A stretch of DNA of 57,884 nucleotides from Leptospirales bacterium. Lineage in GTDB: Bacteria > Spirochaetota > Leptospiria > Leptospirales > Leptospiraceae. Of this stretch, positions 1-57,884 are shown piece after piece (position 1 is the stretch's first letter; every line of letters begins with the position of its first letter). The notes under the pieces are model-generated. The model was not told the DNA's origin, made no database searches, and saw only the letters and a program-made list of their open reading frames with translations. The DNA is taken from assembly GCA_013297885.1 (NCBI GenBank), contig JAAFIR010000033.1, forward strand, positions 1 to 57,884, in the 5' to 3' direction. The translations under genes were made by a program, and so were the position numbers.

Positions 1-48
1 ATACTGAAAATTAATTAAATACTATCCAATTTTTCAACTCAAGAGTTA

Positions 49-215
49 GGGATTGAAGCGTTTCTTTTATAAACATGAGACCTATGTCTCATGTTTATAA
101 AAGAAGTAGCGAAAAGCCCGACCATTAATGAATGAAGAATGAAAATATTCAACTTAGATTTTTGTAATTCTTAATTCTAAATTTTTTCATTCTTCATTCA
201 TTAATGGGAACTCCC
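49..215 (+). repeat. Two-hairpin intergenic element, copy A
   Basis: Member of the dispersed element family described in the findings. It begins with GATTGAAGCG (51-60). Hairpin I is a perfect 20-bp stem (62-81 with 86-105, loop CTAT). The linker GTAGCGAAAAGCCCG follows at 106-120. Hairpin II is a perfect 23-bp stem (123-145 with 184-206) around a 38-base loop. The right end is GGGAACTCCC rather than the usual TTCGCCC. It lies tail-to-tail with the sixA-like gene, so it could also act as its bidirectional terminator. Confidence 0.75.
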
Positions 216-243
216 AAAACTTTTGCATAACTATCTAAAAGTT

Positions 244-729
244 CTATTTCAAAAAATCTGGAGATATAAACCAAAGAATTTGTCCTCTAGTGAGTGTCTC
301 AATTGGAATATTAATTGCAACTGTGGTTCCAGTTAAAAAAGGAACAGAGCGACTAAGGTCATAATCTGATAACAATTTGGAAACAAAATAACTCACATTA
401 GGATTGTGTCCAACAATTAAAATAGTGTCTGAATTTTGAAATCTATTAAATTCTGAAAAGATATCAACATACATCGATTCAGGTAATAAGTTATCAGTAG
501 CAATAATTTCTTTTTTAAATTTTAAAACTTTACCATAGAGTTCTGCAGTTTCAGTTGTTCTAGTAAATGGGCTGTGAAAAATAGCTGTTGGAATTAAAGA
601 AGTCTCAGAAATGAATTTTGCCATTTTTTTAATTTCATCTTTTCCTTGCGAGGAAAGTTTTCTATCTCTATCTCTACCTGAGGAAGAAATTGATTCAGCA
701 TCACCATGTCTAGAAATTATTAACTTCAT
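244..729 (-). CDS. sixA: SixA-like phosphohistidine phosphatase
   Basis: A 161-residue histidine phosphatase (phosphoglycerate-mutase superfamily, SixA branch). The N-terminus MKLIISRHGDAES carries the RHG signature at residues 7-9, whose His forms the phospho-enzyme; a later GHNPN segment supplies the second catalytic His. The length matches short SixA proteins, which remove phosphate from histidine in phosphorelay domains. A hybrid histidine kinase lies about 9 kb away, but no direct link is shown. It is the last gene of a minus-strand run and follows the MutS-like gene after 28 bases. Family assignment is firm; the exact substrate is unknown. Confidence 0.85.
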   Translation of the reverse strand: MKLIISRHGDAESISSSGRDRDRKLSSQGKDEIKKMAKFISETSLIPTAIFHSPFTRTTETAELYGKVLKFKKEIIATDNLLPESMYVDIFSEFNRFQNSDTILIVGHNPNVSYFVSKLLSDYDLSRSVPFLTGTTVAINIPIETLTRGQILWFISPDFLK

Positions 730-757
730 ATTCCAAGTTTAAATTATCTAAATTAAA

Positions 758-2560
758 CTAAATCTTTATTTTAAAGTTTAGTCCAATATTTTCTAACTCT
801 AAAATTTTTAATGCATTAGTTGATTTAATTATACCATCTTGAATTTTATAATCAAAACTCATTTGTTTATTCTCTACTTTTTCTTGAAAGTAGGCTAATC
901 GTTGTTTTGTGGTCTTTTTTGCCAAATCAATATCATGGGTAGTTATATAAATAAAAGAATTTGTCTTAGCTAATTCAATTAAAATTGTTTTTGAAGCAAT
1001 TAATCTCTCCCTTGTGTTTGTGCCTTTTAACAATTCATCTAATAAAATTAATTTAGGTATATTCGATTTAGAGATTTTTAGAATTTCTCCAATTCGTTTT
1101 ACTTCAGAATAAAAAAAAGAAATTCCTTCTTCAAGAGAATCTTCATTTTTTATACTAGTCAAAATTTCTATTGGTGGTAATTTTAAATCTTTTGCTGCCA
1201 CTACTGACCCAATATTTGCTAACAAAAAATTTAAACCAATTGTTCGAAGATAAGTTGTTTTACCTGACATATTTGAGCCAGTTATAATTAAGGAATCACC
1301 AAGTTTTGAAATTTTTAGTGGATTAGAAACTCTGTTTTGTTTTGGAATTAATGGATGAGAAATGGAATCTGCTGAAATTGATTTTTGAGTTTCACTGACG
1401 TTAGGAAATTCGTAATCTGGATTTAAAAATTTAAAATTTGCCAGAGATAAAATGGAATCAATTTCTTTTAGAACTTTACTCAAATCGCTTAAGTGTTCTT
1501 GGAATTTTTTTCTCCAATTTTGGTAAGATTCCAACTGCCATAAATCCCACAAAAATAAAGAGTTTAATAAATAATGGATTAATGGAGAATTTTGAACAGT
1601 GAGTTTATTAAAAATATTTTCTAAAATTTTGAATATTTTTTTGGACTCTTTTTTTGATAGTTTAGAATTGATTTTTGAATACTTAAATCCAATTAAAAAA
1701 TTACTTAATTTAGAAATGGGAGAAATAGAACTTGAAATTTTAAAAATTTGTTTATATAATTTTTCATTTTTTTTCTTAAAAACGTAAAATAAAATTGTAT
1801 TGATAATTATTCCTGACATCAAAAAATTTGGAAGATTTAGTAAAAATAAAATTGGAAATGAAAACCAAATTAAAAATAAAAAAGTTTTGTAAAATAACCA
1901 TTTTGGAATTAATTTTTTTGTAGCATCATAATTTTCTAAAAAATTAAAATCCAATTTTCCTTTTTGTTCCAGATCAATTTCTCTTTCCTGAAAAATTCTA
2001 ATTAGTTTTAGCACACGATTTTTTTTCTGCTCTAGTTCTGAAATTAAGTTTTGTCTATCTTTGATTTCTTTTTCGGAATAAGAAATATTTCCAAGAATAG
2101 AATTGTATAAATTTTCTTCACCTTGTAAACTAAAACTAATATCAAGATAAGTTAATAATCCTTTTTTTCCAAGTAAACCAAGGTCTCTTGCATTATTAAA
2201 ATCTTTTTTATATTTATTAAATTTAATTTCATAATCATAAAACTCATCCAATTTTAAATTGAATCTATTTAATTCTTGTTCCAAAACTTTTTTATAAGAC
2301 TTTAATCTTTCTAAAAAATAATTTTTTTTGTTGTAAATGATAAATAAAATTACAAATGCTGTGAATGTAATTATTGAAAAATAATAATAATTAGAATTTA
2401 GTTTATAAATATAAATTATTGAAAGTGAAATAATCGTGAGGGTAAATAAAATTAAACGAAAAATAGAAAGTTTATTTAGTTTAGATCTTAAAAATTCAAT
2501 TGAGTTACTAATTTTTTTAATTCTTTTTTCAAAATAGATTTGGATTTCTGATTCTTTCAA
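758..2560 (-). CDS. Membrane-anchored MutS-family ATPase
   Basis: A 600-residue protein whose C-terminal third is a MutS domain V ATPase. The Walker A is GSNMSGKTT (about residues 428-436), the Walker B is LILLDELLKGT (about 500), and a THD switch is near 540. There is no mismatch-recognition domain I. The N-terminal half has two pairs of hydrophobic segments (about 35-75 and 220-262) separated by coiled coil, so the protein is probably membrane-bound. This fits the poorly understood short MutS-like proteins of Leptospira and Bacteroidetes rather than canonical MutS. The start is TTG, preceded by AAGGAAC. It follows the kinase-like gene after 11 bases, suggesting co-transcription. Its role in repair is unproven. 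Confidence 0.8.
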   Translation of the reverse strand: MKESEIQIYFEKRIKKISNSIEFLRSKLNKLSIFRLILFTLTIISLSIIYIYKLNSNYYYFSIITFTAFVILFIIYNKKNYFLERLKSYKKVLEQELNRFNLKLDEFYDYEIKFNKYKKDFNNARDLGLLGKKGLLTYLDISFSLQGEENLYNSILGNISYSEKEIKDRQNLISELEQKKNRVLKLIRIFQEREIDLEQKGKLDFNFLENYDATKKLIPKWLFYKTFLFLIWFSFPILFLLNLPNFLMSGIIINTILFYVFKKKNEKLYKQIFKISSSISPISKLSNFLIGFKYSKINSKLSKKESKKIFKILENIFNKLTVQNSPLIHYLLNSLFLWDLWQLESYQNWRKKFQEHLSDLSKVLKEIDSILSLANFKFLNPDYEFPNVSETQKSISADSISHPLIPKQNRVSNPLKISKLGDSLIITGSNMSGKTTYLRTIGLNFLLANIGSVVAAKDLKLPPIEILTSIKNEDSLEEGISFFYSEVKRIGEILKISKSNIPKLILLDELLKGTNTRERLIASKTILIELAKTNSFIYITTHDIDLAKKTTKQRLAYFQEKVENKQMSFDYKIQDGIIKSTNALKILELENIGLNFKIKI

Positions 2561-2571
2561 AATTGTTCCTT

Positions 2572-3651
2572 TTATTCCTGATTCTTACCAAGTTCAAATG
2601 ACTCAATAAATTGATTAATTGTGTTGATATGTTCTTCTTCTGGAGAAATTCCATTTTCACCTGGCTCATAAAGATGTTCATCAAATACATGAAAGTCAAA
2701 AATTTTTAATTCAAATTCTGGCAACATGATGATTATATTTTCAGAATGTAAATCCAAAATCAATTTTTCTTTACTTGCCAAATACCTAGTTGCTTCAATC
2801 ACTCGATGAAAATTAAATGCAATTTTTTTTAATTTACTAATTGGTATTTGTCCAAATTTGTGAGTATTAAAATTTAATTTCCATTTTGGTAAAATTTTAC
2901 TTTCAAGTGGATTTTGTTTTTCTTTTTCTTTGAGCAAAACAAATTCTTTTAAATGTTTTCCGGGAATAATTAACTGGTTATCACATGGAGTCACAGTAGT
3001 AAATGGAACTCCCCAAGGAGTTTTTCTGTAACGAATTCCCATAAAATATTTTGTGGGTAACACAAGATCGGGAAGTAAATTTTTTAATTTCCAATAATGA
3101 AGTCTTTCTAGTCCAAGTCGTTTAAACTTAAAATCCAATAACTCTTTGGAAGATTCTTTAAAACATTTTGCTTGTAAAAAATTTTTTAATTCCATCTCTT
3201 CTGGTTTTAAATAAACTTCCAAATTTTTGGAAACATCTTTAAACAGTCCACCAAAAATTGGATCAGAGCCAAGTTTTGATTTACCAACTTTTAGAACTTG
3301 ATTCCAAGGAAGTTTGTACACAAATTTATAAGACCCTCGACCAATAAAATCTTTATTAGTGATAGGCATAAAATTTTCTAAAAATAAATCTTCATATCTA
3401 AATGTTGCCTGAAAAACATGTGAAACAGGAAAAATAGATTCATACATTTTCCGAAAAATTCCTGATTTGCGAAGAGATAAATCTACAGGAAGTTTTTCAA
3501 TTGGAATTGGTGGATTAGTTGCGGATTTGTGAAAATTTAATTCTTGTTCCAAACCTTTTTCTAATACTTCAATAAAACTAGAAAATTTATTCACTTGAAA
3601 AAGATTTTTAACTTTATCTTTGTATTTTTGAAAGTTTGATTCTTCAGTCAT
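2572..3651 (-). CDS. Protein-kinase-fold-like protein, function unknown
   Basis: About 359 residues, with no confident family name. Visible features resemble a kinase fold. A glycine-rich loop GRGSYKFVYK is followed by VLKVGKS, which supplies a candidate ATP-binding Lys (about residues 105-125). Late in the protein, LDLHSENIIIM resembles the catalytic D-x-x-x-x-N loop, and IFDFHVFDEH resembles a DFG metal site with His in place of Gly (about 310-330). It may be a small-molecule or lipopolysaccharide-type kinase. The ATG at 3651 overlaps the recQ end by 8 bases; a TTG nine bases upstream is an alternative start. It sits between recQ and the MutS-like gene in one operon. Confidence 0.6.
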   Translation of the reverse strand: MTEESNFQKYKDKVKNLFQVNKFSSFIEVLEKGLEQELNFHKSATNPPIPIEKLPVDLSLRKSGIFRKMYESIFPVSHVFQATFRYEDLFLENFMPITNKDFIGRGSYKFVYKLPWNQVLKVGKSKLGSDPIFGGLFKDVSKNLEVYLKPEEMELKNFLQAKCFKESSKELLDFKFKRLGLERLHYWKLKNLLPDLVLPTKYFMGIRYRKTPWGVPFTTVTPCDNQLIIPGKHLKEFVLLKEKEKQNPLESKILPKWKLNFNTHKFGQIPISKLKKIAFNFHRVIEATRYLASKEKLILDLHSENIIIMLPEFELKIFDFHVFDEHLYEPGENGISPEEEHINTINQFIESFELGKNQE

Positions 3652-5470
3652 ATTTTTCAAGAACTTCTAAAATTCCATTTCCGAACTTAGAAATTTTTGC
3701 ATCTCCAAGTCCTTTTACGTTTATTAAATCATTTAGGTTTTTTGGTTTTAATTTTGCAATTCTTAAAATTGTAGAATTATGTAAAACCATGAATTTTTTC
3801 CACTTTAATTTGCGAGCTTCTCTGTCTCTGAAGTTTTTTAAAGCCTTAACTAAATTTTGTTCTGGAGAAACAAATTTAACTTTTCTAATTCCAAGTTCAA
3901 TTTCTTCATTGTGTTTTTCTTTTCTGGTTGTAGGTGGAAATTCTTTTAAATAAATTTTAGGAAATTTAGTTCCTGCTTCCATTAAAATTTTTTTGCCAAG
4001 CCAAGTTTCAAATAAATGTAAAATTGCTTCTTCTGGAATATGTTTTAATTTTCCAAATTCTTCTTTTTCGTTTAACTTTAATCGTAAAATTTTTTTTAAC
4101 TTAGCACCTTTTAATACTGAGGTAATCATTGTTTTTCCAAAAATTCCGGGAAGTTTTTTTAAGAGTGATTGAATCACAAATATTTCATCTTCAGAAAATT
4201 CATAAATTTGTTTTTCTAATTTGATTTTTTTTTCATCTTCCAATTTTTCCAAATACAAATTTGGTTTTTTGTCTAAACAAATATCACAATTTCCACAAGG
4301 TTCAATTTGTTCTCCAAAATAGGAACAAATTTTTTGCTGTCTGCAAACTTGTCCAAAAATATAATTTTTCATTTCCAGAAGAAGTGTTTCACCTTGTTTA
4401 CGATTTGATTCTTTGCTTAGAATAAAATTTTGAATCGTTAAATCTTTTTTTTGAAAAAACAAAATACATTTTGAATTTTTTCCGTCTCGTCCGGCTCTTC
4501 CAGCTTCTTGGTAATAGGACTCCATTGATGCTGGAGTTTGGTAATGAACAATTAAACGAACATTTGGAATATCAATTCCCATTCCAAATGCATTTGTCGC
4601 GATCATAATTTGGTTTTTATTTTTGGAATACGAATCTTGGTTTTTGGTGCGAATCGAATCTGATTTTCCTGCATGATAAATAATCGAAGATATTCCATTT
4701 TCTTTTAAAAATTTTTGTAGTGTTTCAGTTTGTTGTCTAGTTGAACAATAAATAATTGCTTTTGAATTTTCTAAATTTAAAATTTCAGTTTCTAAAATTT
4801 TTAAAATTCGTTTTTCTTTTTCAGATGCAGATTCAAAATATTCAATTCCAAAAAATAAATTTTTTCGATAAAAGCTTTTTTTTACCAAATGTGGATTTTT
4901 TAAATCCAAAACTTTTTTAATATCTTTTATTACTTTTTCAGTCGCTGTTGCAGTCAGCACAATATAAGTGGACTTTGGTTTTACTTCTCTGAGTGTATGT
5001 AGCTCGCGATACTCAGGTCTAAAATCATGTCCCCATTGAGAAACTGAATGAGCTTCATCAATTGCAAAATAATTTACATTCATTTTTTTTAAGTGAAATA
5101 AAAAAAAATTGCTCACAGCTTTTTCAGGTGACAAGATTAGAATTTTTATTTTTTCATTTACTGCATCTGAAATTGTTTTTAATTGCTCCAATTCATCTTG
5201 AGTTGAATTTAAAAAACTAGCTTTGACACCAAGTTGGTTTAACGAATCCACTTGATCTTTCATCAGTGCAATTAAAGGCGAAATAACAATTGTGATTCCA
5301 GAATCCAAATACACTGAAGGAAATTGGTAAACCAAAGATTTCCCGCCACCTGTTGGTAAAATACAAATTGTATCTTCACGATTTAAAATTTTATCAATTG
5401 CTTCTTTTTGACCTTCTCTAAATTTCTCCAAGCCAAAAATATTTTTTAAAACTAAAAATGGATCTTTCAA
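3644..5470 (-). CDS. recQ: ATP-dependent DNA helicase RecQ
   Basis: A 608-residue RecQ helicase, a 3'-5' DNA unwinding enzyme of recombination and replication-fork repair. Order of parts: helicase core with Walker A LPTGGGKSLVYQFP (about 38-51), DEAH box IDEAHSVSQWGHDFR (about 135), motif VI QEAGRAGRDG (about 325), then the RecQ zinc site with four cysteines (CRQQKIC...CGNCDIC). A C-terminal HRDC domain (about 525-605) contains LHNSTILRIAKLKP. Length and layout are normal for the family. The start is a TTG, since no ATG lies nearby. Its 3' end overlaps the downstream kinase-like gene. Confidence 0.95.
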   Translation of the reverse strand: MKDPFLVLKNIFGLEKFREGQKEAIDKILNREDTICILPTGGGKSLVYQFPSVYLDSGITIVISPLIALMKDQVDSLNQLGVKASFLNSTQDELEQLKTISDAVNEKIKILILSPEKAVSNFFLFHLKKMNVNYFAIDEAHSVSQWGHDFRPEYRELHTLREVKPKSTYIVLTATATEKVIKDIKKVLDLKNPHLVKKSFYRKNLFFGIEYFESASEKEKRILKILETEILNLENSKAIIYCSTRQQTETLQKFLKENGISSIIYHAGKSDSIRTKNQDSYSKNKNQIMIATNAFGMGIDIPNVRLIVHYQTPASMESYYQEAGRAGRDGKNSKCILFFQKKDLTIQNFILSKESNRKQGETLLLEMKNYIFGQVCRQQKICSYFGEQIEPCGNCDICLDKKPNLYLEKLEDEKKIKLEKQIYEFSEDEIFVIQSLLKKLPGIFGKTMITSVLKGAKLKKILRLKLNEKEEFGKLKHIPEEAILHLFETWLGKKILMEAGTKFPKIYLKEFPPTTRKEKHNEEIELGIRKVKFVSPEQNLVKALKNFRDREARKLKWKKFMVLHNSTILRIAKLKPKNLNDLINVKGLGDAKISKFGNGILEVLEKYD

Positions 5471-5569
5471 TAAATTGACTTTATTTAAACGGCTAAATTT
5501 GTCAGTTGAAATTTTTGTATATCAATAGAGCTTGATTTTTAAATTGTAACTTAATATAAAATTCGATTT

Positions 5570-5638
5570 TTTCGCTTCAATCTTTTCTCTACACAAAAAG
5601 ATTTCAACTATCGAACCAATCTAATTGTATAGAGAAAA
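5570..5638 (-). repeat. Inverted repeat with partial element motif
   Basis: Between recQ and the next minus-strand gene. TTTTCTCTA and TAGAGAAAA form a perfect 9-bp stem with a loop of nearly 40 bases. On the minus strand the stem is followed directly by GATTGAAGCGAAAAAATCG, which contains the left-end motif of the dispersed two-hairpin family. It may be a decayed copy, or a terminator for the upstream minus-strand gene. Confidence 0.35.
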
Positions 5639-5703
5639 TTTTTAATATAAACTATTTAAAAAAATTATATTAAAAAGCTATTTAATTAATAAATTCGATA
5701 AAA

Positions 5704-6144
5704 TCAAATCCCTTCTTTTTTTCTCATCTCGATAATAAAATCTTCACCAAAGCTCAATTTTTTAGCAAGACTTGAGCCAGGTTCAATTGCTCTCCAAAAA
5801 GGAGCAATTTTTTCCACTCCAATTCCTTGTCCTAATTTTTCAAAATTGGCTTCTGCAACAATTCGTAAAAAAATTCCCGTTGTCATTGGACAGGTTTTAT
5901 CTGCAGAATATTTTTTTGCAAGATCAGAGCGAATTTCTTTAATCGTTTTAGATTTACCTTCTTTGATTTTTTTTAAATAGTCTTCAAAAATTTGTGGAGT
6001 AGCAATTAACATTTCTTCACCAGCAAGAATATCCGCAAAACTTTTTTCAAGAGTCTTTACATCTGGTTCAGTTCTTGTTTGGTATTTTTCAGACCAAGAT
6101 TTTGTTTTAGATTTTTTGGGAGTTGTTTTTTTCTTAGCAACCAT
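5704..6144 (-). CDS. Conserved protein of unknown function, basic N-terminus
   Basis: 146 residues. The first 20 are very rich in Lys, Thr and Ser (MVAKKKTTPKKSKTKSW), like a nucleic-acid-binding tail; the rest is a compact mixed domain. It has one prominent motif, KTCPMTTGIFLRIVAEA (about residues 82-98), around its only cysteine. No signal peptide or membrane segment is seen. It starts directly after the stop of the SRPBCC gene (TAA immediately followed by ATG), so the two are probably translated together. The motif looks like that of a conserved bacterial family, but I cannot name it with confidence. A function is not proposed. Confidence 0.7.
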   Translation of the reverse strand: MVAKKKTTPKKSKTKSWSEKYQTRTEPDVKTLEKSFADILAGEEMLIATPQIFEDYLKKIKEGKSKTIKEIRSDLAKKYSADKTCPMTTGIFLRIVAEANFEKLGQGIGVEKIAPFWRAIEPGSSLAKKLSFGEDFIIEMRKKEGI

Positions 6145-6621
6145 TTATCTCTCCAAATCGTTAATATATTTATTTACCATTTCTTTCAAATCCATAAATA
6201 AATAAAATATGATTTTTGCTTGTATATTTTTCATTTCAAATTTTTCTTCAAATTCAATTTCAGTTTTTTCAGAATCAATCGAGTTGAATTTTCCAATCCA
6301 AACAGTTTCAAATAAAGGATTTTCATTTGATTCAATAATCCATTCTTTTTCTTCTTGAACTGATTTAGTTTTTAATTGAAGCTCAGTTCCGTTTTTTAAT
6401 TTTTCAACCCAAATTTCTTTTTCCTTGTCTAGAAATTTTAATTCTTTTAATTCATCTCTCCAGCTAGTTTGATTTTCTATATCTCTAACTTTTTTCCAAA
6501 GAGCAGAAATTGGTTTAGAAATAATTTTTTTCTCACGATGAGACTTTGAGTTTGGAAGAAGGAATAACAAAAAACTGATTCCTGTTAAAATACTTAATAT
6601 TATATAGATGATCTTTTTCAT
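6145..6621 (-). CDS. SRPBCC-like protein with N-terminal membrane anchor
   Basis: About 158 residues. An N-terminal hydrophobic helix (IIYIILSILTGISFLLFLL) is followed by a domain resembling the SRPBCC/START fold: ISKPISALWKKVRDIENQTSWRD is the usual opening strand-helix, then alternating strands and a long C-terminal helix. Such domains bind hydrophobic ligands; the ligand here is unknown. The ATG at 6621 is preferred because AGG lies nine bases upstream; an ATG at 6636 is possible but puts its Shine-Dalgarno-like AAGG too close. It is directly coupled to the downstream unknown gene. Confidence 0.65.
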   Translation of the reverse strand: MKKIIYIILSILTGISFLLFLLPNSKSHREKKIISKPISALWKKVRDIENQTSWRDELKELKFLDKEKEIWVEKLKNGTELQLKTKSVQEEKEWIIESNENPLFETVWIGKFNSIDSEKTEIEFEEKFEMKNIQAKIIFYLFMDLKEMVNKYINDLER

Positions 6622-6682
6622 AAAGATAAACCTCATGATCCTTTTTAATTTTAATTAATTAAATTTTTCTTTATACATTTTT

Positions 6683-6850
6683 GGGCGAATTTTTTCACCT
6701 AACCCAATTTTGTTTGAATTCAATAATATTACACTCTCGTCCCTTCCCTATTAGGCTAACAGGGTTAGGTAAAAAAACCGTGCTTTCCGCTACTTCTGAA
6801 TCCTCGGACTAAAGTCCGAGGCTATTCAGAAACGCTTCAATCACTTTCGC
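6683..6850 (-). repeat. Two-hairpin intergenic element, copy B
   Basis: Minus-strand copy. The left end GCGAAAGTGATTGAAGCG is followed by hairpin I (CTTCTGAAT-type arms holding an inner CCTCGGACT/AGTCCGAGG stem), the linker GTAGCGGAAAGCACGG, hairpin II (TTTTTTTACCTAACCC paired with GGGTTAGGTGAAAAAA), and the right end ATTCGCCC. It is nearly identical to copy C at 21897, including the loop of hairpin II, and lies in the opposite orientation. It sits between the AraC-type gene and the SRPBCC gene. Confidence 0.85.
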
Positions 6851-6927
6851 TTTGTAAAGTTAAAAACCAATTGAATTTAAAAATAGAATATCATAAGATT
6901 AAAATATTTTTTTGACGATTCTTGCTT

Positions 6928-7755
6928 TTATTCAATTGGAATAAAAATTTTTGTTAATAAATCTTTTCCAGAATAAAAAGGTGAAAAACGATAATATAGC
7001 TCAAATGGACTTTGGGCTTTAAGTTTGATATTTTTTTTAAGAATATAATCTGAATAAATAGAGTTATAAAAATTGCCAAGATTACTAGGATGATCTTTGT
7101 ATTCAAAAATTAAATACTCAGATTCTTGAATTTTTCCAAAATTAAAATTTTTTATATTTTTTTCTTCTTCAACTAAAATCCCTAAATCAAAAATTTTAGA
7201 TTCAAATAAATAGGAGTAATGCCAAATTCCAAGTAAAATTGAACTTTGTTTAAAAATAGAATTTTGTAAACCAAGATCAATTAGTTTTCTCCATGTTCTG
7301 GAAATATTTTTTTCACCAAATTTATTTCTCAAATAAAAATATTTGATTTCAGGAAATTTTTTCTTAATTGGCTTTAAATCAAAGATTTGTTTTTTTTCTA
7401 TTTCTGGAAATTCGTTTTTGATTTTATTTTTTCTAAATTCTAATGCTTTAAATTTGGTCAGTTTTTTAAAACTCCTAGAAAAAGTTTCTTGGTTTTTAAA
7501 ACCTACTTCAAAAGAAATATCACCAAGTTTTAATTTGGTATATCTTAAAAGATAAATTGCATTTTGGATTCTAATTCTTTCTAAATAATCAATTGGAGTA
7601 AAACCAATAATAGATTTAAAAATTCTATGAAAATGAAAAATCGAAATATAAGATTTTTTGGCTAATTGATCTAAATTGATTTCTTCTTGAAAATTTGTTT
7701 CAATAAATTTTGCAATTTTTTGAATATTTTTTTTGTAATCAATTTGGTTGTTCAA
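6928..7755 (-). CDS. AraC-family regulator with GyrI-like effector domain
   Basis: 275 residues. The N-terminal AraC-type double helix-turn-helix (about 10-108) has the typical LAKKSYISIFHFHRIFKSI and the second-helix segment ISFEVGFKNQETFSRSFKKL. The C-terminal half (about 125-275) looks like a GyrI-like/effector-binding small-molecule domain. This is the MarA/Rob-like architecture used to sense lipophilic compounds or drugs. The start is TTG in a TTGA overlap with the stop of the DUF1801 gene, so translation is coupled. It most likely regulates its own operon and perhaps other genes; targets cannot be read from the sequence. Confidence 0.88.
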   Translation of the reverse strand: MNNQIDYKKNIQKIAKFIETNFQEEINLDQLAKKSYISIFHFHRIFKSIIGFTPIDYLERIRIQNAIYLLRYTKLKLGDISFEVGFKNQETFSRSFKKLTKFKALEFRKNKIKNEFPEIEKKQIFDLKPIKKKFPEIKYFYLRNKFGEKNISRTWRKLIDLGLQNSIFKQSSILLGIWHYSYLFESKIFDLGILVEEEKNIKNFNFGKIQESEYLIFEYKDHPSNLGNFYNSIYSDYILKKNIKLKAQSPFELYYRFSPFYSGKDLLTKIFIPIE

Positions 7756-8213
7756 GATTTTTTTCTGATATTTTTTTCATAAATAGAAATCCAATCTTTA
7801 ACTGAAACTTTTGCAACCAATTCACCAACTAACTTGAAAGGAACTTGATCTATTTTTTTAAATCGAATACAAGACTTTCCCATATCCAATTTTGTTTTAG
7901 AATGTTTTGGATATTCTTTGTGAAACCAAGAAAGTAATTTTTCATCTGCATAAATTCCCATATGATAAAATGAAAATCCAGCTTTGGTTGAAGCAATAGA
8001 TAAAAATGGAAGTGGATCTTTTGGATCACAATGGTAACCTTCAGGATAAATAGAAAGTGGAACAAAATATCCAATCATTCCATAATTAATTCCTTCTTCA
8101 AAACCTTTTGGTAAATTTTTTAAAATTATTTTTCTAAGCTCTTCAAATATTTTTTGTTTCTCTTCATCAATTGATTTTATATATTCCTTAACTGATTTAA
8201 TTTCTTTTGCCAC
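7752..8213 (-). CDS. DUF1801 domain protein (YdhG-like)
   Basis: 153 residues matching the DUF1801 fold. An opening helix (VKEYIKSIDEEKQKIFEELRKII) precedes the FEEGINYGMIGYFVPL strand region, a FLSIASTKAGFSFYHMGIYA core, and the family-typical DMGKSCIRFKK segment near 115. The biochemical function of the family is not settled. Pairing with an AraC regulator containing a GyrI-like domain is common for DUF1801, and here the two reading frames overlap by four bases. It is cytoplasmic, with no signal or membrane segment. The stop of pepP lies only a few bases from its start. Confidence 0.82.
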   Translation of the reverse strand: MAKEIKSVKEYIKSIDEEKQKIFEELRKIILKNLPKGFEEGINYGMIGYFVPLSIYPEGYHCDPKDPLPFLSIASTKAGFSFYHMGIYADEKLLSWFHKEYPKHSKTKLDMGKSCIRFKKIDQVPFKLVGELVAKVSVKDWISIYEKNIRKKS

Positions 8214-8214
8214 A

Positions 8215-9507
8215 TCAACTCCTCAAACTTTCTATTTCGGAAATTTCTTTTGGAATCATAAAAGTCAAGTTAATTGGTTTTTTTTCATTTACCAAAATAT
8301 CATCTTCAATGCGAATCCCAATTCCTCTAAAATGTTTTGGAATTGATTTATCAGTTGGATCAAAATAAAGTCCAGGTTCAATTGTAGTAATCATTCCATT
8401 TTCTAATTTTCTACTTTTTCCATCTATAAAATATTTTCCAACATCATGAACGTCCATTCCAAGCCAATGACCAGTTTTGTGCATATAGAATTTTTTATAA
8501 TCTTCTTTTTCAAAAATTTTATCAACTGAACCTTTTAGTAATTTTAAACTTTTTAATCCTTCAATTAAATTATAAACTGTTTTTTTATGAATTTCAAAAA
8601 ACTCTGTTCCTGTTGTTACATAAGAAATTGCTTTTTTTTGTACATCCAAAACTAGTTCATAAATATCTTTTTGAGGGCTAGTGAATTTTTTTGAAGATGG
8701 AAAAACTCTTGTTACATCAGCAGTATAATAATTTTTTTCAGCCCCAGAATCAACTAGTATCAATTCATCTTTTTTAATTTGAGAATTATTAGAAGTATAA
8801 TGAAGTACACAAGCATTTTTTCCAGCTGCAACAATATGACCATACCCACCTCCCCAACATCCTGAAGAAAGATATTCTCTATCCAAAATTGATTCCAATT
8901 CATATTCATACATTCCAACTTTGGTTTCTTTAAACAAAGCCATATGACCTTCAGCAGTAATTTTTGCTGATTCCAAAATTAAATCAATTTCTTCATCCGA
9001 TTTAATTAATCTCATTTCATGTAAAAAATTTGGAAGCTGGATTTTTTCAGGACCAAATTCGCCATTTCGACTTCTTTGGTTCAAATTTTCAATAATTGAT
9101 AAAATTTCTTTATCACGTTCTAAATTTTTTCCATAAAAATAAAATAGTGTATGAATATTTTTTAATAATTCAAACGATTTCTCTTTCCATTCAGTTGTAT
9201 CAAAACCAAATTCCAAATTTAATTCTTTTTTTGCTTTTTTATTCCCAAGACGAATTCCAGTCCAGATTTCTCTTTCTTTAATTTTTGGTAGAGTAAAAAT
9301 TGCTGAAGTTTTTTCTGTTAAAAACAAAATCCCATCTGATTCATTTATTCCAGTTAAGTAATAAAAATCGGAATCTTGTCTAAATTTATATTCTACATCT
9401 CTATTTTTTGTTTGATGTGAACTAGCAAAAAGTAATAAAGCCTCACCTTCCATTAATTTTTTTTGAACTAAAGAAATTCTATTTTGATAAATATTCATAA
9501 TTAACAT
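8215..9507 (-). CDS. pepP: Xaa-Pro aminopeptidase (aminopeptidase P)
   Basis: 430 residues in two parts: an N-terminal creatinase-like domain (1-165) with the aminopeptidase P opening (FRQDSDFYYLTGINESDGILFL), then a pita-bread metallopeptidase domain. The metal ligands are visible as VDSGAEKNYYTADVTR (two Asp), HKTGHWLGMDVHDVG (His), TIEPGLYF (Glu) and GIRIEDDI (Glu). It removes N-terminal residues preceding proline, using two Mn ions, in the cytoplasm. The start could be 9507 or an ATG nine bases inside; neither has a clear ribosome-binding site. It is divergent from the histidine kinase gene across an 88-base promoter region. Confidence 0.93.
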   Translation of the reverse strand: MLIMNIYQNRISLVQKKLMEGEALLLFASSHQTKNRDVEYKFRQDSDFYYLTGINESDGILFLTEKTSAIFTLPKIKEREIWTGIRLGNKKAKKELNLEFGFDTTEWKEKSFELLKNIHTLFYFYGKNLERDKEILSIIENLNQRSRNGEFGPEKIQLPNFLHEMRLIKSDEEIDLILESAKITAEGHMALFKETKVGMYEYELESILDREYLSSGCWGGGYGHIVAAGKNACVLHYTSNNSQIKKDELILVDSGAEKNYYTADVTRVFPSSKKFTSPQKDIYELVLDVQKKAISYVTTGTEFFEIHKKTVYNLIEGLKSLKLLKGSVDKIFEKEDYKKFYMHKTGHWLGMDVHDVGKYFIDGKSRKLENGMITTIEPGLYFDPTDKSIPKHFRGIGIRIEDDILVNEKKPINLTFMIPKEISEIESLRS

Positions 9508-9595
9508 TGATTTAAAAATTATATAATTGTCAAAGCAAGTTTTATCATCTAAATATTGCTTGATTAGTTTCTAATTTTACTAATTACTATTATAT

Positions 9596-12064
9596 ATGAA
9601 GTTTTTTTTGTTTTTTCTTCTCTTTCTAAATTGTCAAAAACCTGCCAATACAATATTCCCTAAAGCAATAAATGGATATTTAGATTTAACAGAATGGGAT
9701 TTTTCAAATAAAAATTTAATTTTTTTAGACGGAGAATGGGAATTTTATTACGGCGAAACGGAGAATTATACTGAAGATAAAAAAGATTTTATTCGAGTTC
9801 CATCTTCATGGCATAATACTAAAACAATTAAAAAAAAAATAATTTATGATAGAAATGGTTTTGCTACTTATAAATTGAAAGTAAAATTAAATCCAAATCA
9901 TGATGAGTTAATTTTACAAGTAAAAAAAATTTTCACTTCTTATAAACTATTTATTAATGATGAACTTTTTTCTGAAGCAGGAAAATTTTCTAAAGATGAA
10001 AAATCTTCAAAACCTTGGCTAGATAATGTTCACTCGAAAGTTATAGCTAAAAATGTCAATGTTCTTGAAATTGTAATTCAAGTTAGCAACTATCACCATA
10101 GAAGATCAGGTTTAGTTAATTCCTTGGCACTATCTTCTGTAGATCATATATTCAATTCTGAATTAAATCATATTGCAAAGGATGTTTTTTTAGCAGGGGG
10201 AACTTTCTTACTTTTTATTATAAATATAGGTTTATTTTTTTTAAGAAGAAAAGAATTTCATTATTTATATTTTTCTTTAGTTTGTTTATTGATTGGGTCT
10301 CAAACAATTCTTACAGGTGAAATGTTTTTCCTGAAAATTTTTCCAAATTTAAGTTGGGAATTTTTAATTAAATCTGATTATCTTTCAACTTATAATGCAA
10401 TGGCATTTTATTTGTTATTTTTAAATAGCTTGTTTCCAATAGAATTTAATAAATATTTTAAATGGTTTTTTAATTTTATTTTTTTTGGTTTTTCAATTAT
10501 AGTATTTTTAACCTCAAGTAGTTTTTACACACTTCTTAACCCAATAATGGAAATGTTTATAATTTTAGCTTTTATATATTTACTTTTTTCTTTAATTTAT
10601 GCAACATTTAATAAGTCAAAAGGTTCATTGCCACTACTTGCTTCAACGATTATTACTTTTATAGCAGCTTTAAATGATATTTTTTTTGATGTTAGTTTTT
10701 TTCATTCTACGTTACTAACACCATATTCTTTATATTTTGTATTTGCTTCTCAATCATTTATTTTAAGTTTTCGGTATGCAGATGCATATGACCAAAATGA
10801 AAAATTTAGATTTGACTTAGAAAACTCAAAAATTGATTTAGAAAAAAAAATCAGTGATAGAACAAAAGATTTATATTTAAAAAATTATGAGTTAAGTGTG
10901 GCAAAACTTGAAGCTGAAAAAAGTAATCAAATTAAATCAAATTTTTTAGCTAACATAAGCCATGAAATTAGAACTCCACTTAATGGTGTTATTGGCATCA
11001 CAAGTTTATTAAAAGATTCTCAATTAAATTCAGAACAAAAAAATTACCTTGATGTAATCTCTAATTGTGGTGAAACAATTATTTCTATCATAAATGATAT
11101 TTTAGATTTATCCAAAATTGAAAGTGGAAATTTTAAATTTGAAAATCGCGAATTTAATTTAATTCAATTAGTAGAAAATTCAATCAACTTATTTGAAGCT
11201 AAAGCAAAAGAGAAAAATCTTGTTGTTAAAATTAATTTTCCTAAAGAACTTAAAGAGAAAAATTTTCTAGGGGATTCATTAAGAATTACTCAAATTTTAA
11301 ATAATTTATTAAGTAATGCAATTAAGTTTTCAATAAAGAATGGATTTATTTCTTTTAACGTTAATTTTGAAGAAGAAAAAAATCAAATAAGATTAAAATT
11401 TGAAATTCATGATACGGGAATAGGAATTTCTGAAAATAAACTAGAAGAAATTTTTGAACCTTTTAAACAATCTGATGTTTCAATTTCTAGAAAATTTGGT
11501 GGCACTGGACTTGGGCTTTCAATTTGTAAAAAATTAATTTTAATGATGGGTGGTAGTATTTATGTAAAATCAAAACTTGGAGAAGGTTCAAGTTTTTATT
11601 TTAACTTCATTCTAGAAAATTCAAAAACAAATAAATCTACAATAGATAAACCACAAATCAGAAATCAATTATCAAATACTTTTCCTTTTAAAATACTAGT
11701 TGTTGATGACAATTCTCTTAATCAAATGATTTTACAAAAATTTTTAAATAAACTAGGATATAAAGATATAAAACTTGTCTCTAATGGAATAGAATGTATA
11801 GAATTTTTAAAACTTATGGATTTTGATTTGATTTTTATGGATATTGATATGCCCGAAATGGATGGAATTCAAGCAACAAATATCATTTTAAATGAAATGA
11901 AACTTCAGCCAATAATAATCGCATTTACAGCAAATGCAGTAGAAGGTGATAAAGAAAAATATCTAAGTAATGGATTTAAAGACCATTTAACAAAACCTTT
12001 ATATATTGAAAAATTACAGGACTTAATTTTATATTGGGGTGAGAGTAAATTTCAAAAAAAATAA
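9596..12064 (+). CDS. Hybrid histidine kinase, 7TMR-DISM type, lipoprotein-like N-terminus
   Basis: 822 residues. The N-terminus ends in a lipobox-like LFLNC (Cys13). Residues about 25-185 form an extracytoplasmic 7TMR-DISM extracellular-type domain (FLDGEWEFYYGE, then FATYKLKVKL). Seven hydrophobic segments follow (about 195-405), then a coiled coil. The HisKA motif SHEIRTPLNG places the phospho-His at about 456. The HATPase domain has NLLSNAIKF, DTGIGI and GGTGLGLSI. A C-terminal receiver domain has LVVDDN and FMDIDMPEMDG with Asp at about 749. No output domain follows, so phosphate must pass to another protein; SixA-type phosphatases act on such relays in other bacteria. The ligand is unknown. 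Confidence 0.92.
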   Translation: MKFFLFFLLFLNCQKPANTIFPKAINGYLDLTEWDFSNKNLIFLDGEWEFYYGETENYTEDKKDFIRVPSSWHNTKTIKKKIIYDRNGFATYKLKVKLNPNHDELILQVKKIFTSYKLFINDELFSEAGKFSKDEKSSKPWLDNVHSKVIAKNVNVLEIVIQVSNYHHRRSGLVNSLALSSVDHIFNSELNHIAKDVFLAGGTFLLFIINIGLFFLRRKEFHYLYFSLVCLLIGSQTILTGEMFFLKIFPNLSWEFLIKSDYLSTYNAMAFYLLFLNSLFPIEFNKYFKWFFNFIFFGFSIIVFLTSSSFYTLLNPIMEMFIILAFIYLLFSLIYATFNKSKGSLPLLASTIITFIAALNDIFFDVSFFHSTLLTPYSLYFVFASQSFILSFRYADAYDQNEKFRFDLENSKIDLEKKISDRTKDLYLKNYELSVAKLEAEKSNQIKSNFLANISHEIRTPLNGVIGITSLLKDSQLNSEQKNYLDVISNCGETIISIINDILDLSKIESGNFKFENREFNLIQLVENSINLFEAKAKEKNLVVKINFPKELKEKNFLGDSLRITQILNNLLSNAIKFSIKNGFISFNVNFEEEKNQIRLKFEIHDTGIGISENKLEEIFEPFKQSDVSISRKFGGTGLGLSICKKLILMMGGSIYVKSKLGEGSSFYFNFILENSKTNKSTIDKPQIRNQLSNTFPFKILVVDDNSLNQMILQKFLNKLGYKDIKLVSNGIECIEFLKLMDFDLIFMDIDMPEMDGIQATNIILNEMKLQPIIIAFTANAVEGDKEKYLSNGFKDHLTKPLYIEKLQDLILYWGESKFQKK

Positions 12065-12156
12065 TTTACTATTAAGCTTATTTTATAGTTTGCTATTTTA
12101 AATCAAAATTTTAACTTATTTCATTAATTAATTGAATCACATCTGGGAGTATCTTA

Positions 12157-13134
12157 ATGGCTAGTATTTACAAAAAAATCAAAGGAAGAAACTATGATAA
12201 ATCTTTATTGGATATTGCAGATAAATCTGTTTCTGGGAAAGGCGACGGAAGAATTTCTACGGATGATGCAAAAAAACTTTTAAAAGCGGTTAAAGACTCA
12301 AATATTTATTCAGATGTTGAAAAAAAAACAATGGAATACATCCGTGATAAATACCAATTTACTGATGCAGCAGATAGTTTTTTTAGATCTGAAATTCGTA
12401 AGTGGGCGGCTTCAAAAACAAGCTCAGTAAAAATCACAAAACCTGCTAGCAAAAAAAAATCAGCAACAAAATCTATAATCAAAACTTCTCAAAAAATAGT
12501 AGATTCAACTCTTCCTTTAATTAATAATGAAGTATCAATTTCGAATCCAGTAACTTCTCCTAAGTTAAAAAAAGTTGATGATATAAAAATTGAAAACATA
12601 AAACCTTTCCCTTGGTGGATAATTTTACTTTTAGCGTTATTATTTATCTTATTATTAATGTTTAGATTTGGATGTATTACAAATAAAAATCCAATTTTAA
12701 AAACTAGTGAAAAGAACCCAAACCCTCTTTCTACACCAATTTTAAAAACACCTGAATTAATTTCACAAACTCAAAACCTTTTACCTGATTTTAAAAAAGA
12801 AGATATTTCAAAACTAACTTATTCATTTAAAAAGAAATCTTTTAACCTAAATGATGAAACAAAAAACTCATTAACAAAACTTGCTGAGTTTTTAAATAAA
12901 AATCCAAATTCTAAACTACAGATTATTGGTCATTCTTGTGATCTTGGTACAGATAGCTTGAATCAAAAATTTTCAGATTTGAGATCAAATAAGGTCAAAT
13001 TGTACTTAATTTCAAAAGGAATAAAGTCCAATAGATTAATAGCACTTGGAAAAGGTGAATCAGAACCAATTGCTCCAAATGATATCGAAGAGAATAGACA
13101 AAAAAACAGAAGAGTACAATTTATTTTAGAATAA
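12157..13134 (+). CDS. OmpA-family protein with Leptospira-type N-terminal domain
   Basis: 325 residues. A charged cytoplasmic N-terminal domain (1-90) holds GDGRISTDDAKKLL, which resembles a degenerate EF-hand loop. A basic linker follows, then one membrane helix (PWWIILLLALLFILLLMF, about 152-169), a periplasmic spacer, and a C-terminal OmpA peptidoglycan-binding domain (about 225-325) with IIGHSCDLGTDSLNQ and the NRRVQF ending. OmpA domains usually clamp the envelope to the cell wall through diaminopimelate. There is no signal peptide; topology is N-in with a single anchor. It is followed one base later by the DUF4349 gene, and both share an FRFG motif at the membrane border. Confidence 0.85.
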   Translation: MASIYKKIKGRNYDKSLLDIADKSVSGKGDGRISTDDAKKLLKAVKDSNIYSDVEKKTMEYIRDKYQFTDAADSFFRSEIRKWAASKTSSVKITKPASKKKSATKSIIKTSQKIVDSTLPLINNEVSISNPVTSPKLKKVDDIKIENIKPFPWWIILLLALLFILLLMFRFGCITNKNPILKTSEKNPNPLSTPILKTPELISQTQNLLPDFKKEDISKLTYSFKKKSFNLNDETKNSLTKLAEFLNKNPNSKLQIIGHSCDLGTDSLNQKFSDLRSNKVKLYLISKGIKSNRLIALGKGESEPIAPNDIEENRQKNRRVQFILE

Positions 13135-13135
13135 A

Positions 13136-13987
13136 ATGAATAAAAAAAATTTTTTTGTTTTAACTTTAATTTTTTTTATAATGTTTATTTTTAGATTTGG
13201 ATATACTTTTTTAGAAAAAGATTATCCTTCAAATAATACTACTTTTAAAGATAGTTTTGAAATTGGTAGGAAGAACTATGCTTCTGAAAAAAAAATAACT
13301 TCTGAAGGTTTAAGTTCTAAAGTCGATCAGAAGTATGAAAAAATTGGTTCTATTAGCTCAAATACAAATGAATTTGAAAAATCAGAAATAGAAATAAGAT
13401 CTTTAATAAATTCCACAAAATCGATAATTCAGTTCGAGATGAATTCTGGACTTGTAGGATCAAGATCACTACAACTTGGAATAGGAGTTGAACCTGATAA
13501 ATTTGATTCGATGATTACTGAAATAAAAAAAATTGGAAAAATCATTTCTACACAAGTTAATAAAACTGATAAAACTTCAGAATTCAGTAATTTACAAGCT
13601 AAAAAAAATTCTTTATTTAAAACTAGAGAATCTTTACTAGCTTTAAAAAAAATCTCCAACTCTAAAGTTGAAGAGTTAATCAATCTTGAAAATAAAATTC
13701 TAGAGATTGAAGAGTCAATTCAAAACCTCGGGGTCTTTCTTGGACAATTTAATTTAGAAAATGAATTCTGCACTATAAAATTTACTCTTCTTGAAAAAGG
13801 AGAAAAAGCTTCAGAAGGTATTTTTATAAAATTGCTTAAAAAGATAAAGTTATCAATCATATGGACAATTAAATATTATTTTCTTTTAATGTTTGGTTTA
13901 AGTTTTGGGTTTATTGCTTTATTAGTGTTTATAAAAATTTTAGAAAAATTTTCTTTAACTAGAGAATTTATGGATAAATTAAAATAA
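13136..13987 (+). CDS. DUF4349 membrane protein
   Basis: 283 residues with an N-terminal membrane helix (FFVLTLIFFIMFIFRFGYTF), a periplasmic domain rich in coiled coil (about 125-205), and a C-terminal membrane helix (about 240-266), the standard DUF4349 layout. The family-typical core GVEPDKFDSMITEIKKIGKIISTQVNKTD is present. The function of the family is unknown; an envelope role is likely because it is tied to the OmpA gene one base upstream. The CBU_0592-like gene overlaps its 3' end in another frame. Confidence 0.83.
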   Translation: MNKKNFFVLTLIFFIMFIFRFGYTFLEKDYPSNNTTFKDSFEIGRKNYASEKKITSEGLSSKVDQKYEKIGSISSNTNEFEKSEIEIRSLINSTKSIIQFEMNSGLVGSRSLQLGIGVEPDKFDSMITEIKKIGKIISTQVNKTDKTSEFSNLQAKKNSLFKTRESLLALKKISNSKVEELINLENKILEIEESIQNLGVFLGQFNLENEFCTIKFTLLEKGEKASEGIFIKLLKKIKLSIIWTIKYYFLLMFGLSFGFIALLVFIKILEKFSLTREFMDKLK

Positions 13988-14226
13988 AAAACTATTCAGA
14001 TATAATTGGAATACTAGGAGTTGTTACAATTTTAATTACTTATTTTCTTTTACAGATTGAAAAAATTTCCTTCAAATCTTTTTGGTATTCTTTTTTAAAT
14101 CTATTAGGTTCAATACTTTTATTGATTTCACTATTATATAATTGGAATTTACCTTCGGTAATTATTGAAATATTTTGGATGATTATCAGTTTGTATGGAA
14201 TTTATAAATTTTTAAAATCGAATTGA
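13978..14226 (+). CDS. Small membrane protein, CBU_0592 family, no AUG start
   Basis: An uninterrupted reading of about 82 codons to TGA at 14224-14226. It contains the CBU_0592 pattern: SDIIGILGVVTILITYFLLQ, then SFKSFWYSFLNLLGSILLL, then NLPSVIIEIFWMIISLYGIY, giving three membrane helices. No ATG, GTG or TTG lies in frame upstream of the conserved domain; after the in-frame stop the first usable codon is ATT at 13978, inside the end of the DUF4349 gene. Translation may start at ATT by coupling, arise by frameshift from the DUF4349 frame, or the gene may be newly broken. The 3' end overlaps the convergent minus-strand gene by 15 bases. Confidence 0.65.
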   Translation: MKIKNYSDIIGILGVVTILITYFLLQIEKISFKSFWYSFLNLLGSILLLISLLYNWNLPSVIIEIFWMIISLYGIYKFLKSN

Positions 14227-15390
14227 ATAAGTCAAATCAAATGCATTACCCATTTGTCCAAACGGATTTCTTTCTGGTATTAAAGTTACAAATAAATTTG
14301 TTTCTGAAACTTCATTCATTACTGTAAAAATTCCTCTTTTACGTCCTGTGAAAAAATATGCATCTATCAAATTGATTGTATAAAGCCCAGCAAAGAAAAA
14401 ACCAACTCTATTTACGTTTTGCCAACTTACCTGAAGTTCATCAACTTTATCATTATAATCATTATTTACTTTTGTGCCATACAGTGATAATGGAAAATTG
14501 AATGGTTGATTTATAAATGAGTTTTGATAAGCCAAACTATTAACATCATTTTTATCTCCGCGATAATCTCTATATGAATATGCAAATAAAGGAATAGAAA
14601 TCACAGCGAGACCCATATAAATTCCACCTCTCCATTTTTTTGCTTTTGAATTCATATCAATACCAGCAGCATATTGTCCCCATCCAGGAAAAATCATTGA
14701 TCTTAAAAAATAGGATCTTGCTAATAATGTTGCTTTAGTTTTATCTTCAGTCCCAAATTTTTTGATTTTATCATCTCTTTCTACTTTCTTTGCTTTATTT
14801 TCTGCATCAGTTAGTTTATAATCTACAATAAAGAAATCTGGCTTTTCAAAAGTTTTTCCAAGTGGGTTAATAATTCGAAGATCATAACGACCTTGCTTGG
14901 CAGTTGTCAAGTCTAACACGAATTTAAGTTCTTCGCTTGAATTAACTACAATTGTTTTTACAGGAATTTTACTATCTTTGTTAAATACTTCAATTTTTGT
15001 ATCAGCAACAAAGTTTTTTCCTGTTATAAAAATTTCCTGATTTTTCTCTTTTAATGAAGCAAAGTAAAATTCGTCTATCGCACCTTCTGGTTCTAAGCTT
15101 AACTGCACAGAAAGAGGTGACCATTCTGTATAAAGAGTTTCTTTTTTAGAAGTTATTACAGCTACACGATATTCATACAAACCTTCTTTTAACGAATCAA
15201 CTTTATATTTATTAACCTTTGGACCAACTCGTTTTGTTACTTTTACAATTTTAGTTTTATAATCCCTTACTTCAATTAAATATTCAATAGCAAATTTTGA
15301 TATAGCCCATTCAATTTCGTTTTCTCCACCACCAAAAACTGGAACAGAAAAGAATATAACAAAAATAAAAATAATTATTTTATTCAACAT
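14212..15390 (-). CDS. Secreted FN3/IPT-like protein with DUF5683-type membrane domain
   Basis: 392 residues. A signal peptide (MLNKIIIFIFVIFFSVPVFG) is followed by a fibronectin-like domain (about 30-100, ending YTEWSPLSVQL). Next comes a beta-sandwich of IPT/TIG character (about 105-190, EIFITGKNFVADTKIEVFN). The C-terminal region has SMIFPGWGQYAAG (about 230), typical of DUF5683 proteins, with hydrophobic segments near 255 and 330. It overlaps the FecR gene by 11 bases and lies third in the cyclase operon. A periplasmic or surface role in the envelope is inferred; no enzyme motif is visible. Confidence 0.75.
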   Translation of the reverse strand: MLNKIIIFIFVIFFSVPVFGGGENEIEWAISKFAIEYLIEVRDYKTKIVKVTKRVGPKVNKYKVDSLKEGLYEYRVAVITSKKETLYTEWSPLSVQLSLEPEGAIDEFYFASLKEKNQEIFITGKNFVADTKIEVFNKDSKIPVKTIVVNSSEELKFVLDLTTAKQGRYDLRIINPLGKTFEKPDFFIVDYKLTDAENKAKKVERDDKIKKFGTEDKTKATLLARSYFLRSMIFPGWGQYAAGIDMNSKAKKWRGGIYMGLAVISIPLFAYSYRDYRGDKNDVNSLAYQNSFINQPFNFPLSLYGTKVNNDYNDKVDELQVSWQNVNRVGFFFAGLYTINLIDAYFFTGRKRGIFTVMNEVSETNLFVTLIPERNPFGQMGNAFDLTYSIRF

Positions 15391-18300
15391 ATAACCTCGG
15401 ATTATTTAATATTTCAGGTGCAGCAGGTTTATCTTCTGAAGGTGTTGAAATTACAAATTCATTTACTATTGGTTCACCTCGAATAACTTTTCCACCTCTA
15501 TCTTTATATGTAGCGTATAATTTCCAATAATACACTCCATCTTTATAATTTTTTGGGTCAGCCATTCCATAAACCTGTCCACGAACTTCTTTATTTTCTT
15601 TAGGTTTTGTATCTGGTTCTAAATTTTCATATAATTCCCATATATAAGAATTTGCTAATTCATTTTTATCCCATTTAAATTGAATTTCTTTTAAATCTAA
15701 TGGATTAAAAACTTGTTTAGGTTCAGGATATGTTGGATTAGGAATTGGAACTTCACCGGGAGATATATTTAAATTAAAGTCAGAAGTTTTAGGGTTTGTT
15801 TTTAAACTTTTTCCTTCTCTAGAACTATAATTGATGATAACTGACCATTTATAATTACCAGGTTTAATTGCTGAATCGGCTACATTAAAAATTGTATCTG
15901 ATTTCACAGTTGTTTCTTGCATAAAAACTTTATTTGTAAGTGAGCTTCTAACTGTTACAGTGTATGAAATAGCTTTTTCATTTTTTTCCCAAGTTAAAAA
16001 AGTCTCCCATTTATCGTTTGGTTTAATTTCAGCAGAATTAATTGGAGACTTTAAAACTGGAACAGGTGGAGTTCTAGATGGAATTTTTAAATTAAATTCA
16101 TGTCTTGTTGGATTTGATTTTAGAATTTTTCCATCCCATGATTTATAATGAATTACTAAATCAAGTGTATAAGTTCCTTCTGAAATTGTTGTTGGAACGG
16201 AAAAAATTTGATTTAAATCAGCAGTTTGTTTTTGAAAAACAGGCTTATTTCTTTTAGCATTTTTTTCATGAACATCAATTTGGTAAAAAGCAGCTTTATC
16301 GTTTTTTTCCCACGAAAAATTAACTTCTTCAGCATCGTTTGCAGTCATCTCTGCACCATTTGAAGGAATAGTAATTTTAGGAGTTGGTGGATCTACTTTT
16401 GGAACCTGTACATTAAATGTGCTCACAATCGGTGGACTTTTTGAAATTTTACCATCTTTACGAACATAATTAATTGCAATTCCCCAAGAAAATTTTCCAT
16501 CAGAAAATTTTTGAATATCTTTATAACTTAAATTTGTTTCTGAAACTGTTGCTTTATAAATAACTCTTCCGTTGGACTTATTTGCTTCTTGGATAAAAAT
16601 TTCATAGGACTGTGCAACTGTAGAAGGAGTCCAAGAAAATTGAATTTCTTCTTTACCAACTCCAACAGATATATTTGAATCTTGGCTAGGTTGAGTTAGT
16701 CTTATTGTTGGGGAGCTTAAAATTGTGAAAGAATTTACTTCTGATTTTGAAATTTCAGTATTATCTTTTGAAACTAATTTTAATCTCCAATAAAATTGAC
16801 CCTCTTCTTTAAAAACAACTGATTTAGTAAAACCTTTAACTATATCATTTTTATTATCAACATTATTTACGATTTGTGTAAATGATTTATCTTTTGAAAC
16901 TTCCAAAATAAAATTACCTAATGCATCTGAGCGATTCCATTTAAAAGCAATCTCTTTATTAGAAGGCATATCAATTTCAGATAAGTTTTCTGGGTAAACT
17001 AATTTAAGTGGTTCAGGATCAGCAATTTTAAAACTAATTATTTTTGAATAATCAGACTTTCTTCCATCAGGTAATATACCTCTAACCCTATAAAATAAAG
17101 TTCCTGGTTGCTCTTTTAATTTTGGTTGAGCTAAATTAATTTTATGATTCCCAGTGTATAAATTTCCTAAAAACTCTTGTGACTTAGAAATTTCTAAATC
17201 ATAAGAATCAAAATCTCTGTTAGCTCTCCAATTAAAATTCACCTTTCCTTTTTCAAAAAATTCTGAATTAAAACTAGTATTAGAGTTTGGAGAAATTGGT
17301 TCTGGAGGATCTGGAATTGCTTGCTCTTCTATTAAAAACTTAACTGTTGGAGCAATCATTTGAGGAATATCAGGGAGACCAGGTTTTGTTTTTACTCTGA
17401 TATAAAATACCCCTTTTTGATTTATTTCTACTGAAGTGGTATTTTGGAAAGCATCATCTGTTTTAATTATATTTTTAAAATCTATATCACTGGCAATTTC
17501 ATATTTATAAGAACTTGCATTTTCATTTTTTGTCCAACCAATTGGAATAACAGGAAATTTTTTTGAATAATTAAAAACTTTTCCATCATTAGGATTAGTT
17601 ATTTTAATAGGCGAATCAGAAACAATTTTGAATTTTCTTATTTCAGAATATTCTTGCTTGCCTCCAACAATATTTTTTGCTCCGAGTCTCCAGTAATAAT
17701 TGCCATTACTTAATTTCAAAGTTTTTGATAAATCTCTGGGTATTAAAAAAGATTTATTGTTTTGTTTAAAATATTTATCATTTGCAATTTCAAGTTTTAA
17801 TTCAGTTACTTTTTCTACTTCTGCCCATTTTAATTCTACTTCAAAAGTTTCCTTGGTAGTAGAAAAGAAATAACTATCAGCAGGTGAAAATAATTGAAAT
17901 CTAAGTGGTCTTACATCTATATTCGCATTTTTAATTTCAGCAGTTTGGTTTTTTTCTAAAACTTGCTCTTGGCCATTCAACTTTACTAATGCAGTTCCTG
18001 TCTCAACACGAACATCAATATTTTCATCTTCATTTTTTGAGATTTTAGTTTGGCCTTTTCCCATCTCTACAACTTTATCACCGCTTTTAATTGAAATATT
18101 TGAATTTTCGTTTGCACCTTCGGTGGAAATTGAACCTTGTTCAAAATTAATATTTAACTTACTTTCATCAAAATCTAAATAAATCATTGAATTATCTGAA
18201 AGTTTAATTTTGGTGTCATCTTTTAAAGTTAAGACAGCATCAGCAAAATCCATTGTACGAATTGTATCTCTATTTGCGACAGGAATTTCTCTTTCTAACT

Positions 18301-18490
18301 CATCCCAAACTGCAGATATATCAAATTTTCTTTGAACAGTTTTTTCTTTAAAAGTAACAACACCAATTATTTTTTGACTACCTATTTTTTCTCTTTTTGT
18401 CATTTCAGCATAAAGTTGATAAGAAGAGAATACAATTAATAATAATAAAATTGTAATTGTAACGACAGTATCTCTTTTTGGCTTTTTCAT
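15380..18490 (-). CDS. Large FecR-domain protein with fibronectin-like repeats
   Basis: About 1036 residues from the ATG at 18490, which lies one base after the cyclase stop; the longer upstream reading would overlap the cyclase. One N-terminal membrane helix (TVVTITILLLLIVFSSYQLY) precedes a FecR-type domain (about 40-180) with DAVLTLKDDTKIKLSDNSMIYL. At least seven FN3-like repeats of about 100 residues follow, each with a PxPxxxxP opening, a central FxWxxN strand and a Y.W end (the WEKNDKAAFYQIDV and WEKNEKAISYTVTV repeats are very alike). The bulk should lie in the periplasm as an extended beta rod. There is no ECF sigma or anti-sigma gene beside it, unlike classic FecR systems. Function unknown. 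Confidence 0.85.
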   Translation of the reverse strand: MKKPKRDTVVTITILLLLIVFSSYQLYAEMTKREKIGSQKIIGVVTFKEKTVQRKFDISAVWDELEREIPVANRDTIRTMDFADAVLTLKDDTKIKLSDNSMIYLDFDESKLNINFEQGSISTEGANENSNISIKSGDKVVEMGKGQTKISKNEDENIDVRVETGTALVKLNGQEQVLEKNQTAEIKNANIDVRPLRFQLFSPADSYFFSTTKETFEVELKWAEVEKVTELKLEIANDKYFKQNNKSFLIPRDLSKTLKLSNGNYYWRLGAKNIVGGKQEYSEIRKFKIVSDSPIKITNPNDGKVFNYSKKFPVIPIGWTKNENASSYKYEIASDIDFKNIIKTDDAFQNTTSVEINQKGVFYIRVKTKPGLPDIPQMIAPTVKFLIEEQAIPDPPEPISPNSNTSFNSEFFEKGKVNFNWRANRDFDSYDLEISKSQEFLGNLYTGNHKINLAQPKLKEQPGTLFYRVRGILPDGRKSDYSKIISFKIADPEPLKLVYPENLSEIDMPSNKEIAFKWNRSDALGNFILEVSKDKSFTQIVNNVDNKNDIVKGFTKSVVFKEEGQFYWRLKLVSKDNTEISKSEVNSFTILSSPTIRLTQPSQDSNISVGVGKEEIQFSWTPSTVAQSYEIFIQEANKSNGRVIYKATVSETNLSYKDIQKFSDGKFSWGIAINYVRKDGKISKSPPIVSTFNVQVPKVDPPTPKITIPSNGAEMTANDAEEVNFSWEKNDKAAFYQIDVHEKNAKRNKPVFQKQTADLNQIFSVPTTISEGTYTLDLVIHYKSWDGKILKSNPTRHEFNLKIPSRTPPVPVLKSPINSAEIKPNDKWETFLTWEKNEKAISYTVTVRSSLTNKVFMQETTVKSDTIFNVADSAIKPGNYKWSVIINYSSREGKSLKTNPKTSDFNLNISPGEVPIPNPTYPEPKQVFNPLDLKEIQFKWDKNELANSYIWELYENLEPDTKPKENKEVRGQVYGMADPKNYKDGVYYWKLYATYKDRGGKVIRGEPIVNEFVISTPSEDKPAAPEILNNPRLYVE

Positions 18491-18491
18491 A

Positions 18492-20516
18492 TTATTTTGT
18501 TTTTCTTGTAAATACCCCGTCCCAGTCTGATCCTGGTGAGGAAGTTTTGTAATAGTTACAACGTTCAATCAACATATTAGCAGACTTGTCTTTATAACCT
18601 CTTACTTGTATTGATTTTTTAAATAACTCAATCGACTTATCCCATTCTTGTTTTAAATAAAGTGTAAAAGCATCTTGATAAATTTGTGATGACTCGATCA
18701 TGCTAGATGTTGCTTCAGCTTTTCTTGCAATGAGTTCAAATAATTTAACAGGTTCGTTTTTTCCTTTTACACGAACTAAATCTAATCCTCTTGTAAATAA
18801 ATTAGATTCAACTGCTTGGTTCATACTTTCAGAGATTAGAATATTCACACCATAATCTTTCCCAGCAGCTTCCAAACGAGCGGCAAGATTCACAGTATCA
18901 CCCATCATTGTATATGAAGCAAGTGCATCAGTCCCCATAAATCCAACTTTTGCTGGACCAATGTTTAAACCGATTCTAACATCCATTTCTTGAGCTTCTT
19001 TAGTATATAAATTATTTTCTGACCAATATATTTTTAAATCTTTGAGTTTAGCTATCATATCAAGTGAAGCTAATCCAGCTTTTAATGGATGATTTTCAAC
19101 TTCAACAGGAGCATTAAAGATTCCAACAATTGCATCCCCTATATACTTATCCAAAACTCCATCATACTTTTTTAATAATAAAGTCATTGCTGAAAGATAT
19201 TCATTAAGTAAAGCAGCTAAATCTACAGAAGTTAATTGTTCTGAAATAGTAGAGAATCCAGCAACGTCTGAAAAAAATGCTGTGATTTGTTTTTCTGAAC
19301 CACGTTTTAGTGCTGCCATGTCTTTCATAGCCTCACCCACCACAACTGGATCGATCATATTCCCTAAAATACTTTTTACTTTTTCACGTTCTTCTAAACC
19401 TTCACCCATTGTTATGAAGTAGTTTGTTAATAAGCCAACCTCATCTTTGGAAGTTGGTTTGATTTGAACACGGAAATTTCCTTTTGCAATTTCAACTGTA
19501 GCATAAAGAAGTGCGATAACTGGATTTGAAATTGTTTTAGCTAAAATAAATATTACTATTAAAGAAAGTGATACTCCAATAATCATTATATAAAGATTTA
19601 TTCTTTGAACTCTGTAAACAGGTTCCATAACTATATCTTCTTCGATCATAGTAACAACACCAGAATTTGCAAAACCAATTTTTGAAAATGCACCGAAATA
19701 TCTTTTACCGTCTGCTTCTGAGAATTTTTTATTCAAATTTTTTGCTTTTGCATCAGTAAGCATAAACTTTACGATTTCATTATCTGAAAAATTCGCTGAT
19801 GAAAATAAAAGCTGTTCATCGGGATGAGCAATTAACATTCCATCACCATTTACTAAAAAAGTTATATTATTTTTATCCTTAAAAGAACTTTCAATTTTAT
19901 CTAACTTTAAAATGGAAATAATAATCTCTTTATTATCATCTTTTTGTGGAAAGCTCAAAACAAATACTGGCTCTTTTGAACCAGGACTGGCATTGTAAAG
20001 CATCGATTCTCCATCAAATGATCTTTGAAATATACTTTGATTTAATGCTACTATATTCTCTAAGTCAGACTTCTGTAATTGGTATTCATCTAAGTAAGAT
20101 TGATTGATAATTTCTTTTTTTGGTATTAATTTACCTTCTTCATTTTTATAATACAATCCTAATAATATAAAATCAGGATCATTTTTAAAAAACAGACTTA
20201 TAAATCCTGTAGGGTTTGCATCTTTTTCCAAAATGAGGATCATTTGAGTGGCTTTATCTATAACTGCTGAAATATCTCTTTGAACTTTCTCACCTATAAT
20301 AATGACATTTTTTAAGTTTTTTTCTTCAATAATTTGTTCAGTTCTAGTTCGAAAAAAATATGATGCAATAAAAATAATTGCACTTGATGTTAAAATAAAC
20401 ATTAAGGAAATAATTCCCATAAGTTTAATTTGAATTGTAAAACCTTTTGGCTTTACAGTTGGCTTTTGCTCAACTTCTTGTATTATTTTTTCGTTCGTTG
20501 TATTTTGCAAGTTCAT
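18492..20516 (-). CDS. Membrane adenylate/guanylate cyclase with sensor and HAMP
   Basis: 674 residues. A first membrane helix (about 30-55) is followed by a Cache-like extracytoplasmic sensor (about 56-300), a second helix (about 308-330), a HAMP linker (FRVQIKPTSKDEVGLLTNYF) and a class III cyclase domain (about 405-600). Metal-binding Asp residues appear in TAFFSDVAGFSTISEQL and KYIGDAIVGIFNAP; MMGDTVNLAARLEAAG is the nucleotide-site helix. A short helical, TPR-like tail follows (about 620-665). It makes cAMP or cGMP in response to an external signal. It is first in an operon with the FecR and DUF5683-type genes, with two terminator-like hairpins upstream. Confidence 0.92.
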   Translation of the reverse strand: MNLQNTTNEKIIQEVEQKPTVKPKGFTIQIKLMGIISLMFILTSSAIIFIASYFFRTRTEQIIEEKNLKNVIIIGEKVQRDISAVIDKATQMILILEKDANPTGFISLFFKNDPDFILLGLYYKNEEGKLIPKKEIINQSYLDEYQLQKSDLENIVALNQSIFQRSFDGESMLYNASPGSKEPVFVLSFPQKDDNKEIIISILKLDKIESSFKDKNNITFLVNGDGMLIAHPDEQLLFSSANFSDNEIVKFMLTDAKAKNLNKKFSEADGKRYFGAFSKIGFANSGVVTMIEEDIVMEPVYRVQRINLYIMIIGVSLSLIVIFILAKTISNPVIALLYATVEIAKGNFRVQIKPTSKDEVGLLTNYFITMGEGLEEREKVKSILGNMIDPVVVGEAMKDMAALKRGSEKQITAFFSDVAGFSTISEQLTSVDLAALLNEYLSAMTLLLKKYDGVLDKYIGDAIVGIFNAPVEVENHPLKAGLASLDMIAKLKDLKIYWSENNLYTKEAQEMDVRIGLNIGPAKVGFMGTDALASYTMMGDTVNLAARLEAAGKDYGVNILISESMNQAVESNLFTRGLDLVRVKGKNEPVKLFELIARKAEATSSMIESSQIYQDAFTLYLKQEWDKSIELFKKSIQVRGYKDKSANMLIERCNYYKTSSPGSDWDGVFTRKTK

Positions 20517-20567
20517 AAACTATAATTCAATTTTGTGAGGGAATCATAAAAAGTCTTGTCTTTTTTT

Positions 20568-20608
20568 TCAAGTAAAAAAAAATCTGTTAGGAAAAAAATT
20601 TCCTAACT
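20568..20608 (-). terminator. Terminator-like hairpin 1 upstream of the cyclase gene
   Basis: The perfect inverted repeat GTTAGGAAA/TTTCCTAAC (20586-20607, four-base loop) is followed on the minus strand, after AGA, by a run of nine T. It would stop minus-strand transcription from the small-membrane-protein array before the cyclase operon. Confidence 0.6.
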
Positions 20609-20623
20609 TATGCCACATAATAC

Positions 20624-20658
20624 ATAAAAAAAAACTAGGGAAACTTTAATATCCTAGT
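20624..20658 (-). terminator. Terminator-like hairpin 2 after the small-membrane-protein array
   Basis: On the minus strand ACTAGG pairs with CCTAGT across about 13 bases and is followed by a run of nine T. It stands in tandem with hairpin 1 and is the first intrinsic terminator met by transcripts leaving the array. Confidence 0.55.
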
Positions 20659-20708
20659 GAAAGTATAGATAAAAGAAATAATAAATTCAAAACAGGTATC
20701 CAAAAAAA

Positions 20709-21089
20709 TTATTTTTTTTGAATATAAATCACACTAAAAAAATCTATTAGTAAAATTGAAGGAATCAAAATTTTCTTAATTGAAAATGACTGATAGAAAT
20801 CAAATGTTTGTAAAAATGCAATTAGAATAATTGATAAAATAAAAGTGATTATTAAAGAATAAAAAAAAGTTTTAGAAAATCCATTTTCTATTTTAAAATA
20901 AATTTTACTTTATGATAATTTGAGAAATACAAACCTAATTGCATAAACAAAAATAACTCTACACAAAACAACAAGCATTAAAACAAAACCAAATATAAAA
21001 TGCACAAAAAGAGTTTCAGAATAAGCAACAAAAATTATTATTAAATAAACTATTTATTCTATACTAGGTGTTTCACTGGTTAAAAACAT
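20709..21089 (-). pseudogene. Third paralog of the small membrane-protein array, two internal stops
   Basis: It reads in one frame for 127 codons from ATG 21089 to TAA 20709, but TAA codons interrupt it after codons 11 and about 58. The translation matches the intact neighbour: an MFLT start, FSKTFFYSL in the middle, and an IDFFSVIYIQKK end against SDFLSVFLVLKK. Length and frame are kept, so the damage is by point mutation and recent. It begins one base after the stop of its upstream paralog. The second half after the stop could still be made as a short peptide, but I see no clear start for it. Confidence 0.75.
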
Positions 21090-21090
21090 T

Positions 21091-21450
21091 TTATTCTCTT
21101 TTTAACTTTTTCAAAACTAAAAATACACTTAGAAAATCACTCGTAATGAATAAAACAATTTCTAATCCATTTCCTTGTGCAGAAAAATTATAATAGTGAC
21201 CAATTGTTTCTAAAATAGAAAATACAATTGTGTAAAATACAATATAAACTAAAACAGTAATAGGTAATGAATAAAAAAATGTTTTACTCAAACTAATTTC
21301 TTTTTGGTTTGAATTTTCTGCTTTTTTTTGAATTGCATTATTCGAAATATGTATAACCACAAATCTAAATGATACAAAAAAAATTAAATAGAATATTGCT
21401 CTGAAAATTAACTCATTAATTGCACTAGTAACACCATCAGCCAAAAACAT
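21091..21450 (-). CDS. Small integral membrane protein, intact array member
   Basis: 119 residues with about three hydrophobic helices: IFRAIFYLIFFVSFRFVVIHI, FYSLPITVLVYIVFYTIVFSIL and LEIVLFITSDFLSVFLVL. A charged Lys/Asn/Gln-rich cytoplasmic loop (about 43-55) lies between the first two. No known family was recognised. AAGGA stands before the ATG. It is the middle of three tandem homologous genes; the upstream paralog ends 15 bases before its ATG and the broken third follows one base after its stop. All share an MFLA-like N-terminus, FYSLP before helix two, and FLSVF near the C-terminus. Confidence 0.75.
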   Translation of the reverse strand: MFLADGVTSAINELIFRAIFYLIFFVSFRFVVIHISNNAIQKKAENSNQKEISLSKTFFYSLPITVLVYIVFYTIVFSILETIGHYYNFSAQGNGLEIVLFITSDFLSVFLVLKKLKRE

Positions 21451-21465
21451 TTTATTTTCCTTCTA

Positions 21466-21813
21466 TTATTTCTTCAAAATAAAAAACACGCTAAGAAATT
21501 CTATAATAATTATTGGAATAAATATTATTACAAAAGAGAAGTTTGAAAAAAAAGTTTTCAAGAATTGTGAAGATAAAAATGTATTCAACCAAAAAACAGC
21601 TATAAAAAACAAGTAAGTGAGTGGTAATGAGTAAAAATATATTTTTAAAAAGCTAATTTCTTGTTTAATTAAATCAACATCAAAAAATTCATTTTGCATA
21701 AGTTTCCAAATTCCATAACTAAATGGAAGTTTTATAAATGGTAATAAAATAAATAAAAAAAAGAATACTAATAAATTAGCATCTCTACTAGTAACACCAT
21801 GTGCTAAAAATAT
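21466..21813 (-). CDS. Small integral membrane protein, ATA start in place of ATG
   Basis: Homology to the next gene shows that the coding frame begins at 21813, not at the internal ATG near 21699. Residues aligned to MFLADGVTS read (ATA)FLAHGVTS, and a good ribosome-binding site, AAAGGAGAT, stands at normal distance before the ATA. The full protein would have 115 residues, matching the 119 of the paralog, with about four hydrophobic helices and the FYSLPLTYLFF and IEFLSVFFILKK landmarks. Either ATA is used as a rare start or the start codon has just mutated. A shorter 77-residue product from the internal ATG would lose the first helix. Confidence 0.65.
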   Translation of the reverse strand: MFLAHGVTSRDANLLVFFFLFILLPFIKLPFSYGIWKLMQNEFFDVDLIKQEISFLKIYFYSLPLTYLFFIAVFWLNTFLSSQFLKTFFSNFSFVIIFIPIIIIEFLSVFFILKK

Positions 21814-21896
21814 TTTATCTCCTTTTATAACTTAACGAAATTTAAAAATAAAATGTAATAAAATAAATTCAATTCAAAAAAGTTCCTCAATACAGT

Positions 21897-22068
21897 GCGA
21901 AAGTGATTGAAGCGTTTCTGAATAGCCTCGGACTTTAGTCTGAGGATTCAGAAGTAGCTGAAAGCACGGTTTTTTACCTAACCCTCTTTCCATTCCCTAA
22001 CAGGGAAGGGACGGCAGTGTAATATTATTCATTTTAAATAAAATTGGGTTAGGTAAAAAAATTCGCCC
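21897..22068 (+). repeat. Two-hairpin intergenic element, copy C
   Basis: Plus-strand copy, nearly identical to copy B but in inverse orientation 15 kb away. The left end GCGAAAGTGATTGAAGCG, hairpin I (21915-21953), the linker GTAGCTGAAAGCACGG, hairpin II (TTTTTTACCTAACCC paired with GGGTTAGGTAAAAAA) and the right end ATTCGCCC (22061-22068) are all clear. It lies between the divergent small-membrane-protein array and efp, so here it cannot be a shared 3' terminator and may sit in the efp promoter region. Confidence 0.85.
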
Positions 22069-22142
22069 AAACTAACTTCTAAATAAACTTGACTTATGAG
22101 ATTTTGTAGAAATTTTGAATTTAATCCCCCAAGTAGGTAATT

Positions 22143-22709
22143 ATGGTATTAGGCATCACTGAAGTAAAAAAAGGTATGGTTTTAAAAGTTGAAAACGATT
22201 TGTTTTCTGTGATAAAAACTGAATTTGTGAATCCCGGAAAAGGCTCAGCTTTCATCAGAACCAAATTAAAATCAGTAATCAAAGGCTCCTCAATTGAAAG
22301 AACTTTTAAAGCAGCTGAAAAATTGGAAGAAGTAGAACTTGAAAAACGCTCTATGACTTTATGTTATACTGAAGGGGAACAAATTGTATTTATGGATGTT
22401 CATGATTTTGAACAAATTTATATTCCTGCTGAATATGTAGAGGACGTAATTCCTTTCATGAAAGAAGAAACGCAAGTTGAGATAACTTTTTATGAAGGAA
22501 AACCAATTGGTGTAATTCCTCCAAACTTTTCTATCCTTGAAGTTACTTATGCTGAAGAAGGTCTAAAGGGTGACACTGCTGGGAACGCTCAAAAAAAAGT
22601 TACTGTTCAAACTGGTGGAGAAATCAACGTACCAATTTTTATCAAACAAGGTGATGTAATTAAAATTGACCTCAGAGATTTATCTTATGTGGAGAGAGTG
22701 AACAAATAA
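22143..22709 (+). CDS. efp: Translation elongation factor P
   Basis: 188 residues in three beta-barrel domains: KOW-like N-terminal domain (1-65), central OB domain (66-128) and C-terminal OB domain (130-188). The tip loop is NPGKGSAF with Lys33 as the residue that in other bacteria is lysylated or otherwise modified. EF-P relieves ribosomes stalled at proline runs. No modification enzyme (epmA, epmB) is present in the window. CCCCCAAGTAGG lies upstream of the ATG. Its stop shares a base with the ATG of mtnD (TAATG), so the two are translationally coupled. Confidence 0.96.
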
Positions 22710-23242
22710 TGGCAACTATCATTCAAAAAAAAGGTCTTCCTGAAATTAAAGAAACTTCTGAAGTAAAGAATTTTTTAAACTCACGTGGGATTGATTATGA
22801 ACATTGGATTGTTCCAGAAAATTCCAAAACTTTTACCGCAAAACAAGTGTTAAACGATGTAGAAAAAGAAGACCTTCTAAAAACTGTAAATGATAAATTT
22901 GAACTTCTAAAACAAAAAGAAGGTTACACAACAAGAGATTTAGTTGTGCTGCATCCAGATGTTCCGGGCATCAACGAAATGCTTGCTAAATTTGACAAAG
23001 TACATTTTCACACTGATGTGGAAGTTCGTTATATCATTGATGGCTCTGGCTATTTTGGTTTTCTAATCAACGGAGAAAAATTTTTAGTTCATGTAAAAGA
23101 ATCTGATTTTATCTCAATCCCAAAAAACACAACTCATTGGTTTTATTTGGACGATGCAAAAAGAATCAAAGCAGTTCGTTATTTTCAAGATACTAGCGGC
23201 TGGGTTCCAAATTACACAGGTGACACAACAGATTTAGTTTAA
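22709..23242 (+). CDS. mtnD: Acireductone dioxygenase (ARD)
   Basis: 177 residues, a cupin of the ARD family. Metal ligands are in [18 protein letters not shown] (two His and a Glu, about 98-106) and [10 protein letters not shown] (His, about 143-145). ARD cleaves 1,2-dihydroxy-3-keto-5-methylthiopentene in the methionine salvage pathway; the products depend on whether Fe or Ni is bound. It is translationally coupled to efp by TAATG, an unusual partner for a salvage enzyme. No other mtn gene lies in the window. Copy D of the dispersed element begins a few bases after its stop. Confidence 0.92.
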
Positions 23243-23247
23243 AAAGC

Positions 23248-23380
23248 TGGGCGAATTTTTTTTCACTTAACATCATTTAGGTGATGAATCGAATTTAATT
23301 CAAGTGAAAAAAAGCAAGCTCTCGCTCTGGTCAAAAAATTTCATATGAAATTTTTTGACCCCGCTTCGATCTTTTTCGCT
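23248..23380 (-). repeat. Two-hairpin intergenic element, copy D
   Basis: Minus-strand copy between the convergent mtnD and DUF1564 genes. The left end AGCGAAAAAGATCGAAGCGG is followed by hairpin I, a perfect 32-base palindrome at 23329-23360. Next come a linker AGAGCGAGAGCTTGC, hairpin II with arms TTTTTTTCACTT and AAGTGAAAAAAA, and the right end ATTCGCCC. Arm sequences differ from those of copies A, B and C while pairing is kept. Confidence 0.85.
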
Positions 23381-23493
23381 TGAGTAGTAAAGAATTTTTT
23401 ACTTTTAAAAACTTTTTAGATAAAGGTGTATTGAGGAATTTTATTTAAGTTGTGGAATTTAAAGTGTAATGGGATTTTTTTGCTTAAGAAAAT

Positions 23494-24003
23494 CTATCCG
23501 AATTGGAAAACTCGCTCGTATTGGGGGACTTTTCTGTTTTCGGAAAATCCCCCGTATTGAAAAACCCACTCTTTACCCGTTTCAACGGGGAAGTTTAGGT
23601 TCACGGCTGATTCCACAACTTCAGAAAAATTTATCAAGTCGAGGCGGAGCAACAACACAAAAAGTTTGTTGATCGAAAAATTAAATGCTGCCCTATACAA
23701 CTTCATCATGAACCAATCCTTTTTCCACGGCTCAAAATCTTTTCGTATCAAATTTTGTCCTTTAACCTGATACTCAGTTTTTAACCTACTAGAATATGGA
23801 ACTATTCCGCTTTTCAAATAAATTTCATACTTAGATAACAAATAAGCAAAATAAATTTTTAAACTTCCATAAGATTCAATTTTTATGTGCAGTTTTTCCC
23901 AATATTCTTCAGGAATTAAAAGTGTACATGAAGTTTCTACAGCTTCTTCCATTTCACTTAATTCTGCTGATTGTTTGTTTTGGAATATAAATTTTGATTT
24001 CAT
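23494..24003 (-). CDS. DUF1564 protein (Leptospira-type)
   Basis: 169 residues matching DUF1564, a family found almost only in Leptospira. Visible landmarks are the CTLLIPEEYWEKLH opening (about 26-39), YFAYLLSKYEIYLKSGIVPY (about 53-72) and YQVKGQNLIRKDFEPWKKDW (about 79-98). The LFVLLLRLDL helix (about 116-125) follows. A ribbon-helix-helix-like or other DNA-binding role has been suspected for such small multicopy proteins, but function is unknown. A 12-base-arm hairpin lies within the last codons (near 23524-23556, GGGGGA...TCCCCC), so the final residues may be shaped by an invading repeat. It is a strong lineage marker for this window. Confidence 0.8.
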   Translation of the reverse strand: MKSKFIFQNKQSAELSEMEEAVETSCTLLIPEEYWEKLHIKIESYGSLKIYFAYLLSKYEIYLKSGIVPYSSRLKTEYQVKGQNLIRKDFEPWKKDWFMMKLYRAAFNFSINKLFVLLLRLDLINFSEVVESAVNLNFPVETGKEWVFQYGGFSENRKVPQYERVFQFG

Positions 24004-24080
24004 AAATATTAAACTGATTATGTGACAGAAAAGTTTGCTGAAAAGCGAACATATTGGATATTTTTCTAAAAAGTAAAATT

Positions 24081-24815
24081 TTAGAAAGGTGGTAATCTTT
24101 TAAAAATAAATTCTGGAATGAGTTTGATTCCAAACATAATGTATTTCCAAATCCAATGTAAATAGATTTCGTCTTTATTTTTTAAACTAGCATCTACAAT
24201 TTTTTTTCCAGCGATTTCAGGTTTTAAAGTAATGACAGGCATCAATTTATGACCAAGAGACATTTTTGTGTAAACTGGACCAAGAAGTATTGTAGTGATT
24301 TTTACATTTTTGGAATGGAGTTTGTTTCGTAGGCCTTGGAGATAAATTCTGATTCCAGCTTTAGCAGATCCATAAATATAATTTAGTTGTCTTCCTCTGA
24401 GACCTGCGACAGAAGAAATCACAACAATTTTTCCATTTCTTTTTTTTTCAAAGTCGATAGAAATTAGATTCACTAAATTCATTAGCCCAAGATAATTTAC
24501 AGTTACAGTTTTATAACTTTCTACAAAACTTTCTCGTGCTTTGTTTTGATCTTCATAATATCCCACAGCTGAAATCACTAAACTAGGTTTTATTTTTAGA
24601 TTGGAATAGAATTTTTCATGAGAAGTAAAATCCAAAATATCCAAATAAAAAATTTTTACTTCTATATTAGATTCTTCTAATGTAGTTTTTAATTCTTCAA
24701 GAAGTTTTAAATTTCTTCCTGTTAAATAAAGATTCCAATTTTTTTTTGCTAGCTCTAGACAAATATATTTAGCAATATCAGAGCTTGCACCAAGGACGAG
24801 AGCATATTCTGACAT
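24081..24815 (-). CDS. Short-chain dehydrogenase/reductase
   Basis: 244 residues, classical SDR. The cofactor loop is LVLGASSDIAKYI (about 6-18), the SAVGYYED segment replaces the usual NAG, and the catalytic Ser and Tyr-x-x-x-Lys are in VISSVAGLRGRQLNYIYGSAKAG (about 131-153). The Arg/Lys after the first strand (TGRNLKLLEEL) suggests NADP(H). The C-terminus ends in a hydrophobic stretch (IWKYIMFGIKLIPEFIFKRLPPF) that may touch the membrane, as in DprE2-like reductases of lipid-linked sugars; this substrate is only a guess. It is coupled to the rhodanese gene by a TAATG overlap. Confidence 0.85.
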   Translation of the reverse strand: MSEYALVLGASSDIAKYICLELAKKNWNLYLTGRNLKLLEELKTTLEESNIEVKIFYLDILDFTSHEKFYSNLKIKPSLVISAVGYYEDQNKARESFVESYKTVTVNYLGLMNLVNLISIDFEKKRNGKIVVISSVAGLRGRQLNYIYGSAKAGIRIYLQGLRNKLHSKNVKITTILLGPVYTKMSLGHKLMPVITLKPEIAGKKIVDASLKNKDEIYLHWIWKYIMFGIKLIPEFIFKRLPPF

Positions 24816-25366
24816 TATTTTTTTTGTTTCTTTGAAACAGAATCTCCATCAAGTTCTAGTCTAGGATCATTTACAGAAACTAATTCTGAAAGCTCATAAA
24901 CATTTTTGTATCCGTATCCATATAAGTTGATATAAGTTGGAATGTTTAAAGCAAGAGTTAAAGTTTTAGCAGTTTCCTGTGCTGACGGTAAAATTGGAGC
25001 TGCTTTTGTTGCAAAAAAAACTTGATCGTTTTCAAAATTATTATTACAATAAATTAAAATTTTTGTGTCAGGATTCGGAATTAATCTACGCAAGTTTCTA
25101 ACAGTGAATGCAGAAAAATTCAAATGTAATGCACCTTTGATATGCTTGCCTTGAAACAATTCTTTTGTTCTAGTGTCAAGAATGACAACATTTTTTTCTT
25201 TTGCTAAATTATTAAACTCATCTAAATTTACAAGTCTTGAACTTCTATGATTTTTTACTTCAGAAACTAAAGCTTCATAAGAATCAAAATTCACAAGAGC
25301 AGGTTTAAATTCTTTTTTGTCTGCCAACAACACAAAACTAATTAGGAAAAAAATTATTGATTTCAT
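24815..25366 (-). CDS. Exported rhodanese-domain protein
   Basis: 183 residues. A signal peptide (MKSIIFFLISFVLLADKK) is followed by one rhodanese domain (about 45-160) with LDTRTKELFQGKHIKGALHLN and the active-site loop LIYCNNNFENDQ. The Cys is in place, but the loop lacks the basic residue typical of strong thiosulfate sulfurtransferases. It is likely a periplasmic sulfur-handling or substrate-binding rhodanese. The last base of its stop is the first of the SDR start, so the two form an operon. Copy E lies upstream of the start. Confidence 0.83.
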   Translation of the reverse strand: MKSIIFFLISFVLLADKKEFKPALVNFDSYEALVSEVKNHRSSRLVNLDEFNNLAKEKNVVILDTRTKELFQGKHIKGALHLNFSAFTVRNLRRLIPNPDTKILIYCNNNFENDQVFFATKAAPILPSAQETAKTLTLALNIPTYINLYGYGYKNVYELSELVSVNDPRLELDGDSVSKKQKK

Positions 25367-25428
25367 ATTTACCTCAAATTAATTTTATCTCTATTTTATT
25401 TTAAATCAATTCTTTTTTATATTTTTTT

Positions 25429-25562
25429 TGGGCGAATTTTTTTCCACTTAACTATTCTTAGTTGATAAAACCAAATTAAATCCAGTGGAAAAAAACCGTG
25501 CTTTCAACTCTTATCAAAAAATTGTATTCTCAATTTTTTGATACCGCTTCAATCACTTTCGC
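25429..25562 (-). repeat. Two-hairpin intergenic element, copy E
   Basis: Minus-strand copy between the divergent rhodanese and zinc-ribbon genes. Left end GCGAAAGTGATTGAAGCG; hairpin I has TATCAAAAAATTG/CAATTTTTTGATA arms. The linker is AGAGTTGAAAGCACGG. Hairpin II has TTTTTTTCCACT and AGTGGAAAAAAA type arms with one mismatch region, and the right end is ATTCGCCC. Loops and arms differ from those of copy D, but the joints are the same. Confidence 0.85.
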
Positions 25563-25747
25563 GGGCTTCTCTCCAAGTAGATCCAATTTTTAGTAATCGA
25601 AAAATAATTTTGATTTTACTAATGGAGTTTATAGTAAATGAAAATTTCAAATTGACAGGATAAACGAAATACGGATGTTATTGGTTGTGTGGTATGGTGA
25701 CTTGTTAATATTGGGAAAAAATAAACTTATGAAAATAGGAATAAAAA

Positions 25748-26304
25748 ATGTTTATTGGAGAAAGAAATAATATTAAGGAAAAGATTAAGGAGATAAATGA
25801 TTATAATGAATTGCTAGCTCAAGATAAAATTAAACAAGCTAAATCTTGTAATATTTTATATCTATGCGAAGAGTGTGGATTAATAATTTCATTTCGAGAG
25901 AAGCAAAAAGAGTCAGATTTCTATTATATGAGTTTTGACTTTAATAATTATAAAGATTTATTTAATGAAAATCAAGATTATAAACCCTTTATAAGTAACT
26001 ATAAAATCAATAAATCAACATATTGGGGTTCTCCTACAAATAAGATATGTTTAGATTGTTGTAGTAGTGTATTTGAAGAAAAATTCTGCGAAGAATGTGG
26101 TAGCGATAAAATATAAAACAAATTCCGGGAAGTTATTCTGATGAAGAATTTGAAGATATTGACAAATATGCAGAAATAAAGAGTAAATATATTAATGATA
26201 GTTACGTGATTGAAAGTTCTAATAATTTTGTAAAATTACATTTTCACGATGCATTTGAGTCTGGTTCATTTTTCTGTACAAGTCCAATGCCTTTACAGCT
26301 ATAA
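25748..26304 (+). pseudogene. Zinc-ribbon protein interrupted by a frameshift
   Basis: The first part (25748-26116) reads as 122 residues with paired cysteines LCEECG, ICLDCC and CEECG, a zinc-ribbon pattern. It stops at TAA 26114. In the plus-one frame the reading continues without a gap as QIPGSYSDEEFEDIDKYAEI through FHDAFESGSFFC to TAA 26302-26304, with the same acidic composition. The simplest reading is one gene of about 185 codons broken by a single-base change in the AAAATATAAAAC stretch; programmed frameshifting is less likely. No family was recognised. It is isolated, with no operon partner. Confidence 0.6.
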
Positions 26305-26789
26305 AGAAACTTGTGGAAAAGAGTAAGTTCTTGTCCCATACATCCTGCGGCAATGCACCAAATCTTTTATCATTGAAGACATTTGAAGTCAGACTAATTG
26401 CTAGTAAATCTTAGCTCAGGGACATGACATTTAAACCCAAAAGGTACAACCTATTTAAAATGAGTTTTTACTCTTACAATAATGGATAAGGTAGGTATGT
26501 TTTCAAAATTATATAGTTCTTTGTTTGATTGCTTTTACTTTATAAAATAAAAGACGAAAAAATACACAAAGAAGAAATTAACAATATTTTGTTATCAGAC
26601 TACTAGAGAACAACCAACTTTCATTTGTCAAAATAGATAAATAAAAAAAATTAATTTTTAATAGAACATTTTTGACATATTTCTAAATATTCATTTATTA
26701 TAGAAAGAGAGCTTGTATAAATTTTAACTACTCTATAAGAATATTTTTTTTGGAGGTAGCACAACTATTTGCTTTAGAAAATTTCTATT
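26305..26789. other. Gene-free stretch, decayed
   Basis: No reading frame of convincing length or composition in either strand. The segment 26330-26450 is visibly richer in G and C than its surroundings and may be the remnant of a gene or an unrecognised RNA, but no family signature is seen. Confidence 0.4.
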
Positions 26790-27023
26790 TTATTTTTGTA
26801 AAATTTTATTTGGACTAAATATAGATTTATTTTCATTTTCCCAAGTTTCAAAAACAGAACGATTTAATTTTTTTTTAACTAAAAAAAACTCTTTGAGTTC
26901 GAAGAAATCTTTTTTTTTTATCAAAGATCTTCGTTCTTCTAAAAATCTTTCAATTTCTGAATTGGAAATAAATTTAGGAAATTTGGAAGGATACAGTTTT
27001 TCTAATTCTTTTGTTAAGTTCAT
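26790..27023 (-). CDS. Small hypothetical protein
   Basis: 77 residues, strongly charged (many Lys, Glu, Phe), with no signal, membrane helix or cysteine motif. The first 60 residues (LTKELEKLYPSKFPKFISNSEIERFLEERRSLIKKKDFFELKEFF) look like a helical bundle, and the spacing of hydrophobic residues is that of a real protein. No family was recognised. It stands alone between two gene-poor stretches, so a role as a remnant of a larger gene cannot be excluded. Confidence 0.4.
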   Translation of the reverse strand: MNLTKELEKLYPSKFPKFISNSEIERFLEERRSLIKKKDFFELKEFFLVKKKLNRSVFETWENENKSIFSPNKILQK

Positions 27024-27619
27024 AAAACAATCATTTTAAATATTTATAATATGAATAGTTTTTTGTAAATAAGCAAAAAATTAGTTCAGTTTTACTAGTA
27101 TTTTTTTGGTTTTAGTGAAGATTTTAATTTTCAGGTTGGTCAAAATTAGGAACTGTTGGAAAAAAAATTAAAAATACGCAAAGAGAATTTTCTTGACTTT
27201 ATTTTCAAAGTTGAATCCTCTTAACTTTAGTGATAGCCAATGACGACAAAGATAACAAATATTATTACTGAAGAAATTCTCAATCCAACTTTTGAAATGA
27301 CACGAAAGTATTTAAAAATATTGGAAGTCAAATATGAAATAAATTTGAAAATGATTAAATTAAATTCAAAATTTTCTGATTTGTTTTTTTATTTATGGAA
27401 AAGGCTTTACATAATCAAAAATTAACAATCTAGATAAGTAAATATGAAAATAATCCTCTGAGAAAATTGTTAAAAGTTATGCTCAAAGCTTAATTTTAAT
27501 CCAAAAAAATAAATATTCAGATTAAATCTAATCAAATTGTTCCTGATAAAAGTCATAAAAAAAACTTTATTGAAATAAAACCTTTGTTTAAAAATATCTC
27601 ACGAGCAAAGAGGTAAAAA
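27024..27619. other. Gene-poor stretch upstream of the MCP-like gene
   Basis: It holds one plus-strand frame at 27240-27425 (61 codons, MTTKITNIITEEIL start). That frame has no family signature and no clear ribosome-binding site and is not called. The remainder is AT-rich. The promoter of the MCP-like gene should lie here; GAGGTAAAAA precedes its ATG. Confidence 0.4.
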
Positions 27620-29188
27620 ATGGAGATAAAAATTAATGATACATTAAGTCCAGAAAAAATATACACTTTAAAAGTTATTTCCATGTTCTGTACTGTGGCT
27701 GGTTTTATTTGGGCAGGATTTTATGCTTTTTTTGAAATTTATGGTTTGTCTGTTTATCTGCCAATTTCATTTTCAATCCTAATGGGTGTTTCTCTAATTT
27801 TATACCAAACTTTTAAACAAGAAAAATTATTAATCTATTCTTTATTAACTTTAATTTTAATTATCCCAACTTTATTACAATGGTATTTAGGAGGATTTCA
27901 CAAAAGTGGGATTGTTATTTTTTGGTCTATACTAGCTCCATTTGCTGCGATCATTTTCTTATCCTTAAAAAAATCTATTAATTGGATAATTGCTTTTGAG
28001 ATTTTATTATTTATTTCAATTTATTTTGATAATGATTTTAAATCTTATCAAAAATTTGAAATAAAAGAAAAAATTATTCTAATATTTTATTCCATGAACA
28101 TCATTGCAGTTACAACAATTATTTTTGTTTGCGTGTACTACTATAATAGTATTCTAGAAAAAGAATCTTCAAACAGAGAAAAATATTTTACTGAATTAAA
28201 TTTTGAAGTAGATCAATTATTATTTTCAATACAAAAATTATCAATTGGTGATTTAACAGTAAAAATTAAATCCGAAACAAAAGAGCCAATTTTTTTAAAA
28301 TTAAATCATGGTTATAACCAAGGTCTTGAATTAATTAAGTCATTAGTAAAAGATTTACAAGACTCATCAGATAATACAGTTCAATCCATAAAAAATAGTT
28401 CCAATCTTTTAACAGGTATTGAAAATAATATTCAAAATTTTTTAATAAAGTGTAATAATATGGAAACTTCAATTCTTAATTTTAAAAAATTTATTGCAGA
28501 GTTGGATAAATATGTAATGGAGAGCAAAGAATTTTCTAATGATAGTATAACTAAAGCAGGAAGTGGAGAAAAAAATTTAACAATTACTGTTTCCAAAATT
28601 TTGGATGTAAATGAATCTTTTAAAGAATCTGTGGAAATGATAAAACAGCTTGAAACCATTTCATCTGAGATTAGTGAGATTACTAATTCGATAAACGAAA
28701 TTTCTGAAAGCACAAATTTACTTTCTTTAAACGCATCTATTGAAGCAGCAAGGGCTGGTGAAAATGGAAAAGGATTTTCAGTAGTAGCAAAAGAAATTGG
28801 AAAATTAACCACTCTTACAACTGATGCCACAAAGAAAATTGAAAAAAAAGTCAAAGAAATTCAACAAAAAACAAAACAAGCTTCCACACAATTTTCAGGA
28901 AGTTATTCTCTTGTGAATGATAGCGTGGATAATATCACTAAATTAAAAACTACAATTGAATCTGTAATCAACTCGATTAAAAAATCAGATTCAAATAATT
29001 CAACAATTTCTGTTTCTTTAAACAAAGAATCTAAAGATATACAAAATGTTTCAAACGAAATTTTAGAAATTGTAAATAGTTTTAAAAAAATATCAGAAGA
29101 AGTTCATAATTTATTTTCCAATTCAACTCATATTAATAATAATACAGATCAAATGATCACTAAATTAAAAATGTTTACAATTAAATAA
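27620..29188 (+). CDS. Methyl-accepting chemotaxis-like protein with multi-pass N-terminus
   Basis: 522 residues. The first 190 residues contain about six hydrophobic helices (from [20 protein letters not shown] to [15 protein letters not shown]) with no large periplasmic sensor, so it may sense a membrane or cytoplasmic signal. A HAMP-like coiled segment (about 195-235) leads to an MCP signalling domain; the hairpin tip is [31 protein letters not shown] (in about 365-395). The tip would contact CheA and CheW. No che genes are nearby. The signalling arms look short, ending soon after residue 510. The family is clear; the signal is unknown. Confidence 0.88.
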
Positions 29189-29265
29189 ATTTTATAATTT
29201 TTTAAAAATAATTTTTTTTTAATTTTGTTTGATAAATTCTAGAGATCATTTAAAATGAAAAAATT

Positions 29266-29991
29266 ATGGAAGAATTAATTTCTAAATTAAAAAAAGCCAA
29301 AACAGTTACTGTGATTTCTGGGGCAGGAATATCCGCAGAAAGTGGAATTCCAACATTTAGAGATGCTGGTGGTTATTGGAAAAATCATAGTGCAGAAACT
29401 TTGGCAACTCCACAAGCATTTGCAAAAAATCCAAAATTAGTTACTGAATGGTACGAGATGAGAATGCAAAAATGTTTTGAATCTAGTCCCAATGAAGGAC
29501 ATTTTGTAATTGCAGAATTTGAAAAATTTTTTCCAAATTTTCTTTTGATTACTCAAAATGTTGACGGGCTTCATACCCGTGCTGGAAGCAAAAAAATGAT
29601 AGAGCTACATGGAAATATTTATCGTTTTAGATGCACAAAATGTAAACAAAAAATACAATTTGAAAAACCTACAACTGAAAACCCTATTAAATGTAAATCC
29701 TGTAAATCAATTATGCGACCAGATATTTTATGGTTCGGTGAAAATTACGATTTATTGGTTTTAGGTGAAGCTTATATGTTTGCAAAAAGATCGGATATAA
29801 TTTTTGTAATCGGAACTTCAGGTATGGTCACTGTTCCAATGCAAATTGCTATGGAAGGAATAAATGCAGGTGCATATTCGATTGAAATTAATCCTGAAAA
29901 GTCCACAATTCACAAATCGATTTCTGTTTCATTTCAAGAAAAATCTGGAATAGTTTTGCCTAAAATATTAAACATATTAAAATCAAAATAA
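29266..29991 (+). CDS. cobB: Sir2-family NAD-dependent protein deacylase
   Basis: 241 residues. NAD site GAGISAESGIPTFRD (19-33), TQNVDGLH (96-103), catalytic His115 in ELHGN, and four zinc cysteines (CTKC at 123-126 and CKSC near 144). Tyr63 and Arg66 in WYEMRM match the Tyr-x-x-Arg pair that lets SIRT5 and E. coli CobB accept succinyl- and malonyl-lysine, so a dual deacetylase/desuccinylase is predicted. It acts in the cytoplasm and consumes NAD. It is followed 44 bases later by the HAD gene, possibly in the same transcript. Confidence 0.93.
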   Translation: MEELISKLKKAKTVTVISGAGISAESGIPTFRDAGGYWKNHSAETLATPQAFAKNPKLVTEWYEMRMQKCFESSPNEGHFVIAEFEKFFPNFLLITQNVDGLHTRAGSKKMIELHGNIYRFRCTKCKQKIQFEKPTTENPIKCKSCKSIMRPDILWFGENYDLLVLGEAYMFAKRSDIIFVIGTSGMVTVPMQIAMEGINAGAYSIEINPEKSTIHKSISVSFQEKSGIVLPKILNILKSK

Positions 29992-30035
29992 AATAAAAAT
30001 TTTTACAAAAGTTTGAATCAAAAAATTATTGTTCT

Positions 30036-30848
30036 ATGTTTGAAATTGGGAATTGGGATAAAAAAAATCATATAGAAATAATTCGTTTAATTGATTCCAA
30101 AACTGGAATTGCCTGTTTTGATTTTGATAATACCTTAGTAAAAAATGATTTTGGCGAACTTGTAATGAACAAAATTATTTTAGATGGATTACCAAAATTA
30201 AAAACAAATTTTGAAAATTATTTTCAAAATAAAATTTTAGCAAAATTAATATTTGAATCCAGATTTGATAATCCAAAACAATTTTCCATTTTTATAAATG
30301 AAGAATATTTACAAATTCAAAATCAAATTGATGTAGAAACATCTTATCGTTGGTCTAGTTTTATTTTTTCAGGTTATAAAAAGTCTGAGCTAAGAAATTT
30401 TTCTCGAGAAGTCTGGAATAATGAAAAATCAAAATCAGATTCCAAAGAAAAAGTTCAAATTTTTCAAGACATGATAAATTTAATTTTTTACCTTAAAAAA
30501 AAATCTTGGCTAGTTTATATCATCACAGCTTCACCAGAAGAAATCATTAAAGAAATCGCAGAAGAATTTGGAATACCTGAACAAAATGTAATTGGAATGA
30601 ATTTAGTAGAAGAAAGTGGAATTTTAACAGATAAAATTTTAGAGCCTTATACTTACGGACTTGGGAAAGTAATTTCATTTAAAACTAGAACTGGCAAAAC
30701 TCCTGATTTATGTTTTGGAGATTCAATGAATGATTTTGAATTATTATCATCAGCTAAATTAAAAGGGGTAGCTTTGGATAAAGGGAATAAAGATTTTATT
30801 ACCAAATCAATTCAAAAAAGTTTTTTAATTCAAAAACACTTTTTTTAA
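30036..30848 (+). CDS. HAD-superfamily phosphatase, phosphoserine-phosphatase-like
   Basis: 270 residues with the HAD motifs in order: motif I CFDFDNTLVKND (about 24-35), motif II IITASP (about 165-170), and motif IV FGDSMNDFELL (about 228-238). A helical cap of about 110 residues is inserted after motif I, as in subfamily IB enzymes such as SerB and PGPase B/NagD-like phosphatases. It should hydrolyse a small phosphomonoester in the cytoplasm; the substrate cannot be told. It has the same strand as the sirtuin gene with a short gap, so co-transcription is plausible. Confidence 0.8.
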   Translation: MFEIGNWDKKNHIEIIRLIDSKTGIACFDFDNTLVKNDFGELVMNKIILDGLPKLKTNFENYFQNKILAKLIFESRFDNPKQFSIFINEEYLQIQNQIDVETSYRWSSFIFSGYKKSELRNFSREVWNNEKSKSDSKEKVQIFQDMINLIFYLKKKSWLVYIITASPEEIIKEIAEEFGIPEQNVIGMNLVEESGILTDKILEPYTYGLGKVISFKTRTGKTPDLCFGDSMNDFELLSSAKLKGVALDKGNKDFITKSIQKSFLIQKHFF

Positions 30849-30961
30849 GTCGGCAAATTAGTTTTCTATATACTGACTAAAGAAATTGAAGCAGAGGTCA
30901 TTCTTTGCTTCCTAGTGGGCGTTCGAATAAACACTAAAAATAATTCATATTAAATATTTTT

Positions 30962-31909
30962 TTAACTAAAATGACAAGCTGAAATATGAGTTTTGGAAAT
31001 TTGTTTTGGTTCAGGAATTGTAGTTTTACAAATATCTTTTGCTATTGGGCAACGAGTATGAAAATAACAACCAGAGGGTTTGTTTAATACAGAAGGAATT
31101 TCTCCAACAACTTTGATTTTATTTTTTTTCTTTTCATTCATTTTAAACGAAGAAGAAAATAAAATTTTTGTGTATGGGTGAGATGCGGATTTGATAATTT
31201 CAGATTTTTTTCCAAACTCCACAATTTTTCCAAGATACATAACTGCAATTTTATCTGAAATATAAGAAATTACATTTAGATCATGCGAAATAAAAAGTAA
31301 ACTCAAATCATTTTCTTTTTTGTAATTTTGAAGCAAATTTAAAACTTGTGCTTGGTTAGAAACGTCAAGGGCCGAAACAATTTCATCGGCAACCAAAAAT
31401 TCTGGCTCTAAAATTAATCCTCTTGCAATTGAAATTCTTTGTCTTTGTCCACCAGAAAATTCATGTGGGTAACGATCTAAGATATCATTTTTTAAACTCA
31501 TTCTTTCTAAAACTTTTTTGAGCTTAACTTCTTTTTCAGAATCTGATTCTTTGGAATGTAAATTTAATCCTTCCATTACAATTTCTTTAATGGTGAGTCT
31601 TGGGTTTAAAGAAGAGTATGGGTCTTGAAAAATAATTTGCATTTCTTTTCTAAGAGGGAACATTTCTTTTTTTGAAAAATTTGTGATGTTTTGGTTTTTG
31701 TAAAAAATTTCACCACCATGAATTTCTTGGAGTTTTAAAATTGCTCTTGCAAGACTAGATTTTCCAGAACCAGATTCGCCCACAACTCCGAGAGTTTCAC
31801 CTTTTTCTATTTGAAAAGAAACTGATTCCACTGCTTTTAAAATATCTTTTTTAAAAAGTTTTTTAGATTTTATTTTGTAAAAGGAATCTAAATTTTTAAC
31901 TACAATCAT
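30962..31909 (-). CDS. Peptide ABC transporter ATP-binding protein (OppF/YejF-C type)
   Basis: About 315 residues from ATG 31909, which overlaps the upstream ATPase gene in ATGA; a longer reading from 31933 is less likely. Walker A GESGSGKSS, signature FSGGQRQRIS, Walker B LVADE, and the C-terminal oligopeptide-transporter extension with a cysteine cluster (GCYFHTRCPIAKDIC) are seen. It is one of two ATPases that power uptake of oligopeptides through the inner membrane. It is last in a four-gene operon ordered permease, permease, ATPase, ATPase. Confidence 0.92.
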   Translation of the reverse strand: MIVVKNLDSFYKIKSKKLFKKDILKAVESVSFQIEKGETLGVVGESGSGKSSLARAILKLQEIHGGEIFYKNQNITNFSKKEMFPLRKEMQIIFQDPYSSLNPRLTIKEIVMEGLNLHSKESDSEKEVKLKKVLERMSLKNDILDRYPHEFSGGQRQRISIARGLILEPEFLVADEIVSALDVSNQAQVLNLLQNYKKENDLSLLFISHDLNVISYISDKIAVMYLGKIVEFGKKSEIIKSASHPYTKILFSSSFKMNEKKKNKIKVVGEIPSVLNKPSGCYFHTRCPIAKDICKTTIPEPKQISKTHISACHFS

Positions 31910-32889
31910 TTCTTTTTCCCTTTTAAAAAACATGCTGCTGATTGTTTTTCTGTGTGCTTCATGAGTCCAGGTTTTTCTTCTTCACATTTAGAAAATTTAA
32001 AACCACATCTTTCAGCAAAATGACATCCCTTTGGATAATCAATTGGACTTGGAACAATTCCATCAATTGTTTTGAGAGGTTTTTCTTTTAATGCAAATCC
32101 GTCTGGTATAGAAGAAATTAAAGCTTCAGTGTATGGATGTTTTGGTTTTGAAATAATTGTTTTGCTGTCTCCCATTTCTACAATTTGACCTGCGTACATA
32201 ATTCCAATTCGATTGGATAGTTGGTTCACTAAAGGCAAATCATGTGAAATAAATAAAATAGACATATTTGTTTCTTTTTGAATTTCAAGAAGTAAATCCA
32301 CAAGTTGAGATTGAATGGTTACATCTAGGGCTGAAGTTGGTTCATCTGCAATTAAAAGTTTTGGATCACACATCAAAGCTGAAGCAATCAAAATTCTTTG
32401 AAGCATTCCACCACTCATTTGGTTTGGATAAGCATCTAGTCTAGATTTTAAATCTGTAATTCCAATTCTAGTGAGTAGATATTCTGCTTTTTCAATTGCT
32501 TCTTTTTGGTTATTTGAAATATGAATGAGATAAGATTCAATAATTTGGTCCCCAACTTTTTTAAGTGGATTTAAAGAACTAAAAGGGTCTTGAAAAATAT
32601 AAGAAATTTCTTTTCCACGAATCGTTTTTAAAGTATCGTCTTCAAGTGAATAAATATCTTTATCGTTTAACTTCACTTTGCCGGATTTATAAAAAAATTG
32701 TTGTCTAGAAAGTAATTTTGTGATTGCAAGAGAAGTTAAAGATTTCCCACAACCAGATTCACCAACCAAAGAAAAAATTTCACCTTCATATATTTTAAAA
32801 TTTAAATCTAATAAAATTGGAATATGTTTTTTTTCACGAATTAATTCTAGGTTTAAATTTTCTACTTCTAATAAAATTTTTGATTTCAT
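31906..32889 (-). CDS. Peptide ABC transporter ATP-binding protein (OppD type)
   Basis: 327 residues. Walker [12 protein letters not shown] (about 38-48), Q-loop [12 protein letters not shown], signature MSGGMLQRI, Walker B LLIADEP, switch His in FISHDL. The C-terminal region holds the oligopeptide-ATPase cysteine cluster ([16 protein letters not shown]). It pairs with the downstream ATPase to form the two motor domains. Its frame overlaps both neighbours by four bases (ATGA), giving tight translational coupling. In E. coli Yej systems the two ATPases are fused into one protein; here they are separate. Confidence 0.92.
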
Positions 32890-33929
32890 CTGAGAACTAT
32901 TTTCTCCTTTGAATCAAAAGCATCTCTAAGTCCTTCACCCACAAATGAACTCAAATTAATCACTGAAAATAAAGCAAAAGAAGGAAATGCAATTAACCAC
33001 CATGCACTTAGTCTTTCTCTTCCTTGTGAAATCAATTCTCCCCAAGAAGGATTTGGTGCAGGAATTCCATAACCCAAAAAATCAAGTGCAGATAAAATGG
33101 ACATGGAGCCAATTACCATAAATGGTAAAAATGTTACAATTGGAGTGAGTGCATTTGGAATGATATGGCGAGTGATGATTTTAAAATTTGGTACACCAAG
33201 TGCAATTGCTGATTGAACAAATTGTTGGTTACGAAGTTTATAAAATTCACCACGAATATAATAACTAATTCCAATCCAACTAACTGTTGCATACGTGATT
33301 AATAGAACTGTAAATGATCGACCAAAAAAAGAACCTGAAATCAAAATCAAATATAAAAATGGAATTGCAGATAAAATTTCAATCACACGTTGAAAAAATA
33401 AATCCACATACCCAGAAAAATATCCTTGAATTCCGCCAAGCAAAACTCCAATTAGAATTTCAAAAAAAACTAAAATCAAACTAAAACTCATCGAAATTCT
33501 ATAACCATAAAAAATTCTTGTGAACACATCTCGACCTCTATCATCAGTTCCAAGCCAATGTTTGGAATCTGGTTTTGAAGGAGGATATGAATTGGAATCT
33601 AAATCAGCCAAATTGCTTTCATTAATTCCGTAAGGCACAAGTGTAAATAAAATAAAATTTACACTATTTTTAAATTTTTCAGATTTGTTTAATTTTTTAT
33701 AATCTGGTTCTGATTCAGAATTTCCTTCAAAAGCTTTTTCTGGGACATGAGAAAAAATTGGAAAGTACATTTGTTTATTATAATATACTAATATAGGAAC
33801 ATTATTTACCAGAAGAGGAGCAAATAGGGAAAGTATATAAGTAATTGCTAATATTAGAAAAGAGTAATATGCCCGTTTGTTATTTTTAAATCTTTGAAGT
33901 CTTTTTAAAGTATTTGGATTTAATTTCAT
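32886..33929 (-). CDS. Peptide ABC transporter permease (YejE/OppC type)
   Basis: 347 residues. One N-terminal helix is followed by a roughly 90-residue periplasmic insert (about 45-130), typical of YejE and larger than in OppC. Next come [12 protein letters not shown] and five membrane helices with the permease EAA-type loop ([23 protein letters not shown]). It forms the channel with the upstream YejB-type protein. The long insert supports the Yej (microcin C / antimicrobial-peptide-like) branch over classic Opp. ATGA overlap with both neighbours. Confidence 0.88.
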
Positions 33930-34933
33930 TCGAATTTAATCCTTGGATCGATAATAACATAACAAATATCAGAAACAATATTTCCTATTAAAGACAAAAA
34001 ACTTTGCACAAGTAAAAGTCCCATCATTAAATCTGTGTCTCTTTCTTTTACTGCATTAAAACTTAACAGTCCCAATCCATCAATGCTAAATACAAGTTCA
34101 ATAATTAAAGAGCCTGCAAAAAACAAACTTAAGTTGCTCCCAAATCCTGTTGCAATTGGAATGAGCGCATTTCTAAAACCATGTTTAAAAATTGCATCTT
34201 TAAAACTAAGCCCTTTAGCAACAGCAGTGCGAATATATTCTTTGCTAATTTCTTCAAGTAAAGAATTTTTCATGAGCAAAGTTTGAACTGCAAATGAGTG
34301 GATGATAAAACAGAACACTGGCAAAAACATATGATGAAGTCTATCTAGAACTTTATCAAAAAATCCAAGTGATTCATAATTATCTGAAACTTCATGTCCA
34401 AGAGGAAAAATTTCAAAGTATTCACCTGATGCAAAAAAATACAAAAGCAAAAGTGCCAAAGCAAAAATAGGAATCGAGTATGTAAAAAAAATCAAAATTG
34501 AAGTTACAAAATCAAAAGTTTCCCCAGACTTTAATGCTTTTTTAATTCCAAGTGGAATACAAATTAAATAAGAAATAAAAAATCCAGACAAACCAAAAAA
34601 TAAAGAGACAGGAAGTTTTTCTGAAATTAAAGTTGTTACTTTTTTATAATTGATTCTAGATTCACCAAGATCAAGAGTGAGAATATTTTTTAACCAATAT
34701 AGATAAGCAATTGGAATTGGTTTGTCTAAATGGAGTCTTTCTTTGAGCAGTTGAATTTCTTCTTCTGAAATTTGTTTTTGACTTGATCCAGCTTCTGAGC
34801 CAGTTCCTCTCCACTTCGCAAGTTCCGATTCAAACGGACCACCAGGTGCCATATGTGAAATTAAAAAAACTACAAATGTGATTCCAAGTAATGTTGGGAA
34901 AATTAGGAATAATCGTTTAAAAAAATATCTCAT
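33926..34933 (-). CDS. Peptide ABC transporter permease (YejB/OppB type)
   Basis: 335 residues. The N-terminal helix ([30 protein letters not shown]) is followed by a charged periplasmic stretch, [26 protein letters not shown], and a permease core of five helices with [28 protein letters not shown]. The N-terminal [14 protein letters not shown] motif is that of YejB. It is first in the operon. No substrate-binding lipoprotein (YejA/OppA) gene is found in the window. A duplicated glycosyltransferase tail begins immediately upstream of the start, so the native promoter may have been displaced. Confidence 0.9.
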
Positions 34934-35043
34934 AATAAATTTGTCAGTTTCTTGATAAAATCTATCAGATTTTGATTTTGCCTAAATTCTTCAAGCTTCT
35001 TATTTTGATACAATACAATTTCATTTTTGAATTCTTGATTTTG
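34922..35043. repeat. Direct repeat, left copy (glycosyltransferase tail fragment)
   Basis: About 122 bp that match 36687-36808 at roughly nine mismatches without gaps. On the minus strand it encodes a leftover C-terminus ([19 protein letters not shown], then NLL stop) of the glycosyltransferase at 36695. The repeat also includes the first bases of the yejB-like gene. The two copies flank the DUF1554 gene and elements H and F, suggesting that this 1.6-kb block was inserted by duplication of the junction. Confidence 0.8.
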
Positions 35044-35047
35044 GTTT

Positions 35048-35160
35048 GAGCGAATCTGCTCTTCGAGCAGACCGGGCTTTTCGCTATAATCTTTTGCAAT
35101 TTTATTTATACACTAAATCAAACCTAAGTTAAGCAAAAGTATTTACGCTTCAATCCCTTT
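35048..35160 (-). repeat. Two-hairpin intergenic element, copy H
   Basis: Minus-strand copy. The left end is AAAGGGATTGAAGCG. Hairpin I has ACTTTTGC/GCAAAAGA arms with a long loop, and the linker is ATAGCGAAAAGCCCGG. Hairpin II is a tight GC-richer stem, TCTGCTC/GAGCAGA with loop TTC (35055-35071), and the right end is TTCGCTC. It is the shortest and most divergent good copy: hairpin II lacks the T and A runs, but its position and pairing are kept. Confidence 0.7.
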
Positions 35161-36350
35161 CATTGTTCAACACAAAGTAATTTTTTTAAAGCTGCACAAG
35201 AACTTGAAGTTCCAAACGCTAAAGAATCATAACTTACTGCATTACTTCTGCCATATCTTGCTGTTGTTGCAGTTGAACTCCAATCAGTACAACGTTGTGT
35301 GCTTAAGTCCCAATCTATTCCAGCAAATTGAAACCCAGTCCAATATTCTTCTAGTGGACCTGAACCATATGAATTGGTTAATAAACCAAAAGTAAATATA
35401 CTAGCCCCATTAGTTGTAAAAATTGTAACTGAATCAGAAGAACGAATATAAGTTGTATTTGGCAACAAAATCCAATTTATCAATGTTAGAGCACGTCTAT
35501 TAGTTGTTTCTAAAATCATAGCTTTGTAATTACTAGTATTTGGTTTATTTGTATCCATATTACAAAGATTATCCGCGGCAATTGCACCATTTGCCCCACC
35601 TCCTGCTGCAATTAAATTTCCATTATAATTTGAGGATGTAATAAAAATTCTATAAATTCCAGTTTGAACAGAAATGTTTATATTTGTTGTTGAATTTCCA
35701 GCAAGGTTATTAGCTGAAATTGTATAGTTTATTAAAGCTTGAACTGAAGATGGAGTTCCACTTATTTCACAAGTTGAATTATTGATGCTTAATCCAGAAG
35801 GTAAGCTTGGAGTTGCTGTACAAGAACTAATGCTTCCTAGAAGTGTTGGTAAAATGGAATTAATCGCTACATTTTGTCTAAGAATATAATTGGCAGTAGA
35901 ATAAATCAATCCTGTTGGTGCATTAATGATTGTGCAAACGAGATTTATATTTGAAATATTAGAATTCGAAATGGTTCCAGTTCCATTTGAAATTGAACAG
36001 GATTGAGTTGGTGAACTTGGATTAGTTATCACAGTTACTGCGTAAGTTGAATTTGAATTCTGATTTCTAGAAAAAGTAAAAACACCGTTTGAAGTTAAAT
36101 TTAAGGTTTCAGAACCATTATTTTGAATTACTAGACCAGAACCAGTAAGACCAGAAACTGTTCCACCAATTGAAAAAAGTGGGCTAGGAAATGATGAAGA
36201 ATTTGGAGTTGTAGATGATTTTGGAGATAAATTTAAAAAGAAAAAAATTTTTGGATTTATTTTTTCATTACAAAAAGAAAAACTTAAAAAAATTATCCAG
36301 ACAAATCTGATAAAAACTTTTTCTAAACTGTATTTATACCATTGAAACAT
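35160..36350 (-). CDS. DUF1554 lipoprotein with Ig-like domains
   Basis: About 396 residues from ATG 36350, chosen because GGA lies seven bases upstream and because it gives a clean lipoprotein signal (VFIRFVWIIFLSFSFC, Cys at about 27). After a Ser/Thr/Pro linker come a repeat-like domain (about 57-140, SIGGTVSGLTGSGLVIQNNG), a putative Ig domain with a He_PIG look (about 142-225, LPSGLSINNSTCEISGTP) and a DUF1554 lectin-like domain (about 230-396). The last has the typical IFITSSNYNGNL, W-G-F and C-x-D-W motifs and the LLCVEQ end. It is surface-exposed and Leptospira-typical. Direct repeats flank it, suggesting insertion. Confidence 0.85.
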   Translation of the reverse strand: MFQWYKYSLEKVFIRFVWIIFLSFSFCNEKINPKIFFFLNLSPKSSTTPNSSSFPSPLFSIGGTVSGLTGSGLVIQNNGSETLNLTSNGVFTFSRNQNSNSTYAVTVITNPSSPTQSCSISNGTGTISNSNISNINLVCTIINAPTGLIYSTANYILRQNVAINSILPTLLGSISSCTATPSLPSGLSINNSTCEISGTPSSVQALINYTISANNLAGNSTTNINISVQTGIYRIFITSSNYNGNLIAAGGGANGAIAADNLCNMDTNKPNTSNYKAMILETTNRRALTLINWILLPNTTYIRSSDSVTIFTTNGASIFTFGLLTNSYGSGPLEEYWTGFQFAGIDWDLSTQRCTDWSSTATTARYGRSNAVSYDSLAFGTSSSCAALKKLLCVEQ

Positions 36351-36546
36351 TTTTATTTCCATTACTAAGTAATAAATAAACGTAATTAAACTTTGAAATA
36401 TGACCCAGTTTCCAATAGTACATAAATTGTAGAATAATTTAAAAGCTAATTTTTTTTCATTCATTTTTTTTTCTTTAGAAACTGAATAGAAATCAACAAA
36501 CTTGATAGTTTAACCAGATTATATTCAATAAATTTTTACAAAACTA

Positions 36547-36684
36547 AGCGAAATGGGATTGACTCGGCGTTAAAAAATTTTGTATAAAATTTTTTAACGA
36601 GAGAGGAAAGCCCGGTTTTTTTGTCGGTCAACTTTACTAACAGTTTCTGAGTTTGTGAATCGAATTACCAACAAAAAAATTCGC
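36547..36684 (+). repeat. Two-hairpin intergenic element, copy F
   Basis: Plus-strand copy. The left end AGCGAAATGGGATTGACTCGG is followed by hairpin I with CGTTAAAAAATTTT/AAAATTTTTTAACG arms, the linker AGAGAGGAAAGCCCGG, hairpin II whose arms are TTTTTTTGTCGGT and ACCAACAAAAAAA, and the right end ATTCGC. It lies between the DUF1554 gene start and the glycosyltransferase 3' end. Confidence 0.8.
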
Positions 36685-36686
36685 AA

Positions 36687-36808
36687 AAAATGTCTCATAA
36701 TAAATTTGTCAGTTTCTGATTAAAGTCTATGAGGTTTTGGTTTTGCCTAAATTCTTGAAGCTTCTTATTTTGATACAATACAATTTCATTTTTGAATTCT
36801 TGATTTTG
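36687..36808. repeat. Direct repeat, right copy (inside glycosyltransferase 3' end)
   Basis: The source copy: it covers the last about 38 codons of the glycosyltransferase gene plus a few bases beyond its stop. These bases include the CTCAT that also forms the yejB-like start in the left copy. This shows that the glycosyltransferase once ended directly at the yejB-like gene. Confidence 0.8.
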
Positions 36809-37744
36809 AAATAAATATAAAATTAATTTTGCAATTTTTTCCAAATCTTTTTCTTCAATTAAAATTCCTGATCCATTTAAAGTGTCTGGAACTGCTCCAG
36901 CATTAAATGCAATAATTGGAACTTGGTAAAACATAGATTCAATCACTGGAACTAAAAATCCTTCGTGTTCACTCATACATAAAAATAAATCTGCATTGGA
37001 GTAGTATTCACATAATTTATCATCATCAATTAAACCAGAAAATTTTACTTTGTCTTCCAGCCCAAATAAACGAATTAATTTTTCTAAATCTTTTTTGTAT
37101 TCATTTAATTCAAAAGAACAATAACCAACTAGTTGAAGTTCAAAATCAAATTCATCTTGGTAAGAAAGAATTTTTGCAATTCGAATCAAGTCGTCTTGTT
37201 TTTTATTTGGAGCAATTCTACCGACAAATAAAATATTTTTTTTCTTAGAAGAAATTTTTTCTTTTTTGAGAAGTTTTTCAAAATTATAATAAATGGGAAG
37301 CACAGATGTATTTTTGTAACCAAGTGAAACAAGCTCAGACTCATTGTATTTGGAATCAGCAAATGAATATTCAAATAAATTTTTTAAATCCTTTAGCTCT
37401 TCTCTTCCTTTTTTTAAATAATGAGAAAGTTTTAAATCATAAGGTAAAAAAAATTGGTAAGGTGTGACATTATGATAAATCAAAACTTTTGAAGAATCAA
37501 ATTCAGAAATTTTTTCTGAAATTTTGGAGTGAATAGAATGATGGTAAATGAGAATGTCTTCTTTTTTATGAGAATAAGAACGAAATGGTTTTACTTTTCT
37601 TTTGAGTTGAGGTCCAATATTTTCTGAATAAATTTCAGTTTGAAAACCTTTATCTGAAAAATTTTTTTGTAGATGCAAAATTTCATTACTAATTGCATCT
37701 CCTGTATTAAAGCCTGCTGAAAACTGAACAATTCTTTTTTTCAC
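36695..37744 (-). CDS. Glycosyltransferase, GT4 family
   Basis: 349 residues, GT-B fold. The C-terminal nucleotide-sugar domain has ILFVGRIAPNKKQDDLIRIA (about 165-185) and the acceptor E-x7-E motif EHEGFLVPVIES (about 260-271). The N-terminal domain has QFSAGFNTGDAISNEI. It should transfer a sugar from a nucleotide donor during lipopolysaccharide or other surface-glycan synthesis. The next gene upstream is a closely related GT4 whose stop overlaps its start by four bases. The 3' end has been duplicated downstream (left direct repeat). Confidence 0.9.
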   Translation of the reverse strand: MKKRIVQFSAGFNTGDAISNEILHLQKNFSDKGFQTEIYSENIGPQLKRKVKPFRSYSHKKEDILIYHHSIHSKISEKISEFDSSKVLIYHNVTPYQFFLPYDLKLSHYLKKGREELKDLKNLFEYSFADSKYNESELVSLGYKNTSVLPIYYNFEKLLKKEKISSKKKNILFVGRIAPNKKQDDLIRIAKILSYQDEFDFELQLVGYCSFELNEYKKDLEKLIRLFGLEDKVKFSGLIDDDKLCEYYSNADLFLCMSEHEGFLVPVIESMFYQVPIIAFNAGAVPDTLNGSGILIEEKDLEKIAKLILYLFQNQEFKNEIVLYQNKKLQEFRQNQNLIDFNQKLTNLL

Positions 37745-38784
37745 TGAAATAATTCTTTTATTTTTTCGTTAAATGGATAATTTTCAAAAACTTCTAAACG
37801 ATTCAACTGTAATTCTAAAAATTTTTCATAATAAGAATTATTTTGATTTAGTTCGTGAATCAAATTTGCAGTTTTTAAATAATCTTTTTCTTGAAACACC
37901 AAACCAGAGTTGTATAGTAGCTCATTTGTGGCTTCAGTGGAATAGGAAATGGATAAAGTGAAATTAGAAATTGCTTCTAAAACAGGAATTCCGAAACCTT
38001 CGTGTTCACTCATTGAAAGATAAAATTTTGATTCTGAAAGAATTTTATTTTTTTCCTCTTCTGAAATATCAGAATAAATTTTTACTTTTGAATTCAAATT
38101 TAACTTATTTATCAATTCCAAAATTTTATCAAAATATTCTTGAAATACTAAATTTGTTTTTCCAATTAAATGAAGTTCATATTTTTCATCTAGTTGGTTT
38201 AAAAAATACAAAGTTTTGATTAAATCTTCAATTTTTTTATTTGGAACAAATCTTCCGATAAATACAATTTGATGAGAATTTTTTTGGGCTTTGATTTTTT
38301 TTTTGTAATTAATAGCGATTGGTAAAATCTTTTTTTTTTGAGTTATTTTTTTTTGTAAAATTTTTCTGAGGGATAAATGATTGTATCTAGAATCAAATAT
38401 AAATCCATCCAAAAGTTTAGAAAAAGTTTCTAATTCAAAATAAGATTCTAATTCTTTTTTTTTGAGACTCAAAAAAAAATCTTCTTTGATATGGTTTTTA
38501 AAAAAATTTACAGGAGTCATATTATGATACTTCAAAAATTTTTTACCATTTCGAGATAAAAAATTTTCAATTGGAAAACCTGTTCCGCCGTAATGAAGAA
38601 TATGAATTTGGTTTGGAGCGTTGGATTTAAAATCGGGATCGAGAATTTTTTTTTCTGAAAAATTTTTTCTAGCAACAATTTTAGAATAAAATCCCATTTC
38701 TTTAAAAATCAAATCTAGCCCAATGATGTCAGAACCAATTCCATCTGCTTCTGAAAATACATCAATGTATTGAAAAACATTCAT
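37741..38784 (-). CDS. Glycosyltransferase, GT4 family
   Basis: 347 residues, paralogous to the following gene: IVFIGRFVPNKKIEDLIKTL and the E-x7-E motif EHEGFGIPVLEA. Similar N-terminal YIDVFSEADGIGSDII points to the same GT4 subgroup, often working in pairs on alternating sugar steps. Both frames are joined by a four-base overlap to their neighbours, so three genes (38781-39764, this one and 36695-37744) form a glycan operon. Donor and acceptor are unknown. Confidence 0.9.
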   Translation of the reverse strand: MNVFQYIDVFSEADGIGSDIIGLDLIFKEMGFYSKIVARKNFSEKKILDPDFKSNAPNQIHILHYGGTGFPIENFLSRNGKKFLKYHNMTPVNFFKNHIKEDFFLSLKKKELESYFELETFSKLLDGFIFDSRYNHLSLRKILQKKITQKKKILPIAINYKKKIKAQKNSHQIVFIGRFVPNKKIEDLIKTLYFLNQLDEKYELHLIGKTNLVFQEYFDKILELINKLNLNSKVKIYSDISEEEKNKILSESKFYLSMSEHEGFGIPVLEAISNFTLSISYSTEATNELLYNSGLVFQEKDYLKTANLIHELNQNNSYYEKFLELQLNRLEVFENYPFNEKIKELFQ

Positions 38785-39764
38785 TTGTTAAAACTTAAAA
38801 TTCTAGTTTCATCTAATTCAATTTGAATATTTATATTTTTAAAACCAATATCTTGTAAAAAAGATTTTAATTTTTCATCTACGATTTTAGAAATTGAATA
38901 TTTTTCAAATGGAGAATTTAAACTAGAAATATGATTTTTATAGGATAACAAAAATTCAGAAGAAGAATTTGTTTTTTCAAAAAGTAAATGAAAAAATGAA
39001 AAAAGAATTTCAGATTCTTCGAAACATAAATTATAACTTGAATAAAAAAAATCAAAATCTTTATAATCTGGAAAATTTAAGATATCATTTTGTAAAACTT
39101 TATTTGTAGCTTTGTGAAATATTTCAAGATGATAATTTGTGAGAATTGTAAAATCAAATTCTTTAATTTGAAAATAATTTAGTTCTTCATTCAATTTTGG
39201 ATAAATCAATAAAACTTTTTTATCTTTAGAAATTCTTTCGATTCTACTTGTTAAAGATTTTGAAAAATCAGTTTGGTAAGGTTTTTGAAAATCATAAAAA
39301 CTTGATTCAGAAAAAACTTTATTTTTTTTTAATTCATTTAGTTCTAAATAAATTTCATCTAGTTTATTTTCTAAACGAGAAATTCTTTTTTTTGATTTAA
39401 TTAGCTCAAATAAAACTGAATAAAATGCTTTGATTCTATTTTCAGAAAGTTTTTTATCTATAATTGCATAGAATTCTACAAATTTTGTAATTAAAGATTT
39501 GAGTGGACCTTTGATAAACCATAATTTTGGATTTGTAAATTTTGGAGGGCTAATTCCTTTTTCAAATTGGGAAGCGATAAATGAAGGATCAAATTCTTTT
39601 TTTAATTCAGAAAAATCAGCGGATAAATCAAGGTTTTGAATTCTATCAATTTCTTCTTTGGTGATTGATTTTATCAAAACTTTTTTTTCCAATTCAGAAA
39701 TGATTTCAGAAACATTAATTTTGGAATCATTTATAGATTTGATAAATTGGTTTAAATTTTTCAG
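38781..39764 (-). CDS. Unknown protein of the glycan cluster, non-AUG start
   Basis: Between 303 and 327 residues depending on the start. A TTG at 39692 is available, but the in-frame coding character goes on upstream (NLNQFIKSINDSKINVSEIISELEKKV) to about 39764. There a CTG is preceded by GGG at normal spacing; the amphipathic opening resembles that of methyltransferase-type glycan proteins. The N-terminal half is helical with a short coiled coil (ISRLENKLDEIYLELNEL, about residues 102-120 from the TTG). The C-terminal half has mixed strands, with no SAM motif that I can be sure of. It overlaps the GT4 gene by four bases and probably modifies or positions the same glycan. Confidence 0.65.
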   Translation of the reverse strand: MKNLNQFIKSINDSKINVSEIISELEKKVLIKSITKEEIDRIQNLDLSADFSELKKEFDPSFIASQFEKGISPPKFTNPKLWFIKGPLKSLITKFVEFYAIIDKKLSENRIKAFYSVLFELIKSKKRISRLENKLDEIYLELNELKKNKVFSESSFYDFQKPYQTDFSKSLTSRIERISKDKKVLLIYPKLNEELNYFQIKEFDFTILTNYHLEIFHKATNKVLQNDILNFPDYKDFDFFYSSYNLCFEESEILFSFFHLLFEKTNSSSEFLLSYKNHISSLNSPFEKYSISKIVDEKLKSFLQDIGFKNINIQIELDETRILSFNK

Positions 39765-39875
39765 AATTTTACCCGATTTTGAATTTTAATTTACAAGTTT
39801 AGGAATTTGTTTTTTAAGACTATTAAAATTTTCTTCTTGCCTAAGAAGTTTAAATTGAAAATATCATAGGTCTTA

Positions 39876-40841
39876 ATGGAAATTCTTTCCTCAAAATACT
39901 TTTTAATTTTTCTTTTTCTGCAATTTATTTTTACTGGTTTTTTTATCAATACTCTCAATAAGTTATTATTTAATAAGAACATTGAATTAAGTTTAAACCA
40001 ATGTATTTTTTTATTACCGTTTTTTACTTTTATAGGACGAAAATTTAAACTCAAAACAAATCTTCCAAAAGGCTACGATATAGTTTCAGTAGAAATTGAA
40101 AGTTTTATTTTTATTTTAAATCCAATTTATCTTTTAATTGGAAGAGTTCATTTTTCATTTGTTAGCTTAAAAAATCCCTCAATGAATTATTTAAATTTTG
40201 TTTCTTCTATGAAAAAAATAAAATATCTTCCAAAAATTTCTCAAGTAATAATTAAAAGACTTTTTGTAAAAAATGGATTCATGGATATCGAAGATAGATC
40301 AGTTTTTCCAATTTATAAAGTCAAAATAGAGAAGTTAATTCTTAAAAGGTCACTTATAGATTTTGCAATCCCTTTTAAAGTTCTTTTCAATTCCAAACTT
40401 GCATACTGTAGAATAGGTTCAGGTTATGTAAAAAGTTCCGAGAAAAAAAACACTGGACGACTTGATGTCAAAGGTCTCACTTGGGGTGAAATCATTAGTT
40501 TGCAGGGATTGCCTTTATGGTTTTTAAATAATCATTTGAATCTGCATCTTAATTTTGTAAATTTTAACAAAGAATCTCATTTCACAGGTGCAATTAATTT
40601 TGAAAAACTAAAAGATGAAACTGGTGAAATTTTTGAGAGAAAAAAAAAGATAGAATTTTCTTATAGAGTTAATTGGAGAGAGTATCGCTTACCTTTTGAT
40701 CTTGCTTTAAAAAAATCAGTTTCTGCTTTACTTGTTGGATTAAACTATGTTGGTGTATTGAGTTTTGGAATTAGAATTGTAATCAGCACAATAAACAATT
40801 TATTACTAAATATTGAAACTCAAAAACCAGAAGAAAGTTGA
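39876..40841 (+). CDS. Hypothetical membrane protein, possibly AsmA-like
   Basis: 321 residues. An N-terminal hydrophobic segment (FLIFLFLQFIFTGFFINTL) is followed by a long beta-rich body with Gly and hydrophobic alternation (FSFVSLKNPSMNYLNF, GRLDVKGLTWGEIISLQGLP) and another hydrophobic region near the end (SALLVGLNYVGVLSFGIRIVIS). The beta-rich repetitive body with one anchor is reminiscent of AsmA-family bridge-like lipid transport proteins, but it is short and no signature is certain. It is divergent from the glycan operon, so it may belong to the same envelope pathway. Confidence 0.55.
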   Translation: MEILSSKYFLIFLFLQFIFTGFFINTLNKLLFNKNIELSLNQCIFLLPFFTFIGRKFKLKTNLPKGYDIVSVEIESFIFILNPIYLLIGRVHFSFVSLKNPSMNYLNFVSSMKKIKYLPKISQVIIKRLFVKNGFMDIEDRSVFPIYKVKIEKLILKRSLIDFAIPFKVLFNSKLAYCRIGSGYVKSSEKKNTGRLDVKGLTWGEIISLQGLPLWFLNNHLNLHLNFVNFNKESHFTGAINFEKLKDETGEIFERKKKIEFSYRVNWREYRLPFDLALKKSVSALLVGLNYVGVLSFGIRIVISTINNLLLNIETQKPEES

Positions 40842-40960
40842 TTTTGAAAGAAAGACTTTTAAACTAAAACAAATTCAAAAATAAAAAACTCTTGATAAAA
40901 ACGGGGGGCGGGTGAAATTATTAGTAAATACATATAAATAAACAACAACATGGTGATAAA

Positions 40961-41692
40961 ATGAAAATAAAATTTCAAATACACTACAAATTCAAAAATT
41001 CAATATCTATATTGATCTTTTTAATGAGCATCAATTTATTCTCACAAGAAATTGAAGTCAAAACTGAAACTCTGTCTGATTCAAAAAATCAGGCTGAAAG
41101 AAGAGTGGAAAGAAAATTCCAAATAGGAATCTTCAGTCCAAGTGTTAGAGTCTCTTTGCCTACAACAATTTTTTTATTTTTTTCTATAAATAAAAAAATT
41201 ACTTTCAATTCAAATTTTTCAAGCTACACAAAAAATGAGAGCAATTTATTACCTTTTAGTAGTTCCTATTTTGTTAAAGATGTTCACACTACTAATTCTA
41301 GATACTTCGATTTTGGTTTCAAATATTTTCCCTTTGAATCATTTCCTTTATATTTTGGATTAATAGCAGGAAAAGAATTCAGTAATGAAAAATTTGAAAA
41401 TTTAGTGATATCTAATAGCATCTACCCTGAGCTTAATAATACTAGATACAGAAAAATCGAATATCAACCAAGTAAATTTAGTGCTGTTTCAATTGGGTTT
41501 AATTGGCAATTTATGAGTGGAGTAGTTTTGAATTTTAACTATAATTATGTTTTTATTATAGAAACAAAAAGACAAATTACTTATTTATTTGATAAATCTT
41601 GGTCAGTTGCTGATTTGTATGAATTAGAAACTAATAGAAGAACTCAATTACTTCAACAACCCTTTACCTTCTCAATCGGTTATGCGTTTTAA
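40961..41692 (+). CDS. Outer-membrane beta-barrel protein
   Basis: 243 residues. A signal peptide ends near NLFSQ-EIEV (about residue 29). The rest shows alternating hydrophobic strands with many aromatic residues at strand ends (FDFGFKYFPF, GFNWQFMSGVVLNFNYNYVFII). The chain ends in FTFSIGYAF, with the terminal Phe that the BAM machinery recognises in outer-membrane barrels; about eight strands are likely. No porin or TonB signature is visible. A GC-rich patch (40902-40915) lies between a TTGATA box and the start. The convergent Uma2 remnant overlaps its stop. Confidence 0.65.
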   Translation: MKIKFQIHYKFKNSISILIFLMSINLFSQEIEVKTETLSDSKNQAERRVERKFQIGIFSPSVRVSLPTTIFLFFSINKKITFNSNFSSYTKNESNLLPFSSSYFVKDVHTTNSRYFDFGFKYFPFESFPLYFGLIAGKEFSNEKFENLVISNSIYPELNNTRYRKIEYQPSKFSAVSIGFNWQFMSGVVLNFNYNYVFIIETKRQITYLFDKSWSVADLYELETNRRTQLLQQPFTFSIGYAF

Positions 41693-41990
41693 ATTTCTAC
41701 CTTTTGATAGACTTCATTTAAATTTAAAGTGAATTCAATTGAAGGAATAAATATTTTTTGATTTTGGTCTGGGTCAGTTAATGTCCAAGAATTTTCAGGG
41801 TTTTTGGAGTAAACTTCAATTTGTTTATATTCATTTGAAACTAAAATATAAGTATTTAATGAAGGAATTGTTCTGTATGATTGGAATTTTTTACTTCTAT
41901 CGTGTTTTTCTGTTGAATCAGATAAAACTTCAAAAATTAAAAAAAATTATTTCTAAAACTGTTATCGCCAAAGTTTTTATTACTTAGATT
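41689..41990 (-). pseudogene. Uma2-family endonuclease remnant
   Basis: A minus-strand fragment carrying the C-terminal half of an Uma2 (DUF820) domain: LIFEVLSDSTEKHDRSKKF, then SYRTIPSLNTYILVSNEYKQIEVY and LTDPDQNQKIFIPSIEF to a TAA at 41689. Upstream the reading shifts frame near 41940 (GDNSFRNNFF then stop), and the N-terminal half is missing. It is therefore a truncated and frameshifted remnant of a PD-(D/E)XK nuclease-fold family that is often multicopy. Confidence 0.75.
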
Positions 41991-42072
41991 CTTGATTTGA
42001 GTTTTACATTGCTTCAGATTCCCCTTTTGAAAGAGGAATCATTAAGAAGGAGAAATTTTAAAGCTAAATGAA

Positions 42073-43185
42073 TTATGCAGCTAATAATTCATTCAATGAA
42101 AGTTTGTCTGCAGCAAGTCCATTTTCAAATTTTAAAATCCCCAGAGCTTCATATTTTGGTTTAATTCTATCACTTAATAATCCAATTGCTTTTAAGTTTG
42201 GAATTAATCTTGAAAATAGTGATTTTCTAAATTCAGACATGATATCTGATTCAAGAACCATTTTAATCCAATTTTCTTCAGATATTTTATGTGCAAAATA
42301 CTCTTCACGTAATTCTTTAAACATGAATCTATTTCTTAACATAATGCTAACTTCATAAGCCCAATCTTCTCTATCTCTTCTAACAGACTCTGAACATTCT
42401 TTAGTGTAATAATCTCTTAAAGCTTCCACACCATAATGAACATGTCTAGACTCATCTGAAATTACTTGTTTGAGTAATTGTTTGAGTAAAGGCTCTTTTG
42501 TAAATTTGTACATTAATCCAAAAGCTCCAAGTGCTAAACCTTCGATCATGATTTGCATTCCTAAAAATTTTAAATCCCAATCACCTGCTGAAGTTAAAGC
42601 ATGAATCACTACAAATAAATTGTCATTGATATGGTAAAGTTTTCCTAATTTATCATTTAGGTACTTTGCAAATACTTCCACATGACGAGCTTCATCCATT
42701 ACTTGAGTTGAGCCATAATACTTTGCACCCATCCAAGGAGTTGCTTCAACTGTCATAGCTGCTGCATATAAAGCACCTTGTTCCCCATGTAGGAATTGTG
42801 AAAGTAACCATGCAGTAGTAGAATGTAACATTTGACCTTTCATATTTTTATCCATCAATCTATACATATCTGTTCCATACATTGGTTGGAGTTTTTCTGG
42901 AAAGATTTCTAATTCAAAATTATGTGGATCGACTGAAGTGTTCCAAGGTAAATCATTCGCATCCCATTGTCCTTTTTTTGCTTTGTCGTAAAGGTTTTGG
43001 AATTCTTGGTTTCCAAATTGGCTATATTTCCAATCATAATGAATCGCATGAGAGGACTTAATATCGATTTGATTTTTTTTACTTTCTTGCAAAAAATATC
43101 CTGATACTGCTGAAGGTAATAAATCCCAAGCCACTTTCACGTTTCTGGATGCCATGTCTGTAATGTCTAAAATTGATGCACTCAT
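42073..43185 (-). CDS. Ferritin-like diiron protein
   Basis: 370 residues. Four helices give a complete six-residue diiron set: Glu in HGEQGALY, E-x-x-H in MDEARHVEVF, Glu in MIEGLALGAF, and E-x-x-H in SDESRHVHYG. The arrangement resembles the ribonucleotide-reductase-small-subunit-like / AurF group of oxygenases and uncharacterised ferritin-like proteins. It probably oxidises an organic substrate using O2. No signal peptide. It is preceded 37 bases upstream by a TetR gene on the same strand, suggesting control by a small ligand, perhaps a fatty acyl or aromatic compound (inference only). Confidence 0.8.
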   Translation of the reverse strand: MSASILDITDMASRNVKVAWDLLPSAVSGYFLQESKKNQIDIKSSHAIHYDWKYSQFGNQEFQNLYDKAKKGQWDANDLPWNTSVDPHNFELEIFPEKLQPMYGTDMYRLMDKNMKGQMLHSTTAWLLSQFLHGEQGALYAAAMTVEATPWMGAKYYGSTQVMDEARHVEVFAKYLNDKLGKLYHINDNLFVVIHALTSAGDWDLKFLGMQIMIEGLALGAFGLMYKFTKEPLLKQLLKQVISDESRHVHYGVEALRDYYTKECSESVRRDREDWAYEVSIMLRNRFMFKELREEYFAHKISEENWIKMVLESDIMSEFRKSLFSRLIPNLKAIGLLSDRIKPKYEALGILKFENGLAADKLSLNELLAA

Positions 43186-43222
43186 ATTTGTCCTCTTTTA
43201 ATAGTTAATCGTTTAACATTCA

Positions 43223-43798
43223 TTATGCGACTTTAAGGATTTGATTTAAAAAAGTACTAATCAATGTTCTGATTAATAAAATTTGATCATCTCTATCAAC
43301 ACTATTTGGAACCATAACTGATTGCATAATTAATCCAAGTGAAAAAGTTAAAATCGCTGAGCTGGCTACCGTGTCACCAAGCCCAATCAATTCACCAATT
43401 GACTTTCGATAATAATCAGCAATTTCCTGAATGATATTTTCAGGGTCGTTTGATCCATTTTGTCTATAATAGTCAATTACCAAAAAAAGAACATTTTGAA
43501 AAAACTCTTCATTTGAATTTAAATATTGAAAAAGAATTTCAACTCTTTCTTCAATACTTTTAGTTCTCTTAAATCTATCATTCAAAATCAAAACTTGTTT
43601 TCTGGAAATTTGAAAAATCATGCTTTTAAAAATACTTTCTTTATTTGGAAAATAATGGTAAAGAGTTCCTGTAGAAATTTCCAAAGATTTGGAGATTTCA
43701 CGCATGGTAGCTCCTGCAAAACCATTTCTAGCAAATAACTCGAAGCATTTGTCTAACAAAACTTCTCTGTATTCATCATGATCTACTATTTTAGGCAA
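43223..43798 (-). CDS. TetR-family transcriptional regulator
   Basis: 191 residues. The N-terminal helix-turn-helix (about 10-55) has FELFARNGFAGATMREISKSLEISTGTLYHYFPNKESIF, characteristic of TetR/AcrR. The C-terminal ligand domain (about 60-191) is helical and unclassified. It is first in a two-gene unit with the diiron protein. Upstream of its start CGAATGTTCG (near 43818-43827) has CGAA/TTCG half-sites and could be part of an operator; this is weak. Repression of its own operon is expected from the family. Confidence 0.88.
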   Translation of the reverse strand: MPKIVDHDEYREVLLDKCFELFARNGFAGATMREISKSLEISTGTLYHYFPNKESIFKSMIFQISRKQVLILNDRFKRTKSIEERVEILFQYLNSNEEFFQNVLFLVIDYYRQNGSNDPENIIQEIADYYRKSIGELIGLGDTVASSAILTFSLGLIMQSVMVPNSVDRDDQILLIRTLISTFLNQILKVA

Positions 43799-44433
43799 TT
43801 TCTAATCCTTTTTTATAACGAATGTTCGATATAATAAACTCAGATTTATTTAAAATGTCAACAAAAAAATTTATTAAAAGTGAATTTTTTTATTTTTTTT
43901 TATCAGAATAGATGCAAAGTTATATAAAATCATTTTTATTTTATTTAAAATGAAAGATTTTATTTCTAAACTAAATAAAAACTCTGATAGAATTGTATGA
44001 ATTAAAATTATACAAATTTCTTTAACAATAAAGAGAAGTGAATCAAAACGAAAATATTTTTGACGTTTTAGAAATTTTTAATAAATTTTTTTTAAATAGA
44101 ATAAATTATAAAACTTTTTTTTCTCCATCAAAAAGAAATTATTTTATTTATAAAAAAAGTTCAAAACATTTCTCAAAACTTCAATTAATAAGACATAGTT
44201 ATAACTTATGTCACTTAAATGTTGCTAACTATGTCACTTAAATGTTTATAAGACATAATAATTGACATAATAAAAAATACTTTTTTTTCTAATGTCAATT
44301 GTACAATTTTATAAAAAGTTATTTTCAAATTTCAAGTGACATATTTTCTAACTAAACAAGCCTCTTTTTGGCTTAGTTACTTTTGTACACTTTAAATAAT
44401 AATAAAAATATAATTAATATATAAGGATAGGAA
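43799..44433. other. AT-rich repeat region upstream of dnaN, origin candidate
   Basis: 635 bases without a convincing gene. TATGTCACTTAAATGTT occurs exactly twice (44207-44223 and 44230-44246), 23 bases apart. The inverted form GTGACATA is at 44336-44343, AGACATA occurs twice (44191, 44251), and TTGACAT (44262-44268) and ATGTCAA (44292-44298) form an inverted pair. An imperfect hairpin with AAGCC/GGCTT arms lies near 44356-44374. No consensus DnaA box was found. It may be an origin part, a regulator site for dnaN, or both. Confidence 0.45.
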
Positions 44434-45558
44434 ATGAAATTTATTATAAACAGTCAAGAATTCCAAAAAGCTATTTCTGCAGTTGAAGGTGTAATTACAG
44501 TTAGAGAAGTTAGATCCATTTTATCAAATATAAAAATTGAGTCTTCTGGTGATAAAGTTTATTTATCTGCAACTGATTTAGAAATTTCGATTAAACACTC
44601 AGTTCCAGCTCAAATCGAAGAAGAAGGAAATACATTGATTCCTGCAAAACAATTGAGTAATACTTTCAAAACTGTTAATTTTCAAAAAGCATTTATTCAA
44701 ACCGATCCAGATAAAGATGGAACAAATTCAAAAACTTTAATTACTGATGCAGAAAAAAAAGAATCTTATGAAATGTTTATAAACGGAATTGAAAATGATG
44801 ATATCAGAACAATCGCAAATGTGAAAAATACAGATGTAGTTGATTTTCCTTGTATCATTCTTTCTGAAATGATAAAAAAAACTAATTATGCTGTTGCTGT
44901 TGATGATACACGTTTTGTATTTAATGGTAATTATCTTATTGCAAGTGAAGGCAAAATTATCATGGTTGGGACAGATGGTAGAAGGCTTTCAAAAATTGAA
45001 CGCACCATTCCAAATTCTTTACCTTTTACTAAAGGCGTTATTATTCCTCATAAAGCTATTAAAGAAATTTTAAAAATGATTGATTCATCAGAAACTGGGA
45101 AAATCGGAATCATTGATAACCAAATTTATATTCATATTGGTAATACTGAATTACTTTGCAAATTAATTGATGGAAATTATCCTGATTACGAAGCAGTAAT
45201 TCCAAAAGATATGAAAAGTAAAGCTATCATAAACAAAGAATTGTTTCTGTTAAAAGTAAGACAAGCTTTAGTTTCTGCTGAAGAACCTTCACGACAAATT
45301 AAATTAGAATTTTCAAAAAATAATCTTCAAATTTCTGCCTCTACTCAAGGTTCACAAGAAGCTCATATTAGTCTTGCAATTGATTATGAAGGAGATGATT
45401 TAGTAATAGCTTTCAAAGGGGATTATTTAGTTGATGTTGCAAAAGCAATTGATGACCAAGAACTTCATTTTCATTTTTCTACATCAAATTCTCCAGTGAT
45501 TGTAAAAGATCCTTCAGATTCTCAATATACAGCTGTAATTATGCCAATGAAAATTTAA
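44434..45558 (+). CDS. dnaN: DNA polymerase III sliding clamp, beta subunit
   Basis: 374 residues, three clamp domains of about 120 residues each. Recognisable are the opening MKFIINSQEFQKAISAVEGVI, the LEISIKHSVPA and TDGRRLSKIE landmarks and the C-terminal YTAVIMPMKI, which matches the family's MPMRL ending. The ring holds polymerase on DNA. AAGGATAGG precedes the ATG. Its stop overlaps the recF start by one base (TAATG). In most bacteria, including known Leptospira, dnaA is directly upstream; here it is replaced by the repeat region and a divergent TetR gene. Confidence 0.97.
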   Translation: MKFIINSQEFQKAISAVEGVITVREVRSILSNIKIESSGDKVYLSATDLEISIKHSVPAQIEEEGNTLIPAKQLSNTFKTVNFQKAFIQTDPDKDGTNSKTLITDAEKKESYEMFINGIENDDIRTIANVKNTDVVDFPCIILSEMIKKTNYAVAVDDTRFVFNGNYLIASEGKIIMVGTDGRRLSKIERTIPNSLPFTKGVIIPHKAIKEILKMIDSSETGKIGIIDNQIYIHIGNTELLCKLIDGNYPDYEAVIPKDMKSKAIINKELFLLKVRQALVSAEEPSRQIKLEFSKNNLQISASTQGSQEAHISLAIDYEGDDLVIAFKGDYLVDVAKAIDDQELHFHFSTSNSPVIVKDPSDSQYTAVIMPMKI

Positions 45559-46670
45559 TGTTTATAAAAAAGCTCAAACTTCTAAATTTTCGGTCATATC
45601 AAAATCTAGAACTTGAGTTTGGTTCCAAGCTCATTTTTTTTATTGGCGAAAATGGTTCTGGTAAAACAAATATTTTAGAATCTATTAATCAATTTGCAAC
45701 TCTAAAAAGTTTCCGTGATAATCCAGAAGAAGAATTAATTAATTGGAAAGAAAATTTTTTTTATATAAAACTTGATTTTGTTAAAGAAAATTTTGATAAT
45801 AAAATCGAAATTGGATATTCTAAAGAAGACTCTTCAAAAAGAAAAGTAAAACTAAATCAAAACCAAGTCAAAAAAAAACAAGAAATTGTTGGTGAATTAA
45901 AAACAGTAATATTTTCACCGAATGATTTAAGTATTTTAGATGGAGGTCCTGCTGAAAGAAGAAGATTTATTGACACTTTCATATCTATTCAAAGCAAAAA
46001 TTACTATAGTCAGATTTCAGAGTATAATAAAATATTAAAACAAAGAAACTTTTTGTTAAAAAAAAAGAACATTGATCAAAAGGAATTTTCTCCTTGGAAT
46101 AAACTCTTAAAAGACAGAGCAGAAATAGTTTTTGAATTTAGAAAAGATTATATTCTTAGAATTAATGAAATTTTCAAAAAAGACTTATTTAAACTTAGTA
46201 ACGGAAAAGATCAGTTTGAAATTATTTATAAACCTGATTTTCAAAGTTATTCTGAATATGAAGAAATATTAAAATCCAAATTAGCAAAAGACATTCAACT
46301 AGGGTATACTTCTGTGGGTATTCATAGAGATCAAATTTTTATTGGAACTAATGGAAAAGATATTACTGAGTTTGGTTCACAAGGTCAAAAAAGAAGCACA
46401 GTGATATCTTTAAAAACTTCACAATTCCATATAATCAAATCTGAATCAAACTTATCACCAATATTATTAATTGATGATGTGATTCGTGAACTAGATGTAA
46501 AAAGAAGAGAATTATTCATAGAACTAATCAAAGAAGCAGGACAAACTTTTTTCACTACTACTGACTTAGAGGGAATTAAGGATTATCTAGGTAGTTTAGA
46601 AAATGAAAAAGAAATCTTTGAAGTAAAAGACTTTTCAGTAAAAAAACTTTCATCTATTTTAGTTATTTAA
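45558..46670 (+). CDS. recF: DNA repair protein RecF
   Basis: 370 residues, an SMC-like ATPase. N-terminal LLNFRSYQNLELEF and Walker A FIGENGSGKTNILE (about 29-42), the RecF-typical DGGPAERRRFIDTFIS segment, the signature FGSQGQKRS (near 273) and Walker B PILLIDDVIRELD (near 305). It loads RecA at gapped DNA with RecO and RecR. It is coupled to dnaN by TAATG and directly joined to the DUF721 gene. The length is normal for the family. Confidence 0.96.
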   Translation: MFIKKLKLLNFRSYQNLELEFGSKLIFFIGENGSGKTNILESINQFATLKSFRDNPEEELINWKENFFYIKLDFVKENFDNKIEIGYSKEDSSKRKVKLNQNQVKKKQEIVGELKTVIFSPNDLSILDGGPAERRRFIDTFISIQSKNYYSQISEYNKILKQRNFLLKKKNIDQKEFSPWNKLLKDRAEIVFEFRKDYILRINEIFKKDLFKLSNGKDQFEIIYKPDFQSYSEYEEILKSKLAKDIQLGYTSVGIHRDQIFIGTNGKDITEFGSQGQKRSTVISLKTSQFHIIKSESNLSPILLIDDVIRELDVKRRELFIELIKEAGQTFFTTTDLEGIKDYLGSLENEKEIFEVKDFSVKKLSSILVI

Positions 46671-47120
46671 ATGGAAAACATTGATAAAAAACTCTTTACA
46701 ATTTCTGAAATAGATTTTTCAAAATTAATCAAAAATATATTAGAAGTGGATTTAATAAATGAAGCCGAGTATTTAAAAATTCAAAACAATTGGCTAGAAA
46801 TTGTGGGACCTTTTTATTTTGACTATTCACATCCATTAAAAATAGAAAAAAAAATATTGTATGTTTTAGTTTTAAATCCAGCAATTAAAATGGAGATTTT
46901 ATTTTTAAAAGATGTAATCTTAAAAAATTTAAACAAATATAAACTTCAAACTGAGTTTAAAAAATTAAATTTTGTTTTTGGAAAAATTCCTATAAGAAAA
47001 AATAAGTTAGAAAAGAAAAAAGAAAACTTAGAAGGTAAATCTGAACTTCTAGGTTTAGTTTCTAAAATAGAAGATAAGAGTTTTCAGAAGAAAATGTTTG
47101 AACTTTTAAAAGTGATTTAA
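46671..47120 (+). CDS. DUF721 protein
   Basis: 149 residues with the DUF721 core: NNWLEIVGPFYFDYSHPLKIEKKILYVLVLNPAIKMEILFL (about 42-83), then an LNKYKLQTEFKKLNFVFGKI strand-helix, and a charged C-terminus. The gene starts with no gap after the recF stop. DUF721 proteins, some linked to DciA-type helicase loading, regularly lie between recF and gyrB; the link to DciA is known for part of the family and is likely but not shown here. gyrB does not follow. Confidence 0.82.
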   Translation: MENIDKKLFTISEIDFSKLIKNILEVDLINEAEYLKIQNNWLEIVGPFYFDYSHPLKIEKKILYVLVLNPAIKMEILFLKDVILKNLNKYKLQTEFKKLNFVFGKIPIRKNKLEKKKENLEGKSELLGLVSKIEDKSFQKKMFELLKVI

Positions 47121-47260
47121 AAGAATTAGGCAATTTTTTTTGTGACAATAAATTGTTATGCAAAAAAAAGCTTATTCTTTTGAATTCCTCTTAAAAACTT
47201 GCTTTCTGCTTCTATCGAAAAATAGCACAAGTTTAGATTTTACTATTTAAAATTTGTTAC

Positions 47261-48019
47261 CTATTCTGATTTGCTATTTTGGGTGGTAGTTCCACCGTAA
47301 TTAAAATAATGCGTTTTAGTTGGTAACCAATTATCATCTTGTTTCACGTGAAACGAAATCGACACCAATTTAGAATTTTCATCATATGCAAATACTTGTT
47401 GTTTTTTTGTATTAGGTTGGTGGTTTTCTCTTTTTTCAATTTTGCCATCTTTGTCTAAAAAAGTTTTAATCAAAGCTACTTGTTTTAATTTATCATCAAA
47501 AATTTCTTGATTCAAAATGTTCGGTTGTAAATTTTCCTTTCTAGTTGAAAAAGTTTCAACAGTGTTTGCTTCTTCCCATCTCGTCTCACAATCAATCACC
47601 ATTTCTTTATTCATTGAAAAGATTCTATGTTTGATTTTTTTTCCACTAGAAATAGAAGTTACTTCAATTTCTTTTAAAATTTCTTTTTGGTTATAAAAAA
47701 ATTGTTTTTTTTCAATAATCTCTTTTACAGGTGAGTAAAGTTCTTCTAAAATTAATCTATCATTTTCATAAGTATAAATAATTTCTCCGTCAAACTCTGA
47801 TTTTGAATTAGAAAATTTTTCTTTTATCAATTTTCCATTTGGATTGTATTCATAACTTGCTGAGTATAAAACTTGACCTGATTTATTTTTAACAATTTCA
47901 GAAATGGGTCCGTTTTTTTCTTTTCCAATTGTAAATTTATCCAAGTAGGACCATTTACCTGGTGTAAAAGCATTTAGTTGTATAATAATTAAAAATAGGA
48001 ATAGTTTCATTAGTTTCAA
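47261..48019 (-). CDS. Secreted hypothetical protein with YD-like repeats
   Basis: 252 residues. The signal peptide (MKLMKLFLFLIIIQLNAF) is followed by strand-rich repeats such as YSASYEYNPNGKLIKEKF, YTYENDRLILEELY and FAYDENSKLVSISFHV, which resemble the YD/RHS-like repeats of bacterial surface proteins, in low copy. It is a Leptospira-like exported protein of unknown role. A parS-like palindrome lies inside its 3' coding part. It is convergent with dnaN-recF-DUF721. Confidence 0.6.
   Translation of the reverse strand: MKLMKLFLFLIIIQLNAFTPGKWSYLDKFTIGKEKNGPISEIVKNKSGQVLYSASYEYNPNGKLIKEKFSNSKSEFDGEIIYTYENDRLILEELYSPVKEIIEKKQFFYNQKEILKEIEVTSISSGKKIKHRIFSMNKEMVIDCETRWEEANTVETFSTRKENLQPNILNQEIFDDKLKQVALIKTFLDKDGKIEKRENHQPNTKKQQVFAYDENSKLVSISFHVKQDDNWLPTKTHYFNYGGTTTQNSKSE
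47340..47355. promoter_or_regulatory. parS site (ParB binding)
   Basis: TGTTTCACGTGAAACG matches the 16-base bacterial parS consensus TGTTTCACGTGAAACA at 15 of 16 positions; the central palindrome GTTTCACGTGAAAC is exact. parS sites cluster near the replication origin and load ParB for chromosome segregation. The site is in codons of the secreted protein gene, as often seen, about 2 kb from recF. A chance occurrence of a 14-base GC-containing palindrome in such AT-rich DNA is very unlikely. Confidence 0.85.
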
Positions 48020-48115
48020 TATCGACTTTATAAAGAATTTTTTAATAGTTAGAAACTTAATTTTAAAGATAATTTAATTGGTGGTAATTTATAATTTTCC
48101 TTTTTGAATTAAAAT

Positions 48116-48577
48116 TCAGGTTTTGTCCAGTGGAAGTTTTGTGGTTAAATAATTAAGTTCATTCAAATAAACCAAATAAAGTTCATATTTTAGCCCATTT
48201 ATTGTTTCTGGCGTAGTGTATGTAAATTCTAAAGAAGAAGAGTATTCATTTTCTTTTGGAGCGGTAATAGTATTTTTTGATACTAAAAATTTATTTGGTT
48301 CTGAGGGTAGTGGATTTCTATTTTCAATAAAATTTTTTCGAAATTTGAACTCTTTATTCCATCTTTTATCATTTGAATAAATTTTTAATACTAAAGTACG
48401 ATGTAAATCTCCTGTTGGGAAATTATGTCCTATTCCAATAGTAATTAACTTGATATTAACTTCTTAATCAGAAATTTTAACAATTTCAACTTTTTTACAG
48501 ATTTCTCTAAAAGTGATTTGTTGTGTCCCCCAGAAAATTCATTTGATTCAGCTGAGTAAGCTTTCAATATTTTACTT
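48116..48577 (-). pseudogene. Cytochrome-c-like protein C-terminal remnant
   Basis: The minus-strand reading contains NEFSGGHNKSLLEKSV, shifts frame near 48500 and meets a TAA near 48468. It continues as NIKLITIGIGHNFPTGDLHR and LVLKIYSNDKRWNKEF to LPLDKT and TGA at 48116. GGH...GHNFPTG is characteristic of the non-heme C-terminal domain of multiheme cytochrome c proteins. The CxxCH heme-binding part is missing, cut off at the junction with the SH3-domain remnant. It is a 5'-truncated, doubly damaged gene. Confidence 0.65.
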
Positions 48578-49445
48578 TTGTTTTTATGTAAAGAAAAAGT
48601 CAATCTAGGATCAAAGGAATCAAAAATAAAAGTTATTGGAGTTGTTACATCAAATGGTATGTTAGCTTTTCAAGAACCTAGATTCACTTCATTGCCAAGC
48701 AGAATTCCACTAAATAAAGAACTTGAAGTGTTAAATAATAAATTCCCAGATCCAAAAATTCCAAAAGCTTTTTGGTATGAAGTTATGTTAGAAGGAAAAA
48801 AACTTTATATTAAAGATGATGATGTTCATAAAGATATTAAATTTCAAACTTTTGATGTTTTAGAAAATACTAGATTTGGATTTGTAAAATCTAGTTCAGT
48901 AAGATTAAGAGAAGCACAAAGCCTGAATTCAAAAATTTTAGAAAATATATTAAAAGAAACTGAAGTTCAAATTTTAAGAACAGGAAGTCAGATGAATGAA
49001 ATAGAAAACAAATTATCACATTGGTTTTATGTTCAATTAAATGATGGTAAAAGAGGATATGTTTTTGGTGAATACATTCAAGATGGAACTGTTTAAGCGA
49101 ATAAAAAATATAGTGAAGTTAAGTTTAGTTGATATAGATAACGATGGGATTCCAGAATTAAAATAAAATGAAGGTGGGAGAGGAACTGAGTCAATTGAAA
49201 TTTTTCAATTTGAAAAAAATCAATTTAATTTAGTTTTTAGCATTCCAAATACTAATGGAGTTTATACAAAAAATATTAACAAAAATTATCTTGAATATTA
49301 CTCTGAAACTAAAATCGAATCTCCTAATATTTTAGTTTATGAACGTGAAAGTGGTAAAGATAAAACTGAAAACAAAATTGTTCAGGCTTACATAGTAGAA
49401 AATTCTAAAATTAAATCTATTCCTTTGAATAAAGTTAAGTTATAA
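48578..49445 (+). pseudogene. SH3-domain lipoprotein, truncated and frameshifted
   Basis: The first frame (TTG 48578 to 49096, 172 residues) has a clipped lipoprotein signal (ILLLFLC reads upstream to an in-frame stop). Two SH3-like domains follow: IGVVTSNGMLAFQEPRF (about 20-80) and FVKSSSVRLREAQSLNSKIL through GYVFGEYI (about 100-168). After a frame change near 49096 the reading continues as VDIDNDGIPELK, a TAA, then TESIEIFQFEKNQFNL to NKVKL and TAA 49445. It was probably a secreted SH3 protein, broken at both ends. Confidence 0.6.
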
Positions 49446-49562
49446 GATTTAAAATCCTCGATTTGAATTTTTTTATTAAATCCCTCTGAAATGAAGTGGT
49501 TTAAACTTATGGTAAAAATTTTTAAGTGGATTTATTGTTATCAAAAGAGATTTTTAAATTCT

Positions 49563-49670
49563 AGCGAAAAAAGATCGACTCGGTGTCAAAATTTTTTGAA
49601 TAAAAAATTTTGACAAGAGAGGAGAGCTTGTTTTTTGCAGCCATCTTTTCGGCGAAGCAAAAATTCGCCC
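49563..49670 (+). repeat. Two-hairpin intergenic element, copy G
   Basis: Plus-strand copy. The left end AGCGAAAAAAGATCGACTCGG is followed by hairpin I (TGTCAAAATTTTTTG with matching CAAAATTTTGACA-type arm). The linker AGAGAGGAGAGCTTG follows. A short hairpin II (TTTTTTGC/GCAAAAA around a small GCC/GGC inner stem) and the right end ATTCGCCC complete it. It lies between the SH3 remnant and the convergent flippase-like gene. It is the most compact of the complete copies. Confidence 0.82.
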
Positions 49671-49681
49671 TGACTCTATGA

Positions 49682-50665
49682 CTAATTTAATTCTTGTTGT
49701 TTATTTTTTTTAAAACCATGTCTTCTACGGTATGTCCAATAGAGATAAAAAATCAAACCGGTAAAAGTAACTATGAAAAAAGAACTCATATGAAGTGCTG
49801 TTGCATAAATTAATCCCATTGCAGAATCTTTTTTTAGAACAAGAAATCCTGAAATAATTGCTCCGTGAAAAACACCAACTCCAGATGGTGCAGAAGGTAG
49901 AGCTAAACTCATCGCACCACAAAATAAAAAGAATACACATTCAACAAAGCTAATATCTAAACCAAGAGTTTTTCCTATTAAATAGTAATTCGTAAAATAG
50001 AAAATCCAAGATCCTGCAGTTAAAATTAACAAGCGAATAAATTTTTTAAACTTCAGAAAAGATTCTAAATCTGTGATATGTGACTCAATATGGTTTTTAT
50101 AAAATTCTTCTTTTTTTAAGTAAGAAAAAAGTTTTGAAAGAATTTTTTTAATTAACTCATTTTGAAATCTCAGTAAATATAAACTAAATAACATTCCAAA
50201 TAAAATAGAAGAAGAAATGATATAAACTGATAAATTGGAATGATCTCCTTTTATAAAGTTAATAATAAAAAAAGATGCCATTCCCATAACTACAACAAAA
50301 ATAAAATCAATAACTTTTTCTATAAATAACTTTGATAATAAATTAAAGTAGGCAACTGATGTTTCATTTCTACAATAAAATACTCTGAATAAATCCCCAC
50401 CTCTTGCAGGTAAAATCATATTAGCAGCATAACCTATAAATGTTGAAGAAATGGCATGTTTAAATAAAATTTTACTCTCAAGTAATGAGCGCCAACGATA
50501 TGAAAAAATAATGAGTCCCATTAATTGAGAAAAAATAATTAAAACTATATAGTCATAAGAAATATTAGCTGAAATTTTATGAAACTCTGCTACAAAATCA
50601 ATTTTATATAAAATGAATCCAATAAAGATTCCTGAAATGATTAAACCTAGTAAAATTTTTTTCAT
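49682..50665 (-). CDS. Flippase-like integral membrane protein (UPF0104/LPG-synthase TM family)
   Basis: About 327 residues from ATG 50665, which lies one base after the HIT stop; the longer reading into the HIT gene is not preferred. Eight or so membrane helices, with family landmarks YRWRSLLESK, NMILPARGGDLFRVFYCR and the conserved ALPSAPSGVGVFHGAIISGF. The family covers the membrane half of MprF-type lysyl-phosphatidylglycerol synthases and glycan/lipid flippases. No synthase domain is attached. Lipid or lipid-linked sugar handling in the inner membrane is likely. It is last in the operon. Confidence 0.85.
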   Translation of the reverse strand: MKKILLGLIISGIFIGFILYKIDFVAEFHKISANISYDYIVLIIFSQLMGLIIFSYRWRSLLESKILFKHAISSTFIGYAANMILPARGGDLFRVFYCRNETSVAYFNLLSKLFIEKVIDFIFVVVMGMASFFIINFIKGDHSNLSVYIISSSILFGMLFSLYLLRFQNELIKKILSKLFSYLKKEEFYKNHIESHITDLESFLKFKKFIRLLILTAGSWIFYFTNYYLIGKTLGLDISFVECVFFLFCGAMSLALPSAPSGVGVFHGAIISGFLVLKKDSAMGLIYATALHMSSFFIVTFTGLIFYLYWTYRRRHGFKKNKQQELN

Positions 50666-50666
50666 A

Positions 50667-51011
50667 TTATCCTGGTGGCCAATTAAATTCTCTTCCTGCA
50701 AGTAAATGAAAATGAATATGAAACACTGTTTGACCAGCATCTTTACCCATATTATTTACAATCCGATACCCATTTTTTTCTAAACTTTGACTTCTTGCAA
50801 ATTCAGAAATTTCTATCATCAACTTTCCAATTATTTTTTCATCATCAATAGAAAGTTTATCTAATGACTCAATATGTTTTTTGGGAATAAATAAAATATG
50901 AGTTGGAGCTGTTGGACTAATGTCTGGAAAAGCGATAGAATTTTCAGATTCAAAAAGAATTTTTGCAGGAATTATTTTTTTTACAATTTTACAAAAAATA
51001 CAATCAATCAT
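50667..51011 (-). CDS. HIT-family nucleotide hydrolase (HinT-like)
   Basis: 114 residues from ATG 51011 (AAGGTG just upstream; a start at 51023 is possible). DCIFCKIVKKIIPAKILFES opens the protein, and the histidine triad is VFHIHFHLLAG. Such proteins hydrolyse nucleoside phosphoramidates and related adenylates as dimers. The Cys pair in CIFC is the common family feature in this branch, often metal-binding. The start overlaps the end of the ROK gene by 8 bases, so the two are coupled. Confidence 0.9.
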   Translation of the reverse strand: MIDCIFCKIVKKIIPAKILFESENSIAFPDISPTAPTHILFIPKKHIESLDKLSIDDEKIIGKLMIEISEFARSQSLEKNGYRIVNNMGKDAGQTVFHIHFHLLAGREFNWPPG

Positions 51012-51906
51012 CTTCACCTTCAAAACAAAGTGCAGCAGAACCTAGACTCCCTGCAAAATCTTCACCAACTGCAAAAATTAAATTTTCACTTAATACAGGA
51101 AATATTTTGGAACGAACTTTTTCTTCAAGGCTTTTTCCAAATAAGGAATAGGATTTTGAAATACCTCCAAGAAATACTATCTTTTCAGGATTGAGTATAT
51201 ATATTATAGCTCTTATACATTCTGAAAATGTTTCAACACCTAGTTCCAAAACTTCTTTTGCATCTTTATCATTTAAAATTACTAAATCAAAAAATTCTTT
51301 TGCATTTTGTAATTTTATATTTGTAGCTTCAAAATATCGATTCAAAAATCCACTTGTACTAAAATAACTTTCAGCACAACCTTTTTGACCACAACCACAA
51401 ATTGCTCCATTTGGTATTACAGACATATGTCCAACTTCCATTCCATTACCTTTAATACCATTATACAATTTTCCATTAAAAATAAAACCTCCACCTAGTC
51501 CTGTGCCTAATGTGAAAACAAATAAAGATTTTTTTTTGGAGTCTATTCCAAAAAAATATTCTCCTAGTGAAGCTACATTTGAATCATTATTAAAATAAAT
51601 TGGAATTGGGAAAATTTCTTTTAGAAAGGAAATTAAATTTACATTTTTTAAATTTGGAAGATTTGCTGATTTTAAAATTACTCCAGAATCTAAATCAATT
51701 GGACCGGGTGTTCCTATTCCAATTTTTTCAAACGTAGTATTTTTTTTAATTTCAAAAATAAAATTTTTTATATTCTCTAAGAATTCTTCATTTGTCCAAA
51801 TTGGATTTGTTTTGATAGAACTTTGAAAATAAATTTTTCCAGTTTTAGAAATTACAGTTCCTTTGACAGAACCACCACCAACATCAATTCCAAGAAATTT
51901 TTTCAT
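51004..51906 (-). CDS. ROK-family sugar kinase, glucokinase-like
   Basis: About 300 residues. N-terminal ATP phosphate loop GIDVGGGSVKGTVI, GTPGPIDLD, GTGLGGGFIFNG, and the ROK zinc motif CGCGQKGCAES (about 165-175). It should phosphorylate glucose or a related hexose using ATP in the cytoplasm. The ATG at 51906 is preferred; it overlaps the PrsW gene by 23 bases, and the HIT gene overlaps its end. No repressor domain is present, so it is a kinase rather than a regulator. Confidence 0.9.
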   Translation of the reverse strand: MKKFLGIDVGGGSVKGTVISKTGKIYFQSSIKTNPIWTNEEFLENIKNFIFEIKKNTTFEKIGIGTPGPIDLDSGVILKSANLPNLKNVNLISFLKEIFPIPIYFNNDSNVASLGEYFFGIDSKKKSLFVFTLGTGLGGGFIFNGKLYNGIKGNGMEVGHMSVIPNGAICGCGQKGCAESYFSTSGFLNRYFEATNIKLQNAKEFFDLVILNDKDAKEVLELGVETFSECIRAIIYILNPEKIVFLGGISKSYSLFGKSLEEKVRSKIFPVLSENLIFAVGEDFAGSLGSAALCFEGEDD

Positions 51907-52612
51907 AAACAAACTTTCTTAAATCTCTAACCACCCAAACCCAAATTCCAACAAACATTGCTGTTGAAAGCCAGTTTCCAAATTTTGAACCTGGGAGCAG
52001 GAAGAAATCAACTACTCCATGCTGAATCACTGCAAGAAAATAAGCATAAAACAAAACGACAGTTTTTTTGTCAGATGAATTACTTTTTAACAAAAACAAT
52101 GCAAAACACAAATTAATAAGTAAATGAATGTTTGAAGAGAAAAGAGTTCTACCAAGAAACATTTCAAAAATTTTATTTTTATCTTTGGAAATATAAACAT
52201 AATTTTCAATTCCTGCAAAACCTAGTGCAACAAACCCACCGATTAAAATTACATCTTTATCAAATTTTTTTTCTTTGTAGTTATAAGCTCCAAAGAATGC
52301 TAAAAGTAAAATAAAAAACTCTTTAAAAGTTTCTTCCATCATCCCAGCTTGTATAAAAGAAATATAGATTGTTTGGCTTAACACAGTTGCTGTTTTTTTT
52401 GGTTTAAAATTCACCTCAGGCCAAATGATTGGGTGGAGATATAAAATGATTTGAGTAGTGATGATTCCAAGTATAAGTGCTACACTTGATAAAATTAGTT
52501 TTCTTTTAAAATCAGAAGGTTGTAAAGTGAATAAAAAAAATCCCCATGGCAAAATGGAAAGAGTTGCATAAAGTAAAATTTTGAAGTCAATTGAGTTTAA
52601 AAATTGAATCAA
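51884..52612 (-). CDS. PrsW-family intramembrane metalloprotease
   Basis: 242 residues, about seven membrane helices. The PrsW/CPBP-like catalytic motifs are all visible: MMEETFKEF (Glu pair), GFAGIENYVYI, and two His motifs HLLINLCFALF and HGVVDFFLLPG. PrsW in Bacillus cleaves the anti-sigma factor RsiW; here no anti-sigma gene lies beside it, but the TonB-tailed membrane protein does, with a four-base overlap, making that protein a possible substrate or partner (inference). Glu and His ligands are complete, so it is likely active. Confidence 0.88.
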   Translation of the reverse strand: MIQFLNSIDFKILLYATLSILPWGFFLFTLQPSDFKRKLILSSVALILGIITTQIILYLHPIIWPEVNFKPKKTATVLSQTIYISFIQAGMMEETFKEFFILLLAFFGAYNYKEKKFDKDVILIGGFVALGFAGIENYVYISKDKNKIFEMFLGRTLFSSNIHLLINLCFALFLLKSNSSDKKTVVLFYAYFLAVIQHGVVDFFLLPGSKFGNWLSTAMFVGIWVWVVRDLRKFVYEKISWN

Positions 52613-54375
52613 GGTTCTTCTTCCATATATCTTCCATCAAAATGAGTCACCATTTCTTTTTGAAGTTCAGTTGGCATTCCTGCAGGGTCAAGTGATCCAT
52701 TCCAAAACAACTCTGTTACTCTAATATTTCCTTTAATACCTGGAGGAGGCATTACTGGTGAGAGTGCTTTGATTAATTCAATAGTTAATGCATCTTGATC
52801 AGGATAATTCGAACCTTCAACGATCATTACATCTTCTACTTCACCTTCAGTTGTTATTGTGTATGCAACTACACAAGAATATCTTTGAGGAGCTCTTTTC
52901 CAATAGCTCATAAAATTTTCAGGTCCACGCATTCTTGCAGAAATATAGTTTGAATATGTTTTAGGAAGTTTTTTTCCTTTAATTCTTTTTACATATCCCT
53001 TTACTTTTCCTTCATCTTCTGCCAGTTTATTTGGAATTTTTTCACCCTGATTTTTTGAAGGTGTTTCTGTTCCCGATACAACACCACCATTTAAATCCTT
53101 TACTTGATCTGGAATATCTGGATCTATAAAATAAAATTCCATTTTTTCGGGAGTAAAATGTTGTTTTGAAATATCTTGTTTCTTTTTAGCAGAAGAGTTT
53201 CTTTGAACTGAAATTGGAATAATCAGAATTACAGAAAGTAAAATTAAATGTGCTAATAGACTGAAATAAACATTGTTTGAAAAACCTGTTTGTAATCCTC
53301 TTTCTTCAAATGGTTCGTTTTCATTTTTTAAAGCAGTTCTCAACATAAACTGGCTTAAAGTATAAATTCCCGAAAGCATAATAAAAAAAGAAATTGGATA
53401 AATAATATTGTCCACATATTTGATAAATTCTTTATCAGGAATTCCAACTTTTAATCCAAATGAAGTTAAAAATTTAATTCCAAAAACTGGATCTATATAA
53501 AAAGTTAAGGCTGTTGAAAAAAATAATAATACTAATAAAAAAGAAAATAGTAAAGAAAAACCTTTCCAATATCTTCTTAAATAAATATGTCCAAGTCCTG
53601 GCAAAATAAATTCTCTGATTTTTGCATATTTAGATTTTTTTTGAAAAGAAGTTGAACTTGAATCAGCTACAACAGTTTCAGATAATTTGGAATGAATGCA
53701 AAAACTTAGATAAGGTTTTCTAAAAATTGCAAGCACACCTTTTCTTCCCAAAGTAGCAGATGAAGAATAAATTGTGATAAGCCAAATCAATAAACTAGAC
53801 TCACCTTTAAAATCTATTTTTCTAATTGCTTCCCCTAGATCTTGTCCATCAGCTTGCAAATAAAAGAAAATCACATTTAAGACAACAAACCAAAATATAC
53901 TCAATAACCAAATTAAAACAATAATGATTAAAGTTTTGAATAATGAAAATTCTTTTTCGTTAACAGCACCAATACCAGATTGATTAAACATGCTGAGATT
54001 TTTTTTTCTAGAAACAATGCTTCTAGCTTCAAAAAATAAAATTGCTAATCCAAATAATGCCCAGAATGAAGCAATATTTCCAATGTATTCAACTTTTATT
54101 TTATTTGCAAATTGTTCTCCCCATTCGTTATACATGGAAATTAAATCCACAGGATAACAAACAGCAATAACAAATAGTTGAATGGTAATAGATTGAAATG
54201 CAGCTTCTCTAAGTTTTTTGTTATGCAAAAATAAAATCAATACACCAATTGGAAAGAAAATTCCTAATCCTAAAAAAGGTGAAGCCCAAACTAAAAAATT
54301 TAGGCAATAGTTTAAAATAGCTTGGTGTTGGAATTTATATCTTTTGGGTTCATGAAATTCTAAAATTTCTTCCAT
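52609..54375 (-). CDS. Polytopic membrane protein with TonB C-terminal domain
   Basis: 588 residues. About nine membrane helices lie in the first 410 residues; the first 110 resemble DUF4870-type proteins (FPIGVLILFLHNKKLREAAFQS). A soluble periplasmic tail (about 415-588) has a Lys-rich, proline-poor linker. The TonB-like domain runs YSCVVAYTITTEGEVEDVMIVEGSNYPDQDALTIELIKAL and ends PPPGIKGNIRVTELFW. Normal TonB has one anchor, so this fusion is unusual. There is no ExbB/ExbD in the window. It starts an operon with PrsW, ROK, HIT and flippase-like genes. Confidence 0.75.
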   Translation of the reverse strand: MEEILEFHEPKRYKFQHQAILNYCLNFLVWASPFLGLGIFFPIGVLILFLHNKKLREAAFQSITIQLFVIAVCYPVDLISMYNEWGEQFANKIKVEYIGNIASFWALFGLAILFFEARSIVSRKKNLSMFNQSGIGAVNEKEFSLFKTLIIIVLIWLLSIFWFVVLNVIFFYLQADGQDLGEAIRKIDFKGESSLLIWLITIYSSSATLGRKGVLAIFRKPYLSFCIHSKLSETVVADSSSTSFQKKSKYAKIREFILPGLGHIYLRRYWKGFSLLFSFLLVLLFFSTALTFYIDPVFGIKFLTSFGLKVGIPDKEFIKYVDNIIYPISFFIMLSGIYTLSQFMLRTALKNENEPFEERGLQTGFSNNVYFSLLAHLILLSVILIIPISVQRNSSAKKKQDISKQHFTPEKMEFYFIDPDIPDQVKDLNGGVVSGTETPSKNQGEKIPNKLAEDEGKVKGYVKRIKGKKLPKTYSNYISARMRGPENFMSYWKRAPQRYSCVVAYTITTEGEVEDVMIVEGSNYPDQDALTIELIKALSPVMPPPGIKGNIRVTELFWNGSLDPAGMPTELQKEMVTHFDGRYMEEEP

Positions 54376-54523
54376 AAATTTAGAATTTACAAATTGAAAA
54401 AGGAATCAAGTAATTTCTTAGTTGAGAGTTGGGGAAAAGGGCTTGGTTTTTTGGATATTGATGTAGTATTGAAATAACTATTCTTATACTTGACTATTTT
54501 TAGCTTTTTTTTAATTAATCTGA

Positions 54524-55633
54524 ATGGAAATTAGAGATTTAAAAAAACCACCAAAAAATATAAATACTAAAATAAGTCCAGAAAGAATCGCTAGAGATTT
54601 ATCTAAATTAATTGGTGTAGAATTTAAATTAACTGGGAAATCCAGAACTGATGGTTCAAATATCAGAAAAATAATTTCAAATTTATTAATAAAAAATATA
54701 AAACCTGTTTTAGCAATAGATGATACATATCAAATCCTTCAAAAAAAAGGTTTACCAAAATTACTAGCTTATTGTATTGATACATATATAGTCACTTCTG
54801 ATGAAAACTATAATTTACAAGTTTGGAATCGTTTTCCAAATTCAGAAAATCCACTAATAAAATATAACAATTCTGATTTAATATTATCAAAAGATATCTT
54901 CTTCTTATTTGTAAAAATTAAAAACTCTTTAATTGACTCGATTATTATAACCTCTCCAAAATATATTGAAGATAAATTTGGTAATTTTGGAATTACTACA
55001 ATTAAGCATCAATTAATTATTAGTGAATCGGTGAGAAAGAAGATTAATGATTTAAAACCATCTATACTATTTGAAAATGATACTCTTGCTATTCAAAAAA
55101 TCGCCCTAAGAAATAAAATTAAAATTCAAAAAGTTTCAATTAAAGAAGAACCCATTAAAGAAGATCTTTACCAACTTGATGTAATTCGAGATACTTTGTC
55201 CTCAAGAATGATTGGTATGCAACTTCCTGAGTTACAGACTAAAAACAAAGGTCAATTAGTAGAAAAAGAAGTTATTCAACTACTTGGGTACAATCCTGAA
55301 ATTGATATTTTGATGGAGGGGAATTATCCGGATCTTAGACATCAATTGTTGGAAATAAAAGTTCAAGATTCACCAACAGTTGATCTGGGAAAGTTTTCTC
55401 CAATTTTAAAAACGAAAGGATTTACAAATTTAAATGTTAGCACTGAGGACGTAAGATATTTTATTGCTCTAGTTGATCGAAAAACAAAAAAAATTACCTC
55501 TTTAGTAATAATGCCTGGTAAAGAATTTAGCAAACATTTTTCTGATGTACCTGAAACTAGTTTCAAATGTCAAAAAGGAATACCTATTGATTTTTTTAAT
55601 AAATATTCTGGAAAGTCTATTTACTTAAAATGA
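54524..55633 (+). CDS. Restriction endonuclease, PD-(D/E)XK type
   Basis: 369 residues. The last third has a nuclease core: conserved Glu in NKGQLVEKEVIQLLG (about 244-258) and the PD...E-x-K pair in NYPDLRHQLLEIKVQ (about 267-281). The first two thirds are of mixed helical and strand content, presumably a recognition or dimer part (ISPERIARDLSKLIGVEF, TSDENYNLQVWNRF). It is convergent with the adenine methyltransferase and their 3' ends overlap by nine bases, a standard type II restriction-modification layout. The recognition site cannot be derived. A closest family was not recognised. Confidence 0.8.
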   Translation: MEIRDLKKPPKNINTKISPERIARDLSKLIGVEFKLTGKSRTDGSNIRKIISNLLIKNIKPVLAIDDTYQILQKKGLPKLLAYCIDTYIVTSDENYNLQVWNRFPNSENPLIKYNNSDLILSKDIFFLFVKIKNSLIDSIIITSPKYIEDKFGNFGITTIKHQLIISESVRKKINDLKPSILFENDTLAIQKIALRNKIKIQKVSIKEEPIKEDLYQLDVIRDTLSSRMIGMQLPELQTKNKGQLVEKEVIQLLGYNPEIDILMEGNYPDLRHQLLEIKVQDSPTVDLGKFSPILKTKGFTNLNVSTEDVRYFIALVDRKTKKITSLVIMPGKEFSKHFSDVPETSFKCQKGIPIDFFNKYSGKSIYLK

Positions 55634-57295
55634 ACTAAAAAATTCACTTGTCAAGTCTTCAATTTCTTGGGTAAATTTATCAGGTGATTTAATATTTTTT
55701 TTAACTAAATTAATTATATTTTCTGCAATAGATGAATCTGGATATGGTAGAGGAAATTTTTCAACATATTGTGTCAAATATCTTCTTTTTCCTGAATAAA
55801 GCTTATTTGAAAAATTTGAATCATAATATGATTCAATTGATTTTGAATTTGCTATACCCAATATTAGATAAAGTATTTTTAATTCTTCTTGAGTTTTTGC
55901 AGGTATCCAGTAACAATTTCCATTAACCAAAAGTTCTTTATCATCTATTAAAAAAACTGGTTCTTCACTTATATCCCGAAAAACAACTTTTGGAAATGCC
56001 CAGTCTGTTGGTTTGTGAGGAACCCAAATTTCATACCATTTTCTACCTGCATCAATTAAATATTTTCTAGATTCAAGTTGTTTTCTAAAAGAAAGTAGAT
56101 ACTTCTCAGCTTTTGGATAATTTTCTAAATTCACAGGTTCTCTACTTTCATTGAAAAGATATGGATATAAAATTTTAAAATTTGTTGAATCCTTTGTTAG
56201 TTTCCACCTTGTAACATCATTTGATGATATCAAATTATATAGTAATTCTTTTTCTGGTCTTGAGTCTAAGGGGATAGTATCCCAATCATTTCTAATAAAA
56301 ACACTATCAGCAGTAGTTTTGACTCCCACTTTAACTTTCAAAAAGTCTTTTATGTAATAAAATTTATTTTTTGATTGTTTAATTTTTTTGTTTATAGAAT
56401 TAATTGTCCAAGGATTTTCTGGATTAATTGAAATTTCAACTTTCTGATGATTTATAGAATAAAAGGTATTATTAAATTTTATTTTTCCTGAATGTCCATT
56501 TGAAGCTAACTCTAAAAGATCTTTTTTAATTGTGATTTCTTTAAAGGGAAATTGAATATTTTTATCTTCATATATTTTCGAATAAAAAATATTATTTTTT
56601 TTTGAAGGGTTTTTCTTTTTCCTTCCAACTAAAATCGCAGGCAGGACTGCTGCCTTAAAAAATTTAGTGTCACCTAAATCATATAATTCAAGAATTTCTA
56701 AATTTTCAAATAAGTATTTTCTGATTGATTCACCAGATTTTGTAAATAGAAATCGATTTGAAGTAATAACAACAATCAATCCATTTTCTTTAAGGAAGTT
56801 TATCATCGAAATTAAAAAAACAAAATACATATCAACTCTGCCTTTTAAATTAAAATTCTCTGCAAACTTTTGTGATTCAGTCCCACCCATGACTTGTGTT
56901 CGAATGTAAGGGGGGTTTGCAATAATAGTATTTGGTTTTATTTCTTCTAGAAGATTCTGAGAGAATAAACTGTTTTCATTAAAACTATTTGTTTGGTATT
57001 GAATAAAGTCTTCATTTAATATTTTAACCTTCATATTGTTTTTAAATCTTTCCTTAGCTTTTTCAAATGAGATAAAATCGGATTCAGCTCCGTAAAATTC
57101 AAAATTTTTACATTCTAATTTTTGCAAAAGAGCTTCAATTAAATTTCCATCACCACAGGAGGGATCCCAAATTATATTTTTTTTCAAGTCAAAATCATAA
57201 AATTGAATTATTTTTTCTGCTAAAAACTCGGATAAATTTTGAGGTGTAAAATGTGATCCTGTTAATTTTTCAAGTGTAAACTTGGATTTAACCAT
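55625..57295 (-). CDS. N6-adenine DNA methyltransferase, TaqI/Eco57I-like
   Basis: About 556 residues from ATG 57295; a TTG at 57319 is less likely. Opening TGSHFTPQNLSEFLAEKI, SAM motif I IIWDPSCGDGNLIEALL (about 42-58), catalytic motif IV IIANPPYIRTQ (NPPY, about 126-136), then a TaqI-like C-terminal target-recognition region (from KDLLELASNGHSGKIKF to ANSKSIESYY). It protects the host from the convergent endonuclease. A palindrome TTGACATAATATTGTCAA stands just upstream (see 57313-57330). Specificity is unknown. Confidence 0.9.
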   Translation of the reverse strand: MVKSKFTLEKLTGSHFTPQNLSEFLAEKIIQFYDFDLKKNIIWDPSCGDGNLIEALLQKLECKNFEFYGAESDFISFEKAKERFKNNMKVKILNEDFIQYQTNSFNENSLFSQNLLEEIKPNTIIANPPYIRTQVMGGTESQKFAENFNLKGRVDMYFVFLISMINFLKENGLIVVITSNRFLFTKSGESIRKYLFENLEILELYDLGDTKFFKAAVLPAILVGRKKKNPSKKNNIFYSKIYEDKNIQFPFKEITIKKDLLELASNGHSGKIKFNNTFYSINHQKVEISINPENPWTINSINKKIKQSKNKFYYIKDFLKVKVGVKTTADSVFIRNDWDTIPLDSRPEKELLYNLISSNDVTRWKLTKDSTNFKILYPYLFNESREPVNLENYPKAEKYLLSFRKQLESRKYLIDAGRKWYEIWVPHKPTDWAFPKVVFRDISEEPVFLIDDKELLVNGNCYWIPAKTQEELKILYLILGIANSKSIESYYDSNFSNKLYSGKRRYLTQYVEKFPLPYPDSSIAENIINLVKKNIKSPDKFTQEIEDLTSEFFSSF

Positions 57296-57312
57296 AAATA
57301 CAGCATATAAAT

Positions 57313-57330
57313 TTGACAATATTATGTCAA
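57313..57330 (-). promoter_or_regulatory. Palindromic site at the methyltransferase start, promoter/operator candidate
   Basis: TTGACATAATATTGTCAA, with TTGACA/TGTCAA arms about an ATAATATT-type centre. It sits 18 to 35 bases before the ATG of the methyltransferase. TTGACA also matches a -35 box, and TATGCT lies 17 bases further on, close to the ATG. A site that overlaps the promoter would allow self-regulation of the methyltransferase, common in restriction-modification systems. The remaining sequence from 57331 to 57657 shows no gene. Confidence 0.45.
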
Positions 57331-57657
57331 TAATTTAACTTAACATAATATAAGCTAAATAAAATTTGTATCAATAATTTGTATATTTCTCTTTTAAATG
57401 TGATTTCCATACTTATTTTTCTTTTTTAATTAATTATAGGTTTGGTTGTTTTTTAAAATTCCATCAGTGTTTTTGATGTAAAGATTTAATTTTTGATTTT
57501 GAATTTCTTTAATTCATATTCTGATTAAAACTTTAAAGAAAAAAAATAATTTCTTTCAACATGTAAATTTATCGAGATATAGATTATAAACTATTATAAG
57601 TCGCTATCAAACTGATTTCTCCTACACAAAGCGAACTCTATGGTTCAAAAAGTCAAA

Positions 57658-57884
57658 TCATTTTTTAAAAATTGGGTTAATAGAAACAAAATTAGGTAGA
57701 TAAGGTTTGTTGCTTTTAATAATCGCGATGATGATTTTAATGATCTTGTTAGCGATATTATTAAGAACTAATTTTTTCTTTTTTCCTTCAGCGACTTTTC
57801 TTTGAAAATATTTTTTTATTTCTTTGTTACTTTGTGTTGAACTCATAGATGCCATGTAAATTACTTTCCTAATTTTAGAAGGAC
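57658..57884 (-). CDS. IS110-family transposase, C-terminal part (runs off window)
   Basis: The reading continues open to the window end. Visible is the C-terminal IS116/IS110/IS902-type domain: SKIRKVIYMASMSSTQSNKEI, then KKYFQRKVAEGKKKKLVLNNIANKII and IKSNKPYLPN before the stop. This is the helix set after the catalytic Ser. The catalytic residues and the DEDD domain lie outside the window, so activity cannot be judged. IS110 elements use a bridge RNA encoded in a flanking non-coding end; the gene-free 57331-57657 segment would be the downstream end here. Confidence 0.75.
   Translation of the reverse strand, partial: PSKIRKVIYMASMSSTQSNKEIKKYFQRKVAEGKKKKLVLNNIANKIIKIIIAIIKSNKPYLPNFVSINPIFKK

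Follow-up and report, generated by a model that had tools for sequence, protein, structure and literature searches.

CtrA of Caulobacter crescentus is a cell-cycle regulator that binds oriC and whose regulon spans replication, division and flagella. Its site is TTAA-N7-TTAA.

DnaA of Escherichia coli reads TTA with Arg399 and TnCACA with a helix, and DnaA-trios follow the consensus TA(A/G) (PMC5742627). The rules given for origins with a basal unwinding system (BUS) call for a DnaA-box, a spacer of up to 16 bp and at least three trios (PMC8287927). The oriC of Thermotoga maritima has a lineage-specific DnaA box, ACCTACCAC (PMC10316083), and Borrelia DnaA may read unique sequences (PMC9879097). 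The CI origin of Leptospira biflexa adjoins dnaA, dnaN, recF and gyrAB (PMC2229662). The hem-box of the Leptospira regulator HemR is TGACA-N6-TGACA, with heme genes as the targets named in the source (PMC11426443). Published work that looked for motifs around transcription starts of L. interrogans reports conserved sigma-54 elements and, in the part of that paper drawn on here, no other promoter motif (PMC5243855). In full-text literature, which covers few subscription papers, neither the motif described below nor a CtrA-like circuit in Leptospira was found among the titles and abstract openings of the matches listed.

We analyzed a stretch of 57,884 bp (the window), the whole of contig G000:C56 from the 4.6 Mb, 72-contig genome of an apparently Leptospira-related spirochaete. 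This placement relies on hits to the LIC11435, LenA/B and Loa22 families, each of which scored under its curated cut-off; DnaN comparisons with named organisms gave 24 Bacteroidetes loci at 23-28% and plasmid records, the best listed at 28.9%. Repeats with a GACATA core lie in front of its dnaN gene. The likeness to CtrA consists of sites at a putative origin together with sites at replication, division and flagellar genes, as in a global regulon; the site sequence is unrelated to that of CtrA, and the lineage is another. CtrA boxes are absent from 43799-44433, and the window has 11 of them where 20 are expected. A box-like element (TTTTGTACA), a short spacer (7 bp) and a run resembling TAA trios (TAATAATAA) stand just before dnaN and may correspond to a BUS oriC; the box has three mismatches to TTATCCACA, and GACATA, rather than a DnaA box, is the main repeat. 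T. maritima offers a precedent for a changed box, and its DnaA also has a turn one residue shorter, but its box is unlike GACATA and its reader is DnaA. The hem-box shares the letters TGACA with the repeats and comes from the same wider lineage; 43799-44433 holds no match to TGACA-N6-TGACA within one mismatch.

Repeats in front of dnaN and their conservation

A preliminary description of the window had noted an exact repeat 23 bases apart, inverted and further GACATA forms within 160 bases, and a dnaN-recF pair with dnaA missing from its usual place. All of this holds. The genome has exactly two copies of the 17-mer TATGTCACTTAAATGTT, both before dnaN; they occupy 44207-44223 and 44230-44246, with an offset of 23 bp. 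Within 43799-44433 the repeats are confined to 44188-44345, where seven GACAT/ATGTC cores stand in mixed orientation at irregular spacing (Table 1); an eighth core, at 43855, is isolated from this cluster. The one dnaA copy found in the genome lies on another contig (G000:C24:26528-27826, minus strand). On the other side, a TetR-type gene starts about 390 bp from the repeats. It is adjoined by an AurF-like oxygenase gene (42073-43185), and both are divergent from dnaN. An Rfam scan of the window gave no match.

The same description called the repeats iteron-like, a term that is not supported in the plasmid sense. They occur in both orientations at irregular spacing, not as regular direct repeats, and the scan of flanking genes from 39876 to 50740 gave no Rep match, with three of those genes lacking a match to any family.

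Table 1. Features of the dnaN region (window coordinates)
Feature	Position	Strand	Core at	Basis
TetR-type regulator gene, divergent from dnaN	43223..43798	-		PF00440
Site 1, GACAT core	44188..44199	+	44192	
Site 2, inside first TATGTCACTTAAATGTT, inverted pair with site 1	44205..44216	-	44208	
Site 3, inside second TATGTCACTTAAATGTT	44228..44239	-	44231	
Site 4, within TTATAAGACATAATA	44248..44259	+	44252	
Site 5, TTGACATAAT	44260..44271	+	44264	
Site 6, TAATGTCAATT, weaker	44289..44300	-	44292	
AGTTATTTTC block	44317..44326	+		
Site 7, GTGACATATT	44334..44345	+	44338	
Degenerate DnaA-box-like TTTTGTACA	44381..44389	+		Alignment A1, aligned with TTATTTACA of G001, G002, G005, G007
DnaA-trio-like run TAATAATAA before dnaN	44397..44405	+		Sequence; TA(A/G) trio consensus
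dnaN	44434..45558	+		NCBIfam TIGR00663, E 7e-80
recF	45558..46670	+		NCBIfam TIGR00611, E 6e-100
dciA	46671..47120	+		PF05258, E 2e-10

Repeats can arise by chance in AT-rich DNA, and the stretch before dnaN is only 20% GC. Matches to a loose three-core pattern number five genome-wide, two at the dnaN block and three elsewhere; its reversed control has four, so this pattern alone is not rare. Chance nevertheless merits almost no credence. The 260 bp that precede dnaN hold GACATA six times (both strands), where 300 dinucleotide shuffles give 0.14, and a chance origin is refuted by the conservation of the block in five genera.

We sampled eight genomes of the window's family (f1), seven of which have a readable dnaN start; in the other, G003, the contig ends inside dnaN. 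Conservation of the repeats in relatives, suggested as a check in the preliminary description, is borne out in all seven. Their dnaN upstreams share ATAAGACATA, then AGTTATTTTC and GACATATT, then a dnaN-proximal box-like stretch, and ATAAGACATA, which falls at site 4, is invariant in the alignment (A1). The pattern AGTTATTTTCN{4,16}GACATATT is found once per genome in seven of the eight, always before dnaN (the eighth is G003), and its reversed control has no match in these eight genomes. GACATA counts before dnaN are six in G000, four each in G001, G002 and G005, three in G006 and G007 and two in G004, where 0.10-0.23 are expected in each. An unbiased 6-mer ranking recovers GACATA in 7/7 upstreams (0.88 expected), with some rare GC-rich 6-mers common to two or three genomes ranking above it. 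The repeats are real, conserved and functional-looking.

The block is also present at the dnaA-dnaN junction of G004 and G006, which retain dnaA directly upstream of dnaN. G000, G001, G002, G005 and G007 have no dnaA in the roughly 1.5 kb read upstream of dnaN and carry it on another contig; dnaA and dnaN are on different contigs in G003 as well.

Evidence for an origin at dnaN

GC skew supports oriC at dnaN for the family. The skew of G004 changes sign within 2 kb of dnaN, which starts at 488,482. Over the stretches read, in bins of 2 or 4 kb, third-codon-position skew is negative in every bin from 444 to 490 kb and positive in every bin from 490 to 530 kb; farther from dnaN the sign varies and other changes are present. 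The shift across the site is less sharp in G006 (-0.068 to +0.055) and G005 (-0.073 to +0.117), and skew at dnaN is uninformative in G001 and G002. For G014, of the sister family f2, 19 stretches were read and place the sign change near 3.57 Mb; dnaN, at 3.59 Mb, is no more than about 20 kb away, and a second dnaA lies at 2.45 Mb. In the window's own genome the skew check proposed in the preliminary description gave no support: third-position skew is -0.038 to the left of dnaN and -0.067 to the right, with no change of sign. Because the skew shows no change there, we only infer oriC at dnaN for this genome.

Another account is that the sites serve only as an operator, either for dnaN-recF or for the divergent TetR gene, and that replication starts elsewhere here. 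It accommodates the lack of a sign change around dnaN in the window's skew and the departure of dnaA, and sites at other promoters do behave as operators (see below). We consider it improbable, because G004 has its change of skew sign at this very place, G006 and G005 have a weaker one there, and that of G014 is within about 20 kb of dnaN. The trio-like run adjoins dnaN, and the gene on the far side of the block is dnaA, not TetR, in G004 and G006.

A wider motif at promoters

The GACAT core is part of a wider motif, WTGNGACATAAT. None of the seven window sites matches it exactly; scored with a matrix built without G000, site 4 is the top match in 156 kb of that genome (16.9 bits). Across the order, 20 of 30 genomes have 10-71 copies, and the reversed control has 0-6. 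Counts of motif and control in f1 are 71/1 for G004, 24/0 for G006, 19/6 for G005, 5/5 for G007 and 8/2 for G000, and in the rest of the window's genus 9/17 (G001), 9/16 (G002) and 9/22 (G003). All 18 f2 genomes outside genus g6 have 7-48 copies against 0-2, and g6 itself has 4/5 (G008), 3/0 (G009), 2/0 (G010) and 3/3 (G020). There is little or no excess in the window's genus (G000-G003), G007 and g6. A stricter pattern, AWKRAGACATAAT, gives 11/2 for G004, 8/1 for G006, 12/9 for G005 and 2/1 for G007, and 2/6, 4/13, 5/11 and 3/6 for G000 to G003.

In the class outside the order, all 12 genomes are enriched (19-323 copies against 1-5), as drawn from 149 genomes sampled across the phylum. Most other families of the phylum are not enriched, and f12, f31 and f41 are so in part. 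The highest class-level counts per genome are 323 (G035), 160 (G039) and 108 (G033). Families f23, f35 and f39, beyond the class, also show enrichment (e.g. 34/2, 28/1 and 22/4).

The sites are mostly intergenic. This holds for 45 of 49 sites in G011 and G019 (20 of the 21 G011 sites and 29 of the 32 G019 sites were covered), where the background, taken from G014, is 16% (p ~5e-31), and more weakly for 6 of 11 sites in 400 kb of G004 (p 0.009). Orientation to the gene is mixed (same/opposite/both: 6/5/8 in G011 and 12/9/5 in G019), so WTGNGACATAAT is not a promoter hexamer, and the mixture argues against a sigma-factor promoter element. Nor is it a dispersed repeat, since the flanks are unconserved beyond a few bases.

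Target genes were compared at the sites read in seven genomes: 8 of 8 in G000, 20 of 21 in G011, 29 of 32 in G019, 10 of 24 in G006, 8 distinct of 71 in G004, 8 of 19 in G005 and 1 of 9 in G001. Loci in G001, G004, G005 and G006 were picked with the stricter AWKRAGACATAAT pattern, and the comparison is confined to loci with the 12-mer, outside G002, G003 and G007. Two downstream families are shared by five genomes: degT (G001, G004, G006, G011, G019) and a coiled-coil gene (G000, G004, G005, G011, G019), which has a methyltransferase-like gene divergent from it in four. An FtsQ-type POTRA gene is a target in four (G000, G004, G011, G019) and fliN in two (G000, G006), with a near-match at fliN in G004. 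Genes for lpxC, FliP, FlhF-like, HTH_36, helicase-like and GTPase-family proteins are targets in two genomes each, and many further targets were seen in just a single genome. Confirmed by Pfam are FtsQ-type POTRA, FliN, FliG, CarD, HTH_36, DegT, FliP and LpxC; the FlhF-like, helicase-like, GTPase-family and methyltransferase-like names were read from sequence. On a 52-kb contig of G006 (C44), perhaps a second replicon, sites lie beside ParA-like and HTH-like genes, also named from sequence.

The motif also occurs at dnaA. Family f2 has two dnaA-like genes in 14 of 22 genomes, one in seven and none in one; type a adjoins dnaN and type b lies elsewhere. In the stretch searched at type-b loci (about 0.5 to 1.1 kb, varying by locus), GACATA/TATGTC stands upstream of or around the start in 14/15, as GACATAAT in 13; at a few the site is downstream of the first possible start codon, and the true start is uncertain. 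The sites at dnaA form inverted pairs in G008 and G009. Of 12 class-level dnaA loci, 10 carry the site upstream, between -76 and -146 relative to the first possible start, and eight of these ten are GACATAAT; a thirteenth locus (G034) has no readable dnaA ORF. Within f1, four of eight dnaA promoters carry the motif (G004, G005, G006, G007), with 0/4 in the window's genus. None of five outgroups has it. In place of the missing GACATA site, a palindrome, TATTARTAYATTNNAATGTACTAATAT, stands before dnaA in each of the four members of the window's genus.

Before dnaN, GACATA is found in 11/15 of the f2 genomes whose type-a gene is linked to dnaN, in 0/5 f2 genomes with type b only and in 0/3 class-level genomes.

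The preliminary description had proposed an origin with an unusual initiator site or a dnaN operator. Part of this stands, as the block is conserved at dnaN in the family and the skew changes sign in G004. The window's own genome shows no skew change. The motif is also found order- and class-wide at other promoters (dnaA, ftsQ, flagellar genes), an association that fits a regulator's operator better than an initiator's box.

DnaA or a separate regulator

A tree of 39 DnaA proteins (midpoint-rooted, with two very long type-a rows) separates f1 (100/100), type a (99/95) and type b (100/100). The DNA-binding domain of the window genome's DnaA is diverged. At the domain IV loop position that we take to align with Arg399 (E. 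coli numbering), an acidic residue is present and a basic one absent in 8/8 f1 and 11/11 type-a proteins, and type b has K or R in 12/14 and Q in two. Two features set f1 apart from types a and b: the turn that leads into the reading helix has one residue fewer, and the aspartate is missing. The turn is also shorter in T. maritima and the distant G049.

The main rival to a separate regulator is that the GACATA sites are the lineage's own DnaA boxes. A diverged domain IV would read ATTATGTCNCAW, which resembles TTATnCACA lengthened by one base; the cluster would be a platform for DnaA assembly, and the scattered sites a DnaA regulon that includes dnaA autoregulation. The resemblance of ATTATGTCNCAW to TTATnCACA keeps this account alive. 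Several sites stand before dnaN in 7/7 f1 genomes, and the sites follow the relocated dnaA in G005 and G007. An origin with a cluster of canonical TTATNCACA boxes does not fit the window, which has no exact copy in its 57,884 bp (3.1 expected), and WWWTNCACA is absent from the last 300 bp before dnaN in 7/7 f1 genomes. The lack of the basic loop residue in f1 and type a, the shorter f1 turn and the absence of GACATA before dnaN in b-only genomes also favor DnaA as the reader, and T. maritima, with a similar turn, has a different box too (PMC10316083).

We regard this account as unlikely on balance. The motif is identical in f1 and f2 although the reading helix of DnaA has changed between them, and b-only genomes keep GACATAAT at dnaA-b (e.g. 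G008, G009 and G012). The dnaN-proximal DnaA-box position, by contrast, did change: 11 of 14 f2 genomes with type a have a canonical-like WWWTNCACA box 59-87 bp before dnaN, mostly beside GACATAAT, and four of seven f1 genomes have TTATTTACA there. On these three grounds we favor a separate regulator over DnaA. Up to 323 sites per genome are also difficult to reconcile with DnaA boxes, and the type-a/type-b contrast is phylogenetically thin, as only two b-only genera have a dnaN upstream that can be read. A narrower version, in which only type-a DnaA would use GACATA as its box, is weakened by the presence of GACATA at 14/15 type-b loci and by the small number of b-only genera behind the contrast. 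The idea of TTCACA as a type-b counterpart was not supported at dnaA-b promoters (1/8 checked).

We therefore lean, at somewhat better than an even chance, towards the sites before dnaN being operators of a separate, class-wide regulator, multiplied at oriC/dnaN in this family, a prediction made from sequence comparison. Several observations count against a regulator. The window's genus and G007 have little or no WTGNGACATAAT excess, the motif is at 0/4 of the genus's dnaA promoters, and no window site is an exact copy. Intergenic placement is weaker in G004 (6 of 11), and skew does not change at dnaN in the window's genome. GACATA is missing before dnaN in 4/15 f2 genomes with a linked type-a gene, 5/5 b-only genomes and 3/3 class-level genomes. 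The L. interrogans start-site search, in the part of the paper drawn on, has no such motif (PMC5243855).

With a separate regulator, the stretch would be the oriC/dnaN control region. On the dnaN side, the degenerate box and trios would be where DnaA opens the DNA. Upstream, the seven GACAT(A)-core sites would be operators of the putative DNA-binding protein, whose full site is about WTGNGACATAAT. Its usual targets would be the promoters of genes such as dnaA, ftsQ and those for flagella, in most cases with one or two sites each. Because its sites appear to have been multiplied at the origin in this family, the regulator probably gates DnaA assembly, dnaN transcription or both, like CtrA of Caulobacter. 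A bolder proposal, to which we give rather less than an even chance, is that a master regulator reading WTGNGACATAAT ties together initiation (dnaA, oriC), division (ftsQ) and flagellar assembly, as an independently evolved CtrA-like circuit with its sites amplified at the origin of one family.

Few promoter and operator signals have been described for these spirochaetes. A site that stands at the majority of class dnaA loci examined, at ftsQ and at flagellar genes, and that is clustered at a putative origin, offers a handle on the control of replication and the cell cycle. The motif could serve as DNA bait for fishing out its protein, and its copies would be docking sites for a putative protein through which replication and the cell cycle may be coupled.
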